From NCBI GenBank assembly GCA_015228975.1, contig JADGCN010000013.1, forward strand, positions 1 through 53,537: a DNA stretch of 53,537 nt. The letters run 5' to 3'. The translations under genes were made by a program, and so were the position numbers. The DNA comes from Magnetococcales bacterium. GTDB taxonomy: Bacteria; Pseudomonadota; Magnetococcia; Magnetococcales; UBA8363. The notes below the pieces were generated by a model. The model worked only from the letters and a program-made list of their open reading frames with translations, made no database searches and was not told where the DNA came from. Shown here piece after piece: positions 1-53,537 of the stretch (position 1 is the stretch's first letter; each line of letters begins with the position of its first letter).

Positions 1-26
1 TCCCCGCGAAAGCGGGGATCCAGGGC
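1..26. repeat. Half of a dispersed palindromic repeat, cut by the window edge
   Basis: The first bases form a small hairpin (CCCCGC, GAAA, GCGGGG) followed by ATCCA. The same unit occurs as one arm of the complete inverted-repeat element at 10985-11066. The outer part of this copy lies off the left edge. It is non-coding. Confidence 0.7.
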
Positions 27-68
27 GTATATTCTAATGTGACAAAGTAGAATTAGAGAATCAGATTT

Positions 69-113
69 ACCTGACTTTGGAGGCGTTGATGGCAAACACC
101 TCCTAGGTCAGGT
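69..113. other. Long imperfect hairpin downstream of the chemoreceptor gene
   Basis: The outer arms ACCTGAC (69-75) and GTCAGGT (107-113) are perfect complements. The inner arms GGAGGCGTT (79-87) and AACACCTCC (95-103) pair at eight of nine positions. A symmetric three-base internal loop (76-78 against 104-106) separates the two helices and the terminal loop is seven bases. It lies about 60-100 bases past the stop of the leftward chemoreceptor gene. It has no T-run, so it is not a standard intrinsic terminator. It could be an RNA-stabilising 3' structure or a small repeat element. Confidence 0.6.
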
Positions 114-171
114 GACTTGTCAGACCGATGCTACGGTGATTCCCGCAACGGGCGCTGTGAAAAGGACGGGG

Positions 172-2205
172 TCAGAATGATTCAAATTCGGCATCGCTGT
201 ATTTTTCGGAGCCCATTTTCAAATCGACTCCTTCCGCCTTTTGAACGGCGGAACCGTGGCCGGCGTGCGTCAGTGCTTTATTGTGACTCCGTTTGGGGAT
301 AGGGGCAACTGGTGCCTTGGCATATCCCTTGGTTTTGTGAGCGGCAGCACCGATGACAGGTTTGGCATGGTGCCCGATGTTGAAAAATGCGATGGTGTGA
401 TTCATCACTTCCGCTTGTGAATTCAATTCTTCGGCAGTTGCCGCCAATTGTTCGGAAGCGGCGGCATTTTGTTGCACCACTTGATCCAGTTGCGCGACCG
501 ATTGGGAGATTTCCGCGATACCCTCACGTTGTTGACGACTGCATTCCGCGATACCCTTGATACGCTCGGCTGTATCCTTGATATCGGGCACCAGTTTGCC
601 AATGATTGCGCCGGCCTGTTCCGAAATGTTGACGCTGGAAGCGGAGAGATGGCTGATTTCCCCTGCGGCCAACTGGCTGCGTTCCGCCAGTTTTCGCACT
701 TCGGCGGCGACCACGGCGAAACCTTTGCCATGTTCCCCAGCGCGAGCGGCTTCAATGGCGGCGTTCAAAGCCAGCAGGTTGGTTTGTCGGGCGATCTCTT
801 CGATGATGCTGATTTTTGATGCAATTTCTTTCATGGCTTTGACCGCCTGATCGACGGCGTCACCACCCCTGGCCGCATCCCGGGAAGCCTTGATGGCAAC
901 CTCCTGGGTGGAATTGGAGCTGTCGGTGTTGAGTTGGCAACTGCTGCCGATGGCTTCCATGGCGGATGAGGTGGTTTCCACGGAGGCCGCCTGCTCGGTA
1001 GTTCCTTGGGAAAGAACTTGCGCGGTATCGGAAACCTGGCTACTGCCTGCGGTAACCTGACTGGATGCCAAAGAAATTTCACTGATGACCTGTTTTAATT
1101 TATCCACCATGGCGGCCATCGATGCATTGAGGGAGGTTTGATCTCCAGATTCGACTTTGATATCGACGGTCAAATCGCCTTCAGCAATGGCCTTGACGAG
1201 TTTGGCCATGGCTTGAGGCTCGCCGCCCAAAGGTTTGCGAATGGCGCGTGTGATGAACCACCCGCAAAAAATACCGAAAAGGATTGCCAGTACCGACATC
1301 GTGGAAATAACCGACATGGCGGCCTGGTTTACTTCTTCCATGTGGTGACCCAGGGTATCCTGATCCTTTTTGAGTGACAGTTTGACTTCTTCCACCTCTT
1401 TGGCAACCTCTGGCCCGATCCGGTCCAGTGTGTTGTGAATGATCGTGTCACGTTCATGGAGATTAACGACCAACTTTTTGAAGGCTTGATGATAATTTTC
1501 AAGATCTTTTTGAAAATCAGCGAACAGGGCGCGGCGTTTGGCATTCTGGAGTGTTTTGTCCAGTAGGTTGATATCCTCCTTCATTTCCCCTTGCATCTCG
1601 GATTCTAATCGTTCGACCGCTTTTTGGTCATGGTTGTCCAAGAATTTATTGGCGAACAAACGCACCAACAAGACATGCTCCTGAATGCGTCCCGCCAGAA
1701 AGGCCACATAAGGATCCCGGTCGGCATAGGCGGTTTTCATAATTTCCGTCATATCTTCCCGCATCTTCGCCCCATTGGGATTCATGACTTTATCGACCAA
1801 CTCCATTTTTTGCTTGTTCAGTGTGACGATTTCCAAAAACCCCTTCTGGTATTCTGTCACCAAGGTACCCACATTGGCGATCATTTTGTTTCGTTCTGGC
1901 TGGACGATCTCCTTTTTGGCTTCCAGAAGAAATTCTTCCATTTTTTTGTAATAGGTATGGAAGCTTTCAATTTCTTTCTCATTCCCATCAATAATGAAAT
2001 TTTTAACAACCATCCGTACCATCAACATATTGGCTTGTAGCTGACCAGCCAGATTGGTTTCTTTGGCGATTGTTTCGTATTCCGTGAACCCATGATCCGC
2101 TTTATACAAGCCGGAATAACCACCTGCTGTGACAACAACCAATAGCATGAGAACGAGTCCAAATCCCAAAGCCAACAGTGACGATATGCGCATATTTTGA
2201 AACAT
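172..2205 (-). CDS. Methyl-accepting chemotaxis protein with long periplasmic sensor domain
   Basis: A transmembrane chemoreceptor of 677 residues that would report to CheA/CheW. The first transmembrane helix spans about residues 8-28. An all-helical periplasmic region runs to about 295, roughly 265 residues, which is long enough for a helical-bimodular or double four-helix sensor. The second transmembrane helix is about 296-318, followed by a HAMP domain (about 318-372) and a cytoplasmic coiled-coil signalling domain. The hairpin tip has the conserved core [16 protein letters not shown] followed by [18 protein letters not shown]. The start is ATG at 2205 with AAGAGGT five bases upstream. The last 40 residues are a basic, low-complexity tail without an obvious CheR-docking pentapeptide. 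The gene stands alone, leftward, upstream of a decayed insertion sequence. The ligand cannot be read from the sequence. Confidence 0.95.
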
Positions 2206-2599
2206 TGTTACCTCTTGTTTGTTGTTTGTTATTGTATTAAGGTAAGATCATAATAATGAAAAGTATTTATTTATCAGCAGAATAGTTGTGAAGCAGGTTT
2301 TATTTAATTCATAAGATGATCAAAAAAATGATCTAACTAATTTTAATGATCCCGTAGGAATCCGAATCGGCTTCGTTCTGCCAAAACACAGCCATGCGTG
2401 ACGATCAGTCAAACAAAAATTTTGTTATTCAACACTCGGTGAAGTTTTCCAAGTCATTCTCACAAAACCAGATTGAGGTATCTGGATGGCAAGAATGATA
2501 TAAGAAGAAAAAAGCGAAAATAACATCATGCTTGGCAAATATCAAGTTAATTTATGTTTAGGCGGTGCTCGTCTAGTTTTCGATAATGTGGCAGAGAGT
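2206..2599. other. AT-rich intergenic stretch, no gene seen
   Basis: About 390 bases, clearly AT-richer than the flanking genes, with stops in all frames. It must hold the promoter of the leftward chemoreceptor gene, but I cannot point to convincing -35/-10 or sigma-54 (TGGC-N8-TTGC) boxes. Confidence 0.5.
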
Positions 2600-2709
2600 C
2601 CAAACTGCTATCCTGTGTTTGAGCAAACACAACCGGAGAATCGATCTGTTCTGTCCATTTGATCCTCTTTCCCAAACTGCTATCCTGTGTTTGTGCTAAC
2701 ACAACCGGA
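2600..2709. repeat. Two direct copies of a 38-bp stem-loop unit
   Basis: A unit beginning CCAAACTGCTATCCTG and ending ACACAACCGGA occurs at 2600-2637 and again at 2672-2709. Each copy contains a small palindrome. Copy 1 has TGTGTTT, GAGC, AAACACA; copy 2 has TGTGTT, six bases, AACACA, with two changes near the centre. The second copy directly abuts the IS982 transposase remnant, so the pair may be left over from insertion or excision. Confidence 0.7.
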
Positions 2710-2734
2710 ACGGCCATTTGCTCATCAGTGGCAC

Positions 2735-3151
2735 AGGCGGCATCACCAGAATTCTGTGACGGCAGCCAACGTGGATGAACGGGACGCACCATGGGATTTT
2801 GCGGCATCTGCTCCTGGTTTGTGGATTGGTGATAAAGAATACTTACGTGCTTCACTTCGTCAGGAATTGCTAGAATCATGTGGTGTTCGGTTTGAAATTC
2901 CCCTCCGCTCCAACATGCTGGACTCCAGACAAGTCAGCACAGTTCGTTTATTGGTTACAACCAGACTTCTTGTGGAAACCGTAATCGGCCAATGGACTGA
3001 ACAGTTCCACATCGAGAAAGTGCGCGCAAGAGATCTATGGCATTTAACTAATCGTTTTTCAAGAATATTTTTAAAACTTGCGATAGGGATATGCCTCAAT
3101 CTCCAGCTTGGCAGCTCACCTTTACAATTTGAGGGACTGTTGCAGCCTTGA
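2735..3151 (+). pseudogene. IS982-family transposase remnant (C-terminal part)
   Basis: The frame encodes the last 130-140 residues of an IS982-type DDE transposase. Visible family landmarks are the ADVDER-like segment (NVDERD), a GDK-containing block (LWIGDKEYLRASL), PLRSNM, and the highly conserved stretch ETVIGQWTEQFHIEK followed by RARDLWHLTNR near the C terminus. A full-length enzyme has about 280-300 residues, so more than half, including the N-terminal catalytic acidic residues, is missing. The open frame extends slightly upstream (GTG at 2687) into the stem-loop repeat, which is unlikely to be original coding sequence. No intact terminal inverted repeats were recognised. It is non-functional. 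Confidence 0.8.
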
Positions 3152-3183
3152 AAGTCGAGCATCGCGTGCATTAATAATTTGGA

Positions 3184-4077
3184 TCATACTGGATCGATAT
3201 GGGTCATCACATCGAGGACGCGGAACCCATCCATAACACGTTTTTTTGCTTCTTCCGTGATGGCGTGCCCATCCCTGACGCTTTGATTACCGTTCACCTT
3301 TAAACAAACATCCAGAAGAACCATATCGCCCATTTTACGGGTTTTAAGGTTGTGAATACCGAGGACACCGGGCGTGCCAAGGAGCGTATCGCGAATGCCC
3401 ACCAATTCTTCCTCCGAGATGGCGTGATCCATAAGATCATTCAATGCGTCCCAAGTGAATTTCCAGCCCATTTTGACAACCATGAGGCCCACGATTAAGG
3501 CCGTCACTGGATCGAGCAGAGGAAACCCCATCAGGCTGCCTGCTATGCCGATGGCCACGACGAGTGAGGAAGCCGCGTCGGAACGCGCATGCCATGCATT
3601 GGCGACCAACATGGTGGAACGTAAACGCTTGGCTACCGCCAGCATGTAGCGAAACAAGCCTTCTTTGATTGCCAAAGCTCCCAGGGCAACCCAGAGGGCG
3701 ACCATTTGGACGGGTGCAATATCTGCTGGAACCCGCAATTTGGCGGTAGATGACCACAACATTCCCATACCAACAATAAAGAGAAGAAGTCCGAGAATAA
3801 GAGAGGCGGCTGTCTCAAAACGGAGGTGTCCGTAAGGGTGTTCGAGATCCGCATCTTTACTGCTATGGTGGTTGGCCAAGAGTACAACAAAGTCAGCGAC
3901 AAGATCGGACAGTGAATGGATACCATCAGCTATCAGCCCCTGGGAACCTGCTATTATTCCAACGGTCACCTGCATGAGTGTGAGGAAAAGATTGACCACC
4001 ACGCTGACGATAGTGCTCTTACGGGCATTCTCTTGGTTTTCTGGAATTTCTTTTATATGCAAAGTATTTCTATTCAT
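3184..4077 (-). CDS. Cation diffusion facilitator (CDF) family metal transporter
   Basis: A six-helix inner-membrane metal/proton antiporter of 297 residues with a cytosolic C-terminal domain. The second-helix region carries ADGIHSLSD, giving an HxxxD pair. The fifth-helix region carries NAWHARSDAAS, a second HxxxD; together these form the usual transport site. Between them lies the family signature EHPYGHLRFE. The last ~80 residues fit the ferredoxin-like cytosolic dimerisation domain. The preferred start is ATG at 4077; an in-frame TTG at 4104 would add nine residues but has no better ribosome site. Two histidines in the transport site favour Zn(II) or a similar divalent metal, but Fe or Mn cannot be excluded. 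The gene lies downstream of the rhodanese gene on the same strand, about 55 bases away. Confidence 0.93.
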   Translation of the reverse strand: MNRNTLHIKEIPENQENARKSTIVSVVVNLFLTLMQVTVGIIAGSQGLIADGIHSLSDLVADFVVLLANHHSSKDADLEHPYGHLRFETAASLILGLLLFIVGMGMLWSSTAKLRVPADIAPVQMVALWVALGALAIKEGLFRYMLAVAKRLRSTMLVANAWHARSDAASSLVVAIGIAGSLMGFPLLDPVTALIVGLMVVKMGWKFTWDALNDLMDHAISEEELVGIRDTLLGTPGVLGIHNLKTRKMGDMVLLDVCLKVNGNQSVRDGHAITEEAKKRVMDGFRVLDVMTHIDPV

Positions 4078-4131
4078 ATCTTGGCTCACCGATCCTATGG
4101 GCAAACGTAGGCTTGTTCCATAATAAAAAAA

Positions 4132-4620
4132 TTAACGGACAAGGGCTTTGAATTTCGGATTGGGGGAGTTGCTGAGAAGACGGCGGATGATTTTGCGGAA
4201 GGTTTCTGGATCGGTGCGGCAGTTGGTGAGGGCGGCGAGGAGCTTGACCATGTTGTCCCCCCGTTTTTTCGGATCCTGATACGGATGTTCGTGCAGCAGG
4301 TGGGAGATGGTGGTCAGGTAGGAAACCATGCCCCCTTTCAGGCTTTGTACACGAAATTTTCCTGAAAATTTTTTTTGTAAATAGGTGCTGCCATCGCCTT
4401 TGCTGCAATAGAGGAGCATGGTCCGGTTGACCATCTGTGGGGCGAAACGTTTTTCAAAGGATTCCAGGTGTTCTTCAATTTCCAGGATATAGACCCTTTT
4501 GGAACCGGGAATGGTGGGATCCGATTCGGAGCTACCCCTGGTGTCGATGATGAGGGGTGTGATCGGATCCGCCAAAAATTCCTCGATGGTCATTGAACTT
4601 TTATCGGTTCCAAAAAGCAT
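4132..4620 (-). CDS. Rhodanese-domain protein
   Basis: A small (162 residues) cytoplasmic protein with a single rhodanese fold. The N-terminal strand leads to IIDTRGSSE, the characteristic DxR turn. The active-site loop is LLYCSKGDGS with the persulfide-forming cysteine at about residue 72. The segment SLKGGMVSYL matches the usual post-active-site GG element. The last ~50 residues (TNCRTDPETFRKIIRR and onward) are a helical extension outside the minimal fold. It probably handles sulfane sulfur or acts as a Cys-based relay; the substrate is unknown. An internal ATG (codon 10) is an alternative start. It is probably co-transcribed with the CDF transporter. Confidence 0.85.
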   Translation of the reverse strand: MLFGTDKSSMTIEEFLADPITPLIIDTRGSSESDPTIPGSKRVYILEIEEHLESFEKRFAPQMVNRTMLLYCSKGDGSTYLQKKFSGKFRVQSLKGGMVSYLTTISHLLHEHPYQDPKKRGDNMVKLLAALTNCRTDPETFRKIIRRLLSNSPNPKFKALVR

Positions 4621-4829
4621 GGCGATGAGGCTCTTTGTGCGCTGGAGGTCAGACCCGGGGAATGGTATCCGATATTCTATCCGGGGCTCAAGGATTGGGA
4701 CACGATCCCACGTATCGGCGTATCATGAAAAGGTTAACGATGTCCATGGCGTAAAGTTTGCGAACAGGCTTGCTAAAGATCTCTGATTCTCACTTTTAGT
4801 GACCCAAGTGCAGGTGCCTGGCATCAATC

Positions 4830-7106
4830 ATGACAGTCAAGATCATCAACGGTATCTATTTATTGTCCAGGTTCTGGTTGCTGATGGTGCTACCGTTCAT
4901 GTCGGGATGCAGCATCAAACCGGTTGCGCTGGATCGTGATCAGTTGGAGCGCCGGATCGCCCTGGATCTACAGGCGATGTTCGCCGGTTCCTCGACACCC
5001 AGGGATGCGTTGACCCTGGAGCAGGCCATGGCCAGGGCGGTCAGCCACAATTTGCAACAACGGGTTGTGGCGTTGGAAGGGGCTTTGGCGTTGGGTTTAA
5101 ACGAATTGGCATCCTATGAGATGTTGCCCCGGGTTCAGGCTTCGGCGGGTTATGTCCAGCGTGATCGCACCACGTATGTGTCGCAGGATCGTTTTCAAAC
5201 CACCAATTCCCTGGAAGCGGCCTGGGGCGTTTTGGATTTTGGCGTCAGCTATATTGACGCACGGCAAAAGTCTGACGGGGTTTTGGTGGCGCGGCAACAA
5301 CGGCGCAAGGCGGCTCTGGACCTCATGGCCGAAGTGGAAAGCGCTTTCGGACAGGCCTTGGTGGCCCAACGCATGGAAAAATCCGTGCGTCCCTTGGCGG
5401 ATCGTATCGGTAAAGCCTTGGAAAATGCCCGTGAAGTGGAACGGCAAGGGATCAAGCCACCCCAGGAATCACTGGATTTCCAAAAACGCTTGTTAAAAAT
5501 TCTCGATCAGTTGCAACGTTTGCAACGTCAGGTTTCGGGATCGAAACTGCGTCTGGCGGAATTGATGAACCTGGAAGGGGGGGATGCCTTGCCACAGTTG
5601 GAAGAGAGCGGATTCTGGTTGCCGTTGGATCTCAAGGCATTGCCGGACATGGCGGAGATGGAAGAGTTCGCCTTGAAAAATCGACCGGAATTGCTGGAGC
5701 GCCATTATCAAAGCCGCATTCAGGCGGATGAAAGCCGCAAAGCCTTGTTGCGTTTGTTGCCTGGATTGGACGTATCCGTCAGCCGCCGCTACGACAATGG
5801 CAGTGTGTATGTGAACCGCAGTTGGGTGGAAAATGGCGTCAGTTTGGCTTGGAATCTGATCAAGGCGGTGACAGCGCCGGAGTTGCTGGCGCAGAGTCAA
5901 TTGGAAGGGGTGCTGGAGGAGCGCCGGCGTCTGGCGTTGTCCATGACGGTTTTGACCCAGCTCCGGGTGGCGCATCTCGGTCTGATGGAAGCAAAAATGA
6001 GTTATGAAACGGCGTTGGAGTTGAGCAAGGTGGATCGCCGTTTGTTTGATCACGCCGTGGCGGGTCGGGATGTGGCGACTTTGAGCGAGGCGCAATTGAT
6101 TGAGTCGGAGGCGGATTTGCTGCTCCAGGATGCCAGGCGGGATCTGGCCTATTCCGAGATCGTCTCCGCGGCATCGCGTCTTTTGAATTCGCTGGGATTG
6201 AACCGCTTGCCATTCGGGTTTGAAACCATGGATGAGGAGCAATTGACCCAGGCGTTGGAAGAGATGTCACGGCGTCCGCAATGGGCGTCGCACACGTTGT
6301 TTGAAGCCGATAACGCCAAAAAGATGCCGGAGGAGGGGCGTGGAAACAAGGAAAAGGGGGTGGCCTCGGCCCAGGAGGCGCTCCAGCCGGTGATCGGCGA
6401 GGAAGACCTGACACCGGCACCCCCCAAATCCAAGGGGGACAGCGGGGGGAGTTCCCGGCCAGAGGATGCGCCTCATGAACCTCAATGGATCCTGGAGTCG
6501 CAGGTGGCACCGGACAAAACCAAGGAATCGGGTCAAGGTGAGCGACCGTATGAGCCGATATGGATTTTGGAGACCCCCGATGCATCCAGGATGCACAAGG
6601 TTCCGGTGTTGCCGTTGGATGCTTCCGTTGCAACGGTTTTTCCCGCCGAAGGGGATGGTCGTGTGGGGGGGGGACGGGGTACCATGGATGCGGATATGGA
6701 AGAAAACGTCGGGGTGATTCTCAAGATAGGGACTTTTGCCGTTCGCGAGCGGGCCTTGGAGGTCTACAGCCGATTGTCGGACAAGGAGTTTCCCGTTGTT
6801 GTGACACTTCTCACCAATGCGGAGGGGGATGATCTGTACCAGGTCACTGTTGGCCCGGTGCGGGGGATGAAGCGCGGTCGGGAGATGCATGCGGCATTGC
6901 AGAAGCTGGAGGGACTTTCAAGCGTGGTTGTTTTGCTTCCCATTCAAGCACCGGACAACAACAAGGTGGTGCGTCAGAGTGATGATTTTCGTTCGGACAC
7001 CCTGGCGGGTCTGGAACAGGTGATCCCTTTGGCTCCGGCGGCGCTTTCCCTGGAAGGGTTGCGGAATGATTCCAAGGTGAGCGACACGGGGTTGAACGGG
7101 TTATGA
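4830..7106 (+). CDS. TolC-family outer-membrane lipoprotein with C-terminal SPOR domain
   Basis: A 758-residue protein. The N terminus has a hydrophobic signal ending MSGC (Cys at about 27), a plausible lipobox. Residues about 60-470 are helical outer-membrane efflux protein (OEP) repeats, with the usual paired segments LTLEQAMARAVSHN and MAEMEEFALKNRPELL. A Pro/Lys/Glu-rich linker (about 490-630) contains two near-copies of EPQWILES / EPIWILET. The last ~110 residues include a SPOR-like peptidoglycan-binding domain (ILKIGTFAVRERA, then LYQVTVGPVRG). A TolC channel tethered to septal or denuded peptidoglycan through SPOR is unusual. It could serve as the exit duct of a type I or RND export system, but no partner pump is adjacent. 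The stop overlaps the start of the adenylate cyclase (ATGA), so the two are translationally coupled. Confidence 0.88.
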   Translation: MTVKIINGIYLLSRFWLLMVLPFMSGCSIKPVALDRDQLERRIALDLQAMFAGSSTPRDALTLEQAMARAVSHNLQQRVVALEGALALGLNELASYEMLPRVQASAGYVQRDRTTYVSQDRFQTTNSLEAAWGVLDFGVSYIDARQKSDGVLVARQQRRKAALDLMAEVESAFGQALVAQRMEKSVRPLADRIGKALENAREVERQGIKPPQESLDFQKRLLKILDQLQRLQRQVSGSKLRLAELMNLEGGDALPQLEESGFWLPLDLKALPDMAEMEEFALKNRPELLERHYQSRIQADESRKALLRLLPGLDVSVSRRYDNGSVYVNRSWVENGVSLAWNLIKAVTAPELLAQSQLEGVLEERRRLALSMTVLTQLRVAHLGLMEAKMSYETALELSKVDRRLFDHAVAGRDVATLSEAQLIESEADLLLQDARRDLAYSEIVSAASRLLNSLGLNRLPFGFETMDEEQLTQALEEMSRRPQWASHTLFEADNAKKMPEEGRGNKEKGVASAQEALQPVIGEEDLTPAPPKSKGDSGGSSRPEDAPHEPQWILESQVAPDKTKESGQGERPYEPIWILETPDASRMHKVPVLPLDASVATVFPAEGDGRVGGGRGTMDADMEENVGVILKIGTFAVRERALEVYSRLSDKEFPVVVTLLTNAEGDDLYQVTVGPVRGMKRGREMHAALQKLEGLSSVVVLLPIQAPDNNKVVRQSDDFRSDTLAGLEQVIPLAPAALSLEGLRNDSKVSDTGLNGL

Positions 7107-9061
7107 CCGGACGCCGGTTGGTTTATGGCCTGATAGTCCTGGGTGCGGTATTGACCTCCTGGTATGGGGTCCGGGGGGTGACGGTCCTGGCGCTGGTGGA
7201 GTATTGGCTGGAGGATATTCGCATTGCCACGTTGCAGCCGCCCGAGGCGCAACATCCCGATATCGTCCTTCTGACGATCACGGAAGAAACCTTGGCGCGT
7301 TTCCCCTATCGTTCCCCTGTGGACCGGGCGTTTCTCGCCGATGTATTGCAGCGTTTGCAGCGGGCCGGGGTCCGGGGGATTTTGATGGATCTGCTGTTGG
7401 ACCAGCCCACCGAACCGGACAAGGATGAGCTGTTGAAGACCACCCTGGAAGGGCTCACGGTTCCCATCATGGTGAGCTATGGTTCGACCGAGGCGTTGTT
7501 GACCGAGGCGCAATTGGCGTTTCAGGAGGCGTTCATCCCCAAGGCGGATCGCGGTTTGGCCAATCTGGTGCAGGATACGCGGGATCAGATGGTGCGTTGG
7601 GTGTTCAATGGTGCTACGGGGAAGGATGGGATGTTTTTGCCCGGGGTGGTCCCGGGGTTGGTGAGCAAGCTGGGAATCACCCCCCCGAACCAGCAAATCC
7701 CCATCGCCTGGCGTGGGCGTCCCGATGCCGATACCGCCCCTTTTCGCGCCTTTCCATCCCATATGTTGCCTTTGCTGCCGGCCTCCTGGTTCCAGGACAA
7801 GATTGTCATTATCGGGGTGGATTTACCCATGACCGATCGGCATCGGACCCCTTATGTGCTGAAAAAATATGCCGCGGACAACCCGGACCGTTTTGGTTCC
7901 TCCGGGATGGTGATTCATGCGCATGCGCTGGCGCAACTCCTGGCCCAGCGGTCGCCGCCGCAGATCGCCCTGTTTTGGCAGTGGGTCGTGACGGTCGTGG
8001 CGGCGCTGGGTGGGGTGTTGGCGGTGCTGGCCAACATGGCCATGCTGGTGCGCCTGATGATCGTCAGTTTCGGGGTGTTACTCTTTTTCGGGGGTGGTTT
8101 CGTACTCTACCAGCAGGGGGGGGTGATCCTCCCCTTGCTGACACCGACCTTGTCCTGGTTGCTGGCATTCGTCGGCGGCGAAAGTTATGAACGACAGCAG
8201 GATCGGCAACAGAAAAAATTTTTAAAAGAGGCTTTTTCCAAATACCTATCGAAAAAATTTGTGGATCATCTGGTCAGTGATCGGGATTTCTTGAAACGAC
8301 GGGCGGAACGCCGTGAACTGACGTTTTTGTTCACCGACATTGAAAATTTTACCACCATGTCGGAAAAAGCGGAGCCGGAAAAGCTGGCCGTATTGATGAA
8401 TCATTATTTGGATGGGGTGTGCAACATTTGTTTGGATCATGGTGGGATGGTGGTGGATTTGATGGGGGATGCGGTTTTTGCCATGTTCAACGCCCCGATT
8501 GATCTGCCCGATCATGCCAACATGGCGGTGCAGTCGGCGTTGGAGGTGCGGGAGTTCGCGGCCCGGTTCCAGCAAAGGGAGGATGCGCATGCTTTGGGTT
8601 TTGGCAGGACGCGAATCGGGATTCATTCCGGCGTCGCCCAGGTTGGCAATTTCGGATCGACCCAACAATTCAAATACACCCCCCTGGGGGATGCGGTGAA
8701 TATCGCTTCGCGTATCGAAGGATTGAATAAATTCTTCGCCACCGATATTTGCATTTCGGACGCCACGGTCCAGGCCAGTGGCTGGGGTGGCGTGCGTCCG
8801 TTGGGACGCTTCGTCCTGAAAGGCAAGGGGGAGGCGTTGATGATCCACGAAATCCCCCCCGAAGGTTTTTATTCAAATGACTATCTTGAAAAATTTCGCA
8901 TGGCCTTCTCTTTGCTGGGACCCGGTCACGCCCCTGTGGACGCACTGGAACCATTTGAAGAGTTGGCACGGGAGAATCCACAGGATAAATGTGTCGCTTG
9001 GTATTTGAGTCGCTTGCGCCTGGGTTTGGATTGTTCAAAAGTGGTGATGATGAGCAAATAA
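7103..9061 (+). CDS. CHASE2-domain class III adenylate/guanylate cyclase
   Basis: A 652-residue membrane-bound cyclase. An N-terminal membrane anchor precedes an extracytoplasmic CHASE2 sensor (about residues 25-290; landmarks DIVLLTITEETLARF and RRAGV/RGILMDLLLD). Three transmembrane helices follow (about 292-312, 315-335, 341-358), then a short coiled linker and a class III cyclase domain (about 403-570). The metal-binding aspartates are visible in FTDIENF (D412) and LMGDAVFAMF (D456). The base-recognition region reads FKYTPLGDAVNIASR, typical of bacterial adenylate cyclases. About 80 C-terminal residues follow without a recognised domain. The start codon overlaps the stop of the TolC-SPOR gene by four bases. 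The expected product is cAMP; the signal sensed by CHASE2 is unknown. Confidence 0.94.
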   Translation: MTGRRLVYGLIVLGAVLTSWYGVRGVTVLALVEYWLEDIRIATLQPPEAQHPDIVLLTITEETLARFPYRSPVDRAFLADVLQRLQRAGVRGILMDLLLDQPTEPDKDELLKTTLEGLTVPIMVSYGSTEALLTEAQLAFQEAFIPKADRGLANLVQDTRDQMVRWVFNGATGKDGMFLPGVVPGLVSKLGITPPNQQIPIAWRGRPDADTAPFRAFPSHMLPLLPASWFQDKIVIIGVDLPMTDRHRTPYVLKKYAADNPDRFGSSGMVIHAHALAQLLAQRSPPQIALFWQWVVTVVAALGGVLAVLANMAMLVRLMIVSFGVLLFFGGGFVLYQQGGVILPLLTPTLSWLLAFVGGESYERQQDRQQKKFLKEAFSKYLSKKFVDHLVSDRDFLKRRAERRELTFLFTDIENFTTMSEKAEPEKLAVLMNHYLDGVCNICLDHGGMVVDLMGDAVFAMFNAPIDLPDHANMAVQSALEVREFAARFQQREDAHALGFGRTRIGIHSGVAQVGNFGSTQQFKYTPLGDAVNIASRIEGLNKFFATDICISDATVQASGWGGVRPLGRFVLKGKGEALMIHEIPPEGFYSNDYLEKFRMAFSLLGPGHAPVDALEPFEELARENPQDKCVAWYLSRLRLGLDCSKVVMMSK

Positions 9062-9131
9062 GGGGCCTGTTCCCATGCTCGACCAGGGTTCATGCCGGGA
9101 GAGGGGAGAAATGGTGGTGTTTTCGCCTGTT

Positions 9132-9161
9132 TTGCCTTATTCTGGAGTGAATATCTATTCA
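9132..9161 (+). promoter_or_regulatory. Possible sigma-70-type promoter upstream of the Pro-rich gene
   Basis: TTGCCT at 9132-9137 and TATTCA at 9156-9161 are separated by 18 bases, 63 bases before the ATG at 9225. Both boxes deviate from consensus. The spacing and position are the only support. Confidence 0.3.
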
Positions 9162-9224
9162 TAAGGGAAACGCGCCGCGATTGCATTCGGGAAAGAGTAT
9201 GTATCGTCAGAGGAAACTGTGTCC

Positions 9225-10928
9225 ATGAAGGGTCGCCGGGATGTGCCATCGTCTGTCCAATCTCCAGACCATGGGGCGCGGGATGATTTTTCGGGTTTGC
9301 ATTCTTTTCAAAAATTGACCAAGGTTTTAATTCGTCTCGCCTCCCGGGATGACCATTCGGGGGCGGTGATCGCGTTGCCGGACAACAGTTCTCCCTGGCC
9401 GGGCAGGGCGCAACCCGTGACGCCTCCCGTAACGCCTCCCGTGATGCGCACCATAACGCCTCCTGTAGCGCCACCTCCTGTAACGCCTCCCGTGATGCGC
9501 ACCATAACGCCTCCTGTAGCGCCACCTCCTGTAACGCCTCTCGTGATGCGCACCATAACGCCTCCTGTAGCGCCACCTCCTGTAACGCCCCCCGTGAAGC
9601 GCCCCGTGACGCCTCCCGTGACGCATCGGACACGAACGTTGGAGCCGAACGTTGTCACGCCAAAGGTGGCGGAGCCTGCCCGACCCCCGGCTTCGGTTTC
9701 GACCGATGCTGCGGTTTTGCCGCCGGTGTTCGTGGCCAGTGGGGTACGTCCGCGTCGCCCCGGGGTGCTTCCGGAGCGGATCATCCCATCGGAAACCGAC
9801 GTGTCCCGGAGTGAGGTTGCCCGGGTACGCGAGTTTTCTCAAGACCAGGTGCGGGAGTCGGAGAGGACACGGTACTCCCAAGCGCGTGTGCCGTTGGTTG
9901 CCACGCCGCTCAAAAAGGAAGCCCGAAAGCAGGCCATTGCGGTTCCCCCCGTGGCAGCCCCGGAAAGGGATCCGCTGCCGGAATCGTCCCGGGTTCGGCA
10001 CCGTCGACCGGGACCTTTGCCGGACAAGCTGACGGAGGGTGGGGTGGGGTCGGTTTCGTTGCAGGGGAAAGCGCCGGTGCATGCCGCGCCCGTTGCCCCC
10101 CAAGCTCAATCGCCGTTGGTATCCGGCGGTGTTCGTCTCACCGCTCCAGCACTCAGGTCACCGGGTGCGAGCGTGCCATTGCCCATCGTCGGTCAACCGA
10201 ACAGGGACGCGGAAACGCATGTGCTGGAAACCCGAACCGCGTCGGGCAAGACGATTTCGCTCTCCTTGAGTGGCCGATTGGCCCCGGCGGAGCGGCAATG
10301 GTTGCGCGAAATGGTGCAGGAGGTCGTCCGGGAGGAGGGGGATCGGTTGCTGGAGCGCCATATGGGGATTCTCTCCGTGACGCACCAGGAGGAGCATGCC
10401 CGTTTGTTGAACCAAATGACGGAAAGTGTGCGTCAGGGGATGTTGGGGATGGCGCAGGGGAACATCCCGACCCCGGAGCTATTGCGCTCTTTTGCCGAGG
10501 CGCTCAAACATGAGATAACGCTGCTGCTCAGGCAACAGGGGTCGGAGAGTCGGGGTGAGTATGTCGGGCATTCCCTGATCGAGGAGACGGAATGGCCAGG
10601 GATGCCGGGGGATATGCCACCGGTGGCCCCGGAGCGGGTTGTGCGGACCCGCGCCCTTTTTGAGCGCTTCATGTCCCGGACTGAGGGGATCACGGTGCCA
10701 ATGGCTGGGGAAACATCCGGGAATGGTGTCGAGGAGAGGGTGTACGTGGACGGTTTGCCAACTCAGGCGGGCGAGAGGGTGCCGCATCGCACCCGGTCGG
10801 AGATGGAAACCATCGCCGTGGAGGAAATGTTGCCCGGGGTGGGGCATCTGATGGCGGACATGGCCGATAACGTCCGGCGTGGTTTGGGTCAGGTGGGGCG
10901 GAATTGGGTCGGGAAAAAAATACCGTGA
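9225..10928 (+). CDS. Pro/Val/Thr-rich repeat protein of unknown function
   Basis: A 567-residue protein that I do not recognise. ATG 9225 is preceded by AGAGGAA at a suitable distance; GTG at 9219 is a weaker alternative. There is no signal peptide or transmembrane helix, so it is probably cytoplasmic or translocated by a non-Sec route. Residues about 65-140 are low complexity, dominated by PPVTPPVMRTITPPVAP units encoded by a 51-bp tandem repeat. The middle is basic and disordered, with repeated RHRRPGPLPDKL / RPRRPGVLPERI motifs. The segment from about 350 to 440 is amphipathic helix (REMVQEVVREEGDRLLERH), likely coiled coil. It lies between the cyclase and the giant PilZ protein on the same strand. 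A scaffold or polar-organising role is possible but not shown by the sequence. Confidence 0.8.
   Translation: MKGRRDVPSSVQSPDHGARDDFSGLHSFQKLTKVLIRLASRDDHSGAVIALPDNSSPWPGRAQPVTPPVTPPVMRTITPPVAPPPVTPPVMRTITPPVAPPPVTPLVMRTITPPVAPPPVTPPVKRPVTPPVTHRTRTLEPNVVTPKVAEPARPPASVSTDAAVLPPVFVASGVRPRRPGVLPERIIPSETDVSRSEVARVREFSQDQVRESERTRYSQARVPLVATPLKKEARKQAIAVPPVAAPERDPLPESSRVRHRRPGPLPDKLTEGGVGSVSLQGKAPVHAAPVAPQAQSPLVSGGVRLTAPALRSPGASVPLPIVGQPNRDAETHVLETRTASGKTISLSLSGRLAPAERQWLREMVQEVVREEGDRLLERHMGILSVTHQEEHARLLNQMTESVRQGMLGMAQGNIPTPELLRSFAEALKHEITLLLRQQGSESRGEYVGHSLIEETEWPGMPGDMPPVAPERVVRTRALFERFMSRTEGITVPMAGETSGNGVEERVYVDGLPTQAGERVPHRTRSEMETIAVEEMLPGVGHLMADMADNVRRGLGQVGRNWVGKKIP
9431..9594 (+). repeat. 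51-bp in-frame tandem repeat, about three copies
   Basis: The mark GTGATGCGCACCATAACG recurs at 9441, 9492 and 9543, giving an exact 51-base period. It encodes a 17-residue Pro-rich unit. Copies are almost identical, with single-base changes such as CCCGTG against CTCGTG, suggesting recent expansion. Shorter, degenerate units flank it on both sides. Confidence 0.92.
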
Positions 10929-10984
10929 GACAGGTTATGATGACCTTTGCTAAAACCGCAGCCATCTTGGGTTGCGTAGTTTTT

Positions 10985-11066
10985 GTCATCCCCGCGGAGG
11001 CGGGGATCCAGGAATCCTACACACCATTCCCTAACTTTTTGGATTCCCGCTTTCGCGGGAATGACG
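10985..11066. repeat. Complete inverted-repeat (REP/MITE-like) element
   Basis: The arms GTCATCCCCGC and GCGGGAATGAC face each other over about 80 bases. Each arm itself folds into a small GC hairpin (CCCCGC GGAG GCGGGG on the left, TTCCCGC TTTC GCGGGAA on the right), followed or preceded by GGATCC/GGATTC. The window starts with one arm of another copy. This sequence type is a widely dispersed non-coding repeat in many proteobacteria. It sits between the Pro-rich gene and the giant PilZ gene, about 70 bases before the latter, and could act on mRNA ends. Confidence 0.85.
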
Positions 11067-11137
11067 CTGGAAAACTATATATCCCGTGCTGGTTGCGGTT
11101 TAAAGTGAAGAGTTGGTTTTAGAGGGCTTGGGAATTC

Positions 11138-14100
11138 ATGGAAACTGCCGCTACAACGCTGCCAATGGGTGAGCCATTCTCGGAAAATCAATTGTTCCGG
11201 CATTATGGGCGTCTGACCCTGAATTGTTTTTCCGAGCAGTTGCCCCCGGGGACGCCGGTATCGGTATTTCCCAAGGGTATTTCCGGGGTCAAGACGGGTT
11301 CCACATTGGATGGTCATCATACGGGCCATTTGGAGGTGTACGCCGACAAGGAGCAACTTTCCTTTGTGCAAAAAGCGGTGGATCGTCTGCGGGAAGGGTT
11401 GCTGAATGAGGACAACCAGGCTCCGGGACGTGCGAATCGTTCGACAATTCTAAAATTGGATGAATTCAAGAACGCCCTGGAATCGGGGCGCGAAGCCATG
11501 ATGAATGAAAATCCCTTTTATGAATTGACGGGATTGATTTTTCGCCTCAATCAAACGGCCCTGAAAAATGCCTTTGTCGCCGATCAGGTGGATGCGGATC
11601 GGCAACTCCCGGGGAGCATCAAGGTTGCCCGTTCCCTGATGCATTTGTGGGGCCGCGACGGGGCGATGATCGGCACCCGGGAAAAAGTTCGTGAAACCTT
11701 GGGCAAAGTGGTATCGGCGGGCAAGATTGCCGTCGGGGTGCTGTTGTTTCTGGGATCGTCCCTGACCACCGCCAAGGCGATTGCCGACGTGATGCAGGAA
11801 CCGCGTTTCATCGCGCTTTTCGGCTCCGGTTTTTCGGGTGCGGAACATGAGTCGGCACGATGGTTCGCGGCTATTATGGTGGGTTTGGTGTTTTCGTCGA
11901 TTATTTTGGATTTCAAGGATCGGATGTTTCAGGGGGTCGCGGAGGCGGGGCGGGTATTCAAAGGTATTTTTCAAGCATTCCAGAGATTTCCGCGTTGGAT
12001 GGTGCTGTCGCTGTTCTTGACGGCGTTTTCCATTTGGACCAACTACGATGGTATCGTCTTGTTGTTTTCCAAAACGCAAGATTTGAGTTATCAATGGCGT
12101 CTGATTGAAAAAAATGTGGTGGAGGCGTTGGGGGATCCGGGGCATGGCAATGGCGACAACCCAACCTCTTTGGCGGACCTGAGCGCTGTTTTGGATCAAA
12201 CCGTGGCCGATATCACGGCCCGGTTTGACCGTATCCCCGAGGATGAAATGTCTGGGGCGGCCTCCAGTGGCAAGGCGGAAAAGGGTCCGCGCTACTGGGC
12301 CAAATATTTCATTGTCCATGGTGGCTATGTCCCCGGGGAGCGGGATGTGACCCATGCCTACAAGCCCACGTCGGCGGCAGCGGGCATCGATCAATTGCTC
12401 GTCGATGCCCGCTTTGATCTGAAAACCCCGCTGCGGGACAAACTGCAGGCGGTGGCGGCGGCGTTTGTCAGGAAATTGGAAGAGAGCCGCCTGGATGTCC
12501 TGGATGATATGAAAAATTTGGGCGGACGAATGGTTTTGAAGAACTATTCCCTGGCCGAATTGAAAACTTTGTTTCAACTGGAGGCTTATCACGTCAACGA
12601 GAGCGTGAAAGCGGTGGTGGCCAAGCTGGAGGTGGGCACAACCGCCTTTGCGGCGGTGGTCCGGGAGATGGAGAAGGTCACCACCGAACACGTTGATCTG
12701 TTGCGCAAAGTCGATCAATACGGTATCGCCACCAATACGCAATACAAGATTGACATTCAGGTTGCCATTCCCCGGGTGGAAGCCATCGAGCGCTTGAAGC
12801 AGGGTGGCATTCCCGAGGCCAAGCGTCGCAGTCTGGAAGAGTTGCGGCAATTCCTTTTCACCGTGTACGGTGTTTTTTTCGGAATGGTGATTCTGGGTCT
12901 GATACTGTTCGTTTCCGTGTTCATGGATTTGTCGGACCCGATCCTTTACAGCGCCATGGTGGCCCGTTGGGGACGCCGTGACCGGCATTTCCTCGACGAT
13001 AACCAGCAGAGCTTGCAGCAATGGGAAGAGGGGTTCGTGCGGCGCTTGCGCAGTTTTTTCGTCCGTCCCGAAATCCGTCCGGTCATGCCATCGATCTCTT
13101 GTCCCGGCAATATGATTTTTGCGCATGTGTTCCATTATTACCTGGAAGAGATTCATCCGTATACCAAGGATCCCGCATCACGGACGATCATGGAAAAATT
13201 CAGGTTTTGGTTTGCTGACTTGTTCTCCAATACCCGCATGGTCGGGGTATTGGGATACAACAGTCGCCAGGGGGCGATTCGCAAATTTATTAAAAACAAG
13301 GAAGTGTGTGCGCCGCAGTTCATCAATCGCATTTTTCCCGGTTTTTTGGATCCCTTCACCCCCGGTTCCAGCCACTTTGATACGTTACGAGAGCGCATTG
13401 TCAGGGCGCAGGCGGGATTGGAAGCGCGCTTCCAGGAAGAATTGGCGTCTGTTGGCCAGGCGATCGCCCAGTCAGAGGCGGAACGGATTCCACTTTCGTC
13501 TCCCGGTTCCGATGGCAAAGGGTCTGGGATTCGCCCCCGGACCGGGGTGGTCCCATGGATCCGAAAAACGTTGATGGGATCATTCCTCGCCCCTCCGGCA
13601 CCGTGTCCCTTGACCCGTCTCCGTTGGCTCGGGCGGGTTTGGTCGCAGCGCAGTCAGGGGGAAACCAGTCAGCACCATCTGGCCTCTTTCGCCCCGATCA
13701 TCAAGGATTGGCTGACCGTCAGCAAATTTCCCGCATTGCATGAGTCCACCATAGTGCCCATGGAGGGTTTGTTGCAAAGCATTCCCAACCGACGCATGCT
13801 GGAAGACGCCTTGGAGTTGCATGCGGCTTATGCGCAGATGGAAGGGTTGAGACAGGCGCTCACCGAGATCCTGGGACTCTCCATGTTCCACGGGGATATG
13901 CTGGACAAGGGGACATTGCACGCGATCCTGAATGCCACCGGCTTTCCGGAAATGAGTGAAATCTTTTTGTTCCAAAGACAGGAAATCCATGTCTTGGAAA
14001 AACGCCTGGAGGGGATCCGGGTGCATCTGGATTCAACCCATAAGGTACTCAGGGCCTTGGTGGACAACCAGGATGCCATTGTGGAGGTGTTGACCCGTAT

Positions 14101-15631
14101 CCGCACGCACCATTTAAGTCCGATGCATGTCATTCTGGAACGGATGGAGAATCGGCCATTCTTTGAAAAATCGTTGCGTCTGGACGTGTTGTTTCGCGAT
14201 TTGATCAACATGGAGCGTTTCATGATCAGGCTGTGGGACGCCAACGCCGATGGGGGGGATGCGACGGTACTGGAGGTGGAGAGTGCTACGGGCGCGGGGG
14301 AACGTGAGTCCGAAGTCAATCCCATGCTGCGTTACCTGATATGCGACCGGGGGGAATCGCAATGGACGTTGCTGGAAACAATGGCCCAGTTGGAACAACA
14401 TGCCGATGAAACGCATAAAAAACTGAATGCCATCGTGTTTGTCTTGACGTTCGTGGACAAGTTGGCGGTCAAGGTTCGCGGCCAGTTGGAGGAGATTCTC
14501 GACATCCAGCAGCAGGTGATCGCCCGGGATCGGCGCCACAAGGTGGAAATGTTGGGGGGCGTTGGCATCGCGGATCGCAAAATATTGGACTTTATGGATA
14601 ATAACCGACTGTTCTTCATGTCGTTGCCCTCCCGGGTCAATACCATCTTTGAGAAAATCGATCTGTTGCTTCAGGATCCCGGCGTGGCGGAACCCCATAA
14701 TGTGGAATTGTTTCGTGGGGTCGAGGCCCGGGTGTTCAAGCTGAACCAATTCATGAAACATACCTTGGAATTCTTCGATGGTCGCCGCGAACGTCTGGAG
14801 TTGCCCCCATCGTTGTCGTTTTCCGGCCCGGTCAGCGCGGATATCGCCGGGGAACTGTCCGGTGACCCCCTGGCAGGGATCGAGGCGCTGGCGGGTGATT
14901 TGAACTCCCCGGACGCTGTTCTCCTGATCCTTAAAAAAGCACGCAGCGCATTGCGCGAAATCAGCCTGGTGGAATGGGATCTCCTCAAATTACCGATTCC
15001 ACCGCAAAATGTTATGGAAATATTTGAAGATAACAAAGGATTCATCGAAAATGCCTGGGTTGAGGTGGAACGGTTGCAAGCCGCCATCGACTCGGGAGCA
15101 ACGGCTGCGAATCCCCTGGATTATGCATCGTTGGCTGACCAGGGGCGTGTGTTGTTGCAGGCTTTGGAGGGGATCCTCAAGCGTGTGGATGTTTATCCCG
15201 TTGTTGATCGGCGTATGGCCAACGAATATTCCCAGGTGGATACCAGTGCTGGTCGCAGAGCTGCCGACAAGGGACAGGACAGCCGTTGCCCGGCACTCGT
15301 GAAACCTTCGCGACGGTCGATGGAACGGGTCGTTGCCTTTCATCCCGTGGAACTGCGATTTTCCGGTGTGGGGATCATCCAGGGGGTGTTGCGTGATGTC
15401 AGTAAAACCGGGGCCTGTATCGAAAGCGATGCCATGCCCCCTCCCATCCTGAAACAGGAAACGGAAGGGACGATTCGCCTGCTTGCGGACAAACAGGGCA
15501 ATAAAATGAGCTGTCGGGTACAGCGGTTGACGGGTCACATGATCGGTTTAAAAATTGATGAGTCGAATCAGGCTGGTTTTGCCCAGGTGATCCGCCGGGA
15601 GGTCACGGGGGGCCGTCCCGCAATCGTATGA
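11138..15631 (+). CDS. Giant membrane protein with C-terminal PilZ domain, otherwise unknown
   Basis: A 1497-residue protein with no recognised family except at the C terminus. Residues 1-190 are soluble. Hydrophobic helices lie at about 193-210, 241-258 and 286-310; the next ~260 residues are helical and probably extracytoplasmic; a fourth helix at about 571-596 returns the chain to the cytoplasm. From 600 to about 1385 it is long, helical and charged. The last ~110 residues look like a PilZ c-di-GMP receptor: RSMER (R1393 and R1397, the RxxxR switch) and DVSKTG (1420-1425, the DxSxxG motif) with the usual 22-residue spacing. I infer a c-di-GMP-controlled membrane scaffold, perhaps for a motility or secretion apparatus. 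It follows the cAMP cyclase group on the same strand and may belong to it functionally. Confidence 0.85.
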   Translation: METAATTLPMGEPFSENQLFRHYGRLTLNCFSEQLPPGTPVSVFPKGISGVKTGSTLDGHHTGHLEVYADKEQLSFVQKAVDRLREGLLNEDNQAPGRANRSTILKLDEFKNALESGREAMMNENPFYELTGLIFRLNQTALKNAFVADQVDADRQLPGSIKVARSLMHLWGRDGAMIGTREKVRETLGKVVSAGKIAVGVLLFLGSSLTTAKAIADVMQEPRFIALFGSGFSGAEHESARWFAAIMVGLVFSSIILDFKDRMFQGVAEAGRVFKGIFQAFQRFPRWMVLSLFLTAFSIWTNYDGIVLLFSKTQDLSYQWRLIEKNVVEALGDPGHGNGDNPTSLADLSAVLDQTVADITARFDRIPEDEMSGAASSGKAEKGPRYWAKYFIVHGGYVPGERDVTHAYKPTSAAAGIDQLLVDARFDLKTPLRDKLQAVAAAFVRKLEESRLDVLDDMKNLGGRMVLKNYSLAELKTLFQLEAYHVNESVKAVVAKLEVGTTAFAAVVREMEKVTTEHVDLLRKVDQYGIATNTQYKIDIQVAIPRVEAIERLKQGGIPEAKRRSLEELRQFLFTVYGVFFGMVILGLILFVSVFMDLSDPILYSAMVARWGRRDRHFLDDNQQSLQQWEEGFVRRLRSFFVRPEIRPVMPSISCPGNMIFAHVFHYYLEEIHPYTKDPASRTIMEKFRFWFADLFSNTRMVGVLGYNSRQGAIRKFIKNKEVCAPQFINRIFPGFLDPFTPGSSHFDTLRERIVRAQAGLEARFQEELASVGQAIAQSEAERIPLSSPGSDGKGSGIRPRTGVVPWIRKTLMGSFLAPPAPCPLTRLRWLGRVWSQRSQGETSQHHLASFAPIIKDWLTVSKFPALHESTIVPMEGLLQSIPNRRMLEDALELHAAYAQMEGLRQALTEILGLSMFHGDMLDKGTLHAILNATGFPEMSEIFLFQRQEIHVLEKRLEGIRVHLDSTHKVLRALVDNQDAIVEVLTRIRTHHLSPMHVILERMENRPFFEKSLRLDVLFRDLINMERFMIRLWDANADGGDATVLEVESATGAGERESEVNPMLRYLICDRGESQWTLLETMAQLEQHADETHKKLNAIVFVLTFVDKLAVKVRGQLEEILDIQQQVIARDRRHKVEMLGGVGIADRKILDFMDNNRLFFMSLPSRVNTIFEKIDLLLQDPGVAEPHNVELFRGVEARVFKLNQFMKHTLEFFDGRRERLELPPSLSFSGPVSADIAGELSGDPLAGIEALAGDLNSPDAVLLILKKARSALREISLVEWDLLKLPIPPQNVMEIFEDNKGFIENAWVEVERLQAAIDSGATAANPLDYASLADQGRVLLQALEGILKRVDVYPVVDRRMANEYSQVDTSAGRRAADKGQDSRCPALVKPSRRSMERVVAFHPVELRFSGVGIIQGVLRDVSKTGACIESDAMPPPILKQETEGTIRLLADKQGNKMSCRVQRLTGHMIGLKIDESNQAGFAQVIRREVTGGRPAIV

Positions 15632-15761
15632 CGTGTTTGACGACGGATGGTGGCGTGAAGGTCTTGGCGGGAATTGTTTTGCGTTTGGTTTTTTACTTAA
15701 CATGAGATATGGCTTGATGTAGACTATTCCCACAATCAATCCGAATCGTGAGGAGACAAGG

Positions 15762-16577
15762 ATGGAAGCCAAATTTTCCTTGGATGCCGACTATCTGGTG
15801 TTTACGGTTGCTGGAACCCCCTACGGGGTCATTTCTCACGATATCGTCTCTGTCATCGACATGCTGGAATTTACCGCCGTCCCCGACAGCACCCCTGAAC
15901 TGCGTGGTGTCATCCCTTTTCGCGAGGGTAACCTGCCACTCTTTGATTTGCGGGTGTTCCTTGGCTCCAAGGCGCGCACCCAGGAAATTAAAGAATTGGT
16001 GGAAACCATGGGGATGCGCAAGCAGGACCATATCAACTGGGTCAACAAACTGAAGGATGAGGTTAATAACAATAAGCCCATTACGGTGCAGACCAATCCC
16101 CATTTGTGTGCCTTCGGCAAATGGTACGACACCTTTAAATCGGATAATAGCAATCTGAATAATTATATGGCCCGCTTTGACGCACCCCATAAAGCCATCC
16201 ACAAGGTGGGTGTCGATGCCGCGGATTTGCTCCGGGAGGGGAAGAAGGATGAAGCTGTGCAATTGATTCGCACGGCGGAGGCGGGAGTGCTGAAATCGCT
16301 GTTGGAGTTGTTTGACGGTATTGGTGAGTTGGTCAATCGTTACATGTTGGAATATGTCGTGGTGTTCAGTTCAGAGGGGATCCAGTTCGGCATGGCGGTT
16401 GACGATATCCGTTTCTTCAGTCGCCTGGATCATATTGAACACCCCCTGCAATCCAACATTACCAGTGGTGGCGCGGATGTCGTCCAGGCCATCGGGCGCT
16501 ATCGCAAGGACAACAGCGACGAGTTGAACGATGTCCTCCTGTTGGATATTTCCCGCTTTTTAGAACATTTCAATTGA
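15762..16577 (+). CDS. CheW-like adaptor split by an inserted CZB zinc-binding domain
   Basis: A 271-residue protein. Residues 9-70 form the first half of a CheW fold (YLVFTVAGTPYGV, then LRGVIPFREGNLPLFDLRVFLG). The second half resumes at about 197 (EYVVVFSSEGIQFGMAVDDI) and runs to the end. Between them lies a complete CZB domain: H90-x2-W93, then C116 in CAFGKW, then H143 and H147 (HxxxH). The spacings (22 and 21 residues) match the CZB consensus, whose 3His/1Cys site binds Zn with high affinity and responds to zinc or HOCl in other proteins. The insertion would make receptor-kinase coupling zinc- or redox-sensitive (inference). The start ATG is preceded by GAGGAGA. It may have belonged to the chemosensory operon that resumes at 22324. 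Its 3' end overlaps the convergent gene by eight bases. Confidence 0.9.
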   Translation: MEAKFSLDADYLVFTVAGTPYGVISHDIVSVIDMLEFTAVPDSTPELRGVIPFREGNLPLFDLRVFLGSKARTQEIKELVETMGMRKQDHINWVNKLKDEVNNNKPITVQTNPHLCAFGKWYDTFKSDNSNLNNYMARFDAPHKAIHKVGVDAADLLREGKKDEAVQLIRTAEAGVLKSLLELFDGIGELVNRYMLEYVVVFSSEGIQFGMAVDDIRFFSRLDHIEHPLQSNITSGGADVVQAIGRYRKDNSDELNDVLLLDISRFLEHFN

Positions 16578-17757
16578 CACGCCCGCCCGTTGGCACCTCG
16601 GGGCAGCTACGCGGGTCGGTCAGGTAGGCATCGACCCCCTGTTTGGCAAGCCGCTCCAGGTAGCACGAATAATGCGTACTCCATTGGCGCAACGTGTCGT
16701 CGGTCAGGAGTCCGGTCACATTGTTGATGTCAGCGGCGGCCACCTCCATGCGCGGTATTGTCAGGATATCCATGATGGCCTGAACCAACAGCATGTTGGT
16801 CAGCAGGGTGTCGGAAAATTTCGGTGAACAGGGGGGGAGATCCTTGTTGCGGGTACAGGCGTCCAACCATTGCGTCAGCTCGGTGGGCGTTTTGGCTTGC
16901 AGGTGCTGGATGGCCTCGTTCAGTGCGGTTGCGTCAAATCCGTGCCCGTCCACGTGCCCCTGGCGCAGCAGATGGGTGGCCTCCAGGCAGCGCAAGGCGG
17001 GGTAGATGCCCTTGAGGAGAGGGGGGGAGATGGCGGTGACGGGCTGATGGGACTGAAGGATGGCTTGCGGAATCGCTTTGCCTTTGTGCAGGTATTCGTC
17101 CAAAAGTGTGTGGGCTGTGTGGATATCGGCTGGACTCAAGGGGGTGACGGAGCAGTCGGGGGGTAGGACTCCCCGGATTCGTGAGCAGAACAGGCGTTGC
17201 CAGGATTTGGCCCCCAGGTCGCCGCCCCAGGTGGCGTTGGCACCGGCAATCTCAAAACTGCCGCCGCCGATATCCAGGATCCAGGGGGTGGTCAGTTCGT
17301 TTTTCAATATTTTTTGTGTGGCCTCGTAACCGTAACGCCCTTCGACTTCCTGGGGAATGATAAAAAACGGGACGCCTGTTTTTTGGTGGATTCTGTGGAT
17401 GATGGCGGTGACGCGGGACGGTTTTCCCGATGCCATGGCGTAGCGCCAGGCGGAAAATCCACCGGCTATGGCGGTACATGCGCCGGGGAGACCCGCCTCC
17501 CGGGGCAGGTTGCTGAGGGCCTGGATGGTGTCCGTCAGGGTGGCATCGGGAATGGCATCGGCCCAGACATCCGCCAAATAGTCGATGGCAGCCTTCGCGG
17601 AATGGGTCGTGTCGAGGGCTCCGACACGAATCCCGGTTGATCCGACATCAAAACCAATGCGGCAGGTTGGTTCCTGGGCATGCGCCAATCCCGGAACCAT
17701 CAGAATCAATAAAATTAATTTTGCAAGGCGAATGATCATTAATGGAATGTTTCCCAT
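16570..17757 (-). CDS. Exported Ppx/GppA-type phosphatase-like protein
   Basis: A 395-residue protein of the actin-like ATPase superfamily. It has the phosphate-1 loop FDVGSTGIRVG and the phosphate-2 loop LDIGGGSFEIAG, the hallmarks of exopolyphosphatase/pppGpp phosphohydrolase and nucleoside triphosphate diphosphohydrolase relatives. Unlike cytoplasmic Ppx and GppA it begins with a clear Sec signal (hydrophobic core about 7-22, likely cleavage after AHA at 27), and several cysteines suggest an oxidising compartment. A periplasmic phosphohydrolase is therefore likely; polyphosphate or nucleotides are candidate substrates. The length is short compared with ~500-residue Ppx. It overlaps the convergent CheW-CZB gene by eight bases. 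ATG 17739 is an alternative start that keeps the signal. Confidence 0.82.
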   Translation of the reverse strand: MGNIPLMIIRLAKLILLILMVPGLAHAQEPTCRIGFDVGSTGIRVGALDTTHSAKAAIDYLADVWADAIPDATLTDTIQALSNLPREAGLPGACTAIAGGFSAWRYAMASGKPSRVTAIIHRIHQKTGVPFFIIPQEVEGRYGYEATQKILKNELTTPWILDIGGGSFEIAGANATWGGDLGAKSWQRLFCSRIRGVLPPDCSVTPLSPADIHTAHTLLDEYLHKGKAIPQAILQSHQPVTAISPPLLKGIYPALRCLEATHLLRQGHVDGHGFDATALNEAIQHLQAKTPTELTQWLDACTRNKDLPPCSPKFSDTLLTNMLLVQAIMDILTIPRMEVAAADINNVTGLLTDDTLRQWSTHYSCYLERLAKQGVDAYLTDPRSCPEVPTGGRVN

Positions 17758-17779
17758 TCAGGGTACCCGGAGCAAACGA

Positions 17780-18103
17780 TCATTCGCGCACCGGAATAAG
17801 TCTGATTTCCAAGCGGCAACCAACAGCGTCCGCATACCGACGCAGTGTGGAGAGCGATGGTGAGTGCTTCGACTTCCCGCCACCGGCTTCCAATCTTGCA
17901 ACGGCAGGTGTGCTGCTTCCCATCTGTTCGGCCACCTGGGCCTGGGTCAACCCGGCCTGCATGCGTGCATCATGCAAGGCATCGAACCACCGAAATTCAT
18001 CTTCCAAGTTGTTGTATGCGGTCTTGAACTCCGGGTTGGTTATCCATTCGGAGATGGCCTCTTTTGTATTAAAGGGAATCGGTTCATACCGTTCCTTGTC
18101 CAT
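17780..18103 (-). CDS. higA: XRE-type antitoxin, HigA-like
   Basis: A 107-residue protein. The N-terminal half is helical (PEFKTAYNNLEDEF). A helix-turn-helix follows at about 48-70 (AGLTQAQVAEQMGSSTPAVARLE). The C terminus is the typical SLSTLRRYADAVGCRLEIRL. In intact modules this type of protein represses its own promoter and neutralises a RelE/HigB-fold mRNA interferase encoded just upstream. Here the upstream toxin frame is truncated (18084-18218) and overlaps this start by 20 bases. The antitoxin itself looks complete and may persist as an orphan regulator or as immunity against related toxins. Confidence 0.88.
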   Translation of the reverse strand: MDKERYEPIPFNTKEAISEWITNPEFKTAYNNLEDEFRWFDALHDARMQAGLTQAQVAEQMGSSTPAVARLEAGGGKSKHSPSLSTLRRYADAVGCRLEIRLIPVRE

Positions 18104-18218
18104 GTTTCACTGCCTCCATCCTCTGGGTGATGCGGGAAAACACGGCGCGTATACCAGGGGGCCATGCTTCGATCTTGCTTTTCACCCCAGCATTGAAAAA
18201 TGCAATTTTCCATTCCAT
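18084..18218 (-). pseudogene. higB: Truncated HigB/RelE-type toxin
   Basis: A short frame of 44 codons just ahead of the HigA gene. It begins MEWKIAFFNAGVKSKI and continues EAWPPGIRAVFSRITQRM, which is the N-terminal third of the HigB/RelE-like toxin family usually paired with this kind of antitoxin. Full-length members have about 110-120 residues. Everything after the second helix, including the catalytic C-terminal strands, is missing, and the remaining frame runs into TGA at 18084. The structure fits an internal deletion that removed the toxin's 3' part and fused the stub to the antitoxin start. No RNase activity is expected. Confidence 0.75.
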
Positions 18219-18252
18219 TTGGCGCAGATTACCATATTTGATAATATCAGTC

Positions 18253-18875
18253 AACGCTGAGAAGGCCAGTCATGACGTTGGGACGCCGTGAAAGCTGCCA
18301 TGAAAACGACACCAAAATATAGTGTCTTTATCCAAGTATCGCGACATACTGAGAAGGATCTATCTGGGTGTATTGGGCAATCTCCTTGCGAGAACCAATG
18401 ACGAATGCAATAATGAATGCAGTAGTTAACGAGTGGAGATGTGCGATGGCTTTGGAGTTGGACACATTGAACAAGGCGTTGGATACGCTGAAAGTGGCAC
18501 TCCGTCTCCACGAGGAGAAGAAGGGGGAAAGCGAAGAGTTGGCCCTGGCCCTGCGTGATTCGGTCATTCAGCGATTTGAATATACCTATAATCTCTCTTG
18601 GATACTCATGCAGCGTTGGATTGCCGAAAACGTCAACCCGGAATCGGCAGACCCCGTGTATACCCGCAAAGAGTTGTTTCGAATTGCCGCCCGCCTTGGA
18701 TTGATTGCCGATCCTTTGCATTGGTTCTCATACCACAAGGCTCGTAACATCTCTGCTCACACCTACAAGGAGACCAACGCCGAAGAGGCTTTCAAGGCCG
18801 CTGTGGCCATGGTTGAAGATGTGGACTACCTCCTGGCGGCGCTGGCCAAACGTAATGATTGACCTTCTCAGCGTT
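18253..18875. repeat. 13-bp inverted repeats flanking the HepT-like gene
   Basis: AACGCTGAGAAGG at 18253-18265 is the exact reverse complement of CCTTCTCAGCGTT at 18863-18875. A third partial copy (CTGAGAAGG) is at 18349-18357. The outer pair brackets the gene at 18446-18862 and could be recombination scars or operator-like sites. They are short enough that chance is possible. Confidence 0.45.
18446..18862 (+). CDS. hepT: HepT-like / HI0074-family nucleotidyltransferase partner protein
   Basis: A 138-residue all-helical protein of the HI0074 (nucleotidyltransferase substrate-binding) family, a HEPN-fold group. ATG 18446 is chosen because GGAG sits seven bases upstream and MALELDTLNKALDTL is the usual N terminus. 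The in-frame upstream extension to 18368 looks non-coding. The segment FRIAARLGLIADPLHWFSYHKARNISAHTYKE is the most conserved block. The R-N-x-x-A-H motif corresponds to the HEPN Rx4-6H active site. Such proteins form toxin-antitoxin or abortive-infection modules with a MntA-type nucleotidyltransferase encoded immediately downstream. Here that partner is reduced to a start and 19 codons, so this HEPN protein appears orphaned. Confidence 0.82.
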   Translation: MALELDTLNKALDTLKVALRLHEEKKGESEELALALRDSVIQRFEYTYNLSWILMQRWIAENVNPESADPVYTRKELFRIAARLGLIADPLHWFSYHKARNISAHTYKETNAEEAFKAAVAMVEDVDYLLAALAKRND

Positions 18876-18914
18876 CCGTTCCAAGGCTTGAAACGGTCAG
18901 CCCCAGTACCATGA
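18855..18914 (+). pseudogene. Start of a missing MntA-type nucleotidyltransferase
   Basis: ATG at 18855 overlaps the HepT-like stop codon in the arrangement typical of coupled hepT-mntA pairs. It opens with MIDL, a common start for these nucleotidyltransferases, but the frame stops after 19 codons. No GSxxxG-DxD nucleotidyltransferase core is found nearby in any frame. The call rests on gene order and a very short similarity. Confidence 0.4.
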
Positions 18915-18959
18915 AACGATGATCAAGGCCAAATTACCCAAGAACATTTTTTTGTACCG

Positions 18960-21900
18960 CTATCGTTTATTGGGTATACATTGTATTCCCCCCTGAGCTC
19001 CAAGATTGAAGCCAGCACTTGAAAAATTTCGATAAAGAACACGATAATAACTCCCAGAAGATGGCAATTTGTTTTTCTCTATCGACGCAGAGACATATTT
19101 CTTCATCTCTTCCTCTGACATTTCGCGGACTGCATATTTACAAACAAGCTCAGGTGTAGTTGACAACGGGCGGCTCGCTACCACATGCCAGTCCTCAGGG
19201 CGCATCTGATAGATATAGTATGGAACTGTTGGATTGGAGATAAGTATAGCATTCAATGGTTCTCCATCATTCCAGCAATACTGAACGACACGATGATTGC
19301 CGTCACAAATAAGAAATTCCCCACTCTTGTTTAGCACACTTTCCAAAATTGGCGGGAGAATATCAAGTTGGCGGTTCCCGCGAAATGCCGTGAGATAACC
19401 AAATTGCGGCGTTCCTAAATTACATGGATCGTAATCTCTATTTGTGTTTATTAGGTTTCTTCTAAGTTCACGAGCTCGATTCAGCCCTTGTCTTAACACG
19501 TAACGCTGAGAAGGGCAGAGAAATCCCAAAATTTCATTGGTATCTGGTTGAGATACCTGTATAACATCATTTCCCTCGTGCGGGACGCGCCGCAGCACTA
19601 CTTGGCGGATCTGTGCTGTAGCGTAGGGGTAATTTTCTGGATTGTAGTTCAAAGGGACGCAACGAAGTTTTTCTACCAGATCGTTGAATGTTCTAACTTC
19701 GATTTTACGAAAACTATAATTATGTAAGGAATAGGTTGTGGCATGGCCAAGAAGGAGATTTTCATGGATATGTCCGTCATTTTCATTTCTCAACTCGTCG
19801 ATAACCCTTTGTACCCAATCCATTATATAACCATTTCTATATTTAATGGCGGGATTCGCTTCCCAGCCATTAAGGGGAAACCAGATATATCCAGAAGTAG
19901 AGCGATCCTCCTGCTTTTTATCGGGTTCATACCGGAAATAGCAGTTTTCCTCGACATGGGGAAGTGTTTGCAGAGGTTTGGAATAGCTAACGGTTCTTTC
20001 GGAAGTAGTTCCCTCAGAAGGGAAGTCGGAAGGACGCAAAGATAAGGATGGAAGTATACACAAACTATACAGATAACGCTGTGGTATACCATCTGTTGGC
20101 GAGAATCTTATAAATTGAATAGTATCCAACTCTGTAATTTCTTCTTCCAGTTTATCGTCGGCACAGGAAGACAACTGGGCCAAAGCTTCCTCAAGAGATT
20201 TAAGCGTCCTGTTTCGGTGACGTACATCTTGAGTATTCTGGATCATCAAATCATCACGGACCCTGATGAGATCGTTGCGTACCCGGTCGAAAAAGTCTCC
20301 AACGTGCTTGAAGGCAGGCAACAAGGCGGCATCCCAAGTACCATAAACGGTATTGCGAATCGCTATATGGTTGTTGAGCAGGATCCTATATATTCCGCTA
20401 TCTTCTTTTAATATCAAGAGGAGACGATATCTCTTTGTTGGCAGTTCTCTTTCATCACCAGCTACACATAAAGGAATATTATCTGGTCCCCAGAGGGGAA
20501 CGTAACCTTCCTCTTTCCAGACTTTCTCAGCATATTGTCGAAAAGGTTGAATAATGTCAGAATGGGGTTGCATAATATCGCGAAAATATTTTGGGGAGGT
20601 TGATTGTGGAGAGGAAAGCCATTGGTTCAACCTGTTCCAAACTCTGTGTTCCGAAGCAGATATCCTTGTCACAGAGATTAAAGGTAGGGCAATGCTTTTG
20701 CTCTTCTGATCATCTCCTTGCATAACAATAACATCAACCTGCGCCGTTCCCCGGACTGTATCGAAGGTCAACACCACTCCCCCAGGAGTTCTAGCATCTG
20801 TTCTTGGCGTCCCTATAACTGTTTGTGGAAAGGAAGGACATCCGACAATGGCTAACTTTTGTCCACAAGTTAAATAATCTATATTTTTAACGATAAATTT
20901 TTCATGCATGTGGCCATGCAAGACCAGGGATACACGCATACCTTGCATGGCGCGGATTACAGTTGGTCCATCAAGTAAAATGCTTTGCATCGCGGTGTTT
21001 GCTAAATCTTCCGGAGGAGATGAGGAGTTATCCCCCATAAGTTCGATATCCCGGACTGGTAACAGATGATGATGCAAAACAACTGTGACGTAAACCGGTT
21101 GCTCTTTAAATTCTGATTTGATCGCATCGATAGCCTGTTTCAACTTATCCAATTGGTCTTTGCTCACCATCCCATGCTTGTAGGCTTGGATGCTGGTGTA
21201 TGCACTATGGTTGGAGTCCAATCCGATAATGGCTACCACTCCCCCCTTTCCCTTATATATGGTCACCCTTGGGGAGTAGATGAAATTATCAGGATTGATC
21301 GGTCTTGATGGTTGGATATTACAGTGTATAAATTTGTAATAGCTGCCAATTTTGCTATTTTCACTTGTACATAACTTCGGAGTCTACCCGTACAGGAAAA
21401 CATCATGGTTGCCGGGAACTACCAAGCAGGGGATGGATCTATTTGTGGAAGAATTGTTAATATGAATGTGTTCAAGAAATTTATTCACACATCCACAAGC
21501 AAATGTGTGTGCCCTACTGAGTTTTTCCTTGTAGGAATCATGATCGTCTTGGTTATAATTTTTCTGTGGATTAGGCAAACCAAGTTTCTGGGCATCGATG
21601 AAATCGCCGCTAATGATCAATCCATCGAACTTCGGCATTTCTTTTTCGCCAACGAAATGTTCTTTCCACTTAACCAAAATATCCTGGAAGTTATTCAGGT
21701 AGAGCTGCTCATCTTTACTCTCCGGAACATTTTCTATGGGAGCTGCATGGAGGTCCGATATTTGCAGTAGTCGGATTATTTCTGTGTTACTATCGTAACA
21801 GGCACGAAGTGAACGCTTAAATCTTTCAATATCTTTAACATCATACAGTAATATAGCCTCGTTCCTATTTTTTGTGCCTCTCGCAGTTACAGGCAAGCCT

Positions 21901-22103
21901 TCGGGTTGCACCTGAAGACTATATGCCCACACGAAATTCCTTTCCGGAACATGTTGGCAGACGCGCCCAGTCCACCAACTCATTTCCGCAAACGCCTCGC
22001 CATATTCATGGGCCGTAACGTTGCGGTTGTTCCAATGGACAAACTATCGCTCCACCACATCCAGGATCATCATGAACACCATTCTCCCGGATTTGTTTGA
22101 CAT
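18960..22103 (-). pseudogene. Calcineurin-like metallophosphoesterase gene with in-frame amber codons and a ParB-like C-terminal motif
   Basis: One leftward reading frame of about 1047 codons, broken only by TAG. The metallophosphoesterase motifs are split: LLQISDLHAAP, GLIISGDFID and LVVPGNHDV lie before the TAG at 21384-21386, while LHHHLLPV and LVLHGHMHEK lie after it. The frame between the two parts contains no other stop. A second TAG at 22044-22046 separates a 19-residue leader (ATG 22103) from the rest; ATG 21983 is a later start. The far C terminus contains FLICDGNHRVVQYCW, reminiscent of the DG-x-HR motif of ParB/Srx-fold domains. Middle parts (GYIWFPLNGW) are unrecognised. The gene is clearly AT-richer than its neighbours, suggesting horizontal transfer. 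The simplest reading is a multidomain defence- or conflict-type phosphoesterase inactivated by nonsense mutation. The two fragments are 21384-21983 and 18960-21266. Confidence 0.7.
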
Positions 22104-22323
22104 CCTATGATTAGTCGTTATGTGTAACGGATGCAAGTTATTGTGAGAAAAAAACGAAATCCAAATGAGGTTGCCCAGGGACGCGCTTGGGAACACTATA
22201 CTTTGGTGTAGTTTTCATGGTAACTTTTCCCAATGTACATCCAAGGCATGGGCTTGCCCGTTATCGTTTGAATCGCAAGGTTTTTTTTCGGGACGCACGC
22301 TTTTTTTTCAAAGCGGGGAAATC

Positions 22324-22803
22324 ATGAGAAGCTCTGATACAACCGATCGGTCGTTTACCGAGGGCCGCGACGTTCTGGCACTGATGATTTTTTCCCTGGG
22401 TGGCCAGTTTTTCGCCTGCCACAGCTCCGAGATACGCGAACTGTTACCCGTGCAACCGATCACCAGTGTCCCGGGGGCACCAGAGCATTTCTTGGGGGTT
22501 ATCGATGTGCGCGGGGGCATTGAGTCGATCATTGATCTGCATCACCTTCTCAAATTGGAAAAGGATCGTGGCAGTTCCCGGCAACGGATCATGATCGCCC
22601 GTCATGACAATCTGGTTTCGGGATTGTTGGTGGATTCGGTGGAGGATATCCTTAACATTTCCCAGGAGGAGGTCAAGGAAGTGATGTTCACCTTGAATGA
22701 GAGTGTCGGTGCCTTGGCAACGGGCCAGATTCGCTACCGCGGTGGTTATGCCATTCTCCTGGATATGGGGAAGATTTTTTCTTTGGCGGGTGGGGCGGCC
22801 TGA
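22324..22803 (+). CDS. cheW: CheW chemotaxis coupling protein
   Basis: A 159-residue single-domain CheW that links receptors to CheA. ATG 22324 follows GGGGAAA; an upstream open extension to 22165 is unlikely to be translated. Family landmarks are LMIFSLGGQFFACHSSEI, ITSVPGAPEHFLGVIDVRG, IIDLHHLL and GLLVDSVEDILNI. It is the first gene of the chemosensory operon and its stop is one base before the GTG of the next gene. Confidence 0.93.
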   Translation: MRSSDTTDRSFTEGRDVLALMIFSLGGQFFACHSSEIRELLPVQPITSVPGAPEHFLGVIDVRGGIESIIDLHHLLKLEKDRGSSRQRIMIARHDNLVSGLLVDSVEDILNISQEEVKEVMFTLNESVGALATGQIRYRGGYAILLDMGKIFSLAGGAA

Positions 22804-22804
22804 C

Positions 22805-23356
22805 GTGAAGGCGGTGGTTGGCGATCCCGGTGACCATGCCGGGTGCGATGTTGGTGATGATCGCCTGGATGGGGCTGGTGCGGCATCGGGTCTGGAAATA
22901 TTGGTTTTTGGTATCCTGAACTTTACCTTTGGTATTGAGAGTCGGCAGATTGAGCGCGTGGGGGCGGTGACCGATGCCCCTGTTGGCACCGATCTTTATT
23001 ATTTTCATGAAAAATTGCCGCTTCGGGCTTTGATCGGGGCTTACCGGATCCCATCGGTGATATTTCCACGCGGCACCGGGAGCAACATCGGCATCATCGT
23101 GGACCGGCTGGCCGATTTTCGTACGGTTGATCCTCGGGAAAAGATGGAAATTCCGCGTATCATGCAAGGCAGTTCCTCCATGACCCCCTTGTCGTTTATT
23201 GTCAGCGATGGCCGCGAGATGGTGTTCGTCGTCGACCTGGAGCGCCTCATCAGGATGGAAACGCATGGTCGGGATATGCCGCTTCCCGGGGGGATTAAAA
23301 CACGGCGTGTCGTTGATCCGGTAAGCGTTTCGTCCCGGGGCTTTTCTTTAACCTGA
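22805..23356 (+). CDS. Divergent CheW-like protein
   Basis: A 183-residue protein with a degenerate CheW fold: [23 protein letters not shown] for the first strands and [19 protein letters not shown] for the last. The central IP.GVIDLRG-type loop is replaced by [19 protein letters not shown]. The GTG at 22805 is the only sensible start: it lies one base after the cheW stop, and in-frame codons upstream would overlap cheW. It could be an accessory coupling protein of the receptor array, or a CheW relative that lost CheA binding. Confidence 0.78.
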
Positions 23357-23393
23357 ATTTTATTGCTGGGCTTCAAAGGCTGTGAGGGTTGCC

Positions 23394-25847
23394 ATGAATC
23401 TGATCAAAAATTTAAATCTGCAAAGCAAGTTTTTCCTGCTTTTCCTCGGGCCGTTGGTGGCGCTGATTTTTTATGGTACCGACACCGTCTGGTCGAAAAG
23501 GATGATGCTGACGGAAATCCGCGCCTTTGACGCCATGGCGCGAACGGCGGTGCAGGTGGGGCCGCTGGTGCATGAAATCCAGAAGGAGCGGGGATTGACA
23601 GCCGGCTACTTGGGGAGCAAGGCGGGCAAATTCAAGGAGGACATGGCCAAGCAGCGGGTGTTGACCAACACCGAGGCCACCAAGCTCAAAGATTATTTGC
23701 GCATTGAAAATCCCATGTCCCAGAGTGCCGATTTCCTGGCTTCGGCCAAGGAGGCACAGGCGGCGCTGGACCGCTTGAATGATATTCGTTGGCAGGTTGA
23801 CAGCGACAAAATGGATGTGAATCGCGCCATTGAATTTTATACGACTTTGAATCATTCCTTGATGGATCTCCTCAAAAAGATTGTCGTTTTCTCTACGCAT
23901 CCACAAATGATGGCGCAGACAACGGCCTATTTGAATCTTCTCAATTCCAAGGAGCGTGCCGGGTTGGAGCGGGCGGTATTGAGCAATGTCTTCGCCAGCA
24001 ACACCTTTCCCAAGGAGTTGCGTCCCCGTTTCATGACGTTGATGGCGGAGCAGGAGATTTATGACGAGTTGTTCGTCTCTTTCGCCACGGAGTTGCAGGT
24101 CACGAGTTTTCGCAACAAAATGGCCGGGGAGGCAACGGCGGAAATCAAGCGGATGCGGCAGACGGCCCTGGAACATATGGAGGATGGCGCGTTCCATATC
24201 GATCCCATCTATTGGTTCGATACCATGACCCATCGCATCAACCTGTTGCAGGAGGTTGAGCAGCTCGTGGTGCAAGACTTGGGCAAGACGGCGCGTACCC
24301 TGATCGATCAGGCTTCATTCGCCTCGGTTGCCTATCTGGTGTTCACGGTGGTGATCGTGGTGTTCACAGTTGTCCTGGGTTTCATGACGTTGCGCGACAT
24401 ACGGCGGCAACTGGGTGCCGAACCCCGCGTCGTGACCACGCTTGCCGAACGGATGGCTTTGGGTGACTTTTCCGCCAAAATTGAAACGGATGCCAAATCT
24501 TCCGGCATATTCAAGGCCCTGCATGATTTACAGAGTTATTTGATCGTGCAATTGGGTGGTGAACCCGCGGAGGTGGTGCGTTACGTGGATCGTTTGGCGG
24601 GTGGTGATCTTTCCAGTTTTCGCAAGGGGGACGGGTCTTCGACCGGCATATTCGGAGCCATGGGCAACATGGTGGAAAATTTGCGGGAGTCGGTGGGATC
24701 GGTCATCCAGATCAGCCGGCGCATCGTTGAGGAGAGCGACCGGATCAACAACAATTCGCAAATGGTATCGGATGGTGCCATCCAACAAGCGGCTTCCATC
24801 ACCGAAACCGCCGCCTCCATGGAGGAGATGACCATCAATATTCAAAAAACCACGGAAAATGCCCAGAGAACCGAGGAAATTGCCCGTGCATCCGCCAATG
24901 AAGCGGTGATCAGCGGTCAGGCGGTGGCGGAAACGGTGGATGTCATGAAACAAATCGCCGAGGAAATTTCCATCATCGACGAGATCGCCCACCAGACCAG
25001 CCTGCTGTCCCTCAATGCATCGTTGGAAGCGACCCGGGCCGGGGAATATGGCAAGGGCTTCGCCGTAGTGGCCTCGGAGGTCCGCAAGTTGGCGGAACGC
25101 AGCCAATCCGCCGCCGCCAAGATCACGGCCCTTTCCTCTTCGAGCGTGGATGTGGCGGTCAAGGCGGGGCACAGCCTGCAAAAATTGGTGCCGGATATTC
25201 AACGCACCGCCGAATTGGTGCGCATGATTTCCAATGCCTCTCAGGAACAGAGCCAGGGCCTGGAACAGATCAATATCGCCATCCAACAATTGGATCAGGT
25301 GATTCGCAACAATGTGGGTGCCGCAACGACCATGCGCACTTCGGCTTCAGCGTTGTCCGACAATGCGGCGGAATTGCAAAGTTCCATTGCCTTCTTCCAA
25401 TTGGAAGGTTCTGCCATCGATGGAACGCATGAGTCGAATCAGGAGTTCTTCCCCTGGACGGAAAATCTGAGCGTTGGCATTCCCGAGATGGACAAGCAGC
25501 ACAAACGCTTGTTGGAACTGATCAACCTCCTGGCTTCCCGAATCCAGAGCGGACGTGCGGAGGAGGGGGTCCGGGTCGTGTTGCCGGAACTGAAAGAATA
25601 TACTTTGTTTCACTTTGCGCAGGAGGAAGAGTTGTTTACTTCCGCAGGCTATCCCGATGCCACCAACCATAAAGAAAAACATAAAAAAGTGGTGGAACGG
25701 GTTGTCGCCTTCATCGACCAGGTGGGCAAGGGGGATGTGTCGGTGGCCAATGCCTTGCTCGGATTTTTACGTAACTGGTTGATCACGCACATCATGAAGG
25801 TGGACAAACAATATGGCAAATTCATCAACGAACGTGATGCGGCCTAG
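23394..25847 (+). CDS. Chemoreceptor with NIT sensor and C-terminal hemerythrin domain
   Basis: An 817-residue MCP. ATG 23394 is preceded by GAGGG; the in-frame GTG at 23382 is less likely. The order is transmembrane helix 1 (about 13-28), a periplasmic NIT (nitrate/nitrite-sensing type) domain opening with [18 protein letters not shown], transmembrane helix 2 (about 309-332), HAMP and a second HAMP-like unit (both with GDFS/GDLS turns), the signalling domain with tip [21 protein letters not shown], and a bacteriohemerythrin from about 683. All seven di-iron ligands are visible: H in MDKQH, H and E in FHFAQEEE, two H in NHKEKHKK, H in THIMK and the following D. The hemerythrin suggests oxygen or redox sensing in the cytoplasm, coupled to a periplasmic signal. 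Confidence 0.95.
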
Positions 25848-25860
25848 CTCATGGGATGGG

Positions 25861-25879
25861 TCGGGCATTTCCAGCCCGA
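25861..25879 (+). other. Small hairpin after the receptor gene
   Basis: TCGGGC and GCCCGA pair around a seven-base loop, 13 bases past the receptor's stop. No T-run follows, so intrinsic termination is doubtful. It may be an mRNA processing or stabilising structure within the operon. Confidence 0.3.
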
Positions 25880-25940
25880 TGGTTGGCCAATGGGGCGGGG
25901 ATCTGCCGCTGGCGAGGATTGCGTTGAATAATCAGGTACC

Positions 25941-27482
25941 ATGTCCTTGATCTGGGTATTGATTGTTTGCGACGACCGTTTTTTCCGTGAAAAGTTGGGC
26001 GGTCTGATCATGGAATCACCCAACTTTGGCGGGGCGGAATGGACCGATTCCAGCCCGATGGCTGTGCGTCAGGCGATTTCCGGAGGGCCAAACCTGGCTA
26101 TTGTCGAAGTCGACTCCCACAAGCCGGGGGGATTTCACGTGATCGACAAGTTGCGACAGCACGGGATTCCTTTTATGGCCATGTCGGTGGCGGGGGACCC
26201 CATCGCCACGCGAAAGGCTTTGGACGCGGGCGCTTTGGATGTGTTCGAGCGTGAAAGTTTGTTCGACGACGATACCTGCCGGCACTTGCCGGATCGCATC
26301 CTGAAGGCTTTTGAGGGGGGGGGAAAGGTGGTTCCGGGCAACAACACGGCCCGGGTCACAGCCACTCCCGGGGCGGTTTCGTCCCCTGTTGCGCGTTCTT
26401 CGGCGCGCCAACCGGTGGGAACTGCGGCGGCGGGTGTCGCCAAAACCGCGGGGACACGGGCACCTGTGGGACCGAAGGTTTTATTGGTTAACGGCGGTGT
26501 GGGATTGCAGCAAATCTTGTCGCAATCGACGGCGATCCGGGAGGTCTTGAGCGTTGAAGGGGGACGGGCGGCGTTGGACAAGGCGGTGCGGATGCAACCC
26601 GATGTGGTTGTTGTCAACCTGACTCCCCCTGCCGGACGTGGGCTGGAGAGCATCTCCCTGTTGGTGGATCGATTGGGTTTGCCGGTGGTGGTCCTGTGCG
26701 ATGAAAAGGACAACGATTCGTTTTATGAAGCCTTCAACCGGGGTGCCTTGGAGGTTTTTGCCCGTTCTCAAGTTTTGTCCAAAGAGGGTGCGGTCTCTTT
26801 CATCGACAAGGTCATGACGTTGGCGCGGATGGCGATACGAACCGTGCCCCCGTCCTCTCCAGCGCCGGTGCCCGCTGCTGTGCCGGTGAACGCAGTTGCC
26901 GGGAAATCGGCGCTTAAATCGGGTATCGTCGCCATTGCCAGTTCCACGGGTGGCCCCAAGGCGTTGGTGGAACTTTTAAAGGTTTTTCCCAAAGATTTTT
27001 CCCATCCCGTTGTCATCGCCCAACATATCCATCCCGACTATGTGGGGGGATTGGAGGTTTGGTTGGCCCGGACCACCAGCTTCAAGGTCAAAATAGCGGC
27101 CCATGGGGATTTGTTGCTCCCCGGTTCCCTGTACATCGCCCCGGCTACCGGCAACATGGAGGTGCGTGGTGGCGGGGTGTTGTCCTTGTCGGCCAAACAG
27201 GCAGATGATCTCTATTCCCCCTCCTGTGATCGTTTGCTGCTGTCGGCGGCGCAGGTCTATGGAAGCAACGCCATTGGTGTGATCCTGACGGGCATGGGGC
27301 GGGATGGGGTGCAAGGGATTCGGGCTATCCACGAGGCGGGCGGCTATACGTTGGCCCAGGACCGCGCCACATCCATGGTGTTCAGCATGCCGGGTAGCGC
27401 CATTGAACTCAAGGTCGTTTCGCAAATCGGACCGCCGGAAAGATTGGGTCAGAATATTATCAAATGGGTCTCTGCGCGATGA
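25941..27482 (+). CDS. cheB: CheB methylesterase with two receiver domains lacking the phosphoacceptor Asp
   Basis: A 513-residue protein, about 160 longer than usual CheB. The first receiver-like domain (about 1-125) keeps the acidic pair D11-D12, but the acceptor position is E56 (LAIVEVD). The second (about 176-300) has lost the acidic pair (LLVNGG) and has N226 at the acceptor position (VVVVNLT). A Pro/Ala linker leads to the methylesterase domain (about 325-513) with the catalytic triad visible as S335 in ASSTGG, H362 in AQHIHPDY and D in GMGRDG. It removes methyl groups from receptors, or deamidates them. The catalytic part looks intact but classical phosphorylation control by CheA should be absent or altered. 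Its stop overlaps the cheR start (ATGA). Confidence 0.94.
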   Translation: MSLIWVLIVCDDRFFREKLGGLIMESPNFGGAEWTDSSPMAVRQAISGGPNLAIVEVDSHKPGGFHVIDKLRQHGIPFMAMSVAGDPIATRKALDAGALDVFERESLFDDDTCRHLPDRILKAFEGGGKVVPGNNTARVTATPGAVSSPVARSSARQPVGTAAAGVAKTAGTRAPVGPKVLLVNGGVGLQQILSQSTAIREVLSVEGGRAALDKAVRMQPDVVVVNLTPPAGRGLESISLLVDRLGLPVVVLCDEKDNDSFYEAFNRGALEVFARSQVLSKEGAVSFIDKVMTLARMAIRTVPPSSPAPVPAAVPVNAVAGKSALKSGIVAIASSTGGPKALVELLKVFPKDFSHPVVIAQHIHPDYVGGLEVWLARTTSFKVKIAAHGDLLLPGSLYIAPATGNMEVRGGGVLSLSAKQADDLYSPSCDRLLLSAAQVYGSNAIGVILTGMGRDGVQGIRAIHEAGGYTLAQDRATSMVFSMPGSAIELKVVSQIGPPERLGQNIIKWVSAR

Positions 27483-29029
27483 TGCTCAAAAGGAAACCAT
27501 TGGCGACTCCCGATGCCCCGGAGTTGAGTCGCTTTAAAACCTTCCTGAAGGAAAGGAGTGGTTTGATCTTTGTCGGCAATCGGGAACGGTTGCTGGTGAC
27601 CGGCTTGCTGGAGCGTGCCCAGGCCACCCGTATCGCCTCCTGGGAGAACTATCGACAGCGCCTGGAGCAGGATGCCAAGGAACTCGATAAGCTCATTACC
27701 CTGCTGACGGTCAACGAATCCTATTTTTTTCGGGAGTCGGACCAATTGCGTCTGTTGTCGCAACATTTGATTCCCGAATTCCGTCGCCGGGCGGGGAATG
27801 CGCCGGTGCGGATCATCAGTGCCGGCTGCTCCAGTGGCGATGAGCCTTACTCCATCGCCATGGAGATGGTGCGTGCGTTGGGCAAGGAGGCCTTGCCGAC
27901 GTTTGAGGTCATGGGGTGCGACATCGATCAGGGTATTTTGGATCGGGCCAGGGAGGGGATTTACAATGATTATTCCTTTCGTGGCGTCGATCCGGAAATC
28001 AGGAACCGATTTTTCAAGGCTTTGGGTCCCGACCGTTTCCAGGTCATGGATGAGATTCGTCGCCGGGTGACGTTTTACCAGGTGAACCTTGCCGGGGGCA
28101 GTTTCCCCGATGTGTTGCGTCGCGTCGATTGTATTTTTTATCGTAATGTATCGATCTATTTCGACAAACCGACGCAACGACACATTTTTAATCATCTTGC
28201 GGGCTTGCTCAAGCCCGGTGGTGCCTTGATCGTGAGTGCCACCGAAATATTCACCCATACGAGTTTTTTGGATGGTATGGGTCATGGATTGGTACGCGAC
28301 GAATGGAACAATATCTTGTTTTTCCGCAAGTCTCGTCCCGGGGAGGGCCGGGCCGCTACGCAGACGGGTTTGTTTTCCTCAACTTTGCGCCATGACAAAC
28401 CGCCGACCATCACCGCCCCCCCGGCCCGGGTGGCCACGCCCGTTCCCAGTGTTTCGGTGGCATCCGCTAAGGTTGCTGTGGCTGCGGTGCTATCGGGGGT
28501 CGGGTCTTGGGAGCAGGCGCGGCAACTGGCCCTGGAAAAACGGTATGAGCAAGCCTTGAAAATGTTGGATGGGTTGTTGGCTGCGTCGGCATCGTCCCAG
28601 GATTCTCTCCGGGCGTTGGGTTTGGGGGGGTGTATCTTTCTGCATGTGCGGCGCTTGACCGAAGCGCGCAATCACTGTTTGCGCATGCAAAAACTCGATC
28701 CCATGTCCGTGGAAAGCCATCTCCTATCGGGTCTGGCGGATCGCCAGGACGGCAATCACGATGGGGTTATTACCCATTGTCGCAAGGCCGCCTACGCCGA
28801 TCCACAGATTTGGACCGCGCATTTCTACATGGCGGAATCTTTTTCGGCGGTGGGGTCGCTGCCTTTGGCGCGGCAGGGGTTCCAGACCGCGGCCAATCGC
28901 ATTGAACGTTTTGGCATGGCCCGGACCGGGTTGAGTTTCTACCCCCTGGATTTGACCGGAGAGGAGATGATTCAGTTGTGCCGTCGGCGCATGGAGCAAC
29001 CCGATAACGCCGGGCGTTACCGAATCTAA
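27479..29029 (+). CDS. cheR: CheR methyltransferase with C-terminal TPR-like domain
   Basis: A 516-residue protein. ATG 27479 overlaps the cheB stop by four bases. The N-terminal helical CheR domain (about 13-75) is followed by the SAM-dependent methyltransferase domain. Landmarks are TVNESYFFRE, the SAM loop SAGCSSGDEPYSIA, the acidic ribose site GCDID, and FYRNVSIYF (usually CRNVLIYF). Residues about 300-355 are a Pro/Ala/Val linker, followed by about 150 residues of TPR-like helices (ALEKRYEQALKMLDGLL, then EARNHCLRMQKLDP). It methylates glutamates of receptors with SAM. TPR-extended CheR proteins are typical of alternative (non-flagellar or pilus/c-di-GMP) chemosensory systems. Confidence 0.95.
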   Translation: MMLKRKPLATPDAPELSRFKTFLKERSGLIFVGNRERLLVTGLLERAQATRIASWENYRQRLEQDAKELDKLITLLTVNESYFFRESDQLRLLSQHLIPEFRRRAGNAPVRIISAGCSSGDEPYSIAMEMVRALGKEALPTFEVMGCDIDQGILDRAREGIYNDYSFRGVDPEIRNRFFKALGPDRFQVMDEIRRRVTFYQVNLAGGSFPDVLRRVDCIFYRNVSIYFDKPTQRHIFNHLAGLLKPGGALIVSATEIFTHTSFLDGMGHGLVRDEWNNILFFRKSRPGEGRAATQTGLFSSTLRHDKPPTITAPPARVATPVPSVSVASAKVAVAAVLSGVGSWEQARQLALEKRYEQALKMLDGLLAASASSQDSLRALGLGGCIFLHVRRLTEARNHCLRMQKLDPMSVESHLLSGLADRQDGNHDGVITHCRKAAYADPQIWTAHFYMAESFSAVGSLPLARQGFQTAANRIERFGMARTGLSFYPLDLTGEEMIQLCRRRMEQPDNAGRYRI

Positions 29030-29050
29030 AAGCCAAGGGAGAGTGCGGTC

Positions 29051-31501
29051 ATGGCCATGGACATGTCCAGATTTATCAAGCGCTTTGTCAGTGAGGCCCG
29101 GGATCATATTGAAACGATCAATAAAGGTCTGGCGGCATTTGAGGAGGGCAAGGGGGATGAGGATCTGATCCATTCGGTCTTTCGTTCGGCCCATACCATC
29201 AAGGGGACCTCGCGGATGATCAAGCTGCTTTCCATTTCGGAGATGGCGCACGGAATGGAAAACATATTCGGCTTGGTGCGCGAGGGACGCATGACCGTGG
29301 ATGCCGATGTCGCCGAAGTGCTGTACCGGGGTATCGATTGGATCGCGGCGCAGGTGGAAATCGCTGCCGAGGGTGGTGCGGTCCTGGATGTGGATCAGGA
29401 ATTGATCGCCCAAATGTCTGAAGTTTTCAATCGGATCAACCAGGGGGGGGATGCTTCACCGACCGGGGCACCTGTCTCGGGGGGGGAACAGGGGACGGTT
29501 GCGCCATCGGAAACGGTGGAAAAGACGGAAGCGGCACCGGTGGAAAAGACGGAAGCAGTGCCGGCGAAAAAGGCGGAAGCGGAACCGGTTGAAATGACGG
29601 AAGCGGAGTCTGTGGAAAAGGCGGCACCGGCGGAAAAGACGGAAGCAGTGCCGGCGAAAAAGACGGAAGCGGAGTCGGCGAAAAAGGCAGAACCTGACAG
29701 AGGGCTGCCGCGAACGGAGGATAAGGTCCGTGCCGGTGCGGATCAGTCCAAGGCAAAAAGCCAGGAATCGACAGGGACCATCCGCCTGGAGGCATCACAG
29801 CTTGATGAATTGATCAAGATTGGCGGTGGGATGATCACTTTTCGCACCCGCATGAAGGCGCGTTTGTCGGGATTGTCGCAGGCGGTATCGTTGGCCCATG
29901 ATGTCCATTCCCATTTGAACATTGTGTTGGGTGGGCAAGGGGGGGAAGAGGAGCAACGCTCGGTACGACTCCGCAAGCAGGCACGGGAGTTGGCGGATGA
30001 ATTGGCGCGGGTGCGCACCTTGCTGGTGGAGGATGCGGATCAGCTTGATTTGTTGACGATGGAGTTGCAGGACCGTTCCCTTAAATTACGCATGCTCCCT
30101 TTGTCGTCGTTGTTTGAAACGTTTCCGCGCCTGGTGCGTGATGCCGCCCGGGCGCTGAAGAAAAAAGTGCGTTTGAACATTCAGGGTGGGGATACCGAAC
30201 TGGATCGCACCATCATTGAAACCATTGGTGACCCACTGGTTCACATGTTGCGCAACAGCGTCGATCATGGCATGGAAACCCCGGAGGTACGCCGGGAATT
30301 GGGCAAACCGGAGACGGGGACCATCCTGTTGCGTGCCTGGCCGCAGGGCAACAGTGTGGTCATTGAACTGATTGATGATGGTCCCGGCATTCATGTCGAG
30401 CGTCTCAAAGAAAAGGCCCTGCAAAAAAAACTGATGGAGGCGGAGGAATTGGAAGCCAAGCCACGTCAGGAACTCCTGAAATTGATTTTTCATCCCGGTC
30501 TTTCCACGAGTCAGATCATCACCGATTTTTCTGGTCGTGGTGTGGGTATGGATGTGGTCCACAAAAATATTGTGGATGTCATGAATGGGACGATTGAAGT
30601 GGAATCGGAGGAGGGCAGGGGGACCCGTTTTATTTTACGTCTGCCCCTGACCATGGCCACGTTGCGTGTCTTGCAATTCGAGGTGGGGCGCCGTCCGTAC
30701 GCCATGTCCTCGGGATCCATTCAGGAGGTGGATCAGTTTTATTTGGATGCGGGGATTCAGGTCGTGGGTCGGCGGGCCATTCTATTGCGTGATCAGGTGA
30801 TTCCGGTGATTCGCATGGCGGAAATCCTGGGGGTGCCGCCACGTCCCTGGGAAGAGTTGGGCAAGGCGGATATCCTGATCGTTTCCAATGGCATTGAAAC
30901 CTTGGGATTGGTGGTGGATGGGATCCTGGACGAAGATGTCATGGTTCTCAAACCCATGCCCCTCATTCTGCAAAACAATCGTCTGGTGACCGGGGCGTTG
31001 GTGTCGGGCAACAATGAAATCGTCATGGTATTGGACAGCGCCTACATCATCCAATTGGCCAAACGGCTATACCGCAGTCAAATATCCGCAGGTCGTTCCT
31101 TGGCGGCGCGTCCGGAGGGCCAGGGGCGCAGGCGCATTCTGGTGGTGGACGATTCCATGAATACCCGGGAATTGGAAAAGGATATCCTGGAATCCAAGGA
31201 TTACCATGTCAGCCTGGCCCAGGATGGGCAGGAGGGGTTCGACATGGCCAGCCAATTCCCATTTGATCTGGTGGTGACCGACGTGGAAATGCCGCGCCTG
31301 GATGGCTTTTCACTGACCGAAAAATTGCGTGCCACGGAGATGCATAAGTATACCCCTATCGTTATCGTTACATCGCGGGATCGCGAGGAGGACAAACAAC
31401 GTGGCATCCATGTCGGTGCCAATGCGTATATCGTCAAGGGTGCGTTTGACGAATTCAGCTTATTGGATACCGTACAAAATTTGCTAGAATTCGGTGCTTG
31501 A
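29051..31501 (+). CDS. cheA: CheA histidine kinase with C-terminal receiver domain
   Basis: An 816-residue hybrid CheA; ATG 29051 follows GGGAGAG. The Hpt domain occupies 1-105 with phospho-accepting H48 in SAHTIKGTS. In place of a recognisable P2 (CheY-binding) domain there is a low-complexity linker of KTEA/AEKTEAVPAKK repeats (about 155-220). Then come the dimerisation/catalytic core (N-box MLRNSVDHGME; DDGPGI; SGRGVGMDVV), a CheW-like regulatory domain, and a receiver (696-815) with D744 in VVTDVEMP, D700-D701 and K796. The attached receiver may act as a phosphate sink or a second output alongside the free CheY. It is the centre of the operon. Confidence 0.96.
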   Translation: MAMDMSRFIKRFVSEARDHIETINKGLAAFEEGKGDEDLIHSVFRSAHTIKGTSRMIKLLSISEMAHGMENIFGLVREGRMTVDADVAEVLYRGIDWIAAQVEIAAEGGAVLDVDQELIAQMSEVFNRINQGGDASPTGAPVSGGEQGTVAPSETVEKTEAAPVEKTEAVPAKKAEAEPVEMTEAESVEKAAPAEKTEAVPAKKTEAESAKKAEPDRGLPRTEDKVRAGADQSKAKSQESTGTIRLEASQLDELIKIGGGMITFRTRMKARLSGLSQAVSLAHDVHSHLNIVLGGQGGEEEQRSVRLRKQARELADELARVRTLLVEDADQLDLLTMELQDRSLKLRMLPLSSLFETFPRLVRDAARALKKKVRLNIQGGDTELDRTIIETIGDPLVHMLRNSVDHGMETPEVRRELGKPETGTILLRAWPQGNSVVIELIDDGPGIHVERLKEKALQKKLMEAEELEAKPRQELLKLIFHPGLSTSQIITDFSGRGVGMDVVHKNIVDVMNGTIEVESEEGRGTRFILRLPLTMATLRVLQFEVGRRPYAMSSGSIQEVDQFYLDAGIQVVGRRAILLRDQVIPVIRMAEILGVPPRPWEELGKADILIVSNGIETLGLVVDGILDEDVMVLKPMPLILQNNRLVTGALVSGNNEIVMVLDSAYIIQLAKRLYRSQISAGRSLAARPEGQGRRRILVVDDSMNTRELEKDILESKDYHVSLAQDGQEGFDMASQFPFDLVVTDVEMPRLDGFSLTEKLRATEMHKYTPIVIVTSRDREEDKQRGIHVGANAYIVKGAFDEFSLLDTVQNLLEFGA
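29515..29690 (+). repeat. Imperfect in-frame repeats encoding the Lys/Glu-rich CheA linker
   Basis: GAAAAGACGGAAGCAGTGCC occurs twice, about 90 bases apart, within a run of related KTEA/KKAE-coding units. The stretch encodes the disordered linker between Hpt and the dimerisation domain. Its length probably varies between strains by slippage. Confidence 0.75.
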
Positions 31502-31564
31502 TGTACCCTGCAACGGGTCGGTTGATCCCGGAGGGGTTCTTGAAAAATTGAGGAGGAAATGGTG

Positions 31565-31945
31565 ATGGCCAAGAAACCGCGCATCTTGATTGTCGATGAC
31601 AGCGACACGATTCGCGAAATGGTACAGATGGTTTTGGAGGGATTGGATGCCGAGGTGGTGGCCCAGGGCGTGAATGGCAAAGAGGGGGTGGCGCTGTTCA
31701 AGCAACACCAGCCCGATATTCTGCTGACCGATATTGAAATGCCGATTATGGACGGTATCGAGTCAACCCAGATCATCAAGGATGAGTTTCCCGATGCGTA
31801 TGTGGTGATGCTCTCCTCGGTGGATCCCGAAGCCGCCATGGATTTTGTTTTTCGTGCGGGCGCGGAAGACTTCGTGCGTAAAAATGAAGACTTGGAAGCC
31901 TTGGCCAACGATATTGAGCCGCATTTGAAAAAATTTATGGAGTGA
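31565..31945 (+). CDS. cheY: Single-domain CheY-like response regulator
   Basis: A 126-residue receiver. ATG 31565 lies eight bases after AGGAGG; the ATG at 31559 is too close to that ribosome site. Functional residues are complete: D11-D12, D56 in LLTDIEMPIMDG, SS in VVMLSSVD, and K in FVRK. It is probably phosphorylated by the CheA encoded 60 bases upstream. Its target may be the flagellar switch or the HD-GYP protein encoded next. Confidence 0.94.
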   Translation: MAKKPRILIVDDSDTIREMVQMVLEGLDAEVVAQGVNGKEGVALFKQHQPDILLTDIEMPIMDGIESTQIIKDEFPDAYVVMLSSVDPEAAMDFVFRAGAEDFVRKNEDLEALANDIEPHLKKFME

Positions 31946-32068
31946 TGCCTGTTTACAAGGTTGGTTGACCTGCCTGTGGATACATTGGGTGAAAATGTGG
32001 GGCGAATAAAATAACAAATATTAACAGTATAATATAAGTCAGATACCACTTTGACATCGGGGAAGACA

Positions 32069-33748
32069 ATGGATCGATCCGTCCCACATGCAGGAAAGTT
32101 ATGTTCCGATGAGGTTTCAACCTCGATGGAGAGCTATGGTGCCCGGGTGGAAAAACTTAATCATCTGGGTATTGCCTTATCAGGGGAGAAAGATTTCAAT
32201 CGACTCTTGGAGAGCATTCTTTTGGGGGCCAAGGAGTTGACCTATGCCGATGCGGGTACTTTGTACATCAAGACGGATCGGGATACCCTTGAATTTGCCA
32301 TTATCCGTACTGATTCCTTGAATATGGCCATGGGTGGCACCACGGGTGTGGAGATTCGTTTTCCCGAATTGCCACTTTATGTGGATGGCGTGGCCAATTC
32401 CAAAATGGTTGCGGCGGCGGCTGCGCTCCAAGGGGTCACCATCACGATTCCGGATGCGTATACGGTTGCTGGGTATGATTTTTCTGGCACCAGGGCCTTT
32501 GATCAAAAAAATGGTTATCGTTCGGTCTCGTTTTTGACGGTACCGATGAAAAATCATGATGGTGAGGTGATTGGGGTCTTGCAATTGATCAATGCCCTGG
32601 ATCCCGCGACGGGATCCATTGTTGCCTTCAGTGCTGAGGCGCAGCACTTGGCGGAATCCCTGGCCTCGCAGGCGGCGGTGGCAATGACGAACCAAAAATT
32701 GATTCGCGAACTGGAGGCTTTGTTTGAATCTTTTATTCAGGCCATAGCCGGGGCCATTGATGACAAATCCCCGTATACCGCCAGACATTGCGAAAAGGTA
32801 CCGGTATTGACGGAAATGTTGGCGGATGCGGCCAGTTGCAGTGATGTTGGCGTGTTGCGGCAATTTCGCCCCACCCGGGAAGAGTTGCACGAATTGCGGG
32901 TGGCGGCATGGTTGCACGATTGTGGCAAGGTGGTGACGCCGGAGCATATCGTTGACAAGTCTACCAAGCTTGAATGCATCTTTGATCGGTTCCAGCTCCT
33001 GGACTTGCGTTGTGAATTGATCAAAAAGGAATGGGAAAACGAACGGTTGCGCTGGCGTTTGCAAACCTTGGAACAGGCTGCCGATCCAGATGCGGTTGCC
33101 GCCCGGGATGAGGAATATGGGCGCAGGTTGCAACAATTGGATGATGACATGCACTTTTTGCAGACCGTCAATCGGGGCGATGATTTGATGACGGCGCAGC
33201 GCACCGAGCGCTTGCAGGGCATTGTCAACCAGTATCGCTGGATTGACAGCAACGGGCAGAGTCGGGAATTTATTTCCGAGGAGGAAATGGAAAATCTGAA
33301 GGTTATGCGCGGGACCTTGACCGATCGGGAGCGCAAGGTGATCAATCACCATGTGGTCGCCACCAAAAATATGCTTTCCAAACTCCCGTTTCCCAAACAT
33401 TTGCGCCGGGTTCCCCAGTTGGCGGGTGCCCATCATGAAACGATGAACGGCTCCGGCTATCCCGATCGCTTGACACGGGAGCAGATTCCCATCGGGGCGC
33501 GTATCATGGCTATCGCCGATGTTTTTGAGGCGCTGACCGCAGCGGATCGACCTTATAAGCCGGCCAAAAGTTTGTCGGAATCCATGAAAATTCTGGGTTT
33601 CATGGCCAAAAATCAGCAGATTGATGCCGATCTTTTTCAGGTCTTTGTTGATTCTCAGGTTTATCTGGAGTATGCAAAACGTTACCTTAATCCCGAACAG
33701 GTGGACGAGGTGATTCCGCAAAAACTTCCAGGCTATAGGAATCGATGA
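32069..33748 (+). CDS. GAF and HD-GYP domain c-di-GMP phosphodiesterase
   Basis: A 559-residue cytoplasmic protein. ATG 32069 follows GGGGAAG; an upstream in-frame TTG is unlikely. A GAF domain occupies about 30-215 (DAGTLYIKTD, then YRSVSFLTVPMKNHDGEVIGVLQL). The HD-GYP domain follows, with AAWLHDCGKV, INHHVVATKNML, GAHHETMNGSGYP and IMAIADVFEALTA. An extra ~100-residue coiled-coil segment (WENERLRWRLQTLE onward) separates HDCGK from the rest of the catalytic core. The GYP variant SGYP is retained, so hydrolysis of c-di-GMP to pGpG or GMP is expected. As last enzyme of the chemosensory operon it is a likely output module. Confidence 0.93.
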   Translation: MDRSVPHAGKLCSDEVSTSMESYGARVEKLNHLGIALSGEKDFNRLLESILLGAKELTYADAGTLYIKTDRDTLEFAIIRTDSLNMAMGGTTGVEIRFPELPLYVDGVANSKMVAAAAALQGVTITIPDAYTVAGYDFSGTRAFDQKNGYRSVSFLTVPMKNHDGEVIGVLQLINALDPATGSIVAFSAEAQHLAESLASQAAVAMTNQKLIRELEALFESFIQAIAGAIDDKSPYTARHCEKVPVLTEMLADAASCSDVGVLRQFRPTREELHELRVAAWLHDCGKVVTPEHIVDKSTKLECIFDRFQLLDLRCELIKKEWENERLRWRLQTLEQAADPDAVAARDEEYGRRLQQLDDDMHFLQTVNRGDDLMTAQRTERLQGIVNQYRWIDSNGQSREFISEEEMENLKVMRGTLTDRERKVINHHVVATKNMLSKLPFPKHLRRVPQLAGAHHETMNGSGYPDRLTREQIPIGARIMAIADVFEALTAADRPYKPAKSLSESMKILGFMAKNQQIDADLFQVFVDSQVYLEYAKRYLNPEQVDEVIPQKLPGYRNR

Positions 33749-33812
33749 ATATTGCCTTGTCAGGTGGGTGGTTCGGATGAACAGGGACGCGTAAAATGAG
33801 CAAGGAGGATTT

Positions 33813-34235
33813 ATGAAAACATGGTCAGGGTTGCTGATAGTGGGCTTTGTGGTCTTTCCCCTGGTGGCCAGGGCGGATGGCAGCAGTGGCAAAGGTGAAT
33901 GCCGGGAAATGGAAATCAAGGCGAAGGTGAACAAAAAAAATGAGACCATCAAGGGTCTGGCTTGCCGTGATGAAAAGGGCAAGTGGCATCTCCAGGATTC
34001 CAAAACTGTCGCAGCGGCACCACCTCCACCCGCACCCGTGCGCTCGCAGGAGGTCACGGTTATCGACGAACCCGTTGTCGTAACCCGGACTATCGTTTCC
34101 GAGCCGGTGACGCGCTATGTGATCGAGGAACCTCCGGTACGGACCTATTATTATCCCGAATATTATTCACGGGGGGTGATCGTGGATGTCGGCTGGCCTC
34201 GTTATTACGGTCACAGGCATTATCGGCACTGGTAG
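33813..34235 (+). CDS. Small exported protein with Tyr/Arg/His-rich tail, unknown
   Basis: A 140-residue protein with a Sec signal (hydrophobic core about 5-18, cleavage after ARA at about 21) and a strong AAGGAGG ribosome site. The mature part starts with a short domain containing two cysteines (GECREMEIK and GLACRDEKG) that could form a disulfide. A Pro/Val-rich segment (TRTIVSEPVTRYV) and a tail rich in Y, R and H (RTYYYPEYYSRG, then RYYGHRHYRHW) follow. I do not recognise a family. The tail resembles those of small envelope or metal-binding proteins. It lies 64 bases after the HD-GYP gene on the same strand. Confidence 0.75.
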   Translation: MKTWSGLLIVGFVVFPLVARADGSSGKGECREMEIKAKVNKKNETIKGLACRDEKGKWHLQDSKTVAAAPPPPAPVRSQEVTVIDEPVVVTRTIVSEPVTRYVIEEPPVRTYYYPEYYSRGVIVDVGWPRYYGHRHYRHW

Positions 34236-34330
34236 GGTTGCCTGCCTTTTTTATTCCCCGGTACCTTGCTCGCGCAATGGTGCCATGCGATTGCCCTGAT
34301 ATCCTGACAATGATGCCATATTTGGCATAA

Positions 34331-34504
34331 TATCCCAATTATGAGCGAAGCATTCAAACTGCTTGGGTGGAACGCTTATGGGGTGTGTTGGAAAATCATT
34401 GGCGAGGCGAAATTCTCAGTTCCGTTGACAAAGCTCTCGGATTGGCACGAGGCATGACCTGTCGAGGTATTCATCCAACAGTACGAAAAATCACCAAAGT
34501 ATGA
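34331..34504 (+). pseudogene. ISAzo13-family transposase tail
   Basis: An open stretch of 57 codons without its own start. It reads TAWVERLWGVLENHW, then GEILSSVDKALGLARGMT and CRGIHPTVRKI, matching the C-terminal block of ISAzo13-type DDE transposases (GVLExHWNG, then VLGFARTMTxxGxHPVV). The rest of the transposase and the inverted repeats are absent. It marks an old insertion next to the broken glycosyltransferase gene. Confidence 0.7.
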
Positions 34505-34519
34505 CGAAAGGGTGTTTCT

Positions 34520-34642
34520 ATGACGAAAAAGATCATGGAGGAGATTGAGGCGCGCTTGGACCGATCCGAAGGGTTGGAAGACTGGTTTATCAAGATTGTC
34601 CTTCAACAAAAATGGGATGATTATTTCTTTCCTCAGCCCTAA
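34520..34642 (+). CDS. Doubtful 40-codon ORF
   Basis: ATG 34520 opens a short acidic, amphipathic frame (MTKKIMEEIEARLDRSEG, then LEDWFIKIVLQQ) ending at TAA 34642. Coding-like composition is the only support. There is no clear ribosome site and no family recognised. It sits between two decayed genes, so it may be a fragment. Confidence 0.25.
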   Translation: MTKKIMEEIEARLDRSEGLEDWFIKIVLQQKWDDYFFPQP

Positions 34643-34771
34643 CCGCAGGATCGAATCGGCGAGAAAAAAAATGGAAGGCCAGACGAAACTACCCATTGAT
34701 GGCCTATTTGGTGAACTCAAAGGCTGCTGCAACAGTCCGTTTGAGTGCAATAGGCGTTTGATCAATTCCTG

Positions 34772-35088
34772 GTGAACCATTGCATGATTCCTGTTCTTCA
34801 TGAAAAGGCATTTGCCCTGTTTAGCGAGGGAAACGTATCGGAATCCCTGCGTGTCATCCATGCCATCCTGGAGGTGGTGGAACCCGATGTTTCGCTTCTG
34901 GATCTTCAAGCGCTGTGTCATATGTGTTTAGGCCATTATGATCACAGGAAGCGGAGACGGCTTATCGGAAAGCCATAAGCCTCAAACCTGAGTTCAGCGA
35001 TGCCAGCTATAATCTTGGAAACCTGTTGAAAGAATTGCGGCCTTGCGGGTTCTCATTTTTTTCAGGATTCTGTGGGATCTTTTCTTGA
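34772..35088 (+). pseudogene. Frameshifted TPR part of a SPINDLY-type glycosyltransferase
   Basis: The first frame (ATG 34772) encodes TPR-like helices (EKAFALFSEGNVSESLRVIHAIL, interrupted near 34940). The TPR continues in another frame as EAETAYRKAISLKP and FSDASYNLGNLLKELR to a TGA at 35086. The catalytic part then resumes in the original frame. At least one frameshift, a switch back, and the loss of several TPR units explain the pattern. Intact relatives carry many TPRs directly before the GT41 domain. Confidence 0.75.
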
Positions 35089-36241
35089 GTCCCCCCCTTT
35101 GGTGCGCCCCGATCAGCATCACAATCGGGATCGGTTGCGTATTGGTTACTTGTCTGCAGACTTCCATGATCATGCCACTGCTCATCTATTGGTTGGGGTA
35201 TTGGAGGCGCATAAACGGGAACGGTATGAAATTTATGGTTATTCCTACGGTCCCTCCCGTTCGGATTCCTATCGGCAGCGTATTGTCGCAGGATGCGATT
35301 TTTTTCAAGATTTATTTTTCTGCCCTGATGATGAAAGCGCACGTAAAATAGCGGAAGATAATATTGATATTTTAATCGACCTGAAAGGCTATACCCATTT
35401 GGCGCGTCCTGGCATTATGGTGATGCGTCCCGCACCCATCCTCATCAATTGGCTGGGATATCCCGGAACGATGGGGCATTCCCGCGTGGCCGATTATCTT
35501 ATTGGTGATGCAACGGTTTCCCCACCCCATCATGCCGGACATTTTTCCGAAACCCTTGCCCTTTTACCACACTGCTACCAGCCGAATGATCGCAACCGGG
35601 CCTTGGTTACCGGAATGACACGTCAGGATGTGGGATTGCCTGAAAAAGCCTTTGTATTTTGCTGCTTCAATCAAAGCTACAAAATGGGGCCAGAGTGTTT
35701 TGACCATTGGTGCCGCTTGCTACAGGGAGTTCCAGAAGGGATTCTCTGGTTGCTGGCAGGCCCCCCCGGTACCAGCAGGAACCTGCTTCGTGAGGCGGAC
35801 TTGCGCGGTATTGACAGCCGTCGGATCATTTTTGCCCCAACATTACCATTGGAACAACATCTTGGCCGATTGGCACTGGCTGATCTGGCACTGGACACCT
35901 TTCCTGTCACCTCGCACACTTCGGGAAGCGATGCCTTGTGGGCAGGTGTCCCGATGATTACCAAGATGGGGAACAGCTTTGCAAGCCGTGTGGCTGCAAG
36001 TTTATTGCATGCGGTTGGCTTGCCGGAACTGGTTACGGAATCATGGGACAGTTATTTTGAATTGGCATTGAATCTGGCTCAAGATACCAACCGTTATCAA
36101 TCGATTCGCAGGCAACTTGCTGCCAACCGTCTGACCCATCCCTTGTTTGACACCGAACGTTTTACCCGCGATCTTGAGAAGTTATACGAACGCATATGGC
36201 AGGATCTTGGGCATGGCAAGAAAGAAATGATTATCTTATAG
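35072..36241 (+). CDS. GT41 (SPINDLY/O-GlcNAc transferase-like) catalytic domain, probably the remnant of a longer gene
   Basis: A 389-residue open frame with the full C-terminal GT41 region. It includes LRIGYLSADFHDHATAHL (the first catalytic-lobe motif with conserved His), IDILIDLKGYTHLARPGI, PILINWLGYPGTMG, FCCFNQSYKM, and the nucleotide-binding end DTFPVTSHTSGSDALWAGVP. GT41 enzymes move GlcNAc or another sugar from a nucleotide donor to Ser/Thr or to other proteins, usually choosing targets with their N-terminal TPRs. Those repeats are detached here by frameshifts, and no good ribosome site precedes the GTG at 35072. I therefore treat it as a probable pseudogene fragment, although the catalytic frame itself is undamaged. 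The flagellin- or envelope-modifying role seen in relatives is only a possibility. Confidence 0.7.
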   Translation: MGSFLESPPLVRPDQHHNRDRLRIGYLSADFHDHATAHLLVGVLEAHKRERYEIYGYSYGPSRSDSYRQRIVAGCDFFQDLFFCPDDESARKIAEDNIDILIDLKGYTHLARPGIMVMRPAPILINWLGYPGTMGHSRVADYLIGDATVSPPHHAGHFSETLALLPHCYQPNDRNRALVTGMTRQDVGLPEKAFVFCCFNQSYKMGPECFDHWCRLLQGVPEGILWLLAGPPGTSRNLLREADLRGIDSRRIIFAPTLPLEQHLGRLALADLALDTFPVTSHTSGSDALWAGVPMITKMGNSFASRVAASLLHAVGLPELVTESWDSYFELALNLAQDTNRYQSIRRQLAANRLTHPLFDTERFTRDLEKLYERIWQDLGHGKKEMIIL

Positions 36242-36347
36242 CAAGTGTTTTCAGGTATTGGATCACATTTTACTTCAGCAGAATACATAAAGCTGTTGAA
36301 GAATAATCGGGTTGGAAGTGACAGTTGCCGCCATTCCCAGTCGTCCC

Positions 36348-37526
36348 TTACCGGCCATCGGGATTGGCCAGGAGGTGTTGGTAGAGGGTTTTCAATTGCC
36401 GGCCCATCCGCTCCCAGGTCAAGGTTTCGGCGAGCGTGCGGCCTTGTTGTCCCAGATGTTGCCGACGCCGGGGATCCATCATGTCATGCAAGTGCGCGGA
36501 TAAGGTTTCCACATCCAGGGCGTCACAGAGCAATCCCGCGTGACCATTGTTCAGGAAATCGGAAGCCCCACTCTGAAAACTGGTCACCAGGGGAAGCGCG
36601 CATGCCATGGCCTCCAAGGCAACATTAGGAAAAGGATCATACAGGGTGGGCAAAACAACGGCATCGGCAGCGGCATAAAAGGGTCGGACATCCTGGCAGC
36701 CGCCCGCCAAGCGAACGCGTTGGGCCAAGTTGAGCCGGGCGACAAGTCTTTTATAGTGTTTTTCCTGCGAATCGCGTCCTACGACCATGAGCCAAGCATT
36801 GTCCACCTTCAGGATGGCATGCAACAAGGTTGTCAATCCTTTGCGGGCGTAACCCGAGCCAACAAACAAGAACAGGGTGGCATTCAGGGGGATATCCCAT
36901 TGTTTACGGACCTGTTGGGCCAGGGTATCCCCGGAACGCGGATGAAACGCTATTGTATCCACCCCCGAATGGATCACATGGAGTTTGCTGTCGGGGACCT
37001 GGAACCAATGTTTGATTTCATCGCGTACCATTCTGGAATTGCAAATAATGGCCCGCAGGTTGGGATGGGTCATCATGCGGCGCTCCATGGTGAGCAGATA
37101 CCGGTGATAGGGATTGGCCCAGGTGGCGAAACGTTGCCAGGGAGTTTGTGTGCGACGGCGGTTTTGCAACCATTGGGCATGGACGCCATCTCCTGCCCGA
37201 TACAAATGGCAACCGGGAATGCGTTCATGGGATTGTACCAACCATTCGGGACGTCCCAACCATTGCTGTTGGATGGAACGGGCGAAGCCCCAGTCGCGCC
37301 ACAATCGACCCCAATAAAAGGGATTGCAACGCATGATCCGGATGCCGTCCGGTGGTTGATCACGCCAATGCCTGGCAACAACGGCCACGTTGATGCCCTG
37401 GCGCTGCAATGTTTCCAGGGCGCGATCAACAAAACGTTCCGCACCGCCATAGGGGGTATAGCGTTGTCGCACCAGGGCCAGGTTGGTTGTCATCGACTGT
37501 GAAGGATGGGCTGAAACAAGGCTCAT
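36348..37526 (-). CDS. GT4-family glycosyltransferase
   Basis: A 392-residue cytoplasmic or peripheral GT-B enzyme. The N-terminal domain begins LALVRQRYTPYGGAERF (the acceptor-side GGAE loop). The C-terminal donor domain has FLFVGSGYARKGL and the acidic E-x7-E element in PFPNVALEAMACALPLV. It transfers a sugar from a nucleotide donor to a growing lipid-linked chain. The longest frame begins at 37613 but would overlap the upstream FemAB-like gene by about 70 bases; ATG 37526, or 37493 (MTTNLALV), is more likely. It is the last gene of the leftward exopolysaccharide operon, 20 bases after the FemAB-like gene. Confidence 0.88.
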   Translation of the reverse strand: MSLVSAHPSQSMTTNLALVRQRYTPYGGAERFVDRALETLQRQGINVAVVARHWRDQPPDGIRIMRCNPFYWGRLWRDWGFARSIQQQWLGRPEWLVQSHERIPGCHLYRAGDGVHAQWLQNRRRTQTPWQRFATWANPYHRYLLTMERRMMTHPNLRAIICNSRMVRDEIKHWFQVPDSKLHVIHSGVDTIAFHPRSGDTLAQQVRKQWDIPLNATLFLFVGSGYARKGLTTLLHAILKVDNAWLMVVGRDSQEKHYKRLVARLNLAQRVRLAGGCQDVRPFYAAADAVVLPTLYDPFPNVALEAMACALPLVTSFQSGASDFLNNGHAGLLCDALDVETLSAHLHDMMDPRRRQHLGQQGRTLAETLTWERMGRQLKTLYQHLLANPDGR

Positions 37527-37546
37527 AGGGATTGGTACTGCGTTGG

Positions 37547-38596
37547 TCAGCCCAAATATTTGGCAAAAAGCGGCCCAATCCAGCGACTCACCCCCAGGGG
37601 CAACCTTTGCCACATCCGAATCATGGCCCGATATTTCGGATTATTGGGGCTGACGTTTGGCATCTGATGTCCCGGTTTAAGCAGATAGGAATAATACAAA
37701 GGTTGCGGTTCAAAGCCGAAATAGCGCTTGAAATCATAAGAACCACTTCCCACCTTGCTACGGCCAAAGTCAAACATTCGGGAACCCCGCTGTTCGGCGG
37801 ATCGATTCATCAGATCCCAATACATGAAATGGGTTGCCCCAAGTTTGCGTCCTGCGGCGATACCCCCGCCATAATAGGGAAGGACGTGATCACGAAAATA
37901 AAAATTAAGTACAGCCGCTACCGGGCGCGATTGATGCCGGATCACCAGGGCATCGCAATCATTGCCGAAGATTTGTTTCAAGATGGAAAAATAACGCCTG
38001 GGAAATACCGGGGTCCCCAGGTTGCGCACACTCTCCGAATAGATATCGTAACAGGTTTGAGCCACCTCCTGTTCGATGGTTCCGGTCAATCCTTGGGTGA
38101 TGCCACGGCGTACTTCGGCGCGTTGTTTGCGGGAAATGGCGTTCAGGTTGGCTGTTGCGTCAGCGGCAATTTCTTTCTTGAACGTGCAGTAAAGATCCTT
38201 GGTGACCCAGGGTGGTGGCATGGGGATGGTCGAACGCACTTCCAGGTAGTCCACCCCCAGGCTTTGGGCCAAGGAATGGGCTTCCTGTTCCAGCATGCGG
38301 GCAGCGGCTTCGCTTGTGGCCAGTACACCCCCAGTAACGCAAAACGGGGTGGAGATCAGGGCATCGCCAAACAGGAAACTTTTAATGCGTCCCAACGGGA
38401 GGATGCCGACCAAGGTGCCGTCTTGTTCCGCCAAAAGATAGTGCGTCCGGTGACCGAAAGCCTGTTCCAAAACCATTTGCCAGCCCGATAGGTGAAAAAA
38501 GGTGGCCTGGTCGGCCTCATGGACAAACCGGTCCCAGGTTGCTCGGTCCTGGGGCTGCATGGCGCGAACGGTTATGGGTGTTTGGGTTGGACTCAT
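37547..38596 (-). CDS. FemAB-like GNAT protein of XrtA/PEP-CTERM exopolysaccharide loci
   Basis: A 349-residue protein of the FemAB/GNAT fold. ATG 38596 overlaps the deacetylase stop (ATGA), so the longer frame to 38668 is rejected. Visible family features are FFHLSGWQMVLEQAFGHRTHYL, DYLEVRS, RKQRAEVRRG, FPRRYFSIL and the C-terminal GATHFMYWDLM then FDFGRSKVGSGSYDFKRYFG. Relatives occur in exopolysaccharide clusters next to PEP-CTERM deacetylases and probably acylate or aminoacylate a saccharide precursor. The exact reaction is unknown. Confidence 0.88.
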   Translation of the reverse strand: MSPTQTPITVRAMQPQDRATWDRFVHEADQATFFHLSGWQMVLEQAFGHRTHYLLAEQDGTLVGILPLGRIKSFLFGDALISTPFCVTGGVLATSEAAARMLEQEAHSLAQSLGVDYLEVRSTIPMPPPWVTKDLYCTFKKEIAADATANLNAISRKQRAEVRRGITQGLTGTIEQEVAQTCYDIYSESVRNLGTPVFPRRYFSILKQIFGNDCDALVIRHQSRPVAAVLNFYFRDHVLPYYGGGIAAGRKLGATHFMYWDLMNRSAEQRGSRMFDFGRSKVGSGSYDFKRYFGFEPQPLYYSYLLKPGHQMPNVSPNNPKYRAMIRMWQRLPLGVSRWIGPLFAKYLG

Positions 38597-39480
38597 GACA
38601 GGGGTGGCACTCGTTCCGGGGGGGTGGGAGGGAGGGGGGGCAAGAATATCCGATCCAAACGGTCCCACTGGAAAGAGGCCAACAACCGGTGCAATCGGTT
38701 TGCTGTTTTATGCAAATTCAGATAGTGACGCAACCTCACTCTCCCGGGCAAACCGGTGATCCGTGGTTGATCGGGGTCCAGTTCCCAAGGATGACAATAG
38801 AATACGGCACTTTGTCCCTCATTTTGGTTCAGTTGGCGCAAGGCCCAAAGGGAAAAGGCCAAAGGATACAGGCGGAAATAACCTCCGCCACCACACGGCA
38901 AGCGCATCCCGAACCATTCCAGTGTGGTGATGGGAACTTCCAGGAGGGTGGCGTTGGAAGCCTCTTTTTTTCGTGGATAGAAAGGGAATCGCGGGGCTTT
39001 TGGCCAACCATACAGGTCGTGACGAATGGGATAAACGCTGGAGCTGTACTCATATCCCGCCTTTTCCAGCAAATCGAACGCCCACATATTATTGCGTCCA
39101 ATGGAGTAGGTCGAAGCGCGATATCCCCGTACCGGCTGCCCGGATAAATCTTCCAAGAGGTGTTTGCTGGCAAGGATATCCTGAAGGAAATCCTCGGGAT
39201 TTTGTTCGGTAGCCCGCACGTGGTGCATCCCGTGGCTTGCCACTTCATGACCCTGGGTGGCTATTCGACGCACCAGGTTGGGAAAACGTTCGGCAACCCA
39301 GCCCAGAATAAAAAATGTGGCATGGACATTTTGGCGATCAAGGAGTTCCAGCAACGTATCCGTATTGCCTTCGACCCGGTATTCCATGGCGTCCCATTGA
39401 TTCCGGGAGACGTGTTTTTCAAACAAAGCGACGTGAAAATAATCTTCTACGTCAATCGTGAAGGCATTCGTAACAGGCAA
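38593..39480 (-). CDS. NodB-type polysaccharide deacetylase, XrtA/PEP-CTERM-associated
   Basis: A 295-residue deacetylase. The chosen start is TTG 39480: GGAGT lies six to seven bases upstream, overlapping the kinase stop, and the product then starts at the conserved FTIDVEDYFHV. The longer frame to 39636 would be an artefact reading the kinase's YGG repeats as poly-Ala/Thr. Metal-site residues are the Asp pair in TIDVED and the His pair in HEVASHGMHH. Further family blocks are GYRASTYSIGRNNMWAFDLL and VFYCHPWELDPDQP. It removes N- or O-acetyl groups from the exported polysaccharide or its precursor. It is translationally coupled to the FemAB-like gene. Confidence 0.92.
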   Translation of the reverse strand: MPVTNAFTIDVEDYFHVALFEKHVSRNQWDAMEYRVEGNTDTLLELLDRQNVHATFFILGWVAERFPNLVRRIATQGHEVASHGMHHVRATEQNPEDFLQDILASKHLLEDLSGQPVRGYRASTYSIGRNNMWAFDLLEKAGYEYSSSVYPIRHDLYGWPKAPRFPFYPRKKEASNATLLEVPITTLEWFGMRLPCGGGGYFRLYPLAFSLWALRQLNQNEGQSAVFYCHPWELDPDQPRITGLPGRVRLRHYLNLHKTANRLHRLLASFQWDRLDRIFLPPLPPTPPERVPPLS

Positions 39481-39490
39481 GGTATCACTC

Positions 39491-40348
39491 CTACAGCCCG
39501 AACAGACGCTTGATCCAGCTTTTTTTGGTATTCTCTTCCCCAGAACCGTAGCCGCCGTAGCCGCCGTAGCCGCCGTAGCCGCCGTAGCCGCCATAGCCGC
39601 CGTAGCCACCATAGCCGTAATAATAATAACCGCCACTGGAGCGTTTGCGAATCTTGTTCAACACCAACCCGACAATTTCCAGGTTGTCCAACTGTTGCAG
39701 GGCATCCTTGACGGCGAATTGTGGTGTTCGTTCCGCCTCCACCACCATGACGATTTGCCCCATGTTACGTGCCAATTCACGCGCTTCCGTGGTTACCAAC
39801 AATGGTGGCGAGTCAAACACGACAATTCGATCCGGATCTTCCATCATCTGGTTCAGCAGGAGGCGCATGTTTTCACTGGCCAACAATTCCGTTGCGTGGT
39901 GATGTCGGCGTCCCGAGGGGAGAATCATCAATTTGGGGACATTGGTGCGGATCAAAACATCTGTGAAATCATCAACCTTGTTCAGCAGGCAATCGATCAA
40001 GCCCTCTTTAGCTTTGAATCCGAGAATACGCGCCACCGATGGTTTGGCAACATCGCCGTCAACCAACAATACGGTTGAATCCATCTCGGCGGCCAAACTC
40101 ATGGCCAGATTGATTGCCGTAAAGGTTTTGCCTTCCTTTGGAAAGGCGCTGGTCACCATGATCATTTTCTTTTTGCGCCCATCATGCTTTTCGCTGTCGC
40201 TACCCAAGCCTCCGAGCAATAAGGGGCGTTTGATAACCCGGTACTCTTCCGCCACCACGCTTCGGCCCGTATCGGGTGTCAATACGCCTCGAGAACGCAA
40301 TTTATCAAAATCCAGGGTAACTTTTTTTCGGATGAGCAATTCAGACAT
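39491..40348 (-). CDS. Bacterial tyrosine kinase (BY-kinase) of the exopolysaccharide system, with YGG-repeat tail
   Basis: A 285-residue cytoplasmic P-loop kinase. Its Walker A is SAFPKEGKTFTAINLA, Walker A' LLVDGDVAKPSV and Walker B VVFDSPPLL. It fits the PEP-CTERM tyrosine autokinase group. The C-terminal autophosphorylation cluster is extreme: YYYYGYGG followed by repeated YGG triplets, encoded by a 9-bp tandem repeat. It then ends in a basic tail (KKSWIKRLFG). It works with the separate chain-length protein encoded upstream (40468-42039); cycles of Tyr phosphorylation set polymer length and export. The start ATG at 40348 lies about 120 bases after that gene's stop. Confidence 0.93.
   Translation of the reverse strand: MSELLIRKKVTLDFDKLRSRGVLTPDTGRSVVAEEYRVIKRPLLLGGLGSDSEKHDGRKKKMIMVTSAFPKEGKTFTAINLAMSLAAEMDSTVLLVDGDVAKPSVARILGFKAKEGLIDCLLNKVDDFTDVLIRTNVPKLMILPSGRRHHHATELLASENMRLLLNQMMEDPDRIVVFDSPPLLVTTEARELARNMGQIVMVVEAERTPQFAVKDALQQLDNLEIVGLVLNKIRKRSSGGYYYYGYGGYGGYGGYGGYGGYGGYGGYGSGEENTKKSWIKRLFGL
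39546..39630 (-). repeat. 9-bp tandem repeat encoding (Tyr-Gly-Gly)n
   Basis: On the plus strand the unit is CCGTAGCCG, repeated about eight times with two ATA variants. It then changes to TAATAATAATAA, which codes for the YYYY run. The array stays in frame and encodes the kinase's tyrosine-rich tail. Such arrays change length by replication slippage, which would vary the number of phosphorylatable tyrosines. Confidence 0.9.
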
Positions 40349-40467
40349 ACCGCTGATTCCTTATAGACATGCTTTCACGGGTAAGCGAATGTTCCATAGC
40401 CTGCTGAATGCCTGACGTAAGCTCAAGGTCAATCGGTGAAACAAGTTGGAATCTATTTTTTTTGAGT

Positions 40468-42039
40468 TTAGAGCCTGCCGCCCAAGCGCACGATGATAAC
40501 AAAAACCACAAAAATGGACACGAAGGCCATGAAGAACACTTTGTTTGAACTTTTCCAACGTTGACCAACGCCTTCATCGACCATGGAGACCATCCCCAAG
40601 ACGGGTAGACCCAGGATTTTCCTCAAAGAGGCAGGGCTGTCAAAAACGGGGCGGATAACCGTAAGGAACAGACCGAGGGCCAGTCCGGCCGAGAGTCCCC
40701 CAGCCAAAACCACCGAAGAAAACAGCACGCGATCAGGACCAATGGGCCGGTCGGGCAGGCTTGGCCGTTCCAAAACCTTAAAATGAACGTAGCGACTTAA
40801 ACCTTCCGCGATATCTCCGGAAAAGCGGGCCGAACCTTCTTTGTCGAGCATCGAAAGCATCTTCTTTTTCGACATCTCCAAATAACTTTGCAGACGGATC
40901 AGTTCATTTTCGATACTGGGAAGGGCGTTTTCCATTTCTTTGAGTTTGGCCAACTTAAGCCTGTTTTCCGCAAGACGGGATTGCACCGATGCTTTTTCCA
41001 CGGCCAACTCGCTGACTGACGTTTTCAGCCGACGATAAATTGGATTGGATTCCAATTCCCATCGATCTGGATTTTCGGCTTCCTGGCGCAAATGGTCGGT
41101 AAGCTCTTTTTTTTGTTGCCGCAGCATTTCAATGGATTTTCGCAACGAGAGGACTTCGGAATGGTTTTCGGTGTAGAGGCGCATTTTAACGCCATTTTTC
41201 ATGTAATATTTATCCAGCAGTTCGTTGAGCTGGGTATTGAGTTCCTCGATACGCCCATCGACCTCTGCCGTGGGGGAAGTGCTGGTATTGGACATATCGG
41301 TCAACTGCCGCGACATTTCCTCCTCACGTCTTTCCAACTCCCGGAGCGTTCCCTCATCACTTTCAATTTTTTGGGACATGGTACGCATTCGTTCGTAATA
41401 GCCACCTTCCTTGTCGGGCAGGAGCAGCATGTTTTTGGCCTTAAACTCGCGTAGTTGTCTTTCCGCGTCGATCACCTTGCGTTCGAAGTCGTTCACTTGG
41501 CGGCCAAGGAACTCTTCCGCAGTCCGGGCATTGTCTTCCCGGTACTCCTTGACGTTATCGAGGGGCAAACTGCTGAGCAACACTTCCACCACTTGTTGGG
41601 TGAGGCGGGCATCGGAATGGCGATGGATGATTTGATAGACATTATTGGAAGCTTGTTTGACAGTCAACTGCGATCTGAGGTCGCGCAACACCGCTTCTTT
41701 TTCGGCATCGTTGGAGACTTTAAAAGCCAGATCGGTTTCGCGAATAATTTTCAGCAGGTTTTCGCGTTCCAGCAGCCGGTTCAGGATGCGTTTGGCCTCA
41801 CGGGTTACGTCCAGGGCAATGGATTCTTTTTCCAGGAACTGAGAAATATTTTCGCGTGGGTCATCGATCTGCACCTGGGCACGTGCGATATATTGGTCCT
41901 CCATGAGGGCGACAGCCCCCCAGCCTGTCACGCTGACAAACCAAGCGGTAAACACCATTTGCCAGCGGTGGCGCCACATACCGCGCAAGTGGATGATCAC
42001 TTGGAAATAAAAATCGCGAAGTCCGGATTCCTGTTGCAT
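40468..42039 (-). CDS. Wzz-like polysaccharide chain-length determinant, XrtA type
   Basis: A 523-residue inner-membrane polysaccharide co-polymerase. The first transmembrane helix is about 28-46 (MVFTAWFVSVTGWGAVAL), followed by a long periplasmic coiled coil, and a second helix at about 440-462 (SSVVLAGGLSAGLALGLF). A third hydrophobic stretch lies at the extreme C terminus (about 503-519). The N-terminal Wzz block YIARAQVQIDDPREN is clear, and coiled-coil segments (RELERREEEMSRQLTDM, EVLSLRKSIEML) fill the middle. There is no kinase domain; the BY-kinase is the next gene. Together they control export and length of the polymer. The ribosome site ahead of ATG 42039 is weak. Confidence 0.92.
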   Translation of the reverse strand: MQQESGLRDFYFQVIIHLRGMWRHRWQMVFTAWFVSVTGWGAVALMEDQYIARAQVQIDDPRENISQFLEKESIALDVTREAKRILNRLLERENLLKIIRETDLAFKVSNDAEKEAVLRDLRSQLTVKQASNNVYQIIHRHSDARLTQQVVEVLLSSLPLDNVKEYREDNARTAEEFLGRQVNDFERKVIDAERQLREFKAKNMLLLPDKEGGYYERMRTMSQKIESDEGTLRELERREEEMSRQLTDMSNTSTSPTAEVDGRIEELNTQLNELLDKYYMKNGVKMRLYTENHSEVLSLRKSIEMLRQQKKELTDHLRQEAENPDRWELESNPIYRRLKTSVSELAVEKASVQSRLAENRLKLAKLKEMENALPSIENELIRLQSYLEMSKKKMLSMLDKEGSARFSGDIAEGLSRYVHFKVLERPSLPDRPIGPDRVLFSSVVLAGGLSAGLALGLFLTVIRPVFDSPASLRKILGLPVLGMVSMVDEGVGQRWKSSNKVFFMAFVSIFVVFVIIVRLGGRL

Positions 42040-42186
42040 GACCAGGATAGTTCAACTGTAAAGGATAATGGACGGCACTATATTTGCGCCAAGTTGTAGA
42101 CTTTAAAAACGGTCCAGATCAAACAGCATGTTCCATCTGAATACCCTATCAGGTCACCATACCGCAAATGTTGCTTTGGGTACAGT

Positions 42187-43629
42187 TCATTCCATGTCAA
42201 AGTGCGACTCTCCATTTTTGTTCAAGGGCGCGGTGGCCCCGGTTCCAAAAAGAACCACTTCGACGGAATGAATCAAGACCAGCAAATCCAGAAACAGGCT
42301 ATGGTTTTTCACGTAATACAGATCATATTTCAATTTTTCAGCGGCATCTTCTTCGGAAGCGCCATAGCCATACCGCACCTGGGCCCAGCCGGTGATTCCC
42401 GGTTTAACCCGCAGACGTTCGGTGTAGTAGGGAATTTTGCTTTTTAATATTTGGACGAACTCGGGACGTTCGGGTCTAGGTCCGACCAAGCTCATCTCTC
42501 CTCGCAACACGTTGATAAATTGTGGCAATTCGTCGATGCGCGTTTTACGGATGAACCTGCCCACGGTTGTAATGCGATCATCGTTATGACTGGCCCAGCG
42601 GGCCACGCCATCTTTTTCGGCATCGGTGTTCATGCTGCGGAATTTCATGACCTTGAATATTTTTCCACCATAACCGACCCGTTCCTGGGTGTACATGACG
42701 GGACCGCGTCCCCGGCTTTCAATGAGAACCGCCAGTGCTGTGACCAGCATGACCGGACCCATGAGTGCCAGAAACCACAGGCTGAAGAAAATATCAAAAA
42801 ATTTTTTAAATATTTCTTTCCTGGCACCCTGGTCGACACCATCGGAATTATGCACCCACCATTCCGGGGTCAGGACATCCATGTTGATGATATGTTTTTC
42901 TCTTTCAAAGAAACCGGGAAGATCGACAATTTTGACGCCTTTTCCTTTGCAGTCCAGGATTTCTTTGGCATAGAGGGTGGGAAATGCCATATCCAGGGCC
43001 AGTACGATTTCGTCGATGCCGTTTTGGTTGACCCACTCGGGTAAATAATGGTTGCTGTCAACGACAAGGGTGTCCGGGACCACCCTGTTGTGTTCCGGGA
43101 GGGGCCAAAACCCTGTGACACGGACACCGAAATGCATGTTCAGCGCGGCCTGGTAAACCAGACGGGCATTCTCCCCCTGACCGAATACCAATATTTTGCG
43201 TTTCAAGGCATCGAGATCGACGACATAGTGGTAAAAAAACCAGCGGAGGGCCAAAAACATGATGAAGGCGAATCCCATGGCCAGCCCATTGGCACCGCGG
43301 CCAATGAAAATATCGGGAAAGACGTAGAACAGCAGTCCCAGTGCGACCATGGCAATGATGAAGCTGATGCCGACCCGCAATATTTCGCCGCTGAAGCCGT
43401 CATCCAGCATACGTTGATAGCGCCCTGTTGCCGCCATGCTCATGAGCATTACCAAGGCAAAAAACAGGGAGCGCAACATCATGTCGGACCAATGACCGTA
43501 CTCTGCCGGCAGTTCGCCGCCAAAACGGACCCATACGCCAACGTATACCGCGAAAATCCCTATCAGACTTTCCCCAAGCAAAAGAAGAATAGACCATCGA
43601 GAGATGAAATGTCTGAATATCCGTACCAT
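42187..43629 (-). CDS. Initiating polyprenyl-phosphate sugar-phosphate transferase, EpsB/TIGR03013 type
   Basis: A 480-residue membrane enzyme that loads the first sugar phosphate onto undecaprenyl phosphate. Four N-terminal helices lie between about 10 and 130. A CoA-binding/Rossmann-like domain follows (KILVFGQGENARLVYQ). Another helix (about 288-310) leads into the C-terminal bacterial transferase domain, with FKVMKFRSMNTDAEKDG, RFIRKTRIDELPQ, LVGPRPERPEFV and RVKPGITGWAQVRYGY. This is the first gene of the leftward exopolysaccharide operon. The ATG at 43629 is preceded by GAGG. The sugar is not certain from sequence. Confidence 0.94.
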   Translation of the reverse strand: MVRIFRHFISRWSILLLLGESLIGIFAVYVGVWVRFGGELPAEYGHWSDMMLRSLFFALVMLMSMAATGRYQRMLDDGFSGEILRVGISFIIAMVALGLLFYVFPDIFIGRGANGLAMGFAFIMFLALRWFFYHYVVDLDALKRKILVFGQGENARLVYQAALNMHFGVRVTGFWPLPEHNRVVPDTLVVDSNHYLPEWVNQNGIDEIVLALDMAFPTLYAKEILDCKGKGVKIVDLPGFFEREKHIINMDVLTPEWWVHNSDGVDQGARKEIFKKFFDIFFSLWFLALMGPVMLVTALAVLIESRGRGPVMYTQERVGYGGKIFKVMKFRSMNTDAEKDGVARWASHNDDRITTVGRFIRKTRIDELPQFINVLRGEMSLVGPRPERPEFVQILKSKIPYYTERLRVKPGITGWAQVRYGYGASEEDAAEKLKYDLYYVKNHSLFLDLLVLIHSVEVVLFGTGATAPLNKNGESHFDME

Positions 43630-43855
43630 GGCCTCGTGCCGGTTTGCTTGGGAACTCTTTCAGGTGTTATACTTATAAACCGGGCAGGTTGGATTTCCAG
43701 TCAACCTTTGCCAGGATGTGAGCAAAAGATCCATCATTCGAATAATTGTGATTCCTGGATCTTATGCGGCGGGACTTGCGGCGGTAACCTCGCATTTTTT
43801 TCCTTCCTTGTCCAGGTTCTCTACGGGGCTTAAAAATCGTGCCAGGAGTATTGCC

Positions 43856-44881
43856 ATGTCGCTTCAACCCATCCTCATGGTCGTTGTCGACACCGAAGAA
43901 GAATTCGACTGGTCGGCTCCCTTGAGTCCCCACGCTACAGCGGTAACGGCCATGGCCCATGTCCGGTTCGGCCAGGAGATTTGTGACCACTTCGCCATTC
44001 GTCCAGTTTACGTTATCGACTATCCCGTAGCCAGTCAAGAGCCGGGATGGTTGCCACTGAAAGGTTTTATGCAGGAAGATCGTGCGTTTATTGGTGCCCA
44101 CCTCCATCCCTGGGTCAATCCGCCCTTTGTCGACATGTGTGAACCCGCCCACTCTTTTCCGGGCAACTTGCCGCGTCACCTGGAACAAGAGAAACTGGCG
44201 GTACTGACCCAACAAATCGCATCGGTCATGGGCCGTATGCCGACCATCTACAAGGCGGGTCGCTATGGTCTGGGTCCCAATACCCCATCGGTTCTTGCCG
44301 AGTTGGGGTATGAATTCGATTTAAGCAGTGCGCCACCGTATGATTTTTCCGATCAGGGTGGACCCGATTTTTCCAATGCCTGCAACCAGCCCGGCCCCAT
44401 GAGCGCTCATAACCATGTCTTATCTCTGCCGACAACGGGCGATTATATCGGTCTCCTGACGCATTCCCGTCCCCTGGCCCACAGAATTTATCGAAGAGTT
44501 GTCACCCATCCCCAACTGAAATCGTTGCATTTGCCCGGGATTTTCGCCCGCACGCGCCTGTTGGACCGGATTCGCCTGTCACCCGAAGGGCATACCTTGG
44601 ATGAACTGAAACGTTTGACTCTTGCGCTTTTAGACCGGGGGCTCCAGGTATTTTCATTTTCATTCCATTCCCCCAGTCTAAAGCCGGGGTGTACGCCCTA
44701 TGTCCGGGACAAAAAAGATTTACAATTATTTTTAGCCACCATGCATCGCTATTTCCATTTTTTCTTCCACGAACTCAATGGTATTGCCATGACCCCCTGG
44801 GAAGTGAAAAAGTGGGCGGAGGCCTCTGTGAACCAGACCACTCTTAACCCCATCTTGCCGTTAGGTCGTGACCTCCCCTAG
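43856..44881 (+). CDS. WalW-like polysaccharide deacetylase-fold protein
   Basis: A 341-residue cytoplasmic protein transcribed divergently from the exopolysaccharide operon. ATG 43856 is preceded by AGGAGT; the longer frame to 43718 is not credible. Landmarks are ILMVVVDTEEEFDW, FIGAHLHPWVNPPF (the metal-site HxH analogue), YKAGRYGLGPNTPSVL and FSFHSPSLKPG. These fit the WalW/polysaccharide-deacetylase-like family found in lipopolysaccharide and exopolysaccharide clusters. The NodB-type Asp-His-His site is recognisable but rearranged, so its chemistry is uncertain. Confidence 0.82.
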   Translation: MSLQPILMVVVDTEEEFDWSAPLSPHATAVTAMAHVRFGQEICDHFAIRPVYVIDYPVASQEPGWLPLKGFMQEDRAFIGAHLHPWVNPPFVDMCEPAHSFPGNLPRHLEQEKLAVLTQQIASVMGRMPTIYKAGRYGLGPNTPSVLAELGYEFDLSSAPPYDFSDQGGPDFSNACNQPGPMSAHNHVLSLPTTGDYIGLLTHSRPLAHRIYRRVVTHPQLKSLHLPGIFARTRLLDRIRLSPEGHTLDELKRLTLALLDRGLQVFSFSFHSPSLKPGCTPYVRDKKDLQLFLATMHRYFHFFFHELNGIAMTPWEVKKWAEASVNQTTLNPILPLGRDLP

Positions 44882-44928
44882 AATAGATGCCTTTTCAGGC
44901 GACTGGTAACGTTTCACGCGGACTTTTT

Positions 44929-46893
44929 ATGCTTTTTATCGAAAACATCCAAAAAAATTTTGGTGCCCGGACGCTGTTCACGGCCTCCAGTCTGACCATC
45001 AACAAAGGCGAGAAAATAGCCGTGATCGGTCCGAACGGTTGTGGCAAAACCACCCTGTTCCGAATGATTGCTGGTAGCGAGGAGAGTGATGCGGGGCGTA
45101 TTCGCCTGGCCGGAGGGGTTACAATGGGCCTGTTGGCCCAGGAATTGACCCCGACCATGCGCCCCATTCTGGAAGAAACATTGGCCGGGGATCAGGAACT
45201 CGTGACTTTGCGTGCCCGCCGCTCCCAGGTGCATCAACAATTGTTGCAGCAGGAGTCCCCTGCCAAGGAATGGGTGGAGCAACTCGGGGAAATCGACCAT
45301 CAATTGGAAACGGTGGGATCGTTCAGTGCCGAGAGTCGTGCCGGGACGATTTTGCATGGCCTGGGGTTTTCCAAAGAGGATCAGGGACGACCATTGGATA
45401 CCTTTTCCGGTGGTTGGCGCATGCGGGTTGCCCTGGCCCGGTTGTTGTTCTCCCGAGCCGATCTGCTGTTGTTGGACGAACCCACCAACCACCTCGACCT
45501 GGAATCAGCGGCCTGGCTGGAACGTTTCATCCAAACATCGCCGGCGACCCACATGATCATTTCTCATGATCGTGGATTTATCAATCGGACCACCAAGGTG
45601 ACCGTCGCCATTGAAAACCGGACTGTTGCACGCTATTCGGTGAATTTTGAACGCTACCTGGTCATGCGCCAGGAAAAAGTGCTGCAACAGGAAAAAATGG
45701 CGGAAAAACAATCTCGCGAAGTGGAACATCTGGAACGATTCATCCGTCGTTTTCGCGCCAAGGCCACCAAGGCCAAACAGGTGCAAAGCCGGATCAAGCG
45801 CCTGGATAAAATTGAACCGGTGGCCGGCGTTGTTCACACCCGGCAACTGGACCGGGTTCGTCTCCCCGAACCGCCTCCTTCGGCTCGGGATGTGTTGACC
45901 TTGAAGGGGATCGCCAAATCATTCGGGGAAACCCCTGTTTTTTCCCGGGTGGGGCTGCGTTTGGAGCGGGGGCAGAAAGTCGGACTTCTGGGGCCCAACG
46001 GTGCGGGAAAGTCCACCTTGCTGAAAATCATCAACAACACATTACATCCGGACGTTGGCGAGGTCATCCTCGGGGACCGGGTCTTGACAGGCCATTTCGC
46101 GCAACATGCCATGGAGGCTTTGCTTCCCGGGGAAACCATCCTGGAATCGGCGGAGCGCGGTGCCCGGAAAGGGACGACAACCGCCGCCATACGGACCCTT
46201 CTGGGTGGCTTTTTATTTAGCGGCGATGACGTTTTCAAGACTGTTTCGGTGTTGTCGGGTGGGGAAAAGGCGCGTGTGGCCCTGGCGCGATTGTTCCTGG
46301 CCGGTCCCAATCTGTTGTTGTTGGATGAACCCACCAACCATCTGGATATGGAATCCCGGTTGGCATTGGAGGAAGGCTTGTCGGAATATGCCGGCACCAT
46401 GATCCTGGTGACCCATGATCGCGATTTGATGGAAGCGGTTTGTGATCGTTATTGGTTGATCGCCCAGGGAAAAATTCGGGAATGGGAAGGGGATCTGGAG
46501 GATTATCTGGCGCAGGTTGCGGCGGAGAAGTCAGAGGACGCGGCTTGCCAGACCGGCCTTAAGTCCAGTCCCAAAGAGAGGCGCCGGGAGGCGGCGGAAC
46601 GACGGCGGGCTTTGGAGTTGGCCACCCGGGATGTGCGCAAACGGATCGACGCCCTGGAAGGGGAGATTGCCACCCTGGAGGCGGCTTTGGCCACCATTCG
46701 CCAACAATTGGCCGATCCCGGGTTGCACACCCGGGAGAACAAGGGGCAATTGTTGCTGCAATTGGCGGAAAACGGGCGTTTGGAAACGCGTTTAACCCAG
46801 GCCATGGCCGAGTGGGAGTCCTGTTCTCTGGAATTGGAGGCCAAGAGGGAGGAAATGGACGCTTCGGGTAACGGCGATGATGCGATTGCTTAA
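44929..46893 (+). CDS. ABC-F family ATPase
   Basis: A 654-residue soluble protein with two ABC domains and no membrane segment. Walker A motifs are GPNGCGKTT (about 35) and GPNGAGKST (about 354). Signatures are TFSGGWRMRVALARLL and VLSGGEKARVALARL; Walker B plus H-rich D-loops read LLLDEPTNHLDLES and LLLDEPTNHLDMES. The linker between domains is basic and helical (RRFRAKATKAKQVQSRIKRL), the ABC-F ribosome-contacting arm. A C-terminal coiled coil follows (RKRIDALEGEIATLEAAL). It probably acts on the ribosome or in stress translation; the subgroup (Uup/YheS-like) is not certain. ATG 44929 gives the usual N terminus MLFIENIQKNFG; 44887 is an alternative. Confidence 0.92.
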   Translation: MLFIENIQKNFGARTLFTASSLTINKGEKIAVIGPNGCGKTTLFRMIAGSEESDAGRIRLAGGVTMGLLAQELTPTMRPILEETLAGDQELVTLRARRSQVHQQLLQQESPAKEWVEQLGEIDHQLETVGSFSAESRAGTILHGLGFSKEDQGRPLDTFSGGWRMRVALARLLFSRADLLLLDEPTNHLDLESAAWLERFIQTSPATHMIISHDRGFINRTTKVTVAIENRTVARYSVNFERYLVMRQEKVLQQEKMAEKQSREVEHLERFIRRFRAKATKAKQVQSRIKRLDKIEPVAGVVHTRQLDRVRLPEPPPSARDVLTLKGIAKSFGETPVFSRVGLRLERGQKVGLLGPNGAGKSTLLKIINNTLHPDVGEVILGDRVLTGHFAQHAMEALLPGETILESAERGARKGTTTAAIRTLLGGFLFSGDDVFKTVSVLSGGEKARVALARLFLAGPNLLLLDEPTNHLDMESRLALEEGLSEYAGTMILVTHDRDLMEAVCDRYWLIAQGKIREWEGDLEDYLAQVAAEKSEDAACQTGLKSSPKERRREAAERRRALELATRDVRKRIDALEGEIATLEAALATIRQQLADPGLHTRENKGQLLLQLAENGRLETRLTQAMAEWESCSLELEAKREEMDASGNGDDAIA

Positions 46894-47001
46894 AAGCCAG
46901 CCCCCATGATAAAACCCATCCTTTAACGACCATCCGGTGGTCATCCGATGTCGATGATCGCCCGTGTTTCCCTGCTTCCCCAAACGAATGGACTTAAATC
47001 C

Positions 47002-48543
47002 ATGACCAATCCTGGCACCCAAGGCAAACCGCTCCGATTGTTCAACAGCCTGACCCGCAAAGTGGAGGAGTTCCACCCCATGAACCGGGCCGAGACCAGG
47101 ATCTACAGTTGTGGTCCGACGGTTTATAATGATGCCCATATCGGCAATCTGCGGGCCTATGTGTTCACCGACACCCTGCGTCGCGCCCTGACCTGGAAGG
47201 GGCAGACGGTCAAGCATGTCATCAACATCACCGATGTTGGCCATCTGACGAGTGATCAGGATGAGGGCGAGGACAAGATGGAATTGGCTTCGCAAAAAAT
47301 GGCGCGGGACATATGGCAGATTGCCGACCATTTCACCCGGGCTTTCAAGGACGATTTGCGGAAGTTGAATGTCCTGCGCCCCTCGCTTTGGAGTACGGCG
47401 ACCGATCACATTCAGGAGATGATCGCCTGCGCCGAGCGTTTGCAACGGGCCGGGGTAACCTATGAGCTGCCCACGGGCCTTTACTTCGACACAACGAAGG
47501 TGCCCAACTATGGTTCCTTGTCGTTGACACCCATGGAGGGTCAGTCGGAGGGGGCGCGGGTGGAACGGATCGAGGGCAAACGCAATCCCAGTGATTTCGC
47601 CATTTGGCGGCGTTCCCCGGAGACTGGGGGCAAGCGCCAGATGGAATGGCTCTCCCCATGGGGCGCGGGGGCACCAGGCTGGCATTTGGAATGTTCGGTC
47701 ATGAGCATGAAATATTTGGGCTCGCCGTTTGACATTCACACGGGTGGCATCGACCATCGGGAAATTCATCATTGCAACGAAATCGCCCAGAATCAGGCGT
47801 GTACCGGGGCGGAACATTCCGGGGCCAATTGGTGGATGCATAACAATTTCCTGGTTGATCGCAGCGGTAAAATGTCCAAATCCAAAGGGGAGTTCGCCAC
47901 GTTGACCTCGTTGATCAAACGCGGCATTCATCCCTTGGCGTTTCGCCTGCTTTGCCTTTCCACCCACTATCGTTCCGAGCTGGAATTTTCACCGGAGATC
48001 GTGGCGGGGCAACAGGTGCGCCTCAAACGATTGCTGGGGGCGGTGACCGCCCTGCGTCTCAAGGTTGCCCCCGGGGAGTGGCTGCGCATTCCCCGGGAAA
48101 TTGGCTATTCGTCGGGGGCATCCCTCAGCTACCCCCGGAGCGTCCTGGAGAACACCCTTTCCCCGGAAGCGCAACAATTGTTGCAGTCCTTTGACGGCGA
48201 ATTGGCGGAAGATTTGATGACGCCGCGTCTGCTCCCCATCCTGGATGAGGTCCTGGGTCATGCCAAGCTCAGTCCAGAGGATAAATTACGGGTCATCGCC
48301 AGCATGGACATGGTCCTGGGTTTAAACCTGTTGGATTCCCGGCGGGTTGATCTGTCTGTGCGACCCGAAAGCGCCCCTTTGTCGGAACAAGAGGTGGAAG
48401 CCCTGTTGTTACAGCGTCAAGAGGCCCGTAAAGCCAAGGATTTCGCCCGCGCTGACCAAATCAGGGAACAGCTCAATCTTGCCGGAATCGACCTGATGGA
48501 TGGTCAACAACCGGCTTGGGAATGGCGGCCCTTCCTGGCATGA
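47002..48543 (+). CDS. cysS: Cysteinyl-tRNA synthetase
   Basis: A class I synthetase of 513 residues that charges tRNA-Cys. The N-terminal zinc/HIGH region is YSCGPTVYNDAHIGNLRAY. The second zinc ligand block is GWHLECSVMS, and FDIHTGGIDHREIHH follows. The flexible loop is KMSKSKGEF. The C-terminal anticodon-binding domain includes RQEARKAKDFARADQIREQL and ends WEWRPF. It is somewhat longer than the ~460-residue norm because of an insert between KMSKS and the C-terminal domain (LRIPREIGYSSGASLSY). The start is uncertain: ATG 47002 or ATG 46948, neither with a strong ribosome site. It follows the ABC-F gene by about 110 bases. Confidence 0.96.
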   Translation: MTNPGTQGKPLRLFNSLTRKVEEFHPMNRAETRIYSCGPTVYNDAHIGNLRAYVFTDTLRRALTWKGQTVKHVINITDVGHLTSDQDEGEDKMELASQKMARDIWQIADHFTRAFKDDLRKLNVLRPSLWSTATDHIQEMIACAERLQRAGVTYELPTGLYFDTTKVPNYGSLSLTPMEGQSEGARVERIEGKRNPSDFAIWRRSPETGGKRQMEWLSPWGAGAPGWHLECSVMSMKYLGSPFDIHTGGIDHREIHHCNEIAQNQACTGAEHSGANWWMHNNFLVDRSGKMSKSKGEFATLTSLIKRGIHPLAFRLLCLSTHYRSELEFSPEIVAGQQVRLKRLLGAVTALRLKVAPGEWLRIPREIGYSSGASLSYPRSVLENTLSPEAQQLLQSFDGELAEDLMTPRLLPILDEVLGHAKLSPEDKLRVIASMDMVLGLNLLDSRRVDLSVRPESAPLSEQEVEALLLQRQEARKAKDFARADQIREQLNLAGIDLMDGQQPAWEWRPFLA

Positions 48544-48689
48544 ACCACTCTTCAAGGAGAAGAGGTGCCTTGCGAAGCTTCGGCAACGTTCATGGCTTTT
48601 CAAGGTTGGCAAACAGGAGTAAACTCAAGCTCGCAAGCGTGAAGATTGGCTCGTTTGCCTCCCAAAGATTTCAGCAAGGAGATTGAATC

Positions 48690-49685
48690 ATGGTACCCTT
48701 CAGGCTATTGATAGCAGCACTTGTGACCGGTGGTCTCCTGACAGCGGCCACGGTCTTCGCCAAGTCGGAGGACAACCCCGCGGAAAAATTGTGGCTGTAT
48801 GCCGTGGAAGGCAATCCTGTCGGCGTCAAGAAGGCCCTGGATCAGGGGGCTGATGTCAATTTTCCCAGCAAAAGCGGTATGACCCCATTGATGTGGGCGG
48901 TCCAGGAAGGACATGACGAGATCGCCGGTTACTTGGTCAAAAAGGGGGCTAACGTCAATGCGTATCATCAACGGGGTGGTTGCAGCGCCCTGATTTTGGC
49001 GGTCGATTGGTTGCGTCCCAACATGGTGGACCTTTTGCTCGCCAGTGGCGCCGATGTCAACCTGAAGACCAAGCGCAATTGGACGGCTATCCTGAAAACC
49101 GCCGACAACAAAATTAAGGATGAGGCGGAAGGAAAAAAATTGGTTCAGATCGCCCAGTCCCTCCTGGCCAAAAAGGCGGATCTCAAGGCGGTTAACAGTG
49201 AAGGGCGTACGGCGCTCATGCTGGCCGCCAATCGTGGCAATTGGGAATTGATGCAACTCCTGATCAAAGAAGGGGCTGAGGTCGATGCCAAAGATACAGA
49301 GGGGAATACATCCTTGATGCTGGCGACGCTGGCTGGTCATGAAAAGGCGGTGAAAGTGTTACTGGAAGCCAAGGCCGACCCAGGGGTACGTTACCCCTCC
49401 GGCTCCACGGCCTTGATGTTCGCCGCTGAAAAGGGCAAAGACAAGGTGGCTCAGCTCTTGATTGACCATGGCGCGGATGTGAATGCCAAAAACGAAGATG
49501 GCATGACGCCCTTGATGTTTGCCGCCAAATACGGTCATACGGCTGTAGCGGCGCTGCTCATTGCCGCCAAGGCCCCTGTCAACGAAATCAACAAGGAGGG
49601 GGCGACGGCACGCTTGTTGGCAACCGAGGCGGGCCATGATGAGGTGCAAAACCTTCTCAAGGAAGCGGGGGGACGCTGCTTGTAA
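48690..49685 (+). CDS. Exported ankyrin-repeat protein
   Basis: A 331-residue protein with a Sec signal (about 1-25, cleavage after VFA) and an AAGGAG ribosome site. The mature chain is almost entirely ankyrin repeats, about eight to nine of them. Examples are GMTPLMWAVQEGHDEIAGYL, GRTALMLAANRGNWELMQLL, STALMFAAEKGKDKVAQLL and GMTPLMFAAKYGHTAVAALL. It probably acts in the periplasm as a protein-interaction scaffold. Small exported ankyrin proteins often protect or assist haem enzymes such as catalase or cytochromes; the next genes encode a multihaem cytochrome system, so an assembly or protective role there is plausible but inferred. Confidence 0.9.
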   Translation: MVPFRLLIAALVTGGLLTAATVFAKSEDNPAEKLWLYAVEGNPVGVKKALDQGADVNFPSKSGMTPLMWAVQEGHDEIAGYLVKKGANVNAYHQRGGCSALILAVDWLRPNMVDLLLASGADVNLKTKRNWTAILKTADNKIKDEAEGKKLVQIAQSLLAKKADLKAVNSEGRTALMLAANRGNWELMQLLIKEGAEVDAKDTEGNTSLMLATLAGHEKAVKVLLEAKADPGVRYPSGSTALMFAAEKGKDKVAQLLIDHGADVNAKNEDGMTPLMFAAKYGHTAVAALLIAAKAPVNEINKEGATARLLATEAGHDEVQNLLKEAGGRCL

Positions 49686-49763
49686 TTTGGGTAACCCGGT
49701 CATTCGCCTGTTTCCAGGTATCTTGGAATGGCTGCTTGGCAAGGCCCATACAAGGATGCGGTT

Positions 49764-51386
49764 ATGGTCCGAGTCATGATCCGTACGCTCCTGTGTTGTG
49801 TCGTGGTTGCTCTCCTGATGGTTCCGTCAGGTCCGCTCCAGGCGCATTACGCCTTGGAGGCGATGCCCCAATCGACAACCCGGCATGGCAAACTGCCCGC
49901 CTTGGATGGTCCCTTCGCCTCGGGAATGGAAGTGACCCGGGCCTGTGTGGGCTGTCATACCGAGGTTGCGGCGAGCGTTCGTAAAAGTGTGCATTGGACT
50001 TGGGAATCGACGTATGCCCCCCCGGGTAAAGCGTTTGGCAAAAAACATGTGATCAATGCCTTTTGTGGTGCCGTGACCAGCAATATGCGGGAATGCACCT
50101 CCTGCCACATCGGCTATGGCTGGCAGGATCCAGAAGGGGGGGCGAATCCAGATGAGCAGGTGGATTGTTTGGTGTGTCACGAATCGACTGGGGATTATAA
50201 AAAATATAATTTTGGCTATAGCGAGCTAAAATTTCGTGACAAAATCATAAAAAAACCAGACTTTGTCGCTTTGGCCAAGGGAGTGGCCCGACCGGGACGG
50301 GCCAATTGCGGTTCCTGTCACTTTTATGGGGGATCGGGCGATGGCGCCAAGCATGGCGATTTGGATTCCTCACTCGTCAAGGCATCGCGCTCTCTGGATA
50401 TTCACATGCACAAGGATGGACAAAATTTTTCCTGTGTTGTCTGTCACAATGCCCCCGGCCATCAGATCACCGGCTCGCGCTATCGTTTGAAAGCCTACGA
50501 TGCCATGGGTATTGACCGCCCCGGGCACACCGACGGTACCCGGACCTCCTGTGCCTCGTGTCATGGCAATGCGCCGCACGTCAAAAACGACAAGCTCAAC
50601 GATCACGTTGACCGGGTTGCCTGCCAAACCTGTCATGTCCCGGCCATGGCGCGGGGGGGGGTGCCGACCATGGTGTTTTGGGATTGGCGCATGGCGGGGC
50701 AAAAAAAGGGATACTCCGAAATTGCCCCCGAGGTCGCCGATCTGCTCAAAAAAGAGGGACATCTGCCGGATAAGATCTCCTTTCATCATGATCGTACCCA
50801 TGGCACATCATTGTGGGGGGAAAACCTGGTACCACGTTACGCCTGGTTCAACGGTCGTGTGGATTTTCTCGACCCGAAACAGACCCTGCCGGATGACGTT
50901 CCGATTGCCATCAACCGTGTTTTTGGCAGTGCCGGTGATTCTTCCGCCAGGATTTGGCCTTTTAAAAAAATGGGGTCCATGCTGCCTTACGACAGTGTGA
51001 ACCGTACCGTGGTGATCAATCATCTGGTCAAGAGCGGCCCAGACGACAAGGAAGCCTTTGAGGATACGGGCAATTGGTCACAATCGGCTGCCGTGGGGAT
51101 GAAAGAAGCGGGTATCCCGTTCGGTGGCCAGGTGGCTTTTCGTTACGCGACCATGGTGTTTCCGCTCACCCACATGGTCGCCCCCAAGGAGCTGTCCTTG
51201 AAGTGCCGGGAGTGTCATCGCCATGGTGGACGCCTGGAAGGGATTACGGGTGTTTATATTCCGGGGCGTGACAATCATCCATCGATCCATGGGCTGGGGC
51301 GTGCCGCGGCGCTTTTGACCCTGGGTGGTATCCTCATTCATCTCACCTTGCGCCTGTTGTTGCGGCGCAAACGATTCACTAAATGA
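49764..51386 (+). CDS. Octahaem cytochrome c, tetrathionate-reductase (OTR) family-like
   Basis: A 540-residue exported multihaem protein. ATG 49764 gives a Sec signal (about 1-28, after LQA) with AGGA upstream. Eight CxxCH motifs are visible: CVGCH, CTSCH, CLVCH, CGSCH, CVVCH, CASCH, CQTCH and CRECH. Their number, the spacing over a ~500-residue chain and the order of intervening segments suit the octahaem tetrathionate reductase family. Those enzymes reduce tetrathionate, nitrite or hydroxylamine in vitro; the physiological substrate is unknown. A C-terminal transmembrane helix (about 512-532) plus RRKRFTK would anchor it in the inner membrane facing the periplasm. Its stop overlaps the start of the cytochrome b gene. 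Confidence 0.88.
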   Translation: MVRVMIRTLLCCVVVALLMVPSGPLQAHYALEAMPQSTTRHGKLPALDGPFASGMEVTRACVGCHTEVAASVRKSVHWTWESTYAPPGKAFGKKHVINAFCGAVTSNMRECTSCHIGYGWQDPEGGANPDEQVDCLVCHESTGDYKKYNFGYSELKFRDKIIKKPDFVALAKGVARPGRANCGSCHFYGGSGDGAKHGDLDSSLVKASRSLDIHMHKDGQNFSCVVCHNAPGHQITGSRYRLKAYDAMGIDRPGHTDGTRTSCASCHGNAPHVKNDKLNDHVDRVACQTCHVPAMARGGVPTMVFWDWRMAGQKKGYSEIAPEVADLLKKEGHLPDKISFHHDRTHGTSLWGENLVPRYAWFNGRVDFLDPKQTLPDDVPIAINRVFGSAGDSSARIWPFKKMGSMLPYDSVNRTVVINHLVKSGPDDKEAFEDTGNWSQSAAVGMKEAGIPFGGQVAFRYATMVFPLTHMVAPKELSLKCRECHRHGGRLEGITGVYIPGRDNHPSIHGLGRAAALLTLGGILIHLTLRLLLRRKRFTK

Positions 51387-52429
51387 CCATGACCTACCAT
51401 CCAGAATTGTTGTTTTCCCGTTATGAACGGTTCTGGCATTGGACCCAGGCGTTGTTGATCCTCGCCTTGATTGTCACCGGGTTTCATGTCACCGGATTTG
51501 TGGAATGGCTCGATTATGAACTGGCGGCTCGTTGGCACCGGCAGTTTGCCCTCTATTTGGTGTTGCTGTGGACTTTTACCTTGTTTTGGCTGTTGATTAC
51601 TGGGGAATGGCACCAATATGTCCCCACCAGTGAAAAAATGATGGACGTGATCCATTATTATTCCAAGGGCATCTTCGACCCGTTTCTGACCCACCCCTTT
51701 AAAAAATCGCGGCGCAGGAAACATAACCCGCTACAGCGCATCGCCTATTTGATCTTGAGTGTCGTTCTGTCCCCTGTGTTGTTGGTTTCCGGGGCATTGT
51801 TCGCCTTTTATAAAAATTGGCACTGGGTGGGGATACCCAGTTTTTGGTTGGAGGATGTGGCGGGGGTGCATGTGGCGGTGGCCTATGCCATGGTATGTTT
51901 CGTTATTTTACATGTTTACATGGTTTTCACCGGCAAACCCACTACAGCGGCCATTATCGCGATGATCACCGGCGTTGCCGAAGTGGAAGATATGGAGCTG
52001 GATGCAAATCGGGAATATCAATTGTTGGTGGTCGAGGATGATGCGGTGATTGCGCTGATGATCCAGGGGTGGTTGGACGCGGGTGAGTTCCGGGATGGTG
52101 ACGCCATTCTACCGGTTAAATTTGCTGTAACCCATTGTGATCATTTATCGTCGGCCATCAAAGCACTGGCTCAGAATACCTTTGATCTCATCGTGTTGGA
52201 CCTAACCTTGCCGGATTGCGATGGTATTGCCACCCTGCGACACATTCGTGCCGCTGCCCGGGATGTGCCTATTTTGGTAATTCACGAATCGATGGACGAC
52301 AATTTGCAATCCCGTGTTATCCATGAAGGTTCCCAGGATTTTCTCGTCAAGACCCACTTGAGCCGTCGTATCTTGCTGCGTTCTTTTCGCTTTGCCCTGG
52401 AGCGGCATTGGTTTTTGCAAGGACGATGA
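51383..52429 (+). CDS. Cytochrome b561-type membrane subunit fused to a response-regulator receiver domain
   Basis: A 348-residue fusion. Residues 1-205 are a four-helix di-haem cytochrome b of the Ni/Fe-hydrogenase/thiosulfate-reductase type. Candidate haem ligands are H19, H35 and H52 on the first helices, and H163 and H177 on the last helix. Residues about 212-345 are a receiver: LLVVEDDAVIALMI with the acidic cluster E218-D219-D220, phosphoacceptor D273 in LIVLDLTLPDCDG, and K323 in FLVK. There is no break in frame between the parts. The start overlaps the octahaem cytochrome stop by four bases, so this is probably the quinol-oxidising membrane partner of that cytochrome. A cytosolic receiver implies phosphorylation control of electron flow, or redox-to-signalling output. 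I know of no standard family with this architecture. Confidence 0.9.
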   Translation: MTMTYHPELLFSRYERFWHWTQALLILALIVTGFHVTGFVEWLDYELAARWHRQFALYLVLLWTFTLFWLLITGEWHQYVPTSEKMMDVIHYYSKGIFDPFLTHPFKKSRRRKHNPLQRIAYLILSVVLSPVLLVSGALFAFYKNWHWVGIPSFWLEDVAGVHVAVAYAMVCFVILHVYMVFTGKPTTAAIIAMITGVAEVEDMELDANREYQLLVVEDDAVIALMIQGWLDAGEFRDGDAILPVKFAVTHCDHLSSAIKALAQNTFDLIVLDLTLPDCDGIATLRHIRAAARDVPILVIHESMDDNLQSRVIHEGSQDFLVKTHLSRRILLRSFRFALERHWFLQGR

Positions 52430-52547
52430 GTTTTTTCGCTTGGGGAGGGGAAAGGGTGAAGATGAGAGGCTATCAACGATGACTTTATTTTGTTTGCATG
52501 AAGTCGTTTGATGGCATTCTTGAAGATGTGCTTCTGAAGAACACGCA

Positions 52548-52763
52548 TCAAGCAAAACTGTATTCTTCCAGTTGATCGACTGGTTCCTCACGGGCCAGAA
52601 GGATGTCTCTGATCATGCTGAAGGGGAGGTCTGGATTTTCTTCGGCAATCTTTCCAATCCTGGACCAATATTCAATCTGTTTGGGCAATGAACGGTGCGA
52701 GACCCGACCGTGGCGTTTTGCTTCGGCTACCAAGTCGTCAGAAATTTTCACATTGACAGGCAT
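52548..52763 (-). CDS. ParD-like antitoxin, orphan
   Basis: A 71-residue protein. ATG 52763 is chosen because GGAGG lies eight bases upstream and MPVNVKISDDLVAEAKRH is the typical start; the frame extending to 52865 is not needed. The N terminus suits a ribbon-helix-helix DNA-binding fold. HRSLPKQIEYWSRIGKIAEENPDL is characteristic of the ParD-like family. No toxin gene (PIN, ParE or other) lies on either side on the same strand, so it is an orphan antitoxin or regulator. Confidence 0.8.
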   Translation of the reverse strand: MPVNVKISDDLVAEAKRHGRVSHRSLPKQIEYWSRIGKIAEENPDLPFSMIRDILLAREEPVDQLEEYSFA

Positions 52764-52954
52764 TTTTAAACCTCCAACCGTGGAACCCCAAGATAATCCA
52801 AAACGGACCAAAATGGAACATGGAACATCATGATCACCTCGGTTTACATCGTTTTCCAGCATCACTCTCGCCCTCGATTAAAGCATTCAGGCCCTGCTTA
52901 GAGTCCATATAGAGTTGATACGGACGAAACGATGATCATTGCCTTTCTGAGAAT

Positions 52955-53479
52955 TTATTCCCCGGTTTCAGCGGATTGCTCCCCGAAATCCAACTCATCC
53001 GGCATCTCTTCCAGGTAGGGTGGGGGTTTGACACCCATCTGTTTCAAGAAATCATCCAAAAGGAGCCAATCTCCTTCCACTGTCATCAAATCTCCCCGGA
53101 TAAAGGCTTGGAGGCACCAACCCAAACGTCCATCGCGTTTTTCTGGATGTTGGGCGAGATCCTCCAGCAATGCTTTGTCCTCCGGTGTGGACAGCCGGGC
53201 GACGTGTCGGGCCAGGGCGGGCCAGAGGGGATCACGGTGATCACCCCCTTCGTTTTGATAGTTTTCCAGGGCAGCGAGGAACTCGGATGCATCCCCTCCC
53301 TGGTTAAAGGAGAGGCGACAGGCGTGTTGGAATAATTTGATTTCAGGCCAAAGGGGGTCATCCTGGTAAGCATCGGCTAATTCTTGATGATGCGCTAGTA
53401 GCGCCCGTGCCCCCGTTCGACCCAGGGAGTTTATTTCACTCGCTAGAAAATCCGTAATACCGGGTTGTTGGCTATCCAT
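52955..53479 (-). CDS. Hypothetical acidic helical protein
   Basis: A 174-residue, acidic, mostly helical soluble protein that I do not recognise. Repeated helical blocks with a DPLWPEIKLFQHACRL / DPLWPALARHVARL similarity suggest two related halves, possibly HEAT- or TPR-like. The C-terminal 20 residues are strongly acidic. No signal or transmembrane helix is seen. The downstream neighbour is the orphan ParD-like gene about 190 bases away. No clear functional hint. Confidence 0.72.
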   Translation of the reverse strand: MDSQQPGITDFLASEINSLGRTGARALLAHHQELADAYQDDPLWPEIKLFQHACRLSFNQGGDASEFLAALENYQNEGGDHRDPLWPALARHVARLSTPEDKALLEDLAQHPEKRDGRLGWCLQAFIRGDLMTVEGDWLLLDDFLKQMGVKPPPYLEEMPDELDFGEQSAETGE

Positions 53480-53537
53480 TTTTGTTTTGATTCAGTTGGA
53501 ATCGGACATTTGCCTTTGTTTGATAAGCTACATACAA

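Follow-up and report, generated by a model that had tools for sequence, protein, structure and literature searches.

A cytochrome b561-type protein fused to a response-regulator receiver beside an OTR-family octahaem cytochrome in Magnetococcales

Introduction

The usual picture of two-component control is one of transcription, or of an effect on soluble enzymes and motors. In response regulators whose output is enzymatic, such as the CheB and SpoIIE types found among the genes scanned here, a receiver is joined to an effector, and further members of this class exist beyond these two types. Hybrid kinases may also carry a C-terminal receiver behind membrane helices. A metabolic membrane protein joined to a two-component part is described for the transporter-kinase fusion KsAmt5 (PMC10433425).

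According to PMC11024163, the OTRs are octahaem cytochromes with eight haem motifs, in which a conserved Lys ligates haem 2, and their function is cryptic. For the Shewanella OTR, reduction of nitrite, hydroxylamine and tetrathionate has been reported (PMC4484225); the same source describes it as receiving electrons from STC, which is fed by CymA, an arrangement that differs from a dedicated cytochrome b. For another organism with an OTR gene, growth tests gave no support for the predicted sulfur/polysulfide/thiosulfate respiration, according to PMC5317091; this failure calls for caution in naming a substrate from the gene.

Here, a gene from a Magnetococcales genome was analyzed in which these elements come together. 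It lies in a stretch of 53,537 nucleotides (contig JADGCN010000013.1), the whole of which is called the window. The locus resembles the known pairing of an OTR (1SP3; TIGR04315) with a neighboring cytochrome b561-type gene in octahaem family, in the eight CxxCH motifs, in the Lys position and in the gene pairing itself, but the known pairs differ in having no receiver (74/74 loci outside the order, among the best 80 of 580 relatives). With the Ni_hydr_CYTB/b561 subunits of the thiosulfate reductase, hydrogenase and formate dehydrogenase type, the protein shares the Pfam family, four membrane helices and the His pattern, whereas the receiver is an addition. Compared with the response regulators with enzymatic outputs, the part that serves as effector is a haem protein integral to the membrane, and the receiver sits at the C-terminus. 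The chain is like the hybrid kinases in the position of its receiver but is without a HisKA or HATPase match. KsAmt5 differs in having a kinase instead of a receiver and a carrier instead of a respiratory subunit (PMC10433425).

Results

The gene at 51383-52429 (+) was translated as a single stop-free frame of 348 aa. Its di-haem cytochrome b561-type domain (residues 1-205; 51383..51997, +) has four long hydrophobic helices and matched Ni_hydr_CYTB (PF01292) at residues 11-197 with an E value of 8.7e-22. The receiver domain (residues about 211-348; 52013..52426, +) has five strand/helix repeats and matched Response_reg (PF00072) at residues 246-329 with an E value of 6.4e-15. Both matches were above the curated Pfam cut-offs, and with the translation they bear out the original prediction of a di-haem cytochrome b and a receiver in one uninterrupted frame. 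Six His (19, 52, 104, 114, 163, and 177) were identical in the alignment columns of all 19 fused proteins found (see below), and H19, H52, H163, and H177 are presumably, from what is known of the family, the His suited to ligate the two b haems. The cytochrome b stayed below the cut-offs of three NCBIfam equivalogs, of the thiosulfate reductase, hydrogenase and formate dehydrogenase type (best 25 of 95 families). In the Pfam search, no HisKA, HATPase or other transmitter domain was matched in the fused chain.

Structure prediction of the junction, which had been proposed as a check, was carried out with AlphaFold2 (35 rows, mean pLDDT 85.3, pTM 0.69). The model showed the hydrophobic half as four long helices, a short strand at residues 198-203 just ahead of the junction, and a complete receiver fold with five strands and five helices at residues 211-346. 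The junction was placed at about residues 206-210 (51998..52012, +) from this model and from the matches of unfused relatives, which stop near residue 205. The top Foldseek rows aligned the receiver part with the PorX, PmrA, and DctD receivers (TMt 0.89 for PmrA). Among the best 50 Foldseek and 60 phmmer rows all were receivers or receiver-containing proteins, and a cytochrome b chain was absent.

The upstream gene (49728..51386, +) encodes an OTR-type octahaem cytochrome c of 552 aa, with a hydrophobic N-terminus, eight CxxCH motifs and, by hydropathy, a C-terminal membrane-type helix near residues 519-546. It scored 499.2 bits with TIGR04315 (cut-off 375) and matched 1SP3 at 6.9e-89. Its Lys208 was aligned with residue 153 of 1SP3, which we take to be the Lys ligand of haem 2. 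Judged by its sequence, the neighbor is an OTR-family octahaem cytochrome. The C..CH-x-KHG motif was kept in 17/17 OTRs of the other fused loci (genome G007 has no OTR) and in 90 of 93 further OTRs, five of which are duplicate records of fused loci; two of the three misses are fragments. With the ATG at 51383 as the start, the gene shares four bases with the stop end of the octahaem gene, and the overlap reported earlier is present. Because most homologue alignments begin at Met3 (51389), the true start may be Met3, which would leave a 2-base gap after the octahaem gene.

The distribution of the fusion was then determined. With the window included, 19 fused copies were found in 15 of 48 Magnetococcales genomes, representing five families. 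Two of them are cut by contig ends, in G002 four residues short of the end and in G030 inside the receiver; the G044 locus, cut ahead of the junction, was counted apart from the 19. The other 18 copies were 41-99% identical to the window protein and had the same junction. Homologues split by a stop at the junction, the contrary outcome named in the original prediction, were looked for, and none of the 19 copies was split there; the architecture is unusual, and in the relatives it is fused rather than split.

The window's genome is a draft of 234 contigs and 75.9% completeness. A second fused copy in it (G000:C165:14000-25729, L038), 59% identical, stands behind an OTR and follows genes for a molybdopterin oxidoreductase, a TtrB/DsrO-like FeS protein and NrfD, all under the curated equivalog cut-offs in their best rows. 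This cluster points to sulfur or related anaerobic respiration, with the substrate not fixed by the genes. A third OTR and cytochrome b pair (G000:C152:5000-21000, L056) is without a receiver. In the draft assembly of G007 (L044:7259-9481), the OTR gene appears to be missing between an ankyrin gene and the intact fused gene, and in G003 and G004 two more multihaem cytochromes were found upstream of the fused locus. As a separate observation, a cytochrome b lies beside a larger octahaem cytochrome (713-743 aa), weakly similar to OTR, in L072, L073, L074, L075, and L077.

The coupling of the fused cytochrome b to the octahaem cytochrome proved stronger than had been claimed, since three genera fuse all three parts. 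A single frame holds OTR, cytochrome b and receiver in G022 (899 aa) and in G020 (950 aa), each with eight CxxCH motifs, and in G009 (811 aa), where the contig cuts the 5′ end and seven CxxCH motifs are visible. In the long frames (811-955 aa) a C-terminal output domain was considered and rejected, the extra length being N-terminal OTR. These triple fusions are the strongest evidence in the sequences that the three parts would act as one complex. Their grouping had support of 99/74 and is unsure because their branches are long. A model of a triple fusion (mean pLDDT 67.7) was too weak for haem placement, and its first Foldseek match was 1SP3. From the C-terminal OTR helix, the basic residues that follow it and the four cytochrome b helices we infer a topology with a cytoplasmic receiver.

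A tree of 109 cytochrome b domains was calculated, rooted at the midpoint for display; L078-L083 (records of genomes already included) and rows of <120 bits or <150 aa were left out. One branch, with support of 100/98, separated the 19 fused rows, together with the row of the cut G044 locus, from the others. The next rows out were the unfused same-order copies in G025 and G029 (99/88), then Roseospira (99/95). On this tree, the label "fused" needs two changes, the contig-cut row L057 sitting beside L055. Because the fused cytochrome b rows form one group, a single origin fits, and the fusion apparently arose once inside Magnetococcales and was then duplicated in the window's genus.

For loci outside the order, the GTDB species genomes were scanned and the best 80 of 580 confirmed relatives (591 stretches) were analyzed. 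Six of these 80 carried the fusion, and all six are Magnetococcales records. The remaining 74 lie outside the order and belong, by title, to Alpha-, Beta-, and Gammaproteobacteria, sulfate-reducer groups and others. In all 74, a frame of the OTR type was accompanied by one for cytochrome b, ≤150 nt apart in 73, and in none of these 74 did the cytochrome b frame contain a receiver. Among 152 outside-order genomes (of 200), no match spanning both domains was present among the matches listed, which reached about E 1e-12. Candidate fusions in L117, L119, and L151, outside the order, were rejected, as the alignment past residue 205 crosses a stop into unrelated sequence. On the other hand, a receiver-free fusion of OTR and cytochrome b was found outside the order at L098:126-2426 and L126:6291-8642.

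The phosphorylation residues of the receiver were compared among the copies. The original prediction that all of them are present stands for D273 and K323. The acid pair, which we place at E218/D219 by analogy with PhoB-type motifs, differs from the D219/D220 first proposed, and the position usually Thr/Ser is His301 in the window receiver. In the fused receivers D273 was kept in 18/19 and K323 in 17/18 (Arg in L045), E or D was found at 218 in 18/19, D219 in 16/19 and D220 in 18/19, and mean column conservation was 59%. At position 301, 11/18 receivers have Thr or Ser, the members of the window's clade have His or Asn (6/6), and one further copy has Ala. In the second G006 copy (C65), residue 273 is Asn and residue 219 is Gly, and this receiver is probably not phosphorylated; Gly also occupies 219 in G002. 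By these residues, the fused receivers would mostly be phosphorylatable in principle, those of the window's clade with a non-standard switch. The dN/dS of the receiver was 0.033-0.129 (six of eight pairs computable), indicating at the sequence level that the receiver is under purifying selection. The receiver was less conserved than the cytochrome b in 17/18 comparisons (for example 36% versus 50% in G026). L243-P244 and R341 were invariant and a FALERH-like tail was conserved, all outside the phosphorylation site.

The genomic neighbors were then scanned. An ankyrin-repeat protein (48690..49685, +; PF12796, 1.8e-62) is encoded upstream of the OTR, and a homologue stands in this place in 9/18 other fused loci and also near the different cytochrome b and octahaem pair in L072 and L073. 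At least 1 kb of downstream sequence was available for 15 fused loci, window included. In G011, a DctP/periplasmic-binding-protein chain starts 15 bases after the fused gene and is followed by a hybrid kinase (HisKA, HATPase, two receivers and Hpt) and then a receiver-SpoIIE phosphatase. In G020, the fused gene overlaps by 4 bases an NMT1-type binding protein, which is followed by a PAS hybrid kinase. G011 and G020 belong to different families, and their kinase neighbors are different systems. At least one downstream frame, on either strand, was scanned, besides the window, for each of L038, L039, L040, L043, L044, L046, L047, L048, L050, L051, L052, and L053, and for L055. Among these loci a histidine-type kinase was detected by Pfam downstream of L050 and L052 only, several of the scanned frames having no Pfam match, and a kinase was absent in 9 of 11 other fused loci with downstream genes scanned. 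A conserved kinase partner was considered and rejected: genes related to the G011 pair of binding protein and kinase are found in other genomes at a distance from the fusion, and the G011 adjacency is therefore one datum. In G042, three same-strand downstream frames gave no Pfam match, and the opposite strand carries a GGDEF/EAL-type gene.

Beside the window gene, no kinase was seen in the 1.1 kb to the contig end, where two frames were scanned: one is ParD-like and the other has no Pfam match. The ParD-like antitoxin protein lies at 52548-52865 (−; PF11903, 6.5e-17). A ParD-like protein also adjoins the fused gene in G005 (L039), with a NACHT-domain frame beyond. A chemotaxis cluster at 23382-31501 encodes an NIT-MCP with a C-terminal hemerythrin domain, CheB with a receiver, CheR, and a CheA-receiver hybrid (29051-31501). 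The CheA that had been suggested as partner is present 20 kb from the fused gene, but the link itself found no support and was set aside: no che gene occurred among the Pfam-scanned neighbors of other fused genes, a subset of their neighbors. Elsewhere in the window, the start of a CHASE2 and adenylate/guanylate cyclase gene (7103-9061) overlaps the end of an outer-membrane efflux protein gene.

Discussion

The best reading of these results is a complex for electron transfer from quinol to OTR, with a cytoplasmic receiver that would either gate it or dock it to a kinase. We put it forward tentatively, as a reading that comes close to probable, its function being deduced from sequence. The respiratory complex would consist of two parts, with the gene product as its membrane subunit. 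Its di-haem cytochrome b would exchange electrons with the quinone pool, a quinol donor being suggested by the family, and the electrons would pass to a membrane-anchored, periplasm-facing octahaem reductase of the OTR type. At the cytoplasmic end of the cytochrome b, a histidine kinase would dock on the receiver and phosphorylate it, and the change in receiver state would alter electron flow or complex assembly, so that the respiratory enzyme would be controlled directly and post-translationally. The receiver is most simply read as a kinase control point. In a fuller version, the respiratory enzyme would itself be the response regulator, as one chain (three genera) or one operon: a di-haem wire across the membrane would connect a periplasmic octahaem site to a phospho-receiver in the cytoplasm, and a kinase would set the flux immediately, without transcription; we regard this version as possible, with some doubt.

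In favor of the electron-transfer complex we counted the 19 fused copies and their single group in the tree, the triple fusions, the dN/dS values, the retention of D273 and K323, and the receiver fold. The kinases downstream in G011 and G020, and the identity of the OTR with its Lys position, were also counted for it. Counted against it were the few kinase neighbors, those two differing from each other, the His/Asn at position 301, the losses in the G006 C65 copy and Gly219 in G002, as well as the absent OTR in G007 and the lower conservation of the receiver compared with the cytochrome b.

The receiver may instead be a docking or localization module, possibly phosphorylation-free, that would place the complex near a cytoplasmic or polar partner. 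The non-canonical position 301 in the window's clade, the paralogue without a phospho-acceptor, and the conservation of L243-P244, R341 and the FALERH-like tail outside the phosphorylation site are consistent with such a role, whereas the near-constant D273 (18/19) and K323 (17/18) argue against it. We consider a docking module rather unlikely.

A reversed direction was also weighed, in which the cytochrome b/OTR complex would be the sensor: b-haem redox state or quinone occupancy would tune the uptake or loss of phosphate by the receiver, making it a redox-tuned sink or a reporter for a hybrid kinase. A C-terminal receiver without an output domain suits a phosphate-sink role, the operons of binding protein and hybrid kinase stand downstream in two genomes, and KsAmt5 is a precedent for a membrane carrier as signaling input (PMC10433425). 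The fused chain is, however, without a kinase or other transmitter domain, and the OTR keeps its haem motifs and Lys position, as a working reductase would; a sensor of this kind is unlikely.

A neutral, lineage-specific fusion with the receiver as tolerated baggage would agree with its restriction to one order (among the matches listed), with the faster divergence of the receiver than of the cytochrome b and with the one degenerate paralogue, but the purifying selection on the receiver and the persistence of the fusion in five families, no split version having been found, make it improbable. A sequencing or assembly artefact joining two genes has a negligible chance: the window's genome is a draft and six records with the fusion are metagenome assemblies, but frameshift and chimera are ruled out because 18 further copies, on other contigs and 41-99% identical, share the junction.

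In this architecture, the known pair of OTR and cytochrome b is combined with another known element, a response regulator whose output is enzymatic. For a receiver with a cytochrome b561 or an octahaem cytochrome, or for a membrane-bound response regulator, no description was found in the literature searched, a scope that left out subscription journals and domain databases. What is new here is that three genera encode OTR, cytochrome b, and receiver as a single chain, and that two genomes have a binding protein and hybrid kinase directly downstream. The poorly understood OTR family is tied by these loci to a dedicated cytochrome b, inside and outside Magnetococcales. A receiver on a quinone-linked subunit, kept in five families and in places joined to the reductase, would be a direct case of electron transport gated by phosphorylation, open to testing, and, if the electron flux is truly set by a kinase, a new class of two-component output.
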